The notes beneath the pieces were generated by a model. It worked only from the letters and a program-made list of their open reading frames with translations, ran no database searches and was not told the DNA's origin. A stretch of 41,661 nt of DNA from a virus. The stretch is from positions 1 to 41,661 of IMG/VR virus record IMGVR_UViG_3300024255_000056; one strand, written 5' to 3'. The translations under genes and the position numbers were made by a program. Numbering within the stretch: position 1 is the first letter of the stretch; each line of letters begins with the position of its first letter. Below are positions 1 through 41,661 of the stretch, one piece after another.

Positions 1-382
1 CATATGTATATGTTTGATTTGTAGTACCACTAACGCTAAACGTAAGTGTGTTACCTGATTTAGTTATACCATCAAGATAAAAGTTTGAAGCAGATGTTAA
101 ATATCTACCATCTAAATCTACTGTAAGGTCTGCTAGACCTGAACGTGTCAATGTTAATACACCAGTTCCTGTAGCAAAGCTAATACCAGATACATAATTA
201 TTTGTACCTGTCTGATCATTAACCCATTTTACAGCAGAACCTGTACTACTAAGTACCTGACCATTTGAGCCAGCAGATCCTGTACTATCCAAGAATGCAT
301 CATCAGTGCCTAACTGTACACTTGAATGTAACTTGTCACCATCAATATCTAATAATCTTTGTGAGCCTGGTATAGTTGCCAT
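1..382 (-). CDS. Fibre-like protein, N-terminal part (runs off the left edge)
   Basis: An open frame starts at an ATG at 382 and stays open to base 1, so at least 127 N-terminal residues are present and the C terminus lies outside the window. The protein is rich in Gly, Ser, Thr and Asp, as expected of a trimeric beta-structured fibre shaft. The segment TLTRSGLADLTVDLDGRY (about residues 88-105) closely matches TLNRSGLTAVTVDLDGRY in the 522-aa fibre protein at 2266-3834, so the two are paralogous over this module. It starts 2 bases after the stop of the 576-aa gene and is probably co-transcribed with it. The fibre role is inferred from composition, the shared module and position at the distal end of the late block. 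Confidence 0.75.
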   Translation of the reverse strand, partial: MATIPGSQRLLDIDGDKLHSSVQLGTDDAFLDSTGSAGSNGQVLSSTGSAVKWVNDQTGTNNYVSGISFATGTGVLTLTRSGLADLTVDLDGRYLTSASNFYLDGITKSGNTLTFSVSGTTNQTYTY

Positions 383-383
383 A

Positions 384-2114
384 TTATTTCTTTTTTCCTT
401 TTAATTTAAATCTTGTCATTTTCATTTTGATTTGTGGATCCATAGCACCTTGATACATACTACCGTATACTATCACATCTCTATCACCAGACATCTTATA
501 TGGAGCTTTATTTGGATGGCCTGTTGCAACCGCCTTAACCCTTAAAGAAGTACCTGGATTTAAAAATACGTGATTAGTACCCGTATTATAACCTTCCCAT
601 GTAGATCCTCCATCATTAGATACAAAATAACTTAATGAACACCCTGTAGGAATAAACCAATCAATTGTTTCCCAATAAACTACATTTATTTCTTGACTAT
701 TTTCTAGTGTATAATCACCATATGTTATTGACCAATCTCCTATTAACTCATTTTTATAATCATCACTCCATATTCTAAAACCATAACCATCTGCACCATA
801 ACCAGTATGAATCCACCAAGGTACCCCATTAGTAGAATACATTCTTGTCATATTAGATCCATAATCTACTCTATAGTTTCTTCCTCTACCTAAAGAAGAA
901 CTATCATTAGTCACATCATTATATCTATACAATGCAACAACTCTATCATTATCTTCATCTATCCAACCTGGTATCATTGCTTTACCTCTATCTCCTGTTG
1001 TTGGACAAAAGTCATATCCTGGCATTCTATCTGTTGGTTGTCCTACTGCATCTGATTGGTATTTAGTACCTGCCCTAAATTGAACAGCATAATTGTTACC
1101 AGGTCTTTGTGCTTCTGTATATCTCCTTTTTAATAAAGTTGCCTTTGCTCCACTAAAACATGGTGTTACATCTATCTTAGCTATACTTGAATTTACCCCA
1201 ACCCAGAAAACATTTGGTGCTCCTTTAGGATCTGGTATATACCAACCTTGTTCATAGCCGTCATCACCAAGACCAATATCACCCATGTCACACCATACAA
1301 TTTGTGGTTTAGATGTTGATGCATCAAGTACTAAAGCAAAATTGGCATTGTAAAAATACCCATATAAAACTCTATCATTAACTTCATCATACATCATCCA
1401 ATTTCTATAGCCATTCCTATCCATAGGGGAAGATCCAGGATACATGTTGGCTGCATCATCAGCTTGTATTCTTTCTTCAACACCTGTTTTTAGGTTTCTT
1501 CTCATTATTTTTTTGTAATGATGAGAGTCATGGTCACCTGCATATATCCATTCTCCAGCAGCTACTAAACCACTAAAGTAAGATGAGCCTACTCTATTGA
1601 CATAACCTCCTCCTGTATCTTGAGATCCTATAAAAATTTGAGGGTTGCTGTGAGTTGGTCTAGGATCTTTTACAAATGTTGATCCTCCATTAACAAGACC
1701 GCTATAATCAAATGTAGTATATCCTTCTACATTATATGTCATAGCAACACCTAACTTATTTACTTTATCTATTGCAACTGACGTAATGTGATTATATGTA
1801 GATGATGTATCTCTCCAAAGAAAATTGGAATCATAATATAACCTTGTCATAGTACCATCATCATTTAGTCTACGTACAGCAAAACCATCACCCCAACCAA
1901 CAGTAAATATTAAGTCACCATCTATTTCATAAGAGTTTGTAAAACCTATACACCTATCACCACCATCATATTCACCACTACCGCTAGATACGGTAGTATT
2001 GCTCATACCTCTTTTTTGAACAGGTACAATAGCAACTTGGCCGCCATAATCATTAGCAGCACAACCTATAATCTCTTTTATATCACTTCTATTTAAGTAA
2101 GTTGCTTTAAACAT
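384..2114 (-). CDS. Large beta-rich virion protein, candidate receptor-binding protein
   Basis: A 576-aa protein with no family I can name. It is rich in Gly, Asp, Tyr and Trp with many short strand-like segments of the kind seen in beta-propeller or beta-helix tail proteins (for example AGEWIYAGDHDS near residue 186 and PQIVWCDMGD near 271). A C-terminal module around residues 480-550 contains SYFVSNDGGSTWEGY and a following Gly-Thr-Ser-Leu-Arg turn, like a small beta-sandwich. The last 15 residues are very basic. The ATG at 2114 lies inside the end of a 56-codon upstream ORF. Flanking fibre genes suggest a tail-tip, receptor-binding or muzzle-like structural role; that is inference. Confidence 0.6.
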   Translation of the reverse strand: MFKATYLNRSDIKEIIGCAANDYGGQVAIVPVQKRGMSNTTVSSGSGEYDGGDRCIGFTNSYEIDGDLIFTVGWGDGFAVRRLNDDGTMTRLYYDSNFLWRDTSSTYNHITSVAIDKVNKLGVAMTYNVEGYTTFDYSGLVNGGSTFVKDPRPTHSNPQIFIGSQDTGGGYVNRVGSSYFSGLVAAGEWIYAGDHDSHHYKKIMRRNLKTGVEERIQADDAANMYPGSSPMDRNGYRNWMMYDEVNDRVLYGYFYNANFALVLDASTSKPQIVWCDMGDIGLGDDGYEQGWYIPDPKGAPNVFWVGVNSSIAKIDVTPCFSGAKATLLKRRYTEAQRPGNNYAVQFRAGTKYQSDAVGQPTDRMPGYDFCPTTGDRGKAMIPGWIDEDNDRVVALYRYNDVTNDSSSLGRGRNYRVDYGSNMTRMYSTNGVPWWIHTGYGADGYGFRIWSDDYKNELIGDWSITYGDYTLENSQEINVVYWETIDWFIPTGCSLSYFVSNDGGSTWEGYNTGTNHVFLNPGTSLRVKAVATGHPNKAPYKMSGDRDVIVYGSMYQGAMDPQIKMKMTRFKLKGKKK

Positions 2115-2263
2115 TCTTCTATTTCAAATTTTAATAATTGTATCATTTCATCATTAAACCCATAGCCAGCCTCCATTTGAAATTCTTCTTCAAGTGCAAG
2201 CTCATATTCAGCTAAACAATTTAGCCAATATTCTCTATCTGTTCCTGGTTCCATTTTCTCCAT
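2093..2263 (-). CDS. Small acidic protein between two fibre genes
   Basis: A 56-codon ORF beginning MEKMEPGTDREYWLNCLAEY and ending CLKQLT. It fits the gap between the 522-aa fibre gene (stop 2 bases before this ATG) and the 576-aa gene, whose start it overlaps by 22 bases in another frame. It is acidic and probably helical, with runs of Glu around residues 25-27 and 47-50. The tight packing is the main evidence that it is translated. It could be a fibre chaperone or assembly factor, or serve mainly to couple translation of the next gene. No family recognised. Confidence 0.55.
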   Translation of the reverse strand: MEKMEPGTDREYWLNCLAEYELALEEEFQMEAGYGFNDEMIQLLKFEIEECLKQLT

Positions 2264-2265
2264 AA

Positions 2266-3834
2266 TTATGTTGTTACTACTTCAACCCAAAACTGATGGA
2301 AATTTCTACTCTTTGCAACATTATACATATATGATGCGTTTTGTCCACTATAAACTATTGATGCATTAGATCTTGATAACGCAGCCTGAGTTGCTTGTGA
2401 ATCCATATATATTTCTATATGATCTATAAATCTACTTTCTGGTTTTTCATATTGTACATAATATGCAGTGTTTAAATTAACAACACTCATGTTACCTACA
2501 GTTAATGCACCTACAGTATATGCTTGACTTACCAATGTAGGACTTGAATATACACCTTCTTTAACAGCATACACTCTATATGCCATTGTACCGCCTGTAT
2601 TAAAGGTGGTATCTACAATAGTCATTGTACCAGAAAAATCATCTATTGGTACTTGACCTATAATACCAAAGTCTGCACCATCATCTGATGACCAAACTTG
2701 ATAGTAATCTATATTATTTGTTGATGATTTACCAAAAATAACTTCAATAGTGTCACCTACAATTTTTGTTGATACATTAGTAGGAGCACCTGGTACTGGA
2801 GGTCTATAATTACTTATAGCATTATCTACATATGTCTTACTTGTTGCATCTGTACCAGATGAAACTGTATCTACACCTTGTATACGTCCTGTACCACCAA
2901 GAGTAATATCACCACCTGATACTGTTATATCATTGGCAAAAGTAGAATTACCACTTGTATCATTTATTGTTGTTGTTTTTCTTCCTGCCCATCCACTACT
3001 CCAATTATCAGGAGAAGAGTTAATTTCCAGTCCTGATTCAGCATTTATATAAAGAAATTCATTTGTTTGTCCTGTTGCTACAGAATATGCTTCACCTGCA
3101 TTTAATACAAGTTGTTGTCCACTACCTCTAATATAACCATTAAATGTTGTATTATCTGTAAATGTTTTAACACCACCTATTGATTGTGCTCCTGTGGTTC
3201 TTATAACTGTAGTGTCTAATTGAATAGTACCTGCACCTGTTATAGTTCCACCTGTAATACCATTTGTTGTGGCTATAGAAGTAACACCTGAGCTTGTAAC
3301 ATATCTTCCATCAAGATCAACTGTTACTGCAGTAAGTCCTGATCTATTAAGTGTTAATACACCAGTACTAGTAGAAAAAGATGCAGAACTTAAATAATAG
3401 TTTGTTGTTGTATCCTTAGATATAATCTCAATAGTATCTGTACTTGCATCAGTATTTATTGTAATATTACTACCTGCTTTAAATGTAAGTGTATCATTAT
3501 TATTATCTGCAACAATGTTAGATTGACCAGCTGCTGCAATATTTTTAAATATGTTTTGAGCTGAACCTCTATCAGTATTTGATAAAGTTATTGTTCCACT
3601 TGTTGTTATTGTACCTGTGCCAGATAAACCACTAGAACCCGTAACAGTAACTGAAGTTACAGTACCTGTTCCAGTTCCTGCACCAATGTCTGATAAAAGT
3701 TGTGCTTTAGTTCTGTACTTCAATGCTGAACCATCCCATACTAATATACCAGTATAGCTACTGTTATCATTCCCTATACTAGAGACAGTGCATGATCCGT
3801 TTATTTCAATTGAAGATAAGAAATTTATAGCCAT
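2266..3834 (-). CDS. Tail fibre protein with FN3-like C-terminal domain
   Basis: A 522-aa fibre protein. Its N terminus, MAINFLSSIEING, matches the start of the 768-aa fibre (MAINFLSGLNIDG), so the two probably share a virion attachment module. A shaft follows with GTVTSV-type repeats (about residues 57-90), the module TLNRSGLTAVTVDLDGRY, and an ATSKTYVDNAI motif near 330 that is common in phage fibres. Residues about 345-440 look like a fibronectin type III domain (PGAPTNVSTKIVGDTIEVIF, then YYQVWSSDDG and MAYRVYAVKEG). The last 80 residues form another beta-rich tip. FN3 domains on virions are often linked to weak carbohydrate binding; here that is inference. Confidence 0.8.
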   Translation of the reverse strand: MAINFLSSIEINGSCTVSSIGNDNSSYTGILVWDGSALKYRTKAQLLSDIGAGTGTGTVTSVTVTGSSGLSGTGTITTSGTITLSNTDRGSAQNIFKNIAAAGQSNIVADNNNDTLTFKAGSNITINTDASTDTIEIISKDTTTNYYLSSASFSTSTGVLTLNRSGLTAVTVDLDGRYVTSSGVTSIATTNGITGGTITGAGTIQLDTTVIRTTGAQSIGGVKTFTDNTTFNGYIRGSGQQLVLNAGEAYSVATGQTNEFLYINAESGLEINSSPDNWSSGWAGRKTTTINDTSGNSTFANDITVSGGDITLGGTGRIQGVDTVSSGTDATSKTYVDNAISNYRPPVPGAPTNVSTKIVGDTIEVIFGKSSTNNIDYYQVWSSDDGADFGIIGQVPIDDFSGTMTIVDTTFNTGGTMAYRVYAVKEGVYSSPTLVSQAYTVGALTVGNMSVVNLNTAYYVQYEKPESRFIDHIEIYMDSQATQAALSRSNASIVYSGQNASYMYNVAKSRNFHQFWVEVVTT

Positions 3835-3873
3835 GTCATTTATTCTTTGTTTGCAATATACATATTTTATAAA

Positions 3874-3915
3874 AAAGGGGAAACACTAAACTCTAGATTT
3901 AAATGTCTCCCCTTT
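3874..3915 (-). terminator. Intrinsic terminator after the 768-aa fibre gene
   Basis: Inverted repeat with arms 3874-3885 and 3904-3915. Read as leftward RNA it forms a 12-bp stem containing one G-U pair, followed by a six-T run; read rightward the same position is an A-C mismatch. The strand-specific pairing and T-run support leftward termination 16 bases after the stop of the 768-aa gene, separating it from the next fibre gene. Confidence 0.8.
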
Positions 3916-3930
3916 AAATTCTACTAATTA

Positions 3931-6237
3931 TTATCCTACAAGTTGCATAACAACTGTTATTTCATTAGCAGTTAAGTTACTAGATGTAGTAAATGTTATA
4001 GTTCCTGAAGATTGATCCGCAAAAACATCCATATATACTTGAGTTCCTTTAACACTATAAGTTTGAATAATCCAAGGTCCCTTAGCTAATCCATGAACTG
4101 CTGATGTAATATCAAAAGTATTTGCATTAGCTGCTGGATAAGTACCTGTGTATGATCTTTTAGATTGAGCACTTGCTAATGTTGCTGGAGTTACATATCT
4201 AAATGTATCTGCTCCTGCATCTACTTCAGCTTGTGTTGCAATCTCTGTAACACCAACTGATCCTGTTGCAGCATTAGGTAATGTTCTTTTACTCATTGAT
4301 GTAATAACACCATCAGTAACATTAATCTGATCTACAACGTCTACATTAGCTGTATCAAGATCTACGTCAGTACCAATAATCTTATTGAATGTACTTGCTA
4401 ACATAGCATCTGATATACCACCAGTTTTAACTTCAACCCATCCTGTTGCACTTACATCAAATGTACCAGAATTAAATCCTGCAATACCTTTTGTTGTTCC
4501 ACCGTCAGTTGATCCTGCTGTTGCAACACCTACGTTATTCTGAACAACTGTCCAATCAGATAACGCAGTAGGAGCATCAGACTCAGCAATAATTAAATCA
4601 CCATCTTCAACTGTTTCTGTAAAGAAATCACCAGCTTTAGTTACTGCATACGTCCAACCTTGTTTAATAGAAGCACTTGGATTAGTATCTAAATCAGGTG
4701 TGTTAGTTGATGCATCATATCCACCTTGGAATATTAAAGCTCCAGATCCTGCAAATGTAGAATCTACATAGCTCTTAGATGCAGCATTTGTAGCTATACT
4801 AGGAGTAACTGGTACTACTATATTACTACTAAATGTTTTTGTACCTGCTATTGTTTGAGCACCTGATGTTCTAACAACTGTGCTGTCTACTTCTATATCA
4901 TTGGCATTAGCTGTAATACCATCTCCACCAACAACATTTAATGTTGGATTAACTGTAGAAGTACCAGATTGTGTCATACCATCACCAGCAGTAACAGATG
5001 TTACAGTACCTACATTAGATGTAGCTGTAGTATCAAGCTTCCAAGTTGTACCGGAAATACTTGTTGTTATAAGTGCATTAGATGAAGATAAAGTCAATGA
5101 TCCTGAAGAAGTAATTGCAGTACCTGTTCCTGAATCAGCTGCTGGAGTAATACTTGTTACAGTACCACCTGCATTTGAGTCAGCCGCCCAACCTGGAATA
5201 CCAGATGGACTTACTTTTAATACTTGATCTCTACTACCTATTCCTAATTTTACTAAGCTATTAGTTGCATCAGAATATAAAATATCCCCTTTAGTATAGG
5301 TTGATTGTCCTGTACCTCCTGATACTTCATTTAATGTACCACCTAATGTTAATGTACCAGTAGTAGTAATTGCTCCACCTGTTAGTGTAAGACCTGTTGT
5401 ACCACCTGATCCGTCTACACTTGTTACAGTACCTCCACCTATAGCTGCAGTAAGTTGAGATATGTTAACAAATTTAGCATTGTTATCTGTAGCATCACTT
5501 ACTAAAACTTTATCTGTTGAAGCAACACTTATTAATGTACCATCAGCACCATCTAAAATTATGTTATCAGTTCCTGCATATTGTACAGATATTGTACCTG
5601 ATGCTGTAATAGCACCACCAGTTAAACCAGCTCCAGAATCTACAGAAGTTACTGTACCATCTTTACCAAACCCTGGCATTTTATCAATAGAAGTATGATA
5701 TATATTTTTATCATCTGAAGAAGAAAACCATAAAAAATCTTCTTTTTGAGGAGAAGCAGCAGGTGACGCTAAAATTGCATTATCTGATCCTAAGTAGTCA
5801 ATGTTGACCGTTGGTGTTACAGTTGAAGTACCAGAAATTGATATTCCAGTTCCACCTAATACATCTGTTACTGTACCTAAAGCTGCGTCTGTTGCATTAA
5901 TAGTAATTTCATCATTACCCGTTCTTACAACAGTTACATTTGTCCCTCCTGAAATTTTAATAGGAACATTTGAACCGTCAGTACCTTTTAAGTTAATACT
6001 TGTTGTTCCGGCTGGTACATCTAAAACATATTCAGTATTACCATCTGCACCGGTTGTTAAGTCTACCCAGGCTCCATTATAGAGTCTAAGTTTATTTGTA
6101 GAGTCATCATAATAGATTCTTCCCAGGGATCCTGTAGGAGCTGCACTAAGGTTATCTATTCTGACCTCTTTAATCTGATTAGAGTTTAATTCAATGTTTC
6201 CATCAATATTTAACCCAGAAAGAAAATTTATTGCCAT
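3931..6237 (-). CDS. Large repetitive tail fibre protein
   Basis: A 768-aa fibre protein. The N terminus MAINFLSGLNIDGN is shared with the 522-aa fibre. The shaft has five repeats that begin GTVT(S/D)V or GTVTSI and continue with glycine-rich, S/T-rich strands, near residues 120, 195, 270, 360 and 410. It also contains VSGGTGQSTYTKGDILYSDA (about 304-323) and AASKSYVDSTF (about 484), both familiar phage fibre motifs. The C-terminal 100 residues, after RYVTPATLASAQSKRSY, are a separate beta-rich tip that ends in the hydrophobic stretch EITVVMQLVG. It has its own terminator downstream, suggesting high late expression. A host-contact role is inferred. Confidence 0.85.
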   Translation of the reverse strand: MAINFLSGLNIDGNIELNSNQIKEVRIDNLSAAPTGSLGRIYYDDSTNKLRLYNGAWVDLTTGADGNTEYVLDVPAGTTSINLKGTDGSNVPIKISGGTNVTVVRTGNDEITINATDAALGTVTDVLGGTGISISGTSTVTPTVNIDYLGSDNAILASPAASPQKEDFLWFSSSDDKNIYHTSIDKMPGFGKDGTVTSVDSGAGLTGGAITASGTISVQYAGTDNIILDGADGTLISVASTDKVLVSDATDNNAKFVNISQLTAAIGGGTVTSVDGSGGTTGLTLTGGAITTTGTLTLGGTLNEVSGGTGQSTYTKGDILYSDATNSLVKLGIGSRDQVLKVSPSGIPGWAADSNAGGTVTSITPAADSGTGTAITSSGSLTLSSSNALITTSISGTTWKLDTTATSNVGTVTSVTAGDGMTQSGTSTVNPTLNVVGGDGITANANDIEVDSTVVRTSGAQTIAGTKTFSSNIVVPVTPSIATNAASKSYVDSTFAGSGALIFQGGYDASTNTPDLDTNPSASIKQGWTYAVTKAGDFFTETVEDGDLIIAESDAPTALSDWTVVQNNVGVATAGSTDGGTTKGIAGFNSGTFDVSATGWVEVKTGGISDAMLASTFNKIIGTDVDLDTANVDVVDQINVTDGVITSMSKRTLPNAATGSVGVTEIATQAEVDAGADTFRYVTPATLASAQSKRSYTGTYPAANANTFDITSAVHGLAKGPWIIQTYSVKGTQVYMDVFADQSSGTITFTTSSNLTANEITVVMQLVG

Positions 6238-6272
6238 TGTTAATTGTTTTTAGTTATTTTGTTTTTATTTAT

Positions 6273-6815
6273 TTAATTTAAAAAAGCACATCCATTAAAT
6301 GGTATGCTAAAGGTTATTTGTATTATGTTTGTGCTTAAGTAATCAACATCTCCTACTACAACATTATTATCTAAATCAACAACAGTAACTGAAGGAAATT
6401 TCCCTAAGTTATGTGTAATTGTCCATTTTATAGATGCAACTTCAAAACACTGAGTATATGTTCCACTATCAGCAATTATATCTGCCAGATCTAAAATAGT
6501 ACATACATTTGTTGGTGTATCTGGACAAGACATGCTTGCCTTTGCATTTACCGTTGCCAATGGTTCTACAAAAACACCATTTGACTCTGTTGCAACTACT
6601 ACGTTAGAGCTAGCTGAATTCTGCCAATCACATATATCTTTTCTAAGAACAGCTTGTTCAAAATCAGTGTAACAACATGACTCAATTCCAAATCTAATAG
6701 ATTGGAAATTTGCATAAACTTGTGTTGCAAAAGTTTGTTCTATCTTTATTCTTTTTAATAAAGCTAGTTCCTTTTCTCTTGCAGCATTATTACCTGATCT
6801 AATTGTTGATGCCAT
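6273..6815 (-). CDS. Virion protein with a conserved phage C-terminal beta module
   Basis: A 180-aa protein. Its last 50 residues carry the pattern W-x-I-x-HNLGKFPSVTVVDLDNNVVVGDV followed by an ITFSIPFNGCAFLN-type end. I recognise this as a module repeated in many tailed-phage structural and fibre proteins (W..tHNLg..PsV.v.D..g..v.gdv). The N-terminal half is helical and charged (REKELALLKRIKIEQTF). It has seven Cys, including a CC pair near residue 47. It sits between the 59-aa Zn-ribbon protein and the large fibre, so a baseplate, tail-tip or fibre-adaptor role is likely, but the exact role is not visible. Confidence 0.7.
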   Translation of the reverse strand: MASTIRSGNNAAREKELALLKRIKIEQTFATQVYANFQSIRFGIESCCYTDFEQAVLRKDICDWQNSASSNVVVATESNGVFVEPLATVNAKASMSCPDTPTNVCTILDLADIIADSGTYTQCFEVASIKWTITHNLGKFPSVTVVDLDNNVVVGDVDYLSTNIIQITFSIPFNGCAFLN

Positions 6816-6818
6816 TGC

Positions 6819-6998
6819 CTATTTGTTTCTTAAATCTTGTATCTGTTGTTTTGCTAACTCTCTGCCTAAATTACTTGAAGTAGATACATCAGCATCAGCT
6901 TTTGCTTTACATTGCTTACATACTATTACACCACTTCCTAATGAAGCTTTTTGACATCCGCATGTAAATTGCTTGTTACAGTGTGCACAATTTGCCAT
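6819..6998 (-). CDS. Small Zn-ribbon-like protein in the late block
   Basis: A 59-codon ORF, ATG at 6998 and TAG at 6821-6819, only 3 bases ahead of the next gene. The sequence MANCAHCNKQFTCGC followed by VCKQCK has cysteines at positions 4, 7, 13, 15, 27 and 30: two CxxC knuckles plus a CxC, a plausible zinc-ribbon or treble-clef. The C-terminal half is charged and helical (ELAKQQIQDLRNK). Encoded between two cysteine-rich tail or neck proteins, it could be a minor virion or assembly component. No named family. Confidence 0.65.
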   Translation of the reverse strand: MANCAHCNKQFTCGCQKASLGSGVIVCKQCKAKADADVSTSSNLGRELAKQQIQDLRNK

Positions 6999-7010
6999 TT
7001 TATTTTTGGT

Positions 7011-7586
7011 TTATATTAAATATCTTGAACTTGATCCACAGTTACCTGATGGACAAGAAATTTTGTTTAATCTTGTTTTAGCATAAGTATACAACTGCAT
7101 ACCATGTGCAGCTGATTGACCATACTCTACATTTGCTATAGCAGCATCTATAATAATTTTTATGTAACCCATCTCTGCTAATAAATCTTTTTTATCTGAC
7201 ATAGGTTGACATGCTTGTACTTCTAGATCACACAATACTTCATAGTATGTTGTAAGCAATCTAGTTACTCTTAAGTGATTATATTCTACATAAACTTTAG
7301 AGTTAGGAGAGACACTATATCTAATAATGTATATTCCATCTGGTAATTTTTCTTGAGTAGTCCCACAATCTTGTGTTTGTAGTGCCATTGTACATGCTGT
7401 TAAACACATGTCAAATTTACTATCTACTTTAATTAAAACTGGAACGCTATATCCAGGTAATGTAATTAGTAATTCCTCACAATCTATTGCTAGATCTTTA
7501 GAGTACTGACTTGTATCTTTAATACATAAAAGATCACAGTTAGATACTGCAGGAATTTCTAAGCTTAATATATGTTTGCTTGCCAT
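7011..7586 (-). CDS. Conserved cysteine-rich late protein, probable tail or neck component
   Basis: A 191-aa protein with ten Cys. It has an N-terminal beta-rich half (HILSLEIPAVSNCDLLCIKD, then LPDGIYIIRYSVSPNSKVYVEYN around residues 82-105) and a C-terminal helical half ending CPSGNCGSSSRYLI. I recognise the pattern LPDGIYxIRYSVSPN..VYVEYNHLR from other phages and prophages of Bacteroidota, where it is uncharacterised but lies in the structural region. Position between the 408-aa virion protein and the fibres suggests a connector or tail role. It is preceded by a terminator, so it needs its own promoter or read-through. Confidence 0.6.
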   Translation of the reverse strand: MASKHILSLEIPAVSNCDLLCIKDTSQYSKDLAIDCEELLITLPGYSVPVLIKVDSKFDMCLTACTMALQTQDCGTTQEKLPDGIYIIRYSVSPNSKVYVEYNHLRVTRLLTTYYEVLCDLEVQACQPMSDKKDLLAEMGYIKIIIDAAIANVEYGQSAAHGMQLYTYAKTRLNKISCPSGNCGSSSRYLI

Positions 7587-7650
7587 TTTGTAGTACTTTA
7601 TTAGACTATATAGATAATATACAAAAAATTACAGACAATTTAAAATAAAA

Positions 7651-7676
7651 AGAGCAGGAGATTTCTCTCCCGCTCT
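7651..7676 (-). terminator. Intrinsic terminator after the 408-aa virion protein gene
   Basis: Arms 7651-7661 and 7666-7676. As leftward RNA they form an 11-bp stem (one G-U pair) closed by a GAAA tetraloop and followed by TTTTTATTTT. Read rightward, the G-U becomes an A-C mismatch. It lies about 30 bases past the stop of the upstream gene. Confidence 0.85.
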
Positions 7677-7705
7677 AATTAAATTAAATACTAGTCTGTT
7701 ACTGA

Positions 7706-8932
7706 TTAGTAAGGGTTTTGGCTAAATGGAATATTATTTCCACTTGCAGCTGCCCACTCTTGAAGATCAGTCATCAACTTAACAACATTTCCTTGTGTTT
7801 CTGTATCATCACATTTTACATAAATTTTGTAAACATACTGATCATTATCAAACACTCCAGAAGGATTATTGAATCTTGGTACTGAATGTTGAATATAATA
7901 TGCTTTGTATGTAGAAGTTCTATCTACAGCAGCAAGTAATTCACTAGACATTTCAATTTCTCTGATTCTTGAACTGTCAGCATTTCCTTGATTGAAAGGA
8001 GATTGACGGTATCTTTCAGATAAAATTAACTCTCTAATTACTTCTTCACCTTGAGTTTGTTGCATTTGTCCTGGTGTTCTATCAGCTGTACCACAGTCAT
8101 TACATGGGTTACCAGTTTCATCAAGTAAAGATAAAATGATTTCTACTGGTTCTGCATTATAATGATCTCTTGTATCAAAAGAACAATTTCCAAATGTAGT
8201 ATCTACATAAGCACCAACAAAGTTAACACAAACAGATACTTTATCAACTCCATTAGGATCAGTAGAAGCAACATATGTTCCATCTAATACCTGAGCAATT
8301 GTAAAAGTACTTGTTGTTGCTACACCACCTGTAGTAACGGTTACATCTACACCACCACCACTTTTCTCAGCTACAAAAGGCTTGATTAATGGATCTGAAA
8401 GAACCATATCTGCCATTGTTGCAGCTACTAAAGCTGGATCAATAAACTCTTGCCCGTCAACACAGCATACATTAGCTGAGTCTCCAATTGCATAAGCATT
8501 GTGATTTAAGAATCTTAGTGCAGGTGAACCCTTTACATCAACTCTCATAAATTGTGTTTTACCACATGGTGCACAGTCTGATGCTAAACACAACTTTGCA
8601 GTTGCTTGAGAAGCAGTTAAACAGTCTGCAGACCATAGTCTAGTAATATATCTTGGATTAATTCCTTTAGATTTTACTGATTCTTGGTACCCACCGTGTC
8701 CAGGATTGTTTCCAATTGAGTCTTTAGAATAGAAAGAGCCTTGTACTACATAAGCTAAGTCACCTGCAGTGATTGCTGGAGCACCTGCTCCGCCAACTAC
8801 TACTGATTGCCAATCTGCTCCATCAACTAATGCTAACTCTCCTGCGGCAAGTGCACCTGTTGAAACTCCAGCAGCTAATTCTACTGAGCTTGCAACAAAC
8901 GTCTTGTTAAACGCATGATTAAAATAAGCCAT
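7706..8932 (-). CDS. Abundant virion protein candidate (tail tube, sheath or decoration)
   Basis: I choose the ATG at 8932 (MAYFNHAFNKTF), giving 408 aa. The frame extends 11 codons upstream to a GTG at 8965, but that stretch overlaps a leader hairpin and lacks an ATG. The protein is beta-rich and Ala/Gly-rich at its N terminus and has 11 Cys, for example in SADC, SDCAPCG, NVCCVDG and NPCNDCG. A C-terminal region reads VPRFNNPSGVFDNDQYVYKI. It is a single-gene transcription unit: a 125-base leader with several dyads precedes it and a strong terminator follows. That layout suggests a major structural protein. I do not recognise the family. Confidence 0.55.
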   Translation of the reverse strand: MAYFNHAFNKTFVASSVELAAGVSTGALAAGELALVDGADWQSVVVGGAGAPAITAGDLAYVVQGSFYSKDSIGNNPGHGGYQESVKSKGINPRYITRLWSADCLTASQATAKLCLASDCAPCGKTQFMRVDVKGSPALRFLNHNAYAIGDSANVCCVDGQEFIDPALVAATMADMVLSDPLIKPFVAEKSGGGVDVTVTTGGVATTSTFTIAQVLDGTYVASTDPNGVDKVSVCVNFVGAYVDTTFGNCSFDTRDHYNAEPVEIILSLLDETGNPCNDCGTADRTPGQMQQTQGEEVIRELILSERYRQSPFNQGNADSSRIREIEMSSELLAAVDRTSTYKAYYIQHSVPRFNNPSGVFDNDQYVYKIYVKCDDTETQGNVVKLMTDLQEWAAASGNNIPFSQNPY

Positions 8933-9059
8933 AATTAATAAATTTGTGTGTGGACCATTACCCACACTGGTTATAAATAAAGATTTTAACAGTTTACTCT
9001 GTTTGTAACATCTGTGTTACTATAATAATATACTACTTTTTAACGTAAAAAGCAATACA
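8933..9059 (-). promoter_or_regulatory. Structured leader upstream of the 408-aa virion protein
   Basis: A 127-base gap with three dyads: 8948-8953/8962-8967 (6 bp, loop of 8), 9005-9010/9015-9020 (GTAACA/TGTTAC, loop tctg) and 9036-9041/9047-9052 (CTTTTT/AAAAAG). The last could weakly end the upstream gene; the middle one resembles an operator. The gap probably holds a promoter for the 408-aa gene, but I see no clean consensus. Confidence 0.35.
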
Positions 9060-9767
9060 TTAATTATTTCTTTCTGCACCTTGAGTACCTCTTTGTGCTT
9101 GATACATGTTCTCAATATCTCCTGCAATTAATGCTGCTGCTTCATCTAACATAATTTCTACTAAATCATCCTTAAATTCACAATTTACATTTGTTATACT
9201 TGTAGCACCCGTATATGGATTAACACACCCAGGAATCTGTATTAAAACAGGTTTTCTGTAGTATGTTAATACTGGATTAACAATATTAAAACTTGTATTT
9301 CTATATATTCTAATTCTGTTATTTAGCATTGTACAAAATGTTTCACCCCATTCAAAGTCAGGATTTTTCAATGGGTCTCTTAGCATTAAAGAAACATTTG
9401 CTTCTTCAGCTAAGTAGACTGTCATTGATCTTGGCTCTGGGCAACACTCATCTGTTGCATCAGTGGTAACTTTTTTAAACTCTAAATAAGTATCAACTGG
9501 AAAATTTGTAGCTTCAAAATATGTATCTGATACAGTTCCTGTTAAACTATATTCTATCAATAAAGGTTGTAGATCATCTATTCTTCTTTTAGATAGCTCA
9601 TCTCCTTCTTTATACATATTACCACCATGTAGATTTCTTCTACACCACTCAATTTGTGATTTATTAAATGCTTCAATAAATTGCCAACATTCAATATTAT
9701 CATAATCTTGACTATCTAATTTGTTTAGACGTTGTTTGATTTTGAGTAAGAGTGTATTATTTTCCAT
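9060..9767 (-). CDS. Head-tail adaptor or ring protein candidate
   Basis: A 235-aa protein lying two genes after the capsid and 64-aa genes, where tailed phages normally encode the adaptor that docks to the portal. The N terminus is helical (LLLKIKQRLNKLDSQDYD). A beta region holds LTYYRKPVLIQIPGC (about residues 165-179), and the C terminus is helical and acidic (CEFKDDLVEIMLDEAAALIA, then GDIEN). A helix-beta-helix layout with a C-terminal DEAA helix fits P22 gp4-like or crAss ring-protein adaptors, which I infer from layout rather than a proven match. It has seven Cys, including CC near residue 110. Confidence 0.5.
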   Translation of the reverse strand: MENNTLLLKIKQRLNKLDSQDYDNIECWQFIEAFNKSQIEWCRRNLHGGNMYKEGDELSKRRIDDLQPLLIEYSLTGTVSDTYFEATNFPVDTYLEFKKVTTDATDECCPEPRSMTVYLAEEANVSLMLRDPLKNPDFEWGETFCTMLNNRIRIYRNTSFNIVNPVLTYYRKPVLIQIPGCVNPYTGATSITNVNCEFKDDLVEIMLDEAAALIAGDIENMYQAQRGTQGAERNN

Positions 9768-9778
9768 TGTTTAATCTT

Positions 9779-10798
9779 TTAAGCATTCCAATATGGATCT
9801 ACTTTATCCATTAAGGATAAAAGAGATTCTTCATTTTTAGGATCTTTTAAAAACTCTAAACATTCAGCTGGTCTTTTACCTAATCTGATACCACTATCAA
9901 TTGGCTCAATCCATCCTCCTGCTTTTGTTGTTAAAAATCTATAATAAAGACCATCTTTAATTAATGCTCTAATTTTTAATTCTTCCATATCTAATTTAGA
10001 AACATCTAAAAACTGTTGAGCTGCTCTCTTTTTATTAGATTCAGATCCATGCCCATTAATATAATTATCCATATTTTCAAATAATATATCATTAGGAGTA
10101 GTCTTAGTGTATTGTACACTATCAGCATCTACTACTTTTGCTACATATAATAACTTAGTTGGATTTGAATCATATAAATTAGTAAGAGCTGTTATAGATC
10201 TATTTCTAATTTTTGTTACTTCAGTTCTTGTTGTTAAAGTTTCTTCAACAGTATCTAAATAAAATTTAGGACCATTTTGTGCAGATTTAGCTGCCTTTAA
10301 TGATTTAGCTACAATAGAAAATCCTCCTGCTCTAATTGCATGAAGTTTAATTCTATCATATGGATCAATTTCAGAATCTAAAAATACTGGTTCATTACCA
10401 CATCTTAGAGAAATCTTATCCCAAAATTTTGAGTTGTCAGGCTTCATAACAGTTAATTTATTCCAGAAGTCTTTATCTTCTACATCAACTTGATTTGCTG
10501 CTAATTCAGCTTCTAATTCAGAAACAACTTTTCTGATTTCTGCAATTTTTGCCTTCTTCTCTTTAGGAGGTAACATCTTTACATCAGGAGCAAACTCATT
10601 TAATCCTGTTACATATCTTTTTACCCCATTCATTTCTAAACATGCTAATGACTCTTCATGAAATACACCATCATGTAGAGACAACCCATATTGTTCTAAT
10701 CCCATATTTTCTTTCCCCGGATTAAAGTAAGGACGTATAGCAATAGTGCTATTCTTTTTCTTCTGTTGATACTTTTCAACAATTGTGTAATCTTCCAT
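9779..10798 (-). CDS. Conserved late protein downstream of the capsid gene, unknown function
   Basis: A 339-aa, highly charged, mixed alpha/beta protein with no signal peptide or membrane segment. A lysine-rich helix (PPKEKKAKIAEIRKVVSELE, about residues 77-96) looks coiled-coil. The C-terminal half contains GLYYRFLTTKAGGWIEP near residue 283. Its place between the small 64-aa protein and the adaptor candidate suggests a virion, cargo or head-completion role. The N terminus (KKNSTIAIRPYFNPGKENM) has no recognised motif. No named family. Confidence 0.5.
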   Translation of the reverse strand: MEDYTIVEKYQQKKKNSTIAIRPYFNPGKENMGLEQYGLSLHDGVFHEESLACLEMNGVKRYVTGLNEFAPDVKMLPPKEKKAKIAEIRKVVSELEAELAANQVDVEDKDFWNKLTVMKPDNSKFWDKISLRCGNEPVFLDSEIDPYDRIKLHAIRAGGFSIVAKSLKAAKSAQNGPKFYLDTVEETLTTRTEVTKIRNRSITALTNLYDSNPTKLLYVAKVVDADSVQYTKTTPNDILFENMDNYINGHGSESNKKRAAQQFLDVSKLDMEELKIRALIKDGLYYRFLTTKAGGWIEPIDSGIRLGKRPAECLEFLKDPKNEESLLSLMDKVDPYWNA

Positions 10799-10920
10799 TT
10801 GGTTTGTTTTAAAAATTAATAATTACTACTCTAGTCAAATAATGCACCGTAATGCACAATCTATTATTACTAATATTTCTAAAGCAAGCTTTTACACTTG
10901 CTAAAGTTTTTGACTATGTA

Positions 10921-11115
10921 TTAAACTACTACCATCAAAACACCTGCATTGTGATATATATCACCTTTAGCAAGTCCTGCAGCTTTAGCCGCAGCATCAT
11001 CAGCGTGATCTCTAGGGAGAACAAGCAATCCAAATGCTTTTGAAGAAAGTATTTTATCTACACTTGAGTTTGAAAACTCATATGTCTTATTACCTTTTTT
11101 AATGTCTAGTGCCAT
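10921..11115 (-). CDS. Small virion-type protein (ADDAAA..G..GDIY motif)
   Basis: A 64-aa protein directly after the capsid gene and its terminator. The C-terminal half, PRDHADDAAAKAAGLAKGDI followed by YHNAGVLMVVV, matches a short pattern I have seen at the ends of many small phage virion proteins: ADDAAAaaaGvavGxlYrtg..v.vr. The function of such proteins is not established; decoration, head fibre or tail-attached peptides are possible. The N-terminal half (GNKTYEFSNSSVDKILSSKA) is a mixed strand and helix. About 120 bases without a gene follow. Confidence 0.6.
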   Translation of the reverse strand: MALDIKKGNKTYEFSNSSVDKILSSKAFGLLVLPRDHADDAAAKAAGLAKGDIYHNAGVLMVVV

Positions 11116-11142
11116 GATTCTTTTTTTATAGGTTAAAAATAA

Positions 11143-11173
11143 AAAGGGAGGAGGTATTATCCACCTCCCCTTT
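11143..11173 (-). terminator. Intrinsic terminator after the major capsid gene
   Basis: An imperfect G/C-rich stem (leftward reading: GGGGAGGTGG paired with CCTCCTCCC, one bulge and one mismatch) is followed by TTTTTATTTTT. It sits 11 bases past the capsid stop codon and before the 64-aa gene. Confidence 0.75.
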
Positions 11174-11183
11174 AATTATAGTT

Positions 11184-12803
11184 CTAGAATGATCCTCCTG
11201 TAACAGGGTTTCTCATTACAATTTTAAGAACTTTGGTTGGATCCTTAACCCAAATAGCTGGCATTGTCTGAGTCATATAAACTCTGTATCCATTAAACTG
11301 ACCAGTAGATGCAAACCCTTGAGTTCTTCCCATGTAGTCCATAGTACCATTTTGGTAGAACCACTTAAGTTGATTATCCCAAGAAAGTTTCAACAAGTGA
11401 ATGTTGTCATTTCCTTCATCAGTTACATCAAAGATAATAAAGCTAAATGAACTTAATGGTCTTCCATCAATTAATGGATTCTCAATATCATTTGTGTTTA
11501 AGTTATCAAATGCTGGATTCAATACAAACTTAACGTTAGCTAAGAAAGGAATAGTAAAGCTTGTGTAAGCAAAACCATAATCTAAATCCATACCTGAACC
11601 TTTAACAGCTCCAATATCAGATGCGTTTTGAACTAAACCTGAACCATACACTTCATCAGCAATTGCTTTGTTGATTAGTTGCATACCTCCAATACCTGTT
11701 TGTACAACAAGTGATCTTTGTGGGTCTGGTCCTTTAAATTCAACTTTACCTTGGTAGAAGTTGTAAAGCTCAGACTTAAACATGTCAAGAGTAAATGATG
11801 ACTTGTTATATACTCTCTTGAAAGAGTTATCTAACTGTGACCATAAACCTACAGATAATCTAATATCATCCGGTCCATCTTGCTTAATTCTACCACCTTT
11901 ACCCCACATTAGGTAAGTTTCAATATCCGTAGCAATTTTAGATAAGTGAGCTGCTTCCATATTTGTAATGAAAGTTCTTGTAAGAGTTCCATTTTCAAAT
12001 GCTTCTCTAGCACCAGCTTTACCCATGTTTGCAACAAGCCCTTCAATACTAGGTACTGATGGATTGTTTGGATCTGTGTTGAAGTTTCTCCAGATTTCAG
12101 TAACAGGTACAGTACCATCAGCGTTTAATCCACCTTTGATCATTAAATCTGCTCTTGAAGAAATTGAATAGTGTACGTGTGCTTCTGCTCCTCCTACAAA
12201 GTTGTAGAACTCACGGAAACCAGAACCTGTTTCAATGTCAGAGAATCTTTCTCCGTACTCACCTCTTGCAGAACCTTTTCTGAAGAACTTTGTACCTTTA
12301 GCTAAATACTTGTTATCCAAGATAGCCGTGTTGTTGTTGTTAACTAATTGAACAGTGTAAACAAAACCGTCACCTGCAGGGATAATATCATCTGCTGTGA
12401 TGTAAAGTTCAAGTCCATTATACTTATCATAAGTAATAATGTCACCATGTCCAAAAGTTCTTTTGTTAATCTTGATCTTAAATAGAGTTCCATCTACACC
12501 TTTGCTATCATTAGCTGGTTCAATGTCTGCCACTATGTAAGGAAGATCTTGTGCAATAGGAGTTTGCCACTTGTACTCACCTCTAGCGTTATCCACCATG
12601 ATTGTATTCTTTCCACCAAAAGAAGCCATTTGATATAAAGGCATTTCTACCTTCTGGGTCATAGCCCATAAATCAATTGGTCCCATATCCATAGGCTCAG
12701 GGTTACCAAGCATCTGTGTAAGGTGATAAGAATCAACATGTGAACTAGCTTTGTAGCTTGTATCACGTAGGAAAATCCCATTATTTAAAACTGGAGTTGC
12801 CAT
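11184..12803 (-). CDS. Major capsid protein
   Basis: A 539-aa protein assigned by position and expression signals: it follows TerL, portal and an acidic coiled-coil scaffold, precedes the adaptor candidates, and ends in its own terminator. It has no signal peptide or membrane segment and a balanced globular composition. Notable segments are ILDNKYLAKGTKFFRKGSAR (near residue 160), with the basic and glycine content of an HK97 E-loop, and GRTQGFASTGQFNGYRVYMT near the C terminus. Codon choice is relatively rich in C-ending codons (aac, ttc), as often seen in highly expressed genes. The HK97 fold is inferred. It has no visible cleaved propeptide. Confidence 0.8.
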   Translation of the reverse strand: MATPVLNNGIFLRDTSYKASSHVDSYHLTQMLGNPEPMDMGPIDLWAMTQKVEMPLYQMASFGGKNTIMVDNARGEYKWQTPIAQDLPYIVADIEPANDSKGVDGTLFKIKINKRTFGHGDIITYDKYNGLELYITADDIIPAGDGFVYTVQLVNNNNTAILDNKYLAKGTKFFRKGSARGEYGERFSDIETGSGFREFYNFVGGAEAHVHYSISSRADLMIKGGLNADGTVPVTEIWRNFNTDPNNPSVPSIEGLVANMGKAGAREAFENGTLTRTFITNMEAAHLSKIATDIETYLMWGKGGRIKQDGPDDIRLSVGLWSQLDNSFKRVYNKSSFTLDMFKSELYNFYQGKVEFKGPDPQRSLVVQTGIGGMQLINKAIADEVYGSGLVQNASDIGAVKGSGMDLDYGFAYTSFTIPFLANVKFVLNPAFDNLNTNDIENPLIDGRPLSSFSFIIFDVTDEGNDNIHLLKLSWDNQLKWFYQNGTMDYMGRTQGFASTGQFNGYRVYMTQTMPAIWVKDPTKVLKIVMRNPVTGGSF

Positions 12804-12862
12804 AATTTTTGATTGTTTTTAGTTAATAATTAATTTTCAGTTTATATATTTAATTTACTTAA

Positions 12863-14158
12863 TTAAATTCGTTTAAATATGTTTGATGGTCTAGGTATTT
12901 TTCTTTTAGCAGATTTTCTTTTGCTTTCTTCTTCTGCTTGTGCTACACCTAATGATGATCCACCTATATTGCTTTGTTCACTTTTTAGTTTTCTAACTGT
13001 TTTCTCAACACTCTTCTGAGCTCCCTTATCCATTATTTTTGCTTTATATCCTGCTGGATCTTGTAGCAACCATAATGCTTCAGAAATTAAAGAATAGTTA
13101 GGTTCAACAAATTGATATTTTTCTAACAAGTGTCCTAAAAGATTTGTATTAGTTCCACTTACTGAAGGATAGTTAGGCTGTACTAAACCATTATATAACA
13201 TAGCTTGAGTCTTTCTATCTACCTTAATATCCCCTAGCTTACCTTCTTTTAATGTTTCATATACATTTTTCATGTAAGCTTGTGATGCATTCTCTTGTTG
13301 TTTCTTTTTTAATTCTTGCTCTTTTAGTTTTTGAGCAACAACTTTCTCTTGCATCTTATCTAATTTTGGTTTAAACTTATTTGCTTGAGTTTCAAGTTTA
13401 CCTAAGTCTTTCCAAATTTCTATTTCTTCTTGAATATCTTCTGCTGATCCATATCCGGTAGCACTTAAGTATTCAGTAATTATTCTTTCTTGTCCTGTTA
13501 CAGATTTAGCATCAATAGTTTTTGTTTCTTCTACTTGACCTAAAGTTGTAAATAAACCTTTTAAATCTTTACCACCATCAGCTACATACTTAGCAGCTAT
13601 TTGTAATTCTTGTGGTAAGCTTTGAAAAAATTGTTTAGGAGTTTCTCTTCTAACTTGATTAGCTTTTTCTTCTAAATTAGCTTGAATTAATTCTTCCCAA
13701 TCCTTAGCAGTATAGTCTTCTAATTCTTTATCATCATCAAAAGGAACAATTTTATCATCCTTAATTAATTTTGAGAATACATCAGATATACCACTAATTG
13801 ATTTTCTTCCTCTTGTTTCTTTTTTCTCATCTTCAAAGTCTGCATCTTCTTCATTGCTTGGATCAAATGAATCAAGAATGTCTTTTACATCTTCTTTTTC
13901 TTCAATCTCTCCTTCATTAGTTTCATCCTTAGTTTCATCCTTGTCCTCAACTTTAGCAGATATATCATCTACATCATCAATGTCTGGATCAGCAAAAGAC
14001 ATATCAGCCTTTTTGTTTAATCCAGAAAAAATACTTTTTGGAGTAGCCTTTACGTCTTGAATCATATCAGCACCACTTGGAGCGGCATTGAAGATCTCAT
14101 CTAAATTAACGTCTACTTGTTCTACTTTACTATTCACAGTCTGTGTTTCAGTTGCCAT
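12863..14158 (-). CDS. Capsid scaffolding protein
   Basis: A 431-aa protein between portal and capsid genes. The N-terminal third is strongly acidic, with Asp/Glu runs between about residues 58 and 115. The middle holds a long coiled coil rich in Lys, Glu and Gln (about residues 255-290, KLDKMQEKVVAQKLKEQELK). The C terminus is basic (EESKRKSAKRKIPRPSNIFK). This charge layout is typical of phage scaffolds, whose basic C-terminal helix-turn-helix binds the coat protein. No protease domain is visible here or nearby, so scaffold removal may not need a linked protease. The call rests on layout and composition. Confidence 0.75.
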   Translation of the reverse strand: MATETQTVNSKVEQVDVNLDEIFNAAPSGADMIQDVKATPKSIFSGLNKKADMSFADPDIDDVDDISAKVEDKDETKDETNEGEIEEKEDVKDILDSFDPSNEEDADFEDEKKETRGRKSISGISDVFSKLIKDDKIVPFDDDKELEDYTAKDWEELIQANLEEKANQVRRETPKQFFQSLPQELQIAAKYVADGGKDLKGLFTTLGQVEETKTIDAKSVTGQERIITEYLSATGYGSAEDIQEEIEIWKDLGKLETQANKFKPKLDKMQEKVVAQKLKEQELKKKQQENASQAYMKNVYETLKEGKLGDIKVDRKTQAMLYNGLVQPNYPSVSGTNTNLLGHLLEKYQFVEPNYSLISEALWLLQDPAGYKAKIMDKGAQKSVEKTVRKLKSEQSNIGGSSLGVAQAEEESKRKSAKRKIPRPSNIFKRI

Positions 14159-14287
14159 AATTATGTTGGTTTTAATAATTAATACTCTTTACATAAATAA
14201 TATACAGAAAGTTTTCTATACTATCATCATGATAAACTTAAAAAATTTTATTAAATATGAAAATAAATTGCAGTATATAGCTAACGC

Positions 14288-17038
14288 TTATTTATCCTTC
14301 TTTTTATTAGGTAAATCATACTTGTTTTTGTTTTCTTTTGCTATTTGAAGTTTAGTGTCAGCTATTTGTTTTGAAGCAGCTATTTTTTCTCTTTCAACTT
14401 GTAATCTACTACCTTCCATATTTTGCTTAGAAGCATTTTCTTCACGCTTCATATTCATTTGTTCTCTATATTGAGTAGTTTCTCTGATCTCTTTCATTGC
14501 ATCTTGATAATCAGATTGTTGATTCTGGTTTAGATCAACCATTGAACCATATCCAGCAGACCTAATCTCTGCCAGTAAAACATCATTCTGTCTATCTTTT
14601 TCATTTTCAGACATCTGAACTTGAAGTTTTTGTTGTTCTTCTTGAGCTTTAGCTTGCAATTGCTGTTCTTGCATTTGCTGTTGTTGCTGCATATCTTGTT
14701 GTCTTTGTTGTTGGATTCTAGTTTCAGAATCTTTAAGAATGTCAGATACTTCTGCAATTGAGTCAGCCTTAACAATATTACCAAGTTCATAAATACTTGC
14801 ACCAGTAGTATTATTAGTTAATGCCATTTGCTTTAAGTTCTCTAAGATAGCTCTGTGGTTAGTCTTAGTAGTTGCAAATACATTAAAGTCTCTAAGTAAT
14901 AGTTCAGTACCATTGATAGCAAAATTAACCTTCTCTGCCTCTGTAGAGATGTATTGAAGTCTTAAGCTAGGATTTGTACTGTGATAGTATTGAGATAGAT
15001 CAGTTCTCATTTGATGTACTCTTGGCATTAGATGATCAGAATGCTGTACAAAATACATTTCAGTTTGTGCATATGATTGTTGCATAGCCTGTACAACACC
15101 TGTTGCAGTTTGTGCTGATACTGGTCCTCCCAAACGTTGTGGGTTTATACCTATAGCATCAAAGCACTGTTGTTTAAAATAATTTGCCAATTGTATTCTT
15201 GACATTAATCTACTAGTTTGCTCCATGTTTAGAGTCTGGTAGTGATTGAAGTTGGTGGCATTCTCAGTATTAGTAATTGATGTATCTAAAGGTAACATTT
15301 GAAAATCCTTCATTGCTACCCATGCTTTAGCATAATTATTTTTACCCCAGTCTTCTCCCATAGAGTGACGTGGTAAAGCATTTTGATCAAACATGATTAC
15401 CGTTCCTAATTCATCTATCAGAATGTCTGCAATTTGGTTATTAACCATATTGTACCCAACTTGATAAGCTTTCATTAAATCAACTAATGAAGTAGATCTT
15501 GTGTTTCTATCAGAAAAAACTCTACCTTCAACAGGTAACTTGCAACCATACAGGCTAGTGTTTCCTTTAAATTGAAATGGTAGTCTACCAGGCTTCTTTC
15601 TATTTATACCTAAATAGATTGGGTTAATATTATCACCCATGCTAGATTGCCACATTGCTGGTAAATTTGGTCCAACTTTTACACCACCCCAAACTTCATT
15701 AATCCATATCCAGTCAATATGTTCTCCTTCTAATAAATTTTCTTTAGTCTTGCTTTTAAAGATTGACGTATCATATACTGCCTTCTTTGTAATCTTAAAT
15801 GTTTCATCAACAATTTCCTGAATAATCTCACCGTCTAATTCTACTTTAGTAAGATGACCTACTCTACGTTGTGTCTTCCAATAGATTGTTGCAACTCTCA
15901 TTAAGTTACCTTCACCCCACATAGATATATCTTCATTCTCATCTAAGATTTGACTTAGTATATCTCCTCCTCTTGCAGGATCATTATGGTAATTACTAGT
16001 AAATTGTCTATATGCTAAACCTGGTGAGTTTGTATTCCACTCATGAGATCTAGTTGCATCATAGTATGCTCCATCATTTTGATAACCATTCACTTGATAT
16101 TGTGCTGATCTAGCTGGATATATTTTTTGTAATGACTTAAGCTGTGCTTCATCCATCAAATATCCATATCTATCTATTACATCTGATACAGTCATTAAGT
16201 CTACTTTACCAGCATAATTAGAATCAGCAATATATCTTTGGTCTGGTGATTTTTGATAGAAAGTTAGTACTGGATTCCAAAGCTCTACATCATAGTCATC
16301 TTCCAACATTCTAAAATGCCAGAATTCTCTATCTGCAATAAGCATATCACGGAACCCTCTTTCTTCAAGTTCTTGCATTTTGAATCTTTCTTCATCTACT
16401 GCAAGTTGATGGGATGCCCACTCTTCTACCATACTTCTATAAGACTTACTAAAGAAGTCTTCTATTTCTGGTAATGTTTTTATTGATTCAGGATTTAATT
16501 GTTTCTGAGCTTCTTCTGATGCAGGATCCATACCCATCTTAATCATTCTCTGAACTAACTGTGCTTCAGCATCAGCTAATAATGATTCTTCAATCTGCAA
16601 TCTTTTTTGTTCTAACATCTCATTATAAGATGCATCATCTACAGCTCTAAACTGTACTTTAGAATATCTCTTTGCAAATTCACCAGTAAGTACATTTATT
16701 ACATTAGGTACAATTGGATAAAACTTTAACTCTAATGCTGAATCATTTTCTTGAGTTAATGTATCCATTAAATCCTTGTAGTCATTATCTGGCTCAACTA
16801 TATAATCAGACTTATCTATTACTCCTTTTGCTAATTTATAATTCTTTAATAGTCTTCTTGAGTTAACACGTAAGAACTCAATACCTTGAAGTTCTAGCCA
16901 ATCTAAATTCCATGCAGCCCAATCATCCGTTTTTTCTCTGAAAGGTAAAAACTGTGTTGGTTGTGTTAAGCTAGAGAATGTAGGCCCGCTTTCAGCTTTG
17001 GCACCATTCTTCATTTGCATTGCATTTAATACTCTCAT
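14288..17038 (-). CDS. Portal protein
   Basis: A 916-aa protein whose ATG immediately follows the TAG of terL (no bases between). It is longer than typical portals (about 500-750 aa) and in the size range of Crassvirales-like portals. The core contains FYPIVPNVINVLTGEFAKRY (about residues 107-126), a portal-like segment, then alternating helices and beta strands. The Gln-rich tract at about 772-810 (QQQRQQDMQQQQQMQEQQLQ) and the coiled coil after it probably form the extended barrel projecting into the capsid. It sits at the vertex as a dodecamer with TerL during packaging and the adaptor afterwards. Assignment rests on position, size and barrel architecture. Confidence 0.85.
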   Translation of the reverse strand: MRVLNAMQMKNGAKAESGPTFSSLTQPTQFLPFREKTDDWAAWNLDWLELQGIEFLRVNSRRLLKNYKLAKGVIDKSDYIVEPDNDYKDLMDTLTQENDSALELKFYPIVPNVINVLTGEFAKRYSKVQFRAVDDASYNEMLEQKRLQIEESLLADAEAQLVQRMIKMGMDPASEEAQKQLNPESIKTLPEIEDFFSKSYRSMVEEWASHQLAVDEERFKMQELEERGFRDMLIADREFWHFRMLEDDYDVELWNPVLTFYQKSPDQRYIADSNYAGKVDLMTVSDVIDRYGYLMDEAQLKSLQKIYPARSAQYQVNGYQNDGAYYDATRSHEWNTNSPGLAYRQFTSNYHNDPARGGDILSQILDENEDISMWGEGNLMRVATIYWKTQRRVGHLTKVELDGEIIQEIVDETFKITKKAVYDTSIFKSKTKENLLEGEHIDWIWINEVWGGVKVGPNLPAMWQSSMGDNINPIYLGINRKKPGRLPFQFKGNTSLYGCKLPVEGRVFSDRNTRSTSLVDLMKAYQVGYNMVNNQIADILIDELGTVIMFDQNALPRHSMGEDWGKNNYAKAWVAMKDFQMLPLDTSITNTENATNFNHYQTLNMEQTSRLMSRIQLANYFKQQCFDAIGINPQRLGGPVSAQTATGVVQAMQQSYAQTEMYFVQHSDHLMPRVHQMRTDLSQYYHSTNPSLRLQYISTEAEKVNFAINGTELLLRDFNVFATTKTNHRAILENLKQMALTNNTTGASIYELGNIVKADSIAEVSDILKDSETRIQQQRQQDMQQQQQMQEQQLQAKAQEEQQKLQVQMSENEKDRQNDVLLAEIRSAGYGSMVDLNQNQQSDYQDAMKEIRETTQYREQMNMKREENASKQNMEGSRLQVEREKIAASKQIADTKLQIAKENKNKYDLPNKKKDK

Positions 17039-19228
17039 CTATTTATAATTTTTAAAGCCTGATCTTCTTATTCTTGGATTAGATTGTCTTTTGTTTCCAC
17101 CTAAGTTCTTAAACGGACTATACTTTAATTTACTTATTTTTTCTGAATTTACCAAAGATTTACCCTCTGATTCACGTCTTTTGGTATATCCTCTATTTGA
17201 CTGTTGTATTTTAACAAAAGCAATCAAAGCACCAAAGGTTACTAATCTATCCACGTTTAATCCAGGATAATAAGCAAGCATTTCTTTTAATAGCATTGGG
17301 TCAGGGATTCTTTCTACACCCAATGTATTACTCATAACATTACCTTCATCATCTAATTCTTCATCTATAACTTCTCTCAAAAACTCAATTGCATAAGATA
17401 TTAAATGACTTTTAAATAATGTACCAGTATTCTTCCATCCATATTCTTGATATACTGTTCTATTTGATCCTAAATCTTTTAGAAATAATATTTGTTGTTT
17501 AGGTACTAAATATCTTTGTTTTTTTCTAGCAATCATATGCTGAATAAACAATGATATATTGTTTTCTACTATTGTCCAAGCATTATACCATTCAATAATT
17601 AATTCAAGTCTTTCATGTGTTTTATTTATATCATCAAATCTTCCACACCATGCAGCAACAACTTTATCTTTTTCAATAAATTGTTCTACATCTCCACCAG
17701 GCAATTCTCTAGTAACTTCTGTAGCATTTTTATAAACATAAATACTACATAAAGAATCTGATGTAGTTGTTTTACCTTCTGACACAGGGTCAATAGATGC
17801 ATAGTATGCACCAAACTCTGGACGTTTAGTTGCTGGTCTTTCCCATACTACAATAGAACCTGTTTTATCTGTTTGTTTCTTTTTAACTGGAAACTCTGAT
17901 ATAGGTAATTTTTTAGTTCTTTTAGCAATGATACCTGACTGATCTCTATCTAACTCAATTAGCTCATAAGGATATTCTTTTTCCTCTATTTTTTTAAGTT
18001 GTTTACTAAGTATGCCTTGTGGGAAAACTGATTCTTTTCTGTATGCAAATGCCTCAGCAATATTAAGAGGTTTTTGAGATATTCTTAATTGGTATTGTTC
18101 ACCACTTAAATCATTTTTCCATCTTGATCTTTCAGCTTTAATAGCAACTATTGCTTCTTCTACTTCAGAATTACCATAATCATCTATATAAGGAGGCATA
18201 GACCACTGTTCTGGAATAAATAACCCTGCCATACCAATTGTACCATCAGCGTCCATTAGATTGGTTTCTACAGCATATATATCATTAGCACCTGGATTTA
18301 AAATCATATCCTTTAACGGACCACATTGTTCTAAATCACCTACTGATCCTGCTGCTATAAATTGACCTGTTGTCATCATACCAGAAGACATAGCAGGACG
18401 CAGGTACTCATATGTCTGCATCATGTTTTTAGCAATACCTGCTTCCTCATGAAAGAAATAGGTACAAGGACCCCCTACCCCTGTGGTAGCATTCTTTTCA
18501 AAAGAAGCACCTTGAATCTTTGATTTAAGACCCCTTGATGTTTTTCTGTTGTTTACTTTAACTTCTATTTGTTGTTGCCACAATAATACCTTTTCTGGAT
18601 TACTGGGTCTATACCATGCAGTATGTTCATTAAGAAATGTCTTATACTCTTCTAAAAACTTCCATGAACCTTTATCATTAATGTAATCTTTTAATGATGC
18701 ACCTATCTTACATATTGATCCTTCTTCAAACCAATATTGATTTATGATTTTCCCCATATGAAAATATGAAGAAGCTATCTGTCTTTTTTTTAGTATAGCA
18801 ACGTGTTGATTATTTAGTTCAGCAATAATTTCATATAATGCCATATGATATTGTGCATCTCTTACTTTAGCAAAACCATAATGTTTTTCTTCTTTATCAA
18901 AAATAGGTAAGAAGTTAAGCCACATATAATAATCCCTAGTAAGATACCAATCTTTACCAGCATCTTTAAATATAACTCCAGTTCTACATTTGTTTTTTTG
19001 ATCTTCCCAATATGCTGTAAAATCTTTAGATCTAAAAGGAGCATTACAATAAAATCCTTGATCATTAAATGTTGTAGCTTCTTGATTAAATTTTAAAGCT
19101 AATTTAGTAAAGCCATAATTCCCAGGCTCCTTAAATATTGATTCTAAATATTCTCTAAATGCTAAGTCTGTAGAAAACTCTGTAGTACCCCACTTGCCAT
19201 TCTCATATGTGGGTATAATTCTACTCAT
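17039..19228 (-). CDS. terL: Terminase large subunit
   Basis: A 729-aa packaging motor. The N-terminal ATPase has a variant P-loop, KKRQIASS (residues 147-154), which lacks the GK(S/T) of textbook Walker A, and a Walker B-like TYFFHEEAG (256-264) with the catalytic Glu pair. The C-terminal RNase H-like nuclease shows YYASIDP with Asp480, IVENN with Glu555, and NVDRLVTFGALIA with Asp660, the usual acidic metal-binding set. The Lys/Arg-rich C-terminal 50 residues may dock to the portal. It overlaps the GroES-like gene by 8 bases and abuts the portal gene, so the three are one translational unit. Confidence 0.9.
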   Translation of the reverse strand: MSRIIPTYENGKWGTTEFSTDLAFREYLESIFKEPGNYGFTKLALKFNQEATTFNDQGFYCNAPFRSKDFTAYWEDQKNKCRTGVIFKDAGKDWYLTRDYYMWLNFLPIFDKEEKHYGFAKVRDAQYHMALYEIIAELNNQHVAILKKRQIASSYFHMGKIINQYWFEEGSICKIGASLKDYINDKGSWKFLEEYKTFLNEHTAWYRPSNPEKVLLWQQQIEVKVNNRKTSRGLKSKIQGASFEKNATTGVGGPCTYFFHEEAGIAKNMMQTYEYLRPAMSSGMMTTGQFIAAGSVGDLEQCGPLKDMILNPGANDIYAVETNLMDADGTIGMAGLFIPEQWSMPPYIDDYGNSEVEEAIVAIKAERSRWKNDLSGEQYQLRISQKPLNIAEAFAYRKESVFPQGILSKQLKKIEEKEYPYELIELDRDQSGIIAKRTKKLPISEFPVKKKQTDKTGSIVVWERPATKRPEFGAYYASIDPVSEGKTTTSDSLCSIYVYKNATEVTRELPGGDVEQFIEKDKVVAAWCGRFDDINKTHERLELIIEWYNAWTIVENNISLFIQHMIARKKQRYLVPKQQILFLKDLGSNRTVYQEYGWKNTGTLFKSHLISYAIEFLREVIDEELDDEGNVMSNTLGVERIPDPMLLKEMLAYYPGLNVDRLVTFGALIAFVKIQQSNRGYTKRRESEGKSLVNSEKISKLKYSPFKNLGGNKRQSNPRIRRSGFKNYK

Positions 19229-19496
19229 ATCTTATAATAGCATATACATCTCCAACTTGTAATAATAGATGCTCTTCACCTTCATGTTGCATAGGTGTAG
19301 GCATTGCATGATCTGCATATTGCACTATATCTCCAATTTGTATTTCAGTAACTTCATCACCTCTTCCTACTACTTTTCCTTGAAAGGTTTGCTTTAAAGC
19401 TATTTCAGGTAAGTATAAACCTGACTTAGTTTTTTTTTCAGGTTTAATTTCTTTTATTAGTAGTTTCATCCCTACTGGAATTATTTTTTGTACCAT
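19221..19496 (-). CDS. GroES-like co-chaperonin
   Basis: A 91-aa protein with the full Cpn10 layout: MVQKIIPVGMKLLIKEIKPE at the N terminus, a mobile-loop region KKTKSGLYLPEIALKQTFQG with the hydrophobic tripeptide LYL that would contact GroEL, then KVVGRGDEV and a final VGDVYAIIRYE. Length is close to the usual 95. Like T4 gp31, it probably caps the host GroEL chamber to help fold a phage protein, most likely the capsid protein. No phage GroEL is present in the window. It lies just before terL and overlaps its start by 8 bases, so it belongs to the packaging and head operon. Confidence 0.9.
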   Translation of the reverse strand: MVQKIIPVGMKLLIKEIKPEKKTKSGLYLPEIALKQTFQGKVVGRGDEVTEIQIGDIVQYADHAMPTPMQHEGEEHLLLQVGDVYAIIRYE

Positions 19497-19508
19497 TTTT
19501 TATTGATT

Positions 19509-20027
19509 TTAAATTTGGTCATAAGCTAAACCTGCACCACCACGTACAGAGCTTTCTTGTTCTTGTTGCATATCAGTGAATGCACCTTTATATGATTGTC
19601 TTATTGCTTCAAATTTAGCTGCAGCATTTACCATAGAATTTATATTTCCATCTCTACCGTGTTCTATTGGTGTGACTTCCATATACTTACCTAATCTATC
19701 TAACATAGATTTTATACCTACGTAAGCTCTATAAGTAGGAGTTTCATATAACTTTTTACACATGTCTAATCCATATCTAATTTTAGGATCTTCAGGTGAT
19801 TCTTCTAAACCAATTTCTTCTATGATAATATCTTCTTTTTCATGTTCAGGTAAATTAAAGAATGGGTTCATATCAGGGTTTGGACATGACATATAAAATA
19901 TGTATTGATATACTGTCATGTGAGTATCAGGGTATTCATCCATTATACCTTTTAAAAAAGGCAATGTATAGCAATGCTCTGTTAGAACAACCTTACTGTT
20001 TTGTATATCAAATAATTTAACTATCAT
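19509..20027 (-). CDS. Conserved protein before terL, possible small terminase or head protein
   Basis: I start it at the ATG at 20027 (MIVKLFDIQNSKVV), which overlaps the upstream stop as ATGA; the frame itself extends 6 codons further to an ATG at 20045. The product is 172 aa, acidic in the middle (EHEKEDIIIEEIGLEE) and helical after TPTYRAYVGIKSMLDRLGKY. The segment EHGRDGNINSMVNAAAKFEA and the final disordered, Gln-rich tail resemble a structural or packaging protein. Its place two genes upstream of TerL is where a small terminase could lie, but I see no clear DNA-binding helix-turn-helix. Confidence 0.5.
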   Translation of the reverse strand: MIVKLFDIQNSKVVLTEHCYTLPFLKGIMDEYPDTHMTVYQYIFYMSCPNPDMNPFFNLPEHEKEDIIIEEIGLEESPEDPKIRYGLDMCKKLYETPTYRAYVGIKSMLDRLGKYMEVTPIEHGRDGNINSMVNAAAKFEAIRQSYKGAFTDMQQEQESSVRGGAGLAYDQI

Positions 20028-20392
20028 GAGGCAAACGGTGAACATTCACATCCATCATCACATAACTCATCACAATCATTTCTTTGATTCATAAGAGCTT
20101 TAATTGTAGAAACAGATTCTTTAAGTACTATTGGAAATGCATTTACAGATAAACCAACTACAAGTACTTGTGTATAATTACTTCTCAGTCTATTAGAAAC
20201 TGGATCATAGTATTTACTTACACCAGAAAAAAGATTTACATCAATATATAAATCTGTTCTAATATTCATTGCTTGATTCATAACGTTACCATCAGAATCC
20301 ATTGCTGGTTGTCCATCTGAGGCACGTTGAATTACTGGAAATACTTGTTCTAGTGTTCTAAAGTTTGATTTTAATATTGGTAATTTAGGCAT
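20024..20392 (-). CDS. Hypothetical late protein
   Basis: A 122-aa protein of unknown function. The N terminus is Pro/Lys-rich (MPKLPILKSNFRTLEQVFPV), the middle is beta-rich with TQVLVVGLSVNAFPIVLKES (about residues 74-93), and the C terminus has four Cys in DCDELCDDGCECSPFAS. It overlaps the upstream 86-aa gene by 8 bases and the downstream gene by 4 (ATGA). The tight coupling indicates a real gene in the late operon. The acidic Cys tail could bind a metal. Confidence 0.5.
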   Translation of the reverse strand: MPKLPILKSNFRTLEQVFPVIQRASDGQPAMDSDGNVMNQAMNIRTDLYIDVNLFSGVSKYYDPVSNRLRSNYTQVLVVGLSVNAFPIVLKESVSTIKALMNQRNDCDELCDDGCECSPFAS

Positions 20393-20645
20393 GTTTATTA
20401 TTTTTATTATTTATATCTTTTTTTAACTCTTGGTATCCTACAACTAATATAATAGGTGATTGATCACCATACATTAAAACTTCAGTGTGTGTTTCCTGAA
20501 ATTTACTAGTTGCTACATGAAAGTATTCTTTAAACCAAACTACTTTGGTTAAATCAACACTTATCTTTGTTTCTTCAAATCTAAAATCTGTAGGTACTTT
20601 AGACTTTAATGATTGTATTTCTACTGCTGCTGTATATTCTTTCAT
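20385..20645 (-). CDS. Hypothetical late protein
   Basis: I start it at the ATG at 20645 (MKEYTAAVEIQSLKS), 86 aa, which forms a TAATG overlap with the stop of the nuclease gene; a GTG at 20666 is the alternative. The sequence has beta strands with a hydrophobic core (HTEVLMYGDQSPIILVVGYQ, about residues 57-76) and an Asn/Lys-rich tail. No family recognised. Coupling to the nuclease gene suggests co-expression rather than shared function. Confidence 0.5.
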   Translation of the reverse strand: MKEYTAAVEIQSLKSKVPTDFRFEETKISVDLTKVVWFKEYFHVATSKFQETHTEVLMYGDQSPIILVVGYQELKKDINNKNNKHA

Positions 20646-21457
20646 TATTGGTTTTCTTTTATCCACATAATTAATGAATTAACTTCATCTTTTAAATATG
20701 GTAGTTCATAGATCTTTATGTTCTCTAATACTGGTTCTCCATTTACATGTTCATTGATAGGATAACCATTACTATCTTCCCCTACTTGTTTAAACTTTAC
20801 ATGTTGTATAGTAAGTTTACCTATTTTAAGTTTAGGGTTATGCTTTTTAATAATATACGCATAAATACTAAGCTGTAAGTTATAATGATTTAAATTGCAA
20901 TCATCTAAATGATTAACTGGTCTAAACATTTTGTTAGTTATACCTTCCCAATTAGTAAATCCTTTGTCTTTAATTTCTTTATTAGTTTTATAATCATTGA
21001 TGTTTATGTATCCATTAACTACTTCTACAACATCTGCTTGACCACATATACCTGCTGACTTTAAATATACTAAATGTTCAGGGTATACTCCTTCTTCTAA
21101 TTTCTGTTTAGGAGCTAGCTTAATTCCGCTATCACTAATAACAGGTTTAATAATAGGTACTTCTACACCATGACGCCCTATTGTATCTAAACCTAACATA
21201 TCTGCTTCTCTTTGATTGTGATAAAAATTACCTAATGTTATAGCTCTATTTGTTTCACCTTCCCATGCTGCTATAATTTCTTTAGGTGTCATACCATACC
21301 ACTTAGATCTTTTATTCTTGGATGATTTTTTTGCTTGACCATCCCTATCAAATTTTGGTTTGAATTTAGACACTAATGAGGTTACACTTGTCCAAGATAT
21401 TTTGTCTTGATCAATGCTCTCATATAGATGTCCATCTTCTTTAAATGAAATTGCCAT
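20645..21457 (-). CDS. PD-(D/E)XK nuclease, Cas4/RecB-like
   Basis: A 270-aa protein from the ATG at 21457 (a TTG 24 bases upstream is the only longer start). Motifs of a Cas4/RecB-type exonuclease fold are visible: an early helix with ITLGNFYHNQREAD, where the His could act as a metal ligand, then GICGQADVVEV with the motif II Asp, ININDYKTNKEI with the D-x-K of motif III, and a helix with the motif-IV-like YNLQLSIYAYII. There is no four-Cys cluster, so an iron-sulphur centre is unlikely. Unusually it lies in the late operon, where it could act in end processing, recombination or host DNA degradation. Confidence 0.75.
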   Translation of the reverse strand: MAISFKEDGHLYESIDQDKISWTSVTSLVSKFKPKFDRDGQAKKSSKNKRSKWYGMTPKEIIAAWEGETNRAITLGNFYHNQREADMLGLDTIGRHGVEVPIIKPVISDSGIKLAPKQKLEEGVYPEHLVYLKSAGICGQADVVEVVNGYININDYKTNKEIKDKGFTNWEGITNKMFRPVNHLDDCNLNHYNLQLSIYAYIIKKHNPKLKIGKLTIQHVKFKQVGEDSNGYPINEHVNGEPVLENIKIYELPYLKDEVNSLIMWIKENQ

Positions 21458-21636
21458 CAGTGTGTTGAGTTTTGTTCCCAAAAGATGCCATTACTATGAC
21501 TTGACGCTTTCTCTTTTGAGATATTAATATTATATGATATAGGTGCAGGAGTTAGCAGCGTTATAGCTTCCTCTGCACTTATTTGTTCTTCTGCTAGTAG
21601 TTCACCTACTATTTGTTCTTTAGTCAGTTTTTCCAT
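21457..21636 (-). CDS. Small acidic protein coupled to the nuclease gene
   Basis: A 59-codon ORF beginning MEKLTKEQIVGELLAEEQIS. Its start overlaps the end of the Cys-rich 110-aa gene by 17 bases, and its TGA shares bases with the ATG of the nuclease (TGATG). The first half is an acidic helix (EQIVGELLAEEQISAEEAIT). Both junctions are translational-coupling arrangements, which is good evidence that it is real. Function unknown; a small partner or regulator of the nuclease is possible. Confidence 0.6.
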   Translation of the reverse strand: MEKLTKEQIVGELLAEEQISAEEAITLLTPAPISYNINISKEKASSHSNGIFWEQNSTH

Positions 21637-21952
21637 TATCTTCTATTTGTTTGGTTATTAACTCTTCTTGTTCTTCTGATGTGAATGCATCCCAATATCC
21701 TTTAGGACATTCAGAAGATAAAGATCTCAATTTAAAAGCTAAACTACATCCACAGTCTGCACAACAAGGTTGCGTACCTGGAGCTACACATTTATCACCT
21801 CCAGCATCAAATAAAGAACATTTTACACAAGTTTGAAATCTATCTGTAGCTACTGCTTCAACATGTTCTTTTTTGAAAATGTTATTAGATATACCTTCAG
21901 CTATCTTATCAGCATTCTTAAATGCATCTATATATTTTTTCCACCTAGACAT
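21620..21952 (-). CDS. Cysteine-rich putative zinc-binding protein
   Basis: A 110-aa protein. After a basic N-terminal helix it has CVKC (residues 42-45), a Cys near 54, CCADCGC (63-69) and a final CPKGYW near 82. The spacing C-x2-C...CC-x2-CGC-x-L-x2-K...CPxGxW matches a small zinc-binding phage protein type that I recall from Bacteroidota phages and DUF6171-like proteins; that family name is from memory and uncertain. It overlaps the IHF-like gene by 8 bases. A nucleic-acid-binding or virion role is possible. Confidence 0.55.
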   Translation of the reverse strand: MSRWKKYIDAFKNADKIAEGISNNIFKKEHVEAVATDRFQTCVKCSLFDAGGDKCVAPGTQPCCADCGCSLAFKLRSLSSECPKGYWDAFTSEEQEELITKQIEDNGKTD

Positions 21953-22304
21953 TATTGTTTCTAAATTCTTTTTTTGTTAATATATCTTTTTCCATTTGTT
22001 CTAATGCTTTCTCCATTTGTACAATGTCTTTCTGGATGTCTTCACTTTTAGCAAATCCAGAATATGTTCTCTTTGCCAAATTACCTATAATGCTTTTTCC
22101 TCTTTTTATTGACTTTTCAAGTTTAGTTTTTCTTAAATAAAAAGTACCTAATCCATCTACATGGACTCTAGGAAAATCAAGGTTTGATAATTTACCCCTT
22201 AATTTTGCATAGTAAAAAGTAAGAAAATCATCTACTACAGATTGATGGACACCAACTTCATCTGCTATTCCTTTCTTAAAATCTTTATGACTCTTTGGCT
22301 TCAC
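21945..22304 (-). CDS. IHF/HU-like DNA-bending protein
   Basis: A 119-aa protein. Residues 8-60 follow the HU/IHF pattern: DFKKGIADEVGVHQSVVDDF (helices 1-2) then YYAKLRGKLSN and the beta-entry FPRVHVDGLGTFYLRKTKLE, matching the family signature around v.l.glGtF...... The C-terminal half is a charged helix (KDIVQMEKALEQMEKDILTK), unlike the standard beta-arm and short C-terminal helix. Crassvirales-like phages also carry IHF-like genes near their structural genes. It probably bends DNA for packaging, late transcription or nucleoid condensation. It overlaps the winged-helix gene by 20 bases. Confidence 0.7.
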   Translation of the reverse strand: MKPKSHKDFKKGIADEVGVHQSVVDDFLTFYYAKLRGKLSNLDFPRVHVDGLGTFYLRKTKLEKSIKRGKSIIGNLAKRTYSGFAKSEDIQKDIVQMEKALEQMEKDILTKKEFRNNNV

Positions 22305-22656
22305 GTCCTAAAACTTTATAGTCCAACAATACTAAACCTTTAGTCTGTACATTCATAGCTTTATTAAGCATAATAGTTTTTTTATTAATGCCTTCTTTAG
22401 CTAATAATCCTTTTTTCTCTGCTTTAGTTATAGCATTCCTTGCTGATTGTGAACTCTTAAAAATAGTTTCACCAACAAGTCTATCACAAAACTTAGTTAA
22501 TTCAATCTTTCCAGATTTACTTAACTCACTTAAAAATTCTAAATCAGAATTACTTATGCGTATATCATTAAAAAAACAGTATGTAACTATTTGATACTTT
22601 ATTGATACGTTAATATCTACTTGTTGTTTTAAATCTACTTTATTTACTATTGCCAT
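22285..22656 (-). CDS. Winged-helix DNA-binding protein candidate
   Basis: A 123-aa protein. Residues about 32-95 read as a winged helix: SNSDLEFLSELSKSGKIELT, then a recognition-helix region SSQSARNAITKAEKKGLLAK and a short wing with KKTIMLN. It may regulate late genes together with the IHF-like protein whose gene it overlaps by 20 bases. There is no catalytic motif. The call is based on secondary-structure pattern; no named family is claimed. Confidence 0.55.
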   Translation of the reverse strand: MAIVNKVDLKQQVDINVSIKYQIVTYCFFNDIRISNSDLEFLSELSKSGKIELTKFCDRLVGETIFKSSQSARNAITKAEKKGLLAKEGINKKTIMLNKAMNVQTKGLVLLDYKVLGREAKES

Positions 22657-22657
22657 A

Positions 22658-23587
22658 TTATAAACTCATTATCATATCTACAAAGTCAGGTTGAGGAAAA
22701 CAATCCATCTTCCCTTTTCTAACATTGGTATGTGTTAATAGGCCTTTAACCTTTCCATAATAAGCATCAGAATTAAAATCAAATCCTTTTGTAGGACCAT
22801 GCTTTTTTATAAACTGTTTAAGACCAAGTCTTATATCTATCTCATCTCTTTCACCAACATATCTAATCCACTTTTCAGTAGCTTTAATTTGTTCTTCACT
22901 ATACTTATGCCAATATAGTCTGCCTTTAAATGATTCAGGTAATGTAGCTATTTGATTACTCTCACATTCTGACTTTACATATGTTAAATATTTATCATCT
23001 ACTTTTTCTAAATATCCCATATTACATATCTCTAAACCTACTGAATGTCTATTCATAAATCCAGATCCTGTTTTACCTAAATGCCAACCTTGATTTCCTT
23101 CTGCAAAAGCTTGTACCATTACACCATCATATTCATCATCTCCATTTCTATGATTGATACCACCTAAAACAAATTCAGTGGCAATACGTCCTCTAGTGTC
23201 CCTACCCCAATGATCAATACATCTATAAGGGTTTGCATTACCAGCTGTATGATGTAAGAAAATATACTCATTTTGTATAGGTCCTTTTACATATTCTTTT
23301 TCTGGTAAATGATGTCTGTGAATTACTTGATCAAAATTAGTTGTAAAATATTGAGAACTTATATCAGTATCTTCAATAATTTCATCTGGGATTTGGTATT
23401 CAACATTTAATAGTAATGACCACATGCTATTATCTACAACACCAGTGCATGGCAATCCTTTATTAAGTTGATAGTTTTCAACAGCTTTCTCAGTAATAGG
23501 ACCAAAGTGCCCATCTGCTGAGATCTTTAGTTTTGTTTGTAGTGTAACTACATCACTTCCTTTACTACCTAATTTAAGTTGTCTCAT
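22658..23587 (-). CDS. N-acetylmuramoyl-L-alanine amidase with peptidoglycan-binding domain
   Basis: A 309-aa lysis or entry enzyme cutting between the sugar and peptide of peptidoglycan. Residues 1-60 are a PG_binding_1 domain (LKLGSKGSDVVTLQTKLKIS, then DGHFGPITEKAVENYQ). A type 2 amidase domain follows: HHTAG at 112-116, EFVLGG near 138, NRHSVGLEICN near 183, and a final His286 followed by KMDC (293-296), the usual position of the last zinc ligand and catalytic Lys. There is no signal peptide, so export needs a holin (none obvious in the window) or it acts from the virion. It overlaps the 103-aa gene as ATGA. Confidence 0.9.
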   Translation of the reverse strand: MRQLKLGSKGSDVVTLQTKLKISADGHFGPITEKAVENYQLNKGLPCTGVVDNSMWSLLLNVEYQIPDEIIEDTDISSQYFTTNFDQVIHRHHLPEKEYVKGPIQNEYIFLHHTAGNANPYRCIDHWGRDTRGRIATEFVLGGINHRNGDDEYDGVMVQAFAEGNQGWHLGKTGSGFMNRHSVGLEICNMGYLEKVDDKYLTYVKSECESNQIATLPESFKGRLYWHKYSEEQIKATEKWIRYVGERDEIDIRLGLKQFIKKHGPTKGFDFNSDAYYGKVKGLLTHTNVRKGKMDCFPQPDFVDMIMSL

Positions 23588-23895
23588 GACTTTTCCCCTT
23601 CCATTGCTTTAGCCATAGCTTCTTGAAAAGCTTTACCTTCTTCTGAATTAGGATCAACTCCTTCTTGACCTTGTTGCTGAGCATATTGCTGAGCCATGAA
23701 CATTTGTGATTGCATTCTTTCTGCTCTAGCCTTTTCAATTGCAGCTAAAAGCATCTCATAGTCTGCCTGTACTTCTAAATGTGGAATGTTGTCTTTGTAA
23801 AAAGCAGTAATTTCTTCTCTGCGTTTAGCCATCTCCTCTTTACTCATCTGAGGTTCCTTGTCACTAAGCGGATTGTTGTTGGTTTCTTTTGACAT
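23584..23895 (-). CDS. Helical Gln/Glu-rich protein upstream of the amidase
   Basis: A 103-aa, entirely helical-looking protein: SKEEMAKRREEITAFYKDNI, then DYEMLLAAIEKARAERMQSQ and QQYAQQQGQEG. It has no membrane segment, so it is not a holin. A TATCTTTG box lies 28 bases before the ATG, suggesting it opens a transcription unit that includes the amidase, winged-helix and IHF-like genes. Function unknown; a coiled-coil assembly or scaffold-like factor is possible. Confidence 0.55.
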   Translation of the reverse strand: MSKETNNNPLSDKEPQMSKEEMAKRREEITAFYKDNIPHLEVQADYEMLLAAIEKARAERMQSQMFMAQQYAQQQGQEGVDPNSEEGKAFQEAMAKAMEGEKS

Positions 23896-23922
23896 CTTGT
23901 AATATTTTGTTATTAATATTTA

Positions 23923-23930
23923 CAAAGATA
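23923..23930 (-). promoter_or_regulatory. Candidate Bacteroidota-type -7 promoter box
   Basis: Leftward TATCTTTG fits the Bacteroidota -7 consensus TAnnTTTG. A TTTT tract about 21 bases upstream could serve as the -33 element. It lies 28 bases from the start of the 103-aa gene. In AT-rich DNA such octamers occur by chance, so the intergenic location is the main support. Confidence 0.4.
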
Positions 23931-23969
23931 TACAAAAAAAGTTTACATCATAAAAGTTTACACGTTTTT

Positions 23970-24209
23970 TTAAGAAATTTTATTACGTGTAAATATATCT
24001 ATTACGGTTTTGATTTCATTATACGCATAAAAACCTAACGTCTGACATGGAGTAGTAACATACCAACTTCCATCTTCTTCTGCTTCACCATTATCACCAG
24101 AAATAAATACTATATCACCTATTTGATTTTCATAGTAAAAATAGTTTTCATCTTCCTCATCAATTAAAATCTTTTTAAATCCTAATTTTAATAGTTGTGC
24201 TTGTGTCAT
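23970..24209 (-). CDS. Small hypothetical protein
   Basis: A 79-aa acidic protein: MTQAQLLKLGFKKILIDEED, then NYFYYENQIGDIVFISGDNG and SWYVTTPC. It looks like a small beta-rich fold with an amphipathic N-terminal helix. The helix-then-strands layout resembles small phage proteins of unknown role. It starts 3 bases after the basic 94-aa gene, so it is probably in the same transcript. No family recognised. Confidence 0.45.
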   Translation of the reverse strand: MTQAQLLKLGFKKILIDEEDENYFYYENQIGDIVFISGDNGEAEEDGSWYVTTPCQTLGFYAYNEIKTVIDIFTRNKIS

Positions 24210-24212
24210 AAT

Positions 24213-24497
24213 CTACCATTTAACTTTATCTGCCCAATATGCAGCAGACATCTTACCTTTTTTAATGTTTTTGCCGTGCCTTGCTTTAAAACTCTTACGT
24301 TTTGCCTTCATCTTAGCTGACTCACCTGCTTTTGGTTTACCTGCAGTACTAGCTCCCTGTTCACCAAATCTTATTGTTTTTACCTTATCACCCACTTTAG
24401 CCACAACTACATGTGACTTCTTAGGATGCCCTGGAGTACGCTTAGGCTTATTAAAACCTGATACACCTGCTCTTGCTAATCTACTATCTTTTGCCAT
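24213..24497 (-). CDS. Very basic small protein 1 (DUF6321-like)
   Basis: A 94-aa protein with about 27 Lys/Arg and 5 acidic residues. The pattern FNKPKRTPGHPKKSHVVVAK, then IRFGEQG and KSFKARHGKNIKKGKMSAAY with a terminal WADKVKW is one I recognise from marine phages, where I recall the label DUF6321 (from memory). It starts in a TAATG overlap with the 80-aa gene, and lies third in a row of three basic genes. It probably binds nucleic acid; a packaged DNA-condensing protein is one possibility. Confidence 0.65.
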   Translation of the reverse strand: MAKDSRLARAGVSGFNKPKRTPGHPKKSHVVVAKVGDKVKTIRFGEQGASTAGKPKAGESAKMKAKRKSFKARHGKNIKKGKMSAAYWADKVKW

Positions 24498-24739
24498 TAT
24501 CTTTTTTTACCTTTATGCAAACCGTGGCTTGCGTGTTGTTTACCTTTCTTAGTGGCTGCCCTTTTCTTTGCGTTTGCTGCTGCTAATTTCTTTTTACCCT
24601 CCTTAGTACTTTTGAGTTTAGATATAGTCTTAGAGGGTGCGTATACTTCTCCAGTTTCAGAAGACTTCTTTCCGCTTGCCGTTCTCCATTTCTGCTTAGT
24701 CCATCTACTTAGGCTTTTTTGTTGTTTAGTCTTTGCCAT
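24497..24739 (-). CDS. Very basic small protein 2 (DUF5872-like)
   Basis: An 80-aa protein with about 26 Lys/Arg and 3 acidic residues. SLSRWTKQKWRTASGKKSSE followed by TGEVYAPSKTISKLKST and a Lys/Ala-rich tail (KKKLAAANAKKRAATKKGKQ) fits the type I recall as DUF5872 from marine phages (W..qkW.t.sGk.s..g..Y.P). Unlikely to be enzymatic; a nucleic-acid-binding role is inferred from charge. It is linked by TAATG overlaps to the basic genes on both sides. Confidence 0.65.
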   Translation of the reverse strand: MAKTKQQKSLSRWTKQKWRTASGKKSSETGEVYAPSKTISKLKSTKEGKKKLAAANAKKRAATKKGKQHASHGLHKGKKR

Positions 24740-24930
24740 TACTTCTTAGATTTATATCCGCCTCCGTTTGCTTTATAACGTTTAGCTAGCATCTGAGCTT
24801 TACGTGCAGACCACTGTCCAGGAGCCCCACCTTTTCCACCAGCCTTGATAGAGTTAAATAATCTTTTACGCATTCCTGGTTTGGTATAATTACCAGAACT
24901 ATTAACAGTACTTTTTTTCTTTGTTGCCAT
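24739..24930 (-). CDS. Very basic small protein 3, no acidic residues
   Basis: A 63-aa protein with 17 Lys/Arg and no Asp or Glu. The core KPGMRKRLFNSIKAGGKGGA then PGQWSARKAQMLAKRYK is a pattern I recall from marine phages, usually encoded next to the other two basic types. Glycine-rich loops around a short helix suggest a nucleic-acid-binding peptide. It is coupled by TAATG to the 106-aa acidic gene before it and to the 80-aa gene after it. Confidence 0.65.
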   Translation of the reverse strand: MATKKKSTVNSSGNYTKPGMRKRLFNSIKAGGKGGAPGQWSARKAQMLAKRYKANGGGYKSKK

Positions 24931-25250
24931 TATTCATGTATTGTTGGGTATGTCTTATTTAATATTACTTGTAATTTTGCACACCTTTCATAATTCTCTT
25001 CATCAATATAGTGGTCAATCATATTTTGTAACTCATCTTCTGATGGCCCATTGTCTGGATCAAATGCCATTACCATTGACTCTTCTCTTTTAAAGTTCTT
25101 ACTAATCAATTCCTCAAATGTAATCTGGCCGGACAGTATCAAGTAGGCATTGTTGTATGCCTTCTCAAGTAATATCTGATCCATCTGCATTTGTGCTATC
25201 CTATCCATTATATCATCTTTTTCTTCAGGTCTGTCATTTTGGTCTGCCAT
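24930..25250 (-). CDS. Acidic helical protein, first gene of the leftward arm
   Basis: A 106-aa acidic protein (MADQNDRPEEKDDIMDRIAQ). The C-terminal helix pair, DELQNMIDHYIDEENYERCA then KLQVILNKTYP, has the outline of a UVR-like or small helical-hairpin motif found in many phage proteins. As the first gene of the arm, and coupled by TAATG to three very basic proteins, it could bind or neutralise them before they reach DNA. That pairing is inference. Confidence 0.5.
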   Translation of the reverse strand: MADQNDRPEEKDDIMDRIAQMQMDQILLEKAYNNAYLILSGQITFEELISKNFKREESMVMAFDPDNGPSEDELQNMIDHYIDEENYERCAKLQVILNKTYPTIHE

Positions 25251-25490
25251 GTGGGAAATAATTTAGTTAGTAACTCTTTTATAAGAATAATATAGGCATT
25301 TTTTAAATTCTATAAAAATTTTTGAGTGAGAACATGCCCCCCGCCTCCTGTAAAAAAAAATTCCTGCCCCCCAAAAAGTTGTGTGTTTTGCATGCTTAAG
25401 AGGTTCTACTGATCTGCTCCCCAGCTACAAAATGTATAAGGGGTACCCCCACACTTAAGTGGGAGCCTCAATAATTTAATACTATATATT
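25251..25490. promoter_or_regulatory. Divergent control region with dyads and C-runs
   Basis: A 240-base gene-free gap where the two arms diverge. It holds two TGCCCCCC runs 30 bases apart (25335-25342, 25365-25372), a perfect palindrome GGGGTACCCC (25440-25449), a perfect palindrome CACTTAAGTG (25452-25461), and another CTTAAG at 25395-25400. C and G runs are out of character in this AT-rich genome. Likely functions are a bidirectional promoter with operators, or an origin. No tRNA-like or coding signal is present. Confidence 0.5.
25412..25446 (+). repeat. Repeat copy 1, ATCTnCTCCCCAGCTA motif
   Basis: The stretch from ATCTGCTCCCCAGCTA to the GGGTAC at 25441-25446 recurs imperfectly at 25937-25969 (ATCTTCTCCCCAGCTA ... 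GGGTAC). The two copies flank the first rightward gene. They could be operators, iterons or remnants of a duplication. Confidence 0.6.
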
Positions 25491-25823
25491 ATGAGCGTAT
25501 TTTTCAGAAAACTAAGAGTAAATGAAGCAACAGGAACAGCAACAATCATTGCTACAGACAAACCAATCTCTGCAACAAAGAAGATGATTGGTAATCTAAA
25601 CGTAGCAGTAAGGTCTACAGGTAATGTAACCTTTGGCATTCTAAGTCTTATAGACCCAGATACCAACAAAGTAATGCGTGCTAATCATCCTACTATTAAG
25701 CAACTTCAAAAAGAGCTTAACCAAGGAGATGAAATGCCTGGCTTCCAATTGAGTGACAATCCTGTAGTGGATTTAAATACAGGAGAGGAAACTAACCTGC
25801 GTTGGATTGAGGCTTCAGTATAG
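25491..25823 (+). CDS. First rightward gene, unknown small protein
   Basis: A 110-aa protein (MSVFFRKLRVNEATGTATII), beta-rich in the first half, with the C-terminal segment MPGFQLSDNPVVDLNTGEET followed by LRWIEASV. I do not recognise a family. It forms a unit of its own: the dyad-rich control region precedes it and a 12-bp terminator follows. That suggests strong early expression, as for an anti-defence or DNA-binding early protein, but nothing in the sequence fixes the role. Confidence 0.65.
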   Translation: MSVFFRKLRVNEATGTATIIATDKPISATKKMIGNLNVAVRSTGNVTFGILSLIDPDTNKVMRANHPTIKQLQKELNQGDEMPGFQLSDNPVVDLNTGEETNLRWIEASV

Positions 25824-25831
25824 CCTTACAT

Positions 25832-25861
25832 CAACAACTGACCTTAACGGGTTGGTTGTTG
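25832..25861 (+). terminator. Intrinsic terminator after the first rightward gene
   Basis: Arms 25832-25843 and 25850-25861 form a 12-bp stem with two G-U pairs and the loop ttaacg, followed by TTTT. It ends the 110-aa transcript 8 bases past the stop codon. Confidence 0.8.
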
Positions 25862-25936
25862 TTTTATCTTGTGTGTAATAGTGCATGGTTACTGCAATCT
25901 TCTCTGACTATCTGCTCTGCCATCTGCACTTTGACC

Positions 25937-25969
25937 ATCTTCTCCCCAGCTATACAGCGTTATGGGTAC
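25937..25969 (+). repeat. Repeat copy 2, ATCTnCTCCCCAGCTA motif
   Basis: Imperfect direct copy of 25412-25446, sharing CTCCCCAGCTA and a GGGTAC end. Its 3' end overlaps the left arm of the 9-bp dyad at 25967-25997. Upstream are two further ATCTGC words (around 25909 and 25922). Confidence 0.6.
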
Positions 25970-25997
25970 AATGTTATATAATATCACTAACATTGTA
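25967..25997. promoter_or_regulatory. Perfect 9-bp inverted repeat, operator-like
   Basis: TACAATGTT (25967-25975) and AACATTGTA (25989-25997) are exact reverse complements separated by 13 AT-rich bases. No T-run follows on either strand, so it is not an intrinsic terminator. It could bind a dimeric regulator such as the phage helix-turn-helix proteins. Confidence 0.5.
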
Positions 25998-26314
25998 TAA
26001 AAAGCATGGGTAAATTTAATTTTATGTGTGTGTCACACTAAAGATGAGGTCTTATACCCACAAAATACCACCTTTTACCACTACTGTTACAACTAGTACT
26101 CTATATAATATAAATATAGCTAACACTACTATAGCCGTAACAATTACACTCAACAATACTACAAGAGTATTCTTTGTCTCTTCCTCTATAGGATAATAGA
26201 CATAGTACCCGCAATATTATAATCAAAAGCTTAGAGATATGAGTCAAGCAATACCACTGACTATTCTGAGATAGTGTCAGCCAATAATGGATAAGCACTC
26301 TAAGTTATTTACTA

Positions 26315-26556
26315 ATCACTAATACTAAATCGTTATGTCTAATACTAAAACAATGCTTGTAACTATAACAGTATTTATAATCACATTACTATGTCTTAAT
26401 ACTATAGTTTGGTGGTTAGAATCTAATATTACATACAAACAATCATTCTCTCATGGTGCATTCTTATTCCTTACTCTATTTGTAGGATGGATACCGGCTG
26501 TAATAGTTGGTAAAGATTACCATGAATATATTAATTAATCCTAATACTAAATCTTA
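26315..26556 (+). repeat. Repeated pre-start motif CTAATACTAAA
   Basis: CTAATACTAAATC occurs just before the ATG at 26335 and again just before the ATG at 26556, while CTAATACTAAAA also occurs inside the first codons at 26335. The recurrence immediately ahead of two start codons suggests a shared translation-initiation or regulatory element, or local duplication. Confidence 0.45.
26335..26538 (+). CDS. Small two-pass membrane protein
   Basis: A 67-aa protein with two predicted membrane helices: about residues 6-27 (TMLVTITVFIITLLCLNTIV) and 41-59 (GAFLFLTLFVGWIPAVIVG), joined by a polar loop SNITYKQSFSH. The short N terminus and C terminus (KDYHEYIN) are probably both cytoplasmic. It opens a three-gene envelope cassette with the lipoprotein and a second membrane protein. 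Possible roles are superinfection exclusion, inner-membrane modification or a holin-like function. The early-arm position fits exclusion better than lysis. Confidence 0.6.
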   Translation: MSNTKTMLVTITVFIITLLCLNTIVWWLESNITYKQSFSHGAFLFLTLFVGWIPAVIVGKDYHEYIN

Positions 26557-26957
26557 TGAAACACATTATCATATGCCTAGGCATTCTCCTATCATTTAGC
26601 TCTTGTGAAAAAGAAGAGTTAGAACCAACATGTACAGCTATAGAGCTCAACATGACTGATACAATAACTATGTACTTTGAAAGACAAGAGTCTAATGGTA
26701 CATTTAGATCACATGGATGGTCTCAAGATAACTATCAGTTATACCTTGATACATTTATGGCAACAACACCTCCACCATTTACTATGGATGGTTGGTTGTC
26801 TTGGTCATTTGACTCAGCCAATAGCAATCCAGACTATTATATATTCAGTAGTGGACAGTATCTTATTAACCCAAGCACTTGGGATGATGACTTCTACTAT
26901 ATCACAATACCAATTCAAGATATTGTTACCAATGGTGACACTATCGTAATCCTTTAA
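26556..26957 (+). CDS. Lipoprotein, probably surface-exposed
   Basis: A 133-aa protein with a type II signal peptide: MKHIIICLGILLSFSSC, with Cys17 as the lipidated residue. The next residues EKEELE form the K-(D/E)-(D/E)-type lipoprotein export signal known from Bacteroidota, which sends lipoproteins to the outside of the outer membrane. The mature part is about 116 aa, beta-rich and full of Asp, Tyr and Trp (SWSFDSANSNPDYYIF, then DDFYYITIPIQDIV). A phage surface lipoprotein encoded away from the virion genes resembles receptor-blocking exclusion proteins such as T5 Llp. That function is inference; the export signal is visible. Confidence 0.7.
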   Translation: MKHIIICLGILLSFSSCEKEELEPTCTAIELNMTDTITMYFERQESNGTFRSHGWSQDNYQLYLDTFMATTPPPFTMDGWLSWSFDSANSNPDYYIFSSGQYLINPSTWDDDFYYITIPIQDIVTNGDTIVIL

Positions 26958-26976
26958 TCTTTTAAAATAAATAATT

Positions 26977-27303
26977 ATGAAAACATTCTTCAGATCATTA
27001 ATCAAATGGATATTTATTATCATTATCCCAGTAGTAGTATTAAGTACATGTATCAACTATTTTTACACCTTTGGGTGGAATGGTTGGTCAATGACCCTCA
27101 TATGGAGTGCAGTGGTAGTTGCAACTCTTATTAATGCTTTGTTCTATGCTTCTAATATGAAGCAATCAAAGTTCTTACCATTTAAAATACAGTTTGAGTT
27201 TATCCCTATGTTTGGCTTCTTAATAGGAGTACCACCAAAAAGACCATGGGAAATACTTATAGTTGTACCTTTTTGTACTATAGAAATATCAAAAAGGGTT
27301 TAA
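26977..27303 (+). CDS. Membrane protein with two or three helices
   Basis: A 108-aa protein. A basic start (MKTFFRSLIKW) is followed by a hydrophobic helix IFIIIIPVVVLSTCINYFY (about residues 12-30), a second at about 37-56 (SMTLIWSAVVVATLINALFY), and weaker hydrophobic segments near 75-85 and 92-102. It has no catalytic motif. It closes the cassette after the lipoprotein. Possible roles match those of its neighbours; none can be fixed. Confidence 0.6.
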   Translation: MKTFFRSLIKWIFIIIIPVVVLSTCINYFYTFGWNGWSMTLIWSAVVVATLINALFYASNMKQSKFLPFKIQFEFIPMFGFLIGVPPKRPWEILIVVPFCTIEISKRV

Positions 27304-27389
27304 AAAGGCTCACGTATGGACCACTAACAATACCAGTAATATTATATACTATAATAACACTAGTAGTTAGGTCTTGTGAGATTTGTTGA
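27273..27389 (+). CDS. Possible 38-aa membrane micro-ORF or frameshift extension
   Basis: A TTG-start frame overlapping the end of the 108-aa gene in the -1 frame. It reads YYRNIKKGLKRLTYGPLTIP and then a hydrophobic helix VILYTIITLVV before a Cys-containing tail. It could be an independent micro-protein, or a -1 frameshift extension of the 108-aa protein near the AAAAAGG run. No ATG is present, so confidence is low. Confidence 0.25.
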   Translation: MYYRNIKKGLKRLTYGPLTIPVILYTIITLVVRSCEIC

Positions 27390-27403
27390 TTGTGTAATCA
27401 ATT

Positions 27404-27455
27404 TTCAGGAGCCATGCTGTTTTCGCATACATGTTTGCAGTGTGGCTCTCCTGAA
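27404..27455 (+). ncRNA. Long imperfect hairpin, structured RNA candidate
   Basis: Bases 27404-27419 pair with 27438-27455. There are 7 bp (TTCAGGA/TCCTGAA), a 2-base bulge, 4 bp (GCCA/TGGC), two wobbles and 3 further bp, closing a loop of about 18 bases. No T-run follows (the next bases are TTAATCTAAAAAA), so it is not a standard terminator. It stands 25 bases ahead of the first replication-arm gene, suggesting a leader, an RNase III site or a small RNA. Confidence 0.45.
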
Positions 27456-27479
27456 TTAATCTAAAAAATATTAAAACAT

Positions 27480-28004
27480 ATGTCAAATACATATTCCATC
27501 CATAAAGAAATAATTAATACCATCTTTATAAAGCTATTAGATAGCAAAGCATTTGTAACAAAGGAAAACATGACCAATGTTGGTAAGATCTTGCTTAGAG
27601 AGTGTAGTGATAGTACTATAGAAACCATTATCCATCTCATGTTAAGTGAAACAGAATATAAACCTCTTAAAATAGGTGATCATGTTAAGCTTGAAACACC
27701 AAATTATCACATAGGTAATGAATATGAAGTAGATATACTTGCTGACTTAGGTCTATTACCTAAAGATAAAGGTTATGTCTATGGTATTGTTAAAGGTGAC
27801 TCTTCTTGGAGCACAACAGATCCTTTTAATCCGTTCTATAGTAGAATTAAGATTGATTGTTTGTATCATTGTGCTGACAAAAAGCTTAAATTATATCAGC
27901 ATGAAGTAAATCCTTTACAATGTGTGAAGGTTAATAGAGGTAATATTCCTTATTACAAAAAGAAAACAGCTTCTGTTGAGGTTGTGGACCCAATAACTTT
28001 ATAA
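27480..28004 (+). CDS. Early-arm protein, unknown
   Basis: A 174-aa protein. The N-terminal helical domain (SIHKEIINTIFIKLLDSKAF) is followed from about residue 60 by a beta-rich region: PLKIGDHVKLETPNYHIGNE, GYVYGIVKGDSSWS, and IKIDCLYHCADKKLKLYQHE. The KIGDHVKL...YVYGIV arrangement resembles a small beta-barrel. It opens the replication arm directly after the long hairpin. No family recognised. Confidence 0.55.
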   Translation: MSNTYSIHKEIINTIFIKLLDSKAFVTKENMTNVGKILLRECSDSTIETIIHLMLSETEYKPLKIGDHVKLETPNYHIGNEYEVDILADLGLLPKDKGYVYGIVKGDSSWSTTDPFNPFYSRIKIDCLYHCADKKLKLYQHEVNPLQCVKVNRGNIPYYKKKTASVEVVDPITL

Positions 28005-28005
28005 T

Positions 28006-28194
28006 ATGCCTAAATTATCAATAGAATTAATCAAAGACAGGTACAGAAAGTTCCAGACTCAAAGTGAACATAAACACTTTGGTCCTTATATGAATGAGCT
28101 ATTCTCACTAGGTGATGTTAAGCTACAAGGAGAGTTAGACAATAACATGTCTCTTCTTAGGTTGCTTAAAGATCATGTACAAGAAGAGCAGTAG
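28006..28194 (+). CDS. Small hypothetical protein coupled to the HTH gene
   Basis: A 62-aa charged, helical protein (MPKLSIELIKDRYRKFQTQS, then LQGELDNNMSLLRLLKDHVQ). It starts 1 base after the upstream stop and overlaps the helix-turn-helix gene by 20 bases. Its close packing supports expression. It might act with that DNA-binding protein. Confidence 0.5.
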   Translation: MPKLSIELIKDRYRKFQTQSEHKHFGPYMNELFSLGDVKLQGELDNNMSLLRLLKDHVQEEQ

Positions 28195-28426
28195 ATATGG
28201 AATTGTTAAACACCAAGTGTTAACAGATCCTAATCTATCCATTCAAGCAAAAGGTTTGTATAGTATATTATGTTGCTATGCAAACAAAAACAGATTATGT
28301 TGGCCATCTATCAGTACACTTGCTGATGATGCTGACTCAAGTCAATCATCCATTAAAAGATGGTTAAAAGAGTTAAAACACCATAATTACATTCAAAGAG
28401 TAGGAAGAAAGCTAACAATTTTGTAA
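28175..28426 (+). CDS. Helix-turn-helix DNA-binding protein (HTH_36-like)
   Basis: An 83-aa protein following the replication-initiator-type winged helix: YGIVKHQVLTDPNLSIQAKG, then LYSILCCYANKNRLCWPSIS with the turn TLADDADSSQSSIKRWLKEL and a wing YIQRVGRKL. This is the HTH_36 type found at the N terminus of plasmid and phage replication proteins, but no further domain follows. It could be a truncated initiator or a stand-alone regulator of the early arm. Confidence 0.75.
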   Translation: MYKKSSRYGIVKHQVLTDPNLSIQAKGLYSILCCYANKNRLCWPSISTLADDADSSQSSIKRWLKELKHHNYIQRVGRKLTIL

Positions 28427-28442
28427 TGCGTTAGCTATATTA

Positions 28443-28526
28443 ATGCTTTTTATTTTTGAGTTAGAACCAAATTCATTTAATTATACTGAACCAGTACAAG
28501 TTATATTATTATCTTTACCACAATAA
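28443..28526 (+). CDS. Possible 27-codon micro-ORF
   Basis: ATG at 28443, ending 8 bases before the next gene; it reads MLFIFELEPNSFNYTEPVQV and then ILLSLPQ. The only support is its position in the gap between two genes. Confidence 0.2.
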   Translation: MLFIFELEPNSFNYTEPVQVILLSLPQ

Positions 28527-28534
28527 AATAAAGA

Positions 28535-28804
28535 ATGATAATACAACTTCCAAATGGCAGAATAATTGAGTGTTCATTAGAACAGTACCTTTCACTAAGT
28601 GATGAAGAGTACAATGATCTAAATGGTCTTAGCTCAGCCTATACTAAAGAAGTTGGTGATCCATTTTACAACAGGTATTCAGACAGATCAGGGAAAGCAG
28701 AACAATCCGCAATAGAACATATTGAGGAACATGAACCAGCCCTAGATGAGATAGATACCTATGAGAAGTTGGAGGACCCGTATTTTCATTCAGATGATTC
28801 TTAA
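28535..28804 (+). CDS. Small acidic protein
   Basis: An 89-aa protein. The N-terminal part, MIIQLPNGRIIECSLEQYLS, looks like a small beta hairpin, followed by SDEEYNDLNGLSSAYTKEVG. The C-terminal third is very acidic (EHIEEHEPALDEIDTYEKLE). No family recognised. It precedes the acidic-tailed 189-aa protein and may share its promoter. Confidence 0.5.
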   Translation: MIIQLPNGRIIECSLEQYLSLSDEEYNDLNGLSSAYTKEVGDPFYNRYSDRSGKAEQSAIEHIEEHEPALDEIDTYEKLEDPYFHSDDS

Positions 28805-28846
28805 ATCATCAAACACTATTTTATTAATTTCAAAAACAATTTAAAA

Positions 28847-29416
28847 ATGCAAAATCAAGTAAACATCATTGCTGATGACATGGGAAATGTTGTCCGCCAA
28901 TCAAGTAGTAACTCAGAGTATGGTTATGTAAGACTAACACAGAAAAGAGTATCCTTTGGAACCGGAGGTTGGGTTAAAAGCTCTAACGTCTCTACATTAA
29001 TCCATGGTAAATTAGAAGATTTACAAGAAATGGATTTCAAAGCTAATGAAGCTTTAACAGGTAAGATTGTAATCAGAGAGCAATTAGAGCCATTTAGTTC
29101 TAATGATCCTGATAGAGACTATAAATATGCAGGTGATACAGGTATCATTTGTTGTATAGATGGTCAACCTATTTATAGGAAAACATTCTTTGTACCAAAT
29201 GTAACAGCTGAAGATACATTATTAGCTCATACTAATGGTGCTGATATAAGAGAAGCTAATGGTAGCAACACAAGTGTCAAAATGAAGACAATTGAAGCTG
29301 CAGAAGCATTTGGTATCAATAGTGACGTAGAAGATGAATCCGTTGAAGAAGTTGCTGATGAAGTAACTGATGAAGTAGTTGAAGATGAGCTCGTTGAAGA
29401 GACATTTGAACTATAA
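28847..29416 (+). CDS. Acidic-tailed early protein, possible ssDNA-binding protein
   Basis: A 189-aa protein. The first 140 residues are beta-rich (EYGYVRLTQKRVSFGTGGWV, then LEDLQEMDFKANEALTGKIV and GDTGIICCIDGQPIYRKTFF), which could form an OB-like barrel. The last 35 residues are almost all acidic, ending EVVEDELVEETFEL, as in SSB tails that recruit partners. A strong terminator follows, consistent with an abundant product. I have seen similar proteins in Bacteroidota phages, always uncharacterised. SSB is the best guess but not shown. Confidence 0.5.
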   Translation: MQNQVNIIADDMGNVVRQSSSNSEYGYVRLTQKRVSFGTGGWVKSSNVSTLIHGKLEDLQEMDFKANEALTGKIVIREQLEPFSSNDPDRDYKYAGDTGIICCIDGQPIYRKTFFVPNVTAEDTLLAHTNGADIREANGSNTSVKMKTIEAAEAFGINSDVEDESVEEVADEVTDEVVEDELVEETFEL

Positions 29417-29439
29417 TAATAATTTCTGAAGAATGCAGT

Positions 29440-29481
29440 GGGTAGAGAGTGAATTAAGTAGCTCTCTACCTCTCATTTTTT
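29440..29481 (+). terminator. Intrinsic terminator after the 189-aa gene
   Basis: GGTAGAGAG (29441-29449) pairs with CTCTCTACC (29462-29470), a 9-bp stem with a 12-base loop, followed by TCTCATTTTTT. It ends the first replication-arm transcript. Confidence 0.8.
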
Positions 29482-29523
29482 AATGACATATTCAATAAAT
29501 TCATAACTAAAAATCAAACACGT

Positions 29524-30066
29524 ATGCTATCTCATGAACAAATTCAAACACTAAAACTTAATGACAGAGAAAATCAATTAAGCAAACGCATAGAGCGTTA
29601 TCAATATCTAGGGTTATTAGCTGAATATCAGTTACACCCACCTTCACTAATCAATTCATTTGAATACAGTAAACTAAATCCGTATCAACATTTTTTGTTT
29701 AAACGTGTACTCCATGGACTCAATGTTTATAAACCTGAAGAAGTTAACAAGCTTCATTGGGATAAACGTAGAAGAGTTACTAGAGTATGGAAACGTGGTC
29801 AAAAGGAAATTAACCGTTGGAAACAAACACTTTGTAATAAGAAAATAAATTCTTATCTTAGTAAAACGTTTACACATAGTCCTCTTGCTCAGTACATTGC
29901 AAATATACCTGCAGATGAAACATTAGATAGTTACAAGAACACGTTTACATTCAAAGACCTTGGAATATCATATGAAGATGTAATATTAAAGTTTATGTCT
30001 TTAGGTTTACTACCAAGAAACTTTTTTACAATTAAATCAAATGAGTATCAAAAAAGTATCAAGTAA
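29524..30066 (+). CDS. Basic helical protein, unknown
   Basis: A 180-aa basic protein. Its middle is Lys/Arg/Trp-rich (WDKRRRVTRVWKRGQKEINR), a likely nucleic-acid-binding patch. The C terminus (SYEDVILKFMSLGLLPRNFF) looks like a small helical domain. It overlaps the HNH-like gene start at 30041 by 26 bases unless that gene starts at 30068. No named family. Confidence 0.55.
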   Translation: MLSHEQIQTLKLNDRENQLSKRIERYQYLGLLAEYQLHPPSLINSFEYSKLNPYQHFLFKRVLHGLNVYKPEEVNKLHWDKRRRVTRVWKRGQKEINRWKQTLCNKKINSYLSKTFTHSPLAQYIANIPADETLDSYKNTFTFKDLGISYEDVILKFMSLGLLPRNFFTIKSNEYQKSIK

Positions 30067-30310
30067 AATGTCAAAGTTAAATACAGCTTATAGCAAATTG
30101 CGTAAGCAGTATTTAACAGACAAACCCATCTGTCATGCAAAGATCCATAAGTGTTCCTTGCATGCAACAGATGTTCATCATAAACATGGCCGTGGTGTAT
30201 ACCACTTAGATGTGTCTACATGGTTACCAGTTTGTAGAAACTGTCACATGTGGATAGAAGAACACCCAGCTGAAGCCTATGAATTAGGATTTTCAGGCTC
30301 TAGAACATAA
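30041..30310 (+). CDS. HNH-like zinc-binding protein
   Basis: An 89-aa protein from the ATG at 30041; an ATG at 30068, one base after the upstream stop, is an equally good start giving 80 aa. It has C-x5-C in CHAKIHKC, then ATDVHHKHGRG, then LPVCRNCHMWIEEHP. The first His pair, a CxxC knuckle and the last His are the HNH landmarks, but the usual Asn ahead of LC..CH is replaced by STW. It ends GFSGSRT, as many phage HNH proteins do. It may be a nicking or recombination endonuclease or an inactive zinc-binding relative. tRNA genes start 7 bases later. Confidence 0.65.
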   Translation: MSIKKVSSKMSKLNTAYSKLRKQYLTDKPICHAKIHKCSLHATDVHHKHGRGVYHLDVSTWLPVCRNCHMWIEEHPAEAYELGFSGSRT

Positions 30311-30316
30311 CTTTAT

Positions 30317-30390
30317 GGTCCTATAGCTCAACTGGATAGAGCAACAGCCTTCTAAGCTGTAGGTTCTAGGTTCAAATCCTAGTGGGATCA
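30317..30390 (+). tRNA. tRNA-Arg (TCT)
   Basis: A 74-base cloverleaf: acceptor GGTCCTA/TGGGATC (two G-U pairs), D stem GCTC/GAGC, anticodon stem ACAGC/GCTGT with loop CTTCTAA, so anticodon TCT, and T arm with GGTTCAAATCC. The 3' CCA is not encoded (discriminator A then CAG). It reads AGA, common in this AT-rich phage. Confidence 0.95.
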
Positions 30391-30395
30391 CAGAT

Positions 30396-30484
30396 GGCCG
30401 GATGATGAAATTGGTAGACATGAAGGACTTAAAATCCTTTGGGCAGTAATGTCCGTGTGGGTTCAAATCCCACTCCGGCTACCA
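30396..30484 (+). tRNA. tRNA-Leu (TAA)
   Basis: An 89-base class II tRNA with a long variable arm. Acceptor GGCCGGA/TCCGGCT, anticodon stem AAGGA/TCCTT and loop CTTAAAA give anticodon TAA. CCA is encoded at 30482-30484, and the next tRNA starts at the next base. It reads TTA, the usual Leu codon here. Confidence 0.95.
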
Positions 30485-30558
30485 GCACTCTTAGCTCAGT
30501 TGGTTAGAGCAACTCACTCATAATGAGTAGGCCACAGGTTCAAGTCCTGTAGGGTGCA
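30485..30558 (+). tRNA. tRNA-CAT (Met elongator or Ile2)
   Basis: A 74-base cloverleaf: acceptor GCACTCT/AGGGTGC, D stem GCTC/GAGC, anticodon stem ACTCA/TGAGT with loop CTCATAA. The G1-C72 pair excludes an initiator. It could be elongator Met or, after lysidine modification by host TilS, Ile2 reading ATA. The discriminator is A followed by CCT, so CCA is not complete. Confidence 0.9.
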
Positions 30559-30577
30559 CCTTTAATATCAAAGAAAT

Positions 30578-30694
30578 ATGAAAAAATATCAAAAAGATAG
30601 GCTAATTAGAATATTAGCTTGGACAATCGTACTATCAATAACAATAATATTATGGCAAACAATACTTCTGAGACTATTTCCAATAGAGAGATAG
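30578..30694 (+). CDS. 38-aa single-pass membrane micro-protein
   Basis: ATG at 30578, 19 bases after the tRNA cluster; it reads MKKYQKDRLIRILAWTIVLS and ends LRLFPIER. A basic N terminus precedes one membrane helix (about residues 13-33), and a short charged tail follows. It overlaps the helicase start by 43 bases in a different frame. Similar small membrane ORFs recur at 31773 and 32652 in this arm. Confidence 0.45.
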   Translation: MKKYQKDRLIRILAWTIVLSITIILWQTILLRLFPIER

Positions 30695-31776
30695 TACAAT
30701 CAGATGCACTTTCAGTAGCAGTTAAACACAAAAGATGTGGTTTAGGTATATCTATGGGCGTAGGCAAGACAAGAATTGCAATACAACACCTTCAGATGAA
30801 CTTTGATCAATTTATAGAAGTCTTGGTAGTAGTACCAAAACATTCAGTTACTCAGTCTTGGATTGATGAACTAGGTAAGATGGGATTAGAGTCCTTACTC
30901 CAGCATATTACTTTTACAACATATCTATCTTTAAAAAAACATAATCCAAATGACTATGATATAGTATACTTAGATGAATGTCATTCACTTAAATATTCAC
31001 ATGAATTATTCTTAGGTCCTTATGTAGGTAAGATATTAGGGTTGACTGGTACACCGCCAAGAGATAAACAATCAGAGAAAGGAGAGATGGTACAAAAGTA
31101 TTGTCCAATCAAGTACCAATTTGATGTAGATAAAGCAGCTGACTCAAATATATTAAATGATTATCAGATAATAGTACATGAGTTAGAGCTATCTAAATTA
31201 CCTACATTAAAGAAGAAGAGTAAGAATGGTGGTTTCTGGTATACCACAGAACAAAAGGATTATAACTATGTAAACGGAAGAATAGCAGATGCTCAATCTC
31301 AAAAGCAAATACAGTTTGCAAGGATTATGCGTATGCGTGCTCTGATGGATTATACAAGTAAAGAGAGCTATGTCAAGAGTATACTAAAGAATATTGGTAC
31401 AAAATGTATTGTATTTGCAAATACTCAGGACCAAGCAGACAGAATATGTAAGCATAGTTATCATTCTAAAAATTCAAAGTCAGAGGAAAACTTAGAGTTA
31501 TTCTCTGATGGTAGGATAAATCAGTTATCATGTGTATTACAATTATCAGAAGGTGTTACAATAAAAAACCTTGAGTCTGGTATTATAATGCATGCATATG
31601 GTAATGAAAGAAAAACAGCACAAAGAATTGGTAGGTTATTAAGACTTAATCCATCTCAAACAGCAGTGTGTCATATACTTTGTTATAGAGGTACACAAGA
31701 TGTTACATGGGTTAAAAGTGCATTAAAAACCTTTGACCAAAACAAAATCAAATATTATAATCCACTAAAACAATGA
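30652..31776 (+). CDS. SF2 DNA helicase / ATPase
   Basis: A 374-aa helicase started at ATG 30652 (MANNTSETISNREIV); the frame can be extended to a TTG 33 bases upstream. It has SMGVGKT (34-40, Walker A), LDECH (107-111, motif II), LTGTPP (131-136, motif III), a second RecA-like lobe with KCIVFANTQDQAD (about 251-263), and QRIGRLLRL (324-332, motif VI). This is the compact DEAD/DECH group that includes phage SNF2-like and UvsW-like enzymes, acting on forks or recombination intermediates. Its TGA shares bases with the ATG of the next micro-ORF. Confidence 0.9.
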   Translation: MANNTSETISNREIVQSDALSVAVKHKRCGLGISMGVGKTRIAIQHLQMNFDQFIEVLVVVPKHSVTQSWIDELGKMGLESLLQHITFTTYLSLKKHNPNDYDIVYLDECHSLKYSHELFLGPYVGKILGLTGTPPRDKQSEKGEMVQKYCPIKYQFDVDKAADSNILNDYQIIVHELELSKLPTLKKKSKNGGFWYTTEQKDYNYVNGRIADAQSQKQIQFARIMRMRALMDYTSKESYVKSILKNIGTKCIVFANTQDQADRICKHSYHSKNSKSEENLELFSDGRINQLSCVLQLSEGVTIKNLESGIIMHAYGNERKTAQRIGRLLRLNPSQTAVCHILCYRGTQDVTWVKSALKTFDQNKIKYYNPLKQ

Positions 31777-31847
31777 AATCAATATTAATCATGTTTCTGT
31801 TAGGTCTACTATGTTGGACACAGAGCAAACTAAATAACAAGCAATAA
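31773..31847 (+). CDS. 24-aa hydrophobic micro-protein
   Basis: ATG at 31773 overlaps the helicase TGA (ATGA), and the stop lies 2 bases before the next ATG. The peptide MKSILIMFLLGLLCWTQSKL resembles a signal or membrane segment, with four polar residues after it. The fit between two genes is the main evidence for translation. Confidence 0.45.
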   Translation: MKSILIMFLLGLLCWTQSKLNNKQ

Positions 31848-31849
31848 TT

Positions 31850-32101
31850 ATGGGAAAAATGAAAGAGCTCTTTATTGAGCAACAAAATGAAATGGAGGCA
31901 GACAACACTTTTTATAAAGGTGTTCATGACTCTATGATACACAGTTATGCTAGAAAAGCAATAGAAGAATATATAGAAGAAGGTGATACACCTTGTCCTA
32001 ACTGCAACATGCCAACTTTGTTACGCAATGAATCAAATGCTAAGTGCACTGAGTGTGCTCAAGAGTTTGTTTATGTAGGGTCAGCCTTAAGATTTTTGTA
32101 G
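31850..32101 (+). CDS. Small zinc-ribbon protein
   Basis: An 83-aa protein. An acidic helical N-terminal half (KELFIEQQNEMEADN) is followed by CPNCNMP (about 49-55) and AKCTECAQEF, giving two CxxC knuckles about 15 residues apart, a zinc ribbon. It ends with a beta strand, FVYVGSALRFL. Such proteins often bind nucleic acid or polymerase. No partner is visible. Confidence 0.6.
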   Translation: MGKMKELFIEQQNEMEADNTFYKGVHDSMIHSYARKAIEEYIEEGDTPCPNCNMPTLLRNESNAKCTECAQEFVYVGSALRFL

Positions 32102-32103
32102 AG

Positions 32104-32352
32104 ATGAAAGAAATAGAGTTAACAACAAATTTAGGGCAAAACGTAACTATAGAGTATTCTTATGATCCAGGAGAACCAGACCAATGGTATGATTCTAATG
32201 GAGATCCGGGCACACCAGGGTATGGTCCAACGGTAGAAGTATACCATATATGGTACAATGCTACAGATAGATTAGGTAATTTTGTGTCAGTAGATATACA
32301 AGATTTATTAGAAGAAGATTTTGAAGAAAAAATACTAGAATATCATGAGTGA
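32104..32352 (+). CDS. Small acidic hypothetical protein
   Basis: An 82-aa protein from ATG 32104, 2 bases after the upstream stop; a longer frame with a different reading of the previous gene's end is rejected. It has an aromatic middle (DQWYDSNGDPGTPGYGPTVE) and an acidic C terminus (DLLEEDFEEKILEY). It overlaps the next micro-ORF by 8 bases. No family recognised. Confidence 0.5.
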   Translation: MKEIELTTNLGQNVTIEYSYDPGEPDQWYDSNGDPGTPGYGPTVEVYHIWYNATDRLGNFVSVDIQDLLEEDFEEKILEYHE

Positions 32353-32497
32353 AAAGCAAACAAAATACATAGGAGGAGTACAATATATATTAGATGAAGG
32401 AAAATGGGTCAGTGTTTATGGGTTAGATTTAGATCCACATGACCCTAACTATTTATTATTCACACCCATTAAAAGAAAAGAAGATGAAAAAGGATAA
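32345..32497 (+). CDS. 50-aa hypothetical protein
   Basis: ATG at 32345 overlaps the upstream stop by 8 bases. It reads MSEKQTKYIGGVQYILDEGK, then WVSVYGLDLDPHDPNY and a basic end KRKEDEKG. It looks like a small beta hairpin domain. Coupling and the dense packing of this arm support it. Confidence 0.5.
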   Translation: MSEKQTKYIGGVQYILDEGKWVSVYGLDLDPHDPNYLLFTPIKRKEDEKG

Positions 32498-32498
32498 T

Positions 32499-32648
32499 AT
32501 GCAAATACTAGTTTATGCATCTGCTTCCAAAGCAGTAGATCTATTACTAGAGGTAGACGTGTTACCTGGTGTCAATGAAAGAAAAATTGATGCTGCTATT
32601 CAAAGACTAGAGGATATAAAAGCTATATCCCGTATAAATATAACATAA
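32499..32648 (+). CDS. Small hypothetical protein
   Basis: I prefer the ATG at 32499 (MQILVYASASKAVDLLLEVD), one base after the upstream stop and behind an AGGA at a suitable distance, giving 49 aa. Upstream ATGs at 32484 and 32439 overlap the previous gene. The product has a beta strand then a helix (ERKIDAAIQRLEDIKAISRI). Function unknown. Confidence 0.45.
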   Translation: MQILVYASASKAVDLLLEVDVLPGVNERKIDAAIQRLEDIKAISRINIT

Positions 32649-32651
32649 GTT

Positions 32652-32816
32652 ATGATAAAAAAAGAATGGAGATTTATGGATAAAAAATTCAGACAGTACA
32701 GAAGCAATCAAGGACGTAGTCCAGAAAAAATGGAAAAAATATATAAAGGTTGTTTTGTAATAATTTGTATAGGCTTTATAGTATTTATAATTACTTTAGT
32801 TAGTAGTATAATATGA
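32652..32816 (+). CDS. 54-aa single-pass membrane protein
   Basis: ATG at 32652; its TGA overlaps the next ATG as ATGA. A basic N-terminal half (WRFMDKKFRQYRSNQGRSPE) precedes one membrane helix (FVIICIGFIVFIITLVSSII, about residues 35-54) that ends the protein. The topology is positive-inside with no periplasmic domain. Third small membrane protein of this arm. Confidence 0.6.
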   Translation: MIKKEWRFMDKKFRQYRSNQGRSPEKMEKIYKGCFVIICIGFIVFIITLVSSII

Positions 32817-33196
32817 AAGACCAGTTATTTATACAAGCCACAATAAAGGAAGGTAAATTACACTTCCCTATAAAAGCCTTTGAAACTAAGTATAATAAGT
32901 TTCTTAAAGATATGCCTGAAGGTGCACGTGTAGAGTTATTTATAGGTGTACAAGATGGTAAAGGCAGTAACCCACAGTTAGCAAGGGTACATGCTATGAT
33001 TAGAGAGATAGCTAATGAAATAGGTTATACATTTGAAGAAGCAAAATTACAAGTTAAGCGTAAAGCAGGCTTGTGTTTTGTCAAAAACAATGTAGAGCAC
33101 TGTAAATCCTTTGGTAAGTGTGATAAAGAAGAACTAAATCTTGCTATTCAAGCTTGTATTGAAATAGGAGATTTTAGTGGCATGCAACTTAGATAA
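32813..33196 (+). CDS. Recombination-associated protein candidate
   Basis: A 127-aa protein. After two N-terminal strands (FIQATIKEGKLHFPIKAF) a helical part reads LARVHAMIREIANEIGYTFE then EAKLQVKRKAGLCF, and the C terminus has KCDKEELNLAIQACIEIGDF. The Q-x-x-R-x-H helix and the following long helix resemble phage NinB/DUF1367-type proteins, but the match is weak and from memory. It is convergent with the leftward gene that follows. Confidence 0.45.
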   Translation: MKDQLFIQATIKEGKLHFPIKAFETKYNKFLKDMPEGARVELFIGVQDGKGSNPQLARVHAMIREIANEIGYTFEEAKLQVKRKAGLCFVKNNVEHCKSFGKCDKEELNLAIQACIEIGDFSGMQLR

Positions 33197-33219
33197 TTAT
33201 GATGGCCAAATAACAACCA

Positions 33220-33687
33220 TTATTTAACTATCTGCATTTTAGATTGCACTTGAGCAAGCTTATCAGTAATGTTTTTACCTTCAGCCATCATTGTGCCTAG
33301 GTCTCTTATTTCATCAACTGTTGCTGTACTTTCAGTAATAATATCTAAACCTTGTTCAGTAGCTCTAAGCTTCATTTGTTGTAGTAAAGACCACAGTACA
33401 TATAAATCACCTTCAAATTTATCTAGAACAGGAGGATCTAAAGTTTTAGCTAATGCAGCTTTTTCTTCTTGAGTTTCTAACTCTGCCTCAGCAATTTTTT
33501 GATCTATCTGAGATATTTTAGCAAATTTCTCAAACGTAGCACCAATAGTCTCAATTTTATCATCTTCAGTAACCCAATCAGTTAAAATGTTTTGGATTCC
33601 TGCAATGTATGCGGTAGAACAAGAGATACCTGTTATGTTCTTAGAAAAATCATAAGTAACATAAGTTTGAAGTTTTTTATCAGACAT
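33220..33687 (-). CDS. Lone leftward gene in the rightward arm, coiled-coil protein
   Basis: A 155-aa protein started at ATG 33687 (MSDKKLQTYVTYDF); the frame extends ten codons further, into the promoter region. The middle is a charged coiled coil (IDQKIAEAELETQEEKAALA), with helices after. It is the only gene of the right arm on the minus strand. A TATCTTTG box 20 bases upstream shares a 36-base gap with the UDG start, so the two genes diverge. It may be a regulator or a late protein inserted here; function unknown. Confidence 0.6.
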   Translation of the reverse strand: MSDKKLQTYVTYDFSKNITGISCSTAYIAGIQNILTDWVTEDDKIETIGATFEKFAKISQIDQKIAEAELETQEEKAALAKTLDPPVLDKFEGDLYVLWSLLQQMKLRATEQGLDIITESTATVDEIRDLGTMMAEGKNITDKLAQVQSKMQIVK

Positions 33688-33706
33688 AATTAAAAGTTTT
33701 ATTAAA

Positions 33707-33714
33707 CAAAGATA
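33707..33714 (-). promoter_or_regulatory. Candidate Bacteroidota-type -7 promoter box
   Basis: Leftward TATCTTTG, matching TAnnTTTG, 20 bases ahead of the lone leftward gene and between it and the UDG start. A TTTC about 21 bases upstream could act as -33. The same octamer stands before the 103-aa gene (23923-23930), also leftward. Confidence 0.4.
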
Positions 33715-33723
33715 CAAAATATA

Positions 33724-34443
33724 ATGGAAAATATAGAAATAGACATTACTAATTTACGTGAGTCACTAAATAATAAGCTAGTTGACAGTGGATGGGATAA
33801 AATGTTATCACCTTATATAAATGGGATAGATTTTGATCATATCATGAATACACTAGTACAAAATGTAAACAGAGGTAGAAGATTTACACCTAAGTTTAAA
33901 GATACATTTAATGCATTTTATGAATGCCCTTATGATGATGTTAAAGTTGTCATAGTAGGCCAAGATCCTTATCCTCAATTAGGGTCAGCTGATGGATTAG
34001 CATTTAGCTGTAGTAAAAAAGGTAAAGCAGAAAAGTCTTTACAATATATACTAAAGCAAACTATTGGTGATTACACTGACACAGGTAGAGTTATGTATAC
34101 ACCAGAAGAATGTGATCTAAGACGTTGGGCTAACCAGGGCGTGCTGTTACTTAATACAGCATTTACTGTAGAAATTAATAAGATAGGTTCACATTATCAT
34201 ATATGGAAACCTTTCACACAATATCTATTTGATAATCTTAATAGACATAAGAAAGATACAATCTTTATACTTATGGGTAAGAAAGCTGAAGAGTGGCAAA
34301 CACTTCTTCCTAACTGTAAAATTTTGAAATGTTCACACCCTGCATCAGCTGCATATAGAGGTGGTGAATGGGACTGTAATGACGTTTTCAACAAAGCTAA
34401 CTTAGAATTAGAAAAGCTTGGGAAAACTTGCATAGATTGGTAG
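33724..34443 (+). CDS. ung: Uracil-DNA glycosylase, family 1
   Basis: A 239-aa enzyme that removes uracil from DNA. The motifs are VVIVGQDPYPQLGSADGLAF (water-activating Asp81, with Pro in place of the usual His in GQDPYH), GVLLLNTAFTVE (about 139-150), and the base-flipping loop CSHPASAAYRGGEWDCNDVF with His205. Length is normal for family 1. It lies at the head of the replication core. UDGs are also found in Crassvirales-like phages. Confidence 0.92.
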   Translation: MENIEIDITNLRESLNNKLVDSGWDKMLSPYINGIDFDHIMNTLVQNVNRGRRFTPKFKDTFNAFYECPYDDVKVVIVGQDPYPQLGSADGLAFSCSKKGKAEKSLQYILKQTIGDYTDTGRVMYTPEECDLRRWANQGVLLLNTAFTVEINKIGSHYHIWKPFTQYLFDNLNRHKKDTIFILMGKKAEEWQTLLPNCKILKCSHPASAAYRGGEWDCNDVFNKANLELEKLGKTCIDW

Positions 34444-34480
34444 ATTTTATTACCTTTGATAACCTTAAATTATAATATAA

Positions 34481-34996
34481 ATGGCTAATAACCAGGAACT
34501 TAACAAGAAAAAAGCTATAAGTGAATTCAAAAAAACATTTTATACTTCATATGGTATAAAACTGTACATTTATGCTCCAGAACAACAAAAGGGGAAAATT
34601 CCTATTGGTGTTTTTCATGAAGCTTCATTAGATGCATTACATGAACATCATCCTAAGTTTAGTAGAATTAAAAATCTACAACATAGGACTAGATTTAGAG
34701 ATTATCTTGTGTATGTACAGGTTATGTCTTACTTAGCACATAAGGAAGGACATAGTAAAACCAGTATAGGTAAATATATTAAACGCAACCATGCTACCAT
34801 AATCAACTCATGTAAAATGATTGAGAATGGCTTTTTCAGCAATGATCAAACAGTATTGGATGCACATAACAACACTTTAAAACATTTAGAAAGATATGTG
34901 GGAATTACTTCAGAAGATACTGAAAGCAAACCTAACTCCAAACCAGAGCTTGATCCTATTTGGCATGAAGCAAAAAATTTCCTTGCCTCTAGCTAA
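34481..34996 (+). CDS. DnaA domain IV-like protein
   Basis: A 171-aa protein. Residues about 77-120 carry a DnaA C-terminal-type helix-turn-helix: VMSYLAHKEGHSKTSIGKYI then KRNHATIINSCKMIENGFFS, where RNHATIINS corresponds to the DHTTVLHA signature of DnaA-box recognition. There is no AAA+ domain, so it cannot be a full initiator. It may bind the phage origin and load the DnaB-type helicase encoded two genes downstream, or block host DnaA boxes. The next gene overlaps it by 101 bases. Confidence 0.7.
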   Translation: MANNQELNKKKAISEFKKTFYTSYGIKLYIYAPEQQKGKIPIGVFHEASLDALHEHHPKFSRIKNLQHRTRFRDYLVYVQVMSYLAHKEGHSKTSIGKYIKRNHATIINSCKMIENGFFSNDQTVLDAHNNTLKHLERYVGITSEDTESKPNSKPELDPIWHEAKNFLASS

Positions 34997-35486
34997 ACAA
35001 GAAGACAAAGAGCAATTGTTAAACCTAGGTTATTTAAACTTAGAAGATGGAGTATATAAACTAACACCACAAGCAAAATTGTTTATGGTGAAACTAGATA
35101 ATTATTTTATTAAAGCAAAGAAGAAGACTGATATACAACTTATGGGTAAAAACTTTGTAGATAAGATAAATAACTATAGAGAAGTATTTCCTGCTAAGAA
35201 ATTACCAAGCGGTAAGCCAGCAAGAAATAATGTCAAAGCATTAGGAGAAGCATTTAGATGGTTCTTTGAAACTTATGACTATACATGGGAAGATATAATG
35301 AAGGCTACAAAAATGTATGTAAATGAGTACAGAGATGCACAATACATGTATATGCAGACTAGCCAGTACTTTGTATGTAAACAAGATAAGCATAGAGTTA
35401 AACACTCAACATTAGCAGACTACTGTGATATGATACTAGAAGGTGTCAGTACAGAGGATGATCACTTTAAAGAAAACGTAGTATGA
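34896..35486 (+). CDS. Replication-arm protein, unknown, long overlap with the DnaA-like gene
   Basis: A 196-aa protein if started at ATG 34896; the ATG at 34965 gives 173 aa. I prefer the longer form because ANLTPNQSLILFGMKQKISL then LLNLGYLNLEDGVYKLTPQA is a conserved winged-helix-like start that I have seen in Bacteroidota phages. The C-terminal part is helical (YTWEDIMKATKMYVNEYRDA). It overlaps the helicase start as ATGA. A helicase-loader or partner role is possible from position. Confidence 0.55.
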   Translation: MWELLQKILKANLTPNQSLILFGMKQKISLPLAKQEDKEQLLNLGYLNLEDGVYKLTPQAKLFMVKLDNYFIKAKKKTDIQLMGKNFVDKINNYREVFPAKKLPSGKPARNNVKALGEAFRWFFETYDYTWEDIMKATKMYVNEYRDAQYMYMQTSQYFVCKQDKHRVKHSTLADYCDMILEGVSTEDDHFKENVV

Positions 35487-36439
35487 AAAAAACATCAGAA
35501 GCATGGGTTGGGCAGTATGCCGCCTTTAATGAAGCTCTTAAATATATGTTTAAGAGATCAACTGGAGAAGAGAAATCTATATATACACCTTGGCCCAAGT
35601 TTAATGATGCTGCTACAGACGGAATAGAGTGGAATACATTGACTGTAATTGGTGGTAGACCTGGTTCAGGTAAAACATTAATTAAAGATCAAATTATCAG
35701 AGAATCATTTGCATTAAATCCTAATGATAACTTTAGAGTATTAGAATTTCAATTTGAGATGGTGGGTAGAACCTCAGCAATTAGAGAATTTAGTTCTATT
35801 ACAGGTAAGACTTATAAAGAACTGTGTAGTGCAGGATCAACATTAAGTACTGATACATTAAACACATGTCATCAATATGCTAAAGAAAGAGTAAAGCACC
35901 CGGTTGACATAATTAGTACACCTATGACTGTTAATCAGATGCGTGAACAGATAGATGCCTATATGAATTTACATAAAGGAGTAAACACAATGATAACTCT
36001 TGACCATACTATGTTAGTAAAGAGAGCACCATACCAGAATAACACATTAGATATGTTATTTGAATTAGGTGAGTTCTTTACACAGTGTAAAAGAGATTAT
36101 CCTTGTTTGTTTATTGCTTTGTCACAACTTAATAGGAATATAGACAACCCGGATAGGGCTATAGATGGTAAATATGGTAACTATATACTTGAGTCAGATA
36201 TATTTGGCTCAGATGCAATGCTTCAGCATGCAGATATGTTAATAGGTATCAACAGACCAGCTAAACAAAAGATAAGGTTCTATGGACCTGATAGATATAT
36301 AATAGAAAATGATAGAACATTAGTTCTGCATTTCCTGAAAGCTAGAAATGGTGATGCAAGAATGAGTTTCTTCAAAGCAAAGTTTGAACAAATGCAAATT
36401 GAAGAGATGGCTACACCTGGACAACAAGAAAGGAGATGA
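35483..36439 (+). CDS. Replicative DNA helicase, DnaB-type core
   Basis: A 318-aa RecA-fold motor. P-loop GRPGSGKT (58-65), the DnaB H2 region EFQFEMVGRT, Walker B MITLDHT with Asp174, and the H4 motif SQLNR (214-218) with downstream LHFLKARNGD, which should hold the trans-acting Lys and Arg residues. It lacks the N-terminal primase-interaction domain of bacterial DnaB (about 450 aa in full), as several phage helicases do. It overlaps the neighbouring genes on both sides by 4 bases, so it is part of one replication operon. Confidence 0.9.
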   Translation: MKKTSEAWVGQYAAFNEALKYMFKRSTGEEKSIYTPWPKFNDAATDGIEWNTLTVIGGRPGSGKTLIKDQIIRESFALNPNDNFRVLEFQFEMVGRTSAIREFSSITGKTYKELCSAGSTLSTDTLNTCHQYAKERVKHPVDIISTPMTVNQMREQIDAYMNLHKGVNTMITLDHTMLVKRAPYQNNTLDMLFELGEFFTQCKRDYPCLFIALSQLNRNIDNPDRAIDGKYGNYILESDIFGSDAMLQHADMLIGINRPAKQKIRFYGPDRYIIENDRTLVLHFLKARNGDARMSFFKAKFEQMQIEEMATPGQQERR

Positions 36440-36993
36440 TAAATACTAAAAAATTAAATAAAGAAGTTATGGGATTAACACCAGCAGAGCGTAAAGCTAA
36501 AGTTTCAAAATTAAGAGAAGAGCATGAAGATTACTTTCAAACAGAAGGAAAAATTAATGCATTATATATTCCTAAGATGGCTTACAGACCATCTGGCAAG
36601 GATGAATTACACGTTAGCTTCTTTCCTAGTGAAATGGAGAAAGAAAAAGATATATACACAGAGTTTGTAAGTATTGATTATGATACTGAAGACCCTAAAA
36701 GAACATTATATCTACATAAACACAACCCTCATTGGAAATCAGAGTATGAGTTAATTACTAGCAACTCAGGATTCCAGAGACATTTAATTCCGGTAAGTGA
36801 GTTAAAAGTTATTAAAGATGTAACATCTAAAGAATTACCAGTTCAAAAGTTTAATGATGCGGGTAAAGTTGCAGATTTATTTAGCTTACCTAATCCTGAT
36901 GAGACACCATCTTCTGCATTAGTAAATAAATTAGAAGACATTAATCAAACATTAATAACATTAACCAAAGTAATCAATAAATTAATTAAATAA
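36436..36993 (+). CDS. Hypothetical protein between helicase and Sak4-like ATPase
   Basis: A 185-aa protein starting in an ATGA overlap with the helicase. A charged helical N terminus (GLTPAERKAKVSKLREEHED), then a beta-rich region (ELHVSFFPSEMEKEKDIYTE), and a C-terminal coiled coil (ALVNKLEDINQTLITLTKVI) that would make oligomers. It may be an accessory replication factor. No family recognised. Confidence 0.5.
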   Translation: MINTKKLNKEVMGLTPAERKAKVSKLREEHEDYFQTEGKINALYIPKMAYRPSGKDELHVSFFPSEMEKEKDIYTEFVSIDYDTEDPKRTLYLHKHNPHWKSEYELITSNSGFQRHLIPVSELKVIKDVTSKELPVQKFNDAGKVADLFSLPNPDETPSSALVNKLEDINQTLITLTKVINKLIK

Positions 36994-36995
36994 AC

Positions 36996-37679
36996 ATGGC
37001 ACAAAGCGTATTAGTAATTGCAGATTCAGGTACAGGAAAGTCTACCTCAATCAGGACATTAGATCCTAAAGAGACTTTCATTATAAATATTGCAAACAAA
37101 CCTTTACCGTTTAAGGGCTACAAGAGTAAGTATACTCAGATTAGCAAAGATAACCCTAAAGGTAATTTAACATCAGCAGCAAGTGCTCCTGGTATTATTA
37201 AAGCAATGAAACATGTTAATGATAAAATGACAGACATCAAAACAATTGTAGTAGATGACTGGCAGTATATGAGTTCTTTTGAATATTTTGATAGAGCCAA
37301 TGAGAAAGGTTATGATAAGTTCACTCAAATAGCAGCCAACTTAGCCATGGTTGCAAAACTTCCTAAAGATTTGAGAGATGATTTAACTGTAATCTTTTTG
37401 ACTCATTCAGAAGATTCAACTGATATAAACGGGAATAGAAAAATTAAAGCTAAGACTATTGGTAAAATGATTGACAATACTCTAACTTTGGAAGGTCTAT
37501 TCTCTATAGTTTTATTTGGTAAAGTAAATAAAAATGATGATGGTGAACTTGAATATGGTTTTGAAACACAAAACTCAGGAGAGAACACATGTAAATCACC
37601 TATGGGTATGTTTGAGGATAGTTTTATCCCTAATGACCTGCAGCTTGTTAAACAACGTATTGAAGAATACAACAATTAA
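36996..37679 (+). CDS. Sak4-like RecA-fold ATPase
   Basis: A 227-aa protein of the phage Sak4/UvsX-like ATPase type. Walker A is ADSGTGKST (9-17), Walker B is IKTIVVDDWQYM (about 81-92) and the sensor-like segment is VIFLTHSED (about 131-139). Length and gene order (ATPase immediately followed by an SSB-like gene) match Sak4 with its SSB partner. It should bind single-stranded DNA and promote annealing or strand exchange. Confidence 0.8.
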   Translation: MAQSVLVIADSGTGKSTSIRTLDPKETFIINIANKPLPFKGYKSKYTQISKDNPKGNLTSAASAPGIIKAMKHVNDKMTDIKTIVVDDWQYMSSFEYFDRANEKGYDKFTQIAANLAMVAKLPKDLRDDLTVIFLTHSEDSTDINGNRKIKAKTIGKMIDNTLTLEGLFSIVLFGKVNKNDDGELEYGFETQNSGENTCKSPMGMFEDSFIPNDLQLVKQRIEEYNN

Positions 37680-37708
37680 TTATTAATAAACATTTAAAAA
37701 ACAGAATT

Positions 37709-38383
37709 ATGTTAAGTACTAAAGACATGTCTGCCGGATCAGGCGGAACTAAACCAGTAATTGGAACAGGTAACCACAAAGTAAAGATCAACTCTATAAC
37801 ATTTGATCAAACACCTTATGATGCAGATGCATTTAATATTACACTACACATAGAAGGTGAACCAGTAACAGGAGAATTCAATGGCTTCTTGAAAGACATG
37901 AATAATCCTAATGGTCCACGTTTTGAAGGTCAAGTAGGTAGAGTAAGATTCTCACCGTATCCATTTAAAGATGCTACATTATCAAATGGTAATGAAATTA
38001 GCCGTGACACAGAAGTGTTAAAGGCTATGGTATTTTTATCTGAAGTAGTTGGTAAGAGAAATGAGCTAGATGCAATTGAAGCTAACACCATTGAGGATTT
38101 CATGGCTAAAGCTGTTACAGTATGTGCTAATACTGGGTATATCAATGCATGCTTAGGTGCACGTGAGTGGGAAAACAAAGAAGGTTATGTAAATAATGAC
38201 TTGTTTTTACCTAAGAGATCAAGAAATGGTTCACCATTAGAGGCATTAGATGCTGAGAATTCTAATCTATTAACATTTGATAAGAATGATGTTAATCATT
38301 TCCGTCCAATGGTAAAGAAAGAGTCAGCTACAACAACAAGTTTTGAGCCTGTGTCTACAACAGGTGATGACTTTGACCTTTAA
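37709..38383 (+). CDS. SSB-like partner of Sak4 (DUF669-type)
   Basis: A 224-aa protein. The first half reads as an OB-like barrel (NHKVKINSITFDQTPYDADA, FNITLHIEGEPVTGEF, QVGRVRFSPYPF). The tail is polar and ends SFEPVSTTGDDFDL, an acidic tip like the DDDIPF end of bacterial SSB that recruits partners. Following Sak4 is the usual place of DUF669-type SSBs. A strong terminator follows, consistent with high output. Confidence 0.65.
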   Translation: MLSTKDMSAGSGGTKPVIGTGNHKVKINSITFDQTPYDADAFNITLHIEGEPVTGEFNGFLKDMNNPNGPRFEGQVGRVRFSPYPFKDATLSNGNEISRDTEVLKAMVFLSEVVGKRNELDAIEANTIEDFMAKAVTVCANTGYINACLGAREWENKEGYVNNDLFLPKRSRNGSPLEALDAENSNLLTFDKNDVNHFRPMVKKESATTTSFEPVSTTGDDFDL

Positions 38384-38398
38384 TATAAACCAAAAGAT

Positions 38399-38437
38399 TG
38401 GGCTCAGTATAATGCTGGGCCCATTTCTTTTTCTTAT
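38399..38437 (+). terminator. Intrinsic terminator after the SSB-like gene
   Basis: TGGGCTCAG (38399-38407) pairs with CTGGGCCCA (38415-38423), a 9-bp stem with one G-U pair and the loop tataatg, followed by TTTCTTTTTCTTATTTTT. It separates SSB from the primase. Confidence 0.85.
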
Positions 38438-38446
38438 TTTTGGAAT

Positions 38447-39424
38447 ATGTTTAGCACTAAGAACTTTGTAATTGAAGGATCAGATGTACCAAGCACATGG
38501 GTATTCCAATACTATTTAGACTTACCAGAAAGACTAACAGGTCAGGACTTAAAAATTAAATCTATTTTTAATCCTAATGAGAGAACTCCAAGCTTTTGTA
38601 TATATGTTGATAAGACTGTTATGCAATATAAGTTTAAGGATTTTTCTACTGGTAAGAGTGGTAACAAGGTTGACTTAGTTAAGTTAATACTTGGTATCAA
38701 TTTCTCAGAAGCTATGAGAACAATAGTATCTGACTACAACAAGTTCATAAAAACATCTGATTATAAAGAAGAAAAGTTTATACCACAAACAAGATGGGAA
38801 ATAGACTTTATAAAGCTTAGAGATTGGACTGTAGATGATAGTAATTATTGGTTGTCATATAGAATAGGTAAATCTTTATTAGATACTTATAATGTAAAGC
38901 CAATTGATTATTACAACTTAGTTAAGCAGGAATCAAATGAAGTTAAGAAACTAAAAATAGGTAGCAAATTTTGCTATGGTTATTTTGATAAGAATGGTGA
39001 AGTATACAAAGTATATCAGCCTCATAGTAAAAAGCATAAGTTTTTTAAAGCAAAGCAATATCTGCAGGGCTTTGATCAACTTAAGTTTAACCAACCTTAT
39101 TTAGTTATATGTTCATCTTTAAAAGATGCAATGTGTCTTAGAAGCATGGGTTATAACATAGAAGTTATAGCTCCTGATTCAGAGAACACTATGATTAAAC
39201 CTCATATCATGAAGCATCTTGATAAAAAGTATAAGAAAGTTATTACATTATTTGATAATGATGAAGCAGGTAAGAATGCTGTGGACAAGTATGCAAATAC
39301 ATATAAAATCCACGGATGTGTTCCAACTATATGTAAAGACATATCAGATGCTATGGTAGAGATAGGATTTGATAAGTTGCATGCAATGCTAAAACCATTA
39401 TTGAAAGAAACTTTAAATAAATAA
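38447..39424 (+). CDS. DNA primase with TOPRIM domain
   Basis: A 325-aa primase-like protein. The N-terminal part (IKSIFNPNERTPSFCIYVDK, then YKFKDFSTGKSGNKVDLVKL) follows the CHC2-finger fold but lacks the zinc cysteines. The TOPRIM domain covers about 205-300: QPYLVICSSLKDAMCLRSMG and VITLFDNDEAGKNAVDKYAN, where DNDEAG is the DxD metal site. The usual EG of the first TOPRIM motif is replaced by SS before LKD. It probably makes primers for the DnaB-type helicase. Whether it is active with this variant is open. Confidence 0.8.
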   Translation: MFSTKNFVIEGSDVPSTWVFQYYLDLPERLTGQDLKIKSIFNPNERTPSFCIYVDKTVMQYKFKDFSTGKSGNKVDLVKLILGINFSEAMRTIVSDYNKFIKTSDYKEEKFIPQTRWEIDFIKLRDWTVDDSNYWLSYRIGKSLLDTYNVKPIDYYNLVKQESNEVKKLKIGSKFCYGYFDKNGEVYKVYQPHSKKHKFFKAKQYLQGFDQLKFNQPYLVICSSLKDAMCLRSMGYNIEVIAPDSENTMIKPHIMKHLDKKYKKVITLFDNDEAGKNAVDKYANTYKIHGCVPTICKDISDAMVEIGFDKLHAMLKPLLKETLNK

Positions 39425-39425
39425 A

Positions 39426-39635
39426 ATGGAATTACACCAAGTACCCAACAATAGTAGAATAAAAATAGTTACCAAAGATAAGGTACCGCCCGGAGCTCCT
39501 CCCGTTGAAGAAGGAGAAGAACTTAATTTTAGATCTATAGATGGAATGTATAGTTACTGTACCAGAGACAATGGTGAAGTAGTACATTTAGTTGCATGGA
39601 CTGATGTAGAAATAATTAAAGATTATGTCAAATAA
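39426..39635 (+). CDS. Small conserved protein next to the primase
   Basis: A 69-aa protein beginning MELHQVPNNSRIKIVTKDKV, then PPGAPPVEEGEELNFRSIDG and YSYCTRDNGEVVHLVAWTDV. The motif VPPGAPP...GEE..F..IDGMYSYC..DNGEVVHL is one I recall as frequent beside phage replication genes. It looks like a small beta barrel. Function unknown. It overlaps RusA by 11 bases. Confidence 0.6.
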   Translation: MELHQVPNNSRIKIVTKDKVPPGAPPVEEGEELNFRSIDGMYSYCTRDNGEVVHLVAWTDVEIIKDYVK

Positions 39636-40023
39636 AAAATGGTGGATACCAGGTAACGTTCCTTCTAGTAAGAATGGTAGGCGTTGGACAGGTAAATACT
39701 TTATAGCAAGCAAAGCCGTAATGAATTACAGAAAAGAAACAAAAGATATTTATCTTAAATATACTGAAGAGTTCAAAAAAGAACTTGAGAAGCATGAGCT
39801 TCCAGTAAAAATATCTTTTAGATTCATTAGAGGTAGCCGCCATAAGTTTGATTATATAAATCCTGCACAGACAGTGCAAGATGATATGGTTAAGTATGGT
39901 TGGATAGAAGATGATAATGCAGAGTTTATAATTCCTGCATTTGATCAATATACTTATGATAAAAAGAACCCAGGAGTATGGATAGAATTAATAGAGAATG
40001 GACAGAAAAATAATAACAGTTGA
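39625..40023 (+). CDS. rusA: RusA-family Holliday junction resolvase
   Basis: A 132-aa nuclease. It starts with GNVPSSKNGRRWTGKYF, and the core HKFDYINPAQTVQDDMVKYG then WIEDDNAEFI holds the conserved Asp cluster (D in KFDY, QDD and EDD) that binds metal in RusA. The Asn-x-x-Gln and GWIEDD pattern is diagnostic. It cuts four-way junctions formed by recombination-dependent replication, before packaging. It overlaps the neighbouring genes on both sides. Confidence 0.85.
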   Translation: MSNKKWWIPGNVPSSKNGRRWTGKYFIASKAVMNYRKETKDIYLKYTEEFKKELEKHELPVKISFRFIRGSRHKFDYINPAQTVQDDMVKYGWIEDDNAEFIIPAFDQYTYDKKNPGVWIELIENGQKNNNS

Positions 40024-40288
40024 AGAATTTTTTAGACTAAAAGAAATGTTTAATGCATCCAAAGAAGATCAACAGATTGCTTGGGAAATATTTGACAGTC
40101 AATATGAGGATAAAATAATAATAAGCCAGTTGATGGCAAAAGCTCTTATGTTTAAAAGCAGAAGAAATTTTATTGACACTGTTAAGTTTGAGTTCATTGC
40201 TGATTCTAAAAAATTATATTCTTTTATAGATATAAATACTTTTGATAAAATATACATGGATATATTAAATAAATTACTAGATGATTAA
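39998..40288 (+). CDS. Small helical protein before the VWA gene
   Basis: A 96-aa, mostly helical protein (MDRKIITVEEFFRLKEMFNA, then QQIAWEIFDSQYEDKIIISQ and FEFIADSKKLYSFIDINTFD). It overlaps RusA by 26 bases and the next gene by 8, so it is translationally coupled to the metallopeptidase-VWA gene. It may be an accessory of that pair. No family recognised. Confidence 0.5.
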   Translation: MDRKIITVEEFFRLKEMFNASKEDQQIAWEIFDSQYEDKIIISQLMAKALMFKSRRNFIDTVKFEFIADSKKLYSFIDINTFDKIYMDILNKLLDD

Positions 40289-41444
40289 CATACAAGATCA
40301 GGTTGCACGGACAACCAAGACGTTAATATTTACAGAGCCCTTTTACGGGCTCTTTTTAATTGGTATCAATAAGAAGTTTACAGATCAAATTCCTACAGCA
40401 GGAGTTAGTAAACATGGCATTGGTATGCAATTGACTATAAACCCAGAGTTCTATAATGAACTCAGTGAAGATCACAGATTTGGATTAATTAAACATGAGC
40501 TTTTGCATATTGCATTTGGTCATTTAATATTGAGAGAATTATATTCTGATCACAAGCTATTTAATATAGCAGCTGATTTAGAAATTAACCAGTACATACT
40601 GGAAAGTAAATTACCTGATGGTGGTTTATTACTCTCAAGTTTTCCTGAATTAAATCTTCCTAAAAAAGCAGGTACAAAAGAATATTATAGACTTTTAGAA
40701 CAAGCACAGGAAGATGGGACATGTCCATCTCTAGATAGTTTAATGGACAAAATGGATGGCAACTCACAGTATTGTCATGCAGGTTGGAAAGACTTTGATG
40801 ATTTACCTGAAGCTGACAAGAAATTAGTGCAAAAGCAAATTGAGCATCAATTAAAGGACAGTGCTGAACAAACAGTAAAGAAGCAAGGTAATATACCAGG
40901 GGAGCTGGCTGAACTCATAGAGAGGCTTACACACATTGAGCCACCTAAGTTTGATTGGAAAGGATACCTTAGAAGATTTGTAGGTAATTCAAGTATAGTC
41001 TATACTAAAAAGCTGAGACGTAAGTATAACAAACGTTATGCAGCAAATCCAGGACTTAAAATTAAATTCAAGAACCATATACTAGTTGGTGTTGACACAA
41101 GTGGATCTGTAAACAATGATGAGCTAAAGGAATTCTTTAGTGAACTTGCACATATGCATAAGACAGGTCATAAAATTACAGTAGCACAATGTGACACCCG
41201 CTTAAATAGTGTAAAAGAGTTTAATCCAAGAAAGGATTGGGAAATACATGGTCGTGGTGGGACAAGCTTCCAACCAGTAGTAGATCATTTTAATGAAAAC
41301 AAAGGGCAATATACAGCCCTAATATATTTAACAGATGGTGAAGCATATTCTCCAGAGGACTGTCCAAATAATACCTTATGGGTATTAAGCAGTATCTCTG
41401 ATATGAATAATGAACTACCAGGACAAGTAATTAAACTAAATTAA
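40281..41444 (+). CDS. Metallopeptidase-like and VWA domain protein (DUF2201-type)
   Basis: A 387-aa protein of the VWA-like type with a zinc metallopeptidase-like N-terminal domain. HELLHIAFGH at 72-81 gives the HExxH zinc site, and NIAADLEIN near 95-103 supplies a further acidic ligand. The C-terminal VWA domain has a complete MIDAS: VDTSGS (271-276), GRGGTSF (Thr328) and LTDGE with Asp352. Such proteins partner with MoxR AAA ATPases, and one starts 6 bases downstream. Bases 40334-40357 inside the gene form a terminator-like hairpin. A chaperone-like role in assembly or remodelling is inferred. Confidence 0.85.
   Translation: MINIQDQVARTTKTLIFTEPFYGLFLIGINKKFTDQIPTAGVSKHGIGMQLTINPEFYNELSEDHRFGLIKHELLHIAFGHLILRELYSDHKLFNIAADLEINQYILESKLPDGGLLLSSFPELNLPKKAGTKEYYRLLEQAQEDGTCPSLDSLMDKMDGNSQYCHAGWKDFDDLPEADKKLVQKQIEHQLKDSAEQTVKKQGNIPGELAELIERLTHIEPPKFDWKGYLRRFVGNSSIVYTKKLRRKYNKRYAANPGLKIKFKNHILVGVDTSGSVNNDELKEFFSELAHMHKTGHKITVAQCDTRLNSVKEFNPRKDWEIHGRGGTSFQPVVDHFNENKGQYTALIYLTDGEAYSPEDCPNNTLWVLSSISDMNNELPGQVIKLN
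40334..40357 (+). terminator. Terminator-like hairpin inside the VWA gene, possible attenuator
   Basis: AGAGCCC (40334-40340) and GGGCTCT (40347-40353) pair perfectly around ttttac and are followed by TTTT plus AATT. It lies at codons 18-26 of the metallopeptidase-VWA gene (residues TEPFYGLFL). It is built from GAG, CCC, TAC, GGG and CTC codons, which look rare elsewhere here. It might attenuate transcription of the VWA and MoxR genes. Confidence 0.6.
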
Positions 41445-41450
41445 TAGAAA

Positions 41451-41661
41451 ATGGCACAAGTAAATTTAAATGTAACAGAGCTAAAAGGATTTGTAAATCA
41501 CATAATCACTAACAATAGGTATCTACAAGCAGAAGGAAAGAATTCTGTATCAGTAGAAGTTGTAGGTGAATCAGGTATTGGTAAGACTTCTACTATAGTA
41601 GAGCTTGCTCAAGATAATAACCTGAAGTTTGTAAAGCTTAACCTTGCACAGATAGAAGAGT
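41451..41661 (+). CDS. MoxR-type AAA ATPase, N-terminal part (runs off the right edge)
   Basis: An ATG at 41451 opens a frame to the end (70 codons seen): MAQVNLNVTELKGFVNHIIT, then SVSVEVVGESGIGKTSTIVE. GESGIGKT is the Walker A. The frame is open at the right edge, so Walker B and sensors are outside the window. Its place directly after a VWA protein is the typical MoxR-VWA operon. It should form a hexameric ATPase ring that works with the VWA protein. Confidence 0.8.
   Translation, partial: MAQVNLNVTELKGFVNHIITNNRYLQAEGKNSVSVEVVGESGIGKTSTIVELAQDNNLKFVKLNLAQIEE

What the first reader, a model, noticed from the sequence alone, without database searches (positions are those of the whole stretch)
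26556..26957. Phage-encoded lipoprotein with a Bacteroidota surface-export signal
The signal peptide ends in FSSC and is followed at once by EKEELE, the pattern of the lipoprotein export signal that takes lipoproteins to the outer face in Bacteroidota. Early-arm genes for surface lipoproteins in other phages block receptors or exclude competitors (T5 Llp). I know of few described examples for Bacteroidota phages.
Basis: partly seen in the sequence, partly recalled or inferred. Interest (0 to 1): 0.6.

Follow-up and report, generated by a model that had tools for sequence, protein, structure and literature searches.

The report
Phage surface lipoprotein with swappable ectodomain
A marine phage related to crAss phages carries a gene for a lipoprotein that bears the tag Bacteroidota use to send lipoproteins to the outside of the cell; across related phages the tag is kept while the part behind it is diverged or swapped, which suggests that infected cells display a tailor-made blocker, perhaps to shut out rival phages.

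Summary
ORF 26556-26957 (+) encodes 133 aa, MKHIIICLGILLSFSS|CEKEELEP.... It meets the PROSITE lipobox rule and is the only such ORF of 40 aa or more in the window. CEKEEL matches C-X-K-(D/E)2-X, the optimal lipoprotein export signal (LES) measured in Capnocytophaga. A family scan found 32 distinct slot lipoproteins in related phages, next to a 108-aa membrane protein, in the replication arm. All have K/Q at +3 and E at +4; nearly half have the exact LES (xKEEL), the rest a variant (E[KQ]E[PS]). A separate small basic lipoprotein family from the same island has no acidic residue at +2 to +6 (0/33). The new finding is mosaicism: signal peptide and LES stay while the ectodomain diverges or is exchanged, with a crossover inside the LES (Fisher p = 2e-37). 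The ectodomain evolves fastest in its neighbourhood. It folds alone (AlphaFold, pLDDT about 80-90) with no match in PDB or BFVD. Receptor masking or superinfection exclusion remains an inference. The cited model, T5 Llp, is periplasmic and sits beside the receptor-binding-protein gene, so it is an imperfect analogue. No homology to Cor or Llp survives removal of the signal peptide.

The parts
26556..26957 (+). LES lipoprotein, 133 aa (family LIP)
26556..26603 (+). type II signal peptide, residues 1-16, lipobox S-F-S-S|C
   Evidence: PROSITE-type rule
26604..26606 (+). lipid-acceptor Cys17 (+1)
   Evidence: invariant in 32/32 distinct slot proteins
26607..26624 (+). lipoprotein export signal EKEELE (+2 to +7); crossover between the L088-type and window-type genes lies within the homologous LES of L004
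   Evidence: match to C-X-K-(D/E)2-X; conservation and breakpoint
26625..26657 (+). flexible tether (low pLDDT to about residue 28)
26658..26954 (+). folded alpha+beta ectodomain, diverged or exchanged between phages
   Evidence: AlphaFold pLDDT about 80-90 for most of residues 31-133; mosaic and dN/dS
26335..26538 (+). 67-aa protein with two predicted TM segments, variable small gene of the slot (also in L023)
26977..27303 (+). 108-aa membrane protein (MEM), two predicted TM segments, conserved anchor directly downstream of the lipoprotein
25491..25823 (+). 110-aa conserved gene (FRKL), left border of the variable slot, followed by its own terminator-like hairpin
25832..25861 (+). terminator-like hairpin upstream of the slot
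26187..26209 (+). conserved noncoding element TATAGGATAATAGACATAGTACC, candidate promoter or recombination anchor at the head of the slot
   Evidence: exact, once each, in 56 of 126 fetched loci (loci overlap); 36-44 bp before the lipoprotein ATG in L002, L004, L005, L088
27404..27455 (+). stable hairpin after MEM, likely end of the transcription unit (no long T run)
   Evidence: MFE z = -3.87 for 27380-27480
27480..28004 (+). 174-aa conserved gene (P174), right border of the slot
28175..28426 (+). winged-helix replication initiator-like protein, shows that the arm is the replication arm
   Evidence: PHROG 428, E 8e-17
22658..23587 (-). endolysin in the opposite (late) arm; argues against a lysis cassette at the lipoprotein

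Best explanation
It is an accessory, presumably early-expressed phage lipoprotein that host machinery acylates and exports to the outer face of the outer membrane by means of its LES. There its small, tethered, negatively charged ectodomain most likely binds or covers a specific surface structure (receptor, TonB-dependent transporter or glycan) and so protects the infected cell from further phages, that is, superinfection exclusion from the outside. The address tag is conserved because delivery must not fail. The ectodomain is diverged or exchanged because each phage lineage must match a different receptor or competitor. Shown by sequence: lipobox, LES match and conservation, location, mosaicism, fast ectodomain evolution. 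Inferred: lipidation, surface display, early expression, receptor binding, exclusion.
For: Exact LES match to the experimentally defined optimum. E at +4 in 32/32 and K/Q at +3 in 32/32 distinct slot proteins. In type I all of K+3 E+4 E+5 L+6 E+7 are invariant over 8 distinct N-termini although much of the signal peptide and +8 vary. Control from the same island: the small basic lipoproteins have 0/33 with any D/E at +2 to +6. Mosaicism: L088 vs L006/L054 are nearly identical (100% in the 60-nt bin) over signal+LES DNA, then 35-45% in the ectodomain; window vs L004 ectodomain has dS 0.31 and 85% aa identity, while flanking MEM (32% aa) and P174 (47%) have dS of 1.45 or more and FRKL and A89 about 1.1; informative-site switch 61:2 to 15:143, p = 2e-37. 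The ectodomain has the highest dN/dS of six compared segments (median 0.38 vs 0.12-0.26; 0.50-0.77 in L096/L101/L104). The model gives a folded domain on a disordered tether. Slot adjacent to a small two-TM protein, in the replication arm, accessory: present in 30 of 45 nonredundant loci. Precedent for small phage lipoproteins that block receptors: Llp, Cor, Rtp45; surface structures including lipoproteins of Bacteroides have been implicated in changing phage susceptibility.
Against: No experiment on this family. The two exclusion lipoproteins with solved structures in the papers read are periplasmic and small, so the mechanism would have to differ. More than half of the family has E-[KQ]-E-[PS], not K-(D/E)2; in Capnocytophaga one acidic residue after K was not enough. 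No dN/dS above 1. No sequence or fold relative of known function. Covariation with tail fibres could not be tested.
Confidence: 0.5

Rival explanations
1. The protein is a surface lipoprotein, but serves another surface task: adhesion or aggregation of infected cells, blocking of contact-dependent toxins or predators, or capture of a nutrient for a TonB-dependent transporter.
For: LES, tethered ectodomain and diversification fit any surface conflict or ligand-binding role.
Against: No domain of known adhesin, inhibitor or transporter partner found.
Confidence: 0.25
2. It is a periplasm-facing outer-membrane lipoprotein that acts like T5 Llp or Rtp45 by changing a receptor from inside, and the acidic N-terminus is not a working LES in this host.
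For: The known exclusion lipoproteins with solved structures work this way; type II members lack K-(D/E)2.
Against: Window and type I members match the LES exactly and hold it while the rest varies; the small lipoproteins of the same island lack acidic residues there; mature part (117 aa) longer than the whole 78-position Cor profile.
Confidence: 0.15
3. It is a lysis protein (outer-membrane spanin or unimolecular spanin).
For: Phage lipoprotein next to a small membrane protein; endolysin present in the genome.
Against: Located in the opposite arm from the endolysin; no C-terminal TM seen, so no u-spanin; neighbour has two TM segments and no single-TM plus coiled-coil plan; globular domain predicted; 15 of 45 nonredundant loci lack it.
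Confidence: 0.05
4. It is a virion protein or a decaying host gene picked up by chance.
For: None found.
Against: In every relative with the gene that was examined it sits upstream of MEM, outside structural operons; no relative among one genome each of 84,980 bacterial and archaeal species by pattern search; purifying selection.
Confidence: 0.03

Closest known systems
Bacteroidota LES surface lipoproteins (Capnocytophaga canimorsus, C-X-K-(D/E)2-X; PMC5080379)
   Same: Lipobox followed by K-E-E at +3 to +5; tethered domain
   Different: Encoded by a phage; ectodomain unrelated to any known family; more than half of the phage family uses a variant E-[KQ]-E-[PS]
T5 Llp, phi80/T1 Cor, Rtp45 superinfection-exclusion lipoproteins
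   Same: Small phage-encoded lipoprotein, plausible receptor target
   Different: Llp and Rtp45 are smaller and periplasmic, and llp lies beside the receptor-binding-protein gene; no homology of the mature part; here an LES predicts the outer face and the ectodomain is about 100 residues
Phase-variable host lipoproteins that alter phage susceptibility in Bacteroides (Porter et al. 2020, as cited in PMC8375218)
   Same: Surface lipoproteins implicated in phage susceptibility in Bacteroidota
   Different: Host genes switched by phase variation; here a phage gene diversified by recombination between phages
Flavobacterium phage Fpv3 gp73 (168 aa, CSTDEA...)
   Same: Lipobox, acidic residues after the Cys, in the non-structural arm that carries the replication genes of a cultured flavophage
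   Different: Different mature sequence; S-T-D-E type signal; found only in FpV4/Fpv3-type phages

Membership tests
Bacteroidota LES lipoprotein | Signal peptidase II lipobox with N-terminal Cys | tested here: met
   PROSITE-type rule, only such ORF in window
Bacteroidota LES lipoprotein | C-X-K-(D/E)2-X after the Cys | tested here: met
   CEKEEL; exact in 14 of 32 distinct family members, E-[KQ]-E-[PS] variant in 18
Bacteroidota LES lipoprotein | Made in a Bacteroidota cell | tested here: inconclusive
   No SD in 47 genes and A at -3; portal matches mostly to Bacteroidota phages; best portal and capsid match is a Leptolyngbya phage; no host genome found
Bacteroidota LES lipoprotein | Exposed at the cell surface | not testable with these tools
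   needs labelling of cells
Cor/Llp superinfection-exclusion lipoproteins | Sequence relation of the mature part | tested here: not met
   PHROG 1119 hit covers residues 1-38 and vanishes without the signal peptide; NCBIfam Cor 14.9 bits vs cut-off 31
Cor/Llp superinfection-exclusion lipoproteins | Small and periplasm-facing (Rtp45 about 6 kDa) | tested here: not met
   117-aa mature part with a predicted surface signal; location itself not measured; periplasmic location of Llp and Rtp45
Cor/Llp superinfection-exclusion lipoproteins | Gene beside the receptor-binding-protein gene (as llp beside pb5) | tested here: not met
   slot is in the replication arm; tail-fibre-like genes are at 384-6237
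Cor/Llp superinfection-exclusion lipoproteins | Blocks infection | not testable with these tools
   needs an assay
Spanins | o-spanin paired with single-TM coiled-coil i-spanin, or u-spanin with C-terminal TM, by the lysis genes | tested here: not met
   two-TM neighbour, no C-terminal TM, endolysin in other arm
crAss-like phages (sensu lato) | crAss-type portal, terminase, major capsid protein | tested here: met
   PHROG 6547 (7e-86), 6681 (1e-61), 11589 (9e-30) and crAss, Cellulophaga and Flavobacterium phage portal matches

The most novel reading that the evidence does not exclude
A group of environmental crAss-like phages re-decorates the outer face of infected Bacteroidota cells with a modular lipoprotein: a fixed LES address plus an exchangeable ectodomain that spreads between phages by recombination within the LES. 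This would be an outside-in superinfection-exclusion system, opposite in topology to Llp and Rtp45, possibly paired with a second, basic, LES-free lipoprotein that stays on the periplasmic side.
Probability: 0.42. Interest if true: 0.78.

Novelty: new variant of a known kind. Interest (0 to 1): 0.6.

Why it matters
Little seems to be known of how Bacteroidota phages keep rivals out, although they are abundant in gut and sea; paper searches for phage lipoproteins with an LES found nothing relevant. If true, phages use the host's still poorly understood LES pathway, surface display becomes a phage strategy, and the exchanged ectodomains form a ready set of binders that could point to the unknown receptors of these phages.

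Tried and rejected
Homology to Cor: the weak PHROG hit (E 0.003 for the window protein, best 1e-4 in L047) is not found without the signal peptide. First AlphaFold run with 10 sequences was poor (pLDDT 53) and was replaced by one with 24 (pLDDT 75). Foldseek on PDB and BFVD and VIA-align: nothing significant (best Z 3.0), which does not show that the fold is new. Pfam, NCBIfam, PADLOC, PDB sequences: only sub-threshold or spurious hits. Cellular relatives: none by pattern in genome contigs. Host by UDG relatives: only a phage-like contig (114,697 bp) in a 'Pseudomonadales' MAG, judged mis-binned. Background rate of LES in host lipoproteomes could not be drawn because the tool gives no relatives for virus records; the small lipoproteins served as the internal control. 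Test for transfer of the ectodomain together with tail fibres: contigs too incomplete. A small minus-strand ORF at the conserved upstream element is not open in all loci. Rfam: no match in 25000-29000.

Full report
WHAT IS THERE. The ORF at 26556-26957 (+) is real and encodes MKHIIICLGILLSFSS|CEKEELEPTC.... It meets the PROSITE lipobox rule and is the only such ORF of at least 40 aa in the window; shuffled windows give 0.15 per window, none of 100 aa or more and none with the export motif. SignalP could not be run. The window is a 41,661-bp virus record with crAss-type portal, terminase and capsid genes on the minus strand and replication genes on the plus strand. Portal relatives include crAss phages and Cellulophaga and Flavobacterium phages; the single best portal and capsid match in the phage collection is a Leptolyngbya phage. 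None of 47 genes has a Shine-Dalgarno-like site and A is favoured at -3, as in Bacteroidota (PMC6847099). A Bacteroidota host is therefore likely, not proven.

THE EXPORT SIGNAL. In Capnocytophaga canimorsus the optimal lipoprotein export signal is C-X-K-(D/E)2-X (PMC5080379). CEKEEL fits exactly. To see whether this is maintained I collected relatives from IMG/VR and then, with a conserved 89-aa neighbour as anchor, 80 more loci, partly the same contigs. The slot upstream of a conserved two-TM protein (MEM) holds 32 distinct lipoproteins of 119-161 aa. All 32 have K or Q at +3 and E at +4. Position +5 is E in 14 (type I, like the window), P in 17 and S in 1 (type II). In type I the residues K+3 E+4 E+5 L+6 E+7 are invariant over 8 distinct N-termini although much of the signal peptide and position +8 vary. 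Type II (E-[KQ]-E-[PS]) does not meet the minimal K-(D/E)2, and one acidic residue after K was insufficient in Capnocytophaga, so its export is less certain. A separate family of small basic lipoproteins (43-60 aa) lies in the same island in many loci; 33 distinct members have no D or E at +2 to +6, and their mature charge is +4 to +16 against -11 to -19 for the large ones. This is a useful internal control: the acidic tag is a property of the large family, not of phage lipoproteins in general. The window lacks the small family.

THE MOSAIC. L088 and L006/L054 share near-identical DNA from the upstream region through signal peptide and LES (100% in the 60-nt bin that covers them), after which identity falls to 35-45%. 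Conversely, the window and L004 share the ectodomain (85% aa, dS 0.31) while the genes next to it are far apart (MEM 32% aa, dS 1.72; P174 47% aa, dS 1.45; FRKL and A89 dS about 1.1) and the signal peptides differ. L004 thus carries the front of the L088 lineage and the ectodomain of the window lineage. Informative sites switch from 61:2 to 15:143 (Fisher p = 2e-37), and the codons (L004 agrees with L088 at +2 GTC and with the window at +5 GAG) place the switch inside the LES. A further pair, L034/L012, shows the same kind of break after the tag. The ectodomain has the highest dN/dS of the six segments compared (median 0.38; MEM 0.26, P174 and signal+LES 0.17, A89 0.14, FRKL 0.12) and reaches 0.50-0.77 among L096/L101/L104, whose P174 has 0.03-0.06. 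This is accelerated evolution, not proof of positive selection; several pairs are very close, so single values are noisy.

STRUCTURE AND SURROUNDINGS. With 24 sequences AlphaFold gives pLDDT 75 overall and about 80-90 for most of residues 31-133, with residues 16-28 disordered: an alpha+beta domain on a tether. No fold or sequence match of meaning was found. The slot lies between a conserved 110-aa gene with its own terminator-like hairpin and a conserved 174-aa gene, is headed by a conserved 23-nt element and closed by a stable hairpin. The lipoprotein is accessory: 30 of 45 nonredundant loci have it; L023 has an unrelated 94-aa protein without lipobox at that place. No relatives were found in the collection of deposited phages or, by pattern, in bacterial genomes.

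FUNCTION. A conserved address with an exchanged, fast-evolving, tethered ectodomain, in an accessory gene of the replication arm, next to a small membrane protein, is what one would expect of a surface-acting exclusion factor that must match a receptor or competitor. I put this at 0.5. If the LES works, this protein is their topological opposite. The small basic lipoprotein, which lacks the LES, is closer to Llp, Cor and Rtp45 in size and predicted side. A weak Cor profile hit depends on the signal peptide. A spanin role is unlikely (no C-terminal TM, neighbour not i-spanin-like, endolysin in the other arm). Full-text searches found no description of phage lipoproteins with an LES; that library is incomplete.

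LIMITS. IMG/VR loci are fragments and partly redundant; counts of distinct sequences are given where possible. Surface exposure, early expression and function are untested. Statements about spanin architecture rest on general knowledge of those families.

Noticed in passing
L009 8088-8243, L012 9855-10007, L023 2253-2426, L042 6264-6434 and others: Family of very small basic lipoproteins (33 distinct, ..GGPxLQSCGSSRxCK.. often ending KCWNAKKQKYTRC or KKHKRSKWGR), no acidic residue after the Cys, in many loci just upstream of or overlapping the LES lipoprotein; absent from the window.
   Followed up: partly
window 26187-26209: Noncoding 23-nt element TATAGGATAATAGACATAGTACC is exact, once each, in 56 of 126 fetched loci, at the head of the variable slot; candidate phage promoter or recombination anchor.
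   Followed up: partly
L023 (WLWP01000004.1, 114,697 bp): Contig of a 'Pseudomonadales' MAG looks like a nearly complete phage of this group, probably mis-binned.
   Followed up: partly
Flavobacterium phage Fpv3 (NC_031904) 84227-84733: Lipoprotein gp73 with C-S-T-D-E start in the non-structural arm of a cultured F. psychrophilum phage; possible laboratory model of the same idea.
   Followed up: partly
window 27404-27455: Very stable hairpin (region z = -3.87) between the membrane protein and the 174-aa gene, without a long T run.
   Followed up: no
window 384-6237 (-): Three long proteins (576, 522, 768 aa), two of them rich in GTVTSV..G..LTGGAITTTGTL repeats, look like tail-fibre or appendage proteins; they score nothing in PHROGs at E 0.01.
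   Followed up: no
H21/H41, PP438436.1: Leptolyngbya phage Lbo-JY46 is the closest deposited relative by portal and capsid protein, odd for a group otherwise linked to Bacteroidota.
   Followed up: no
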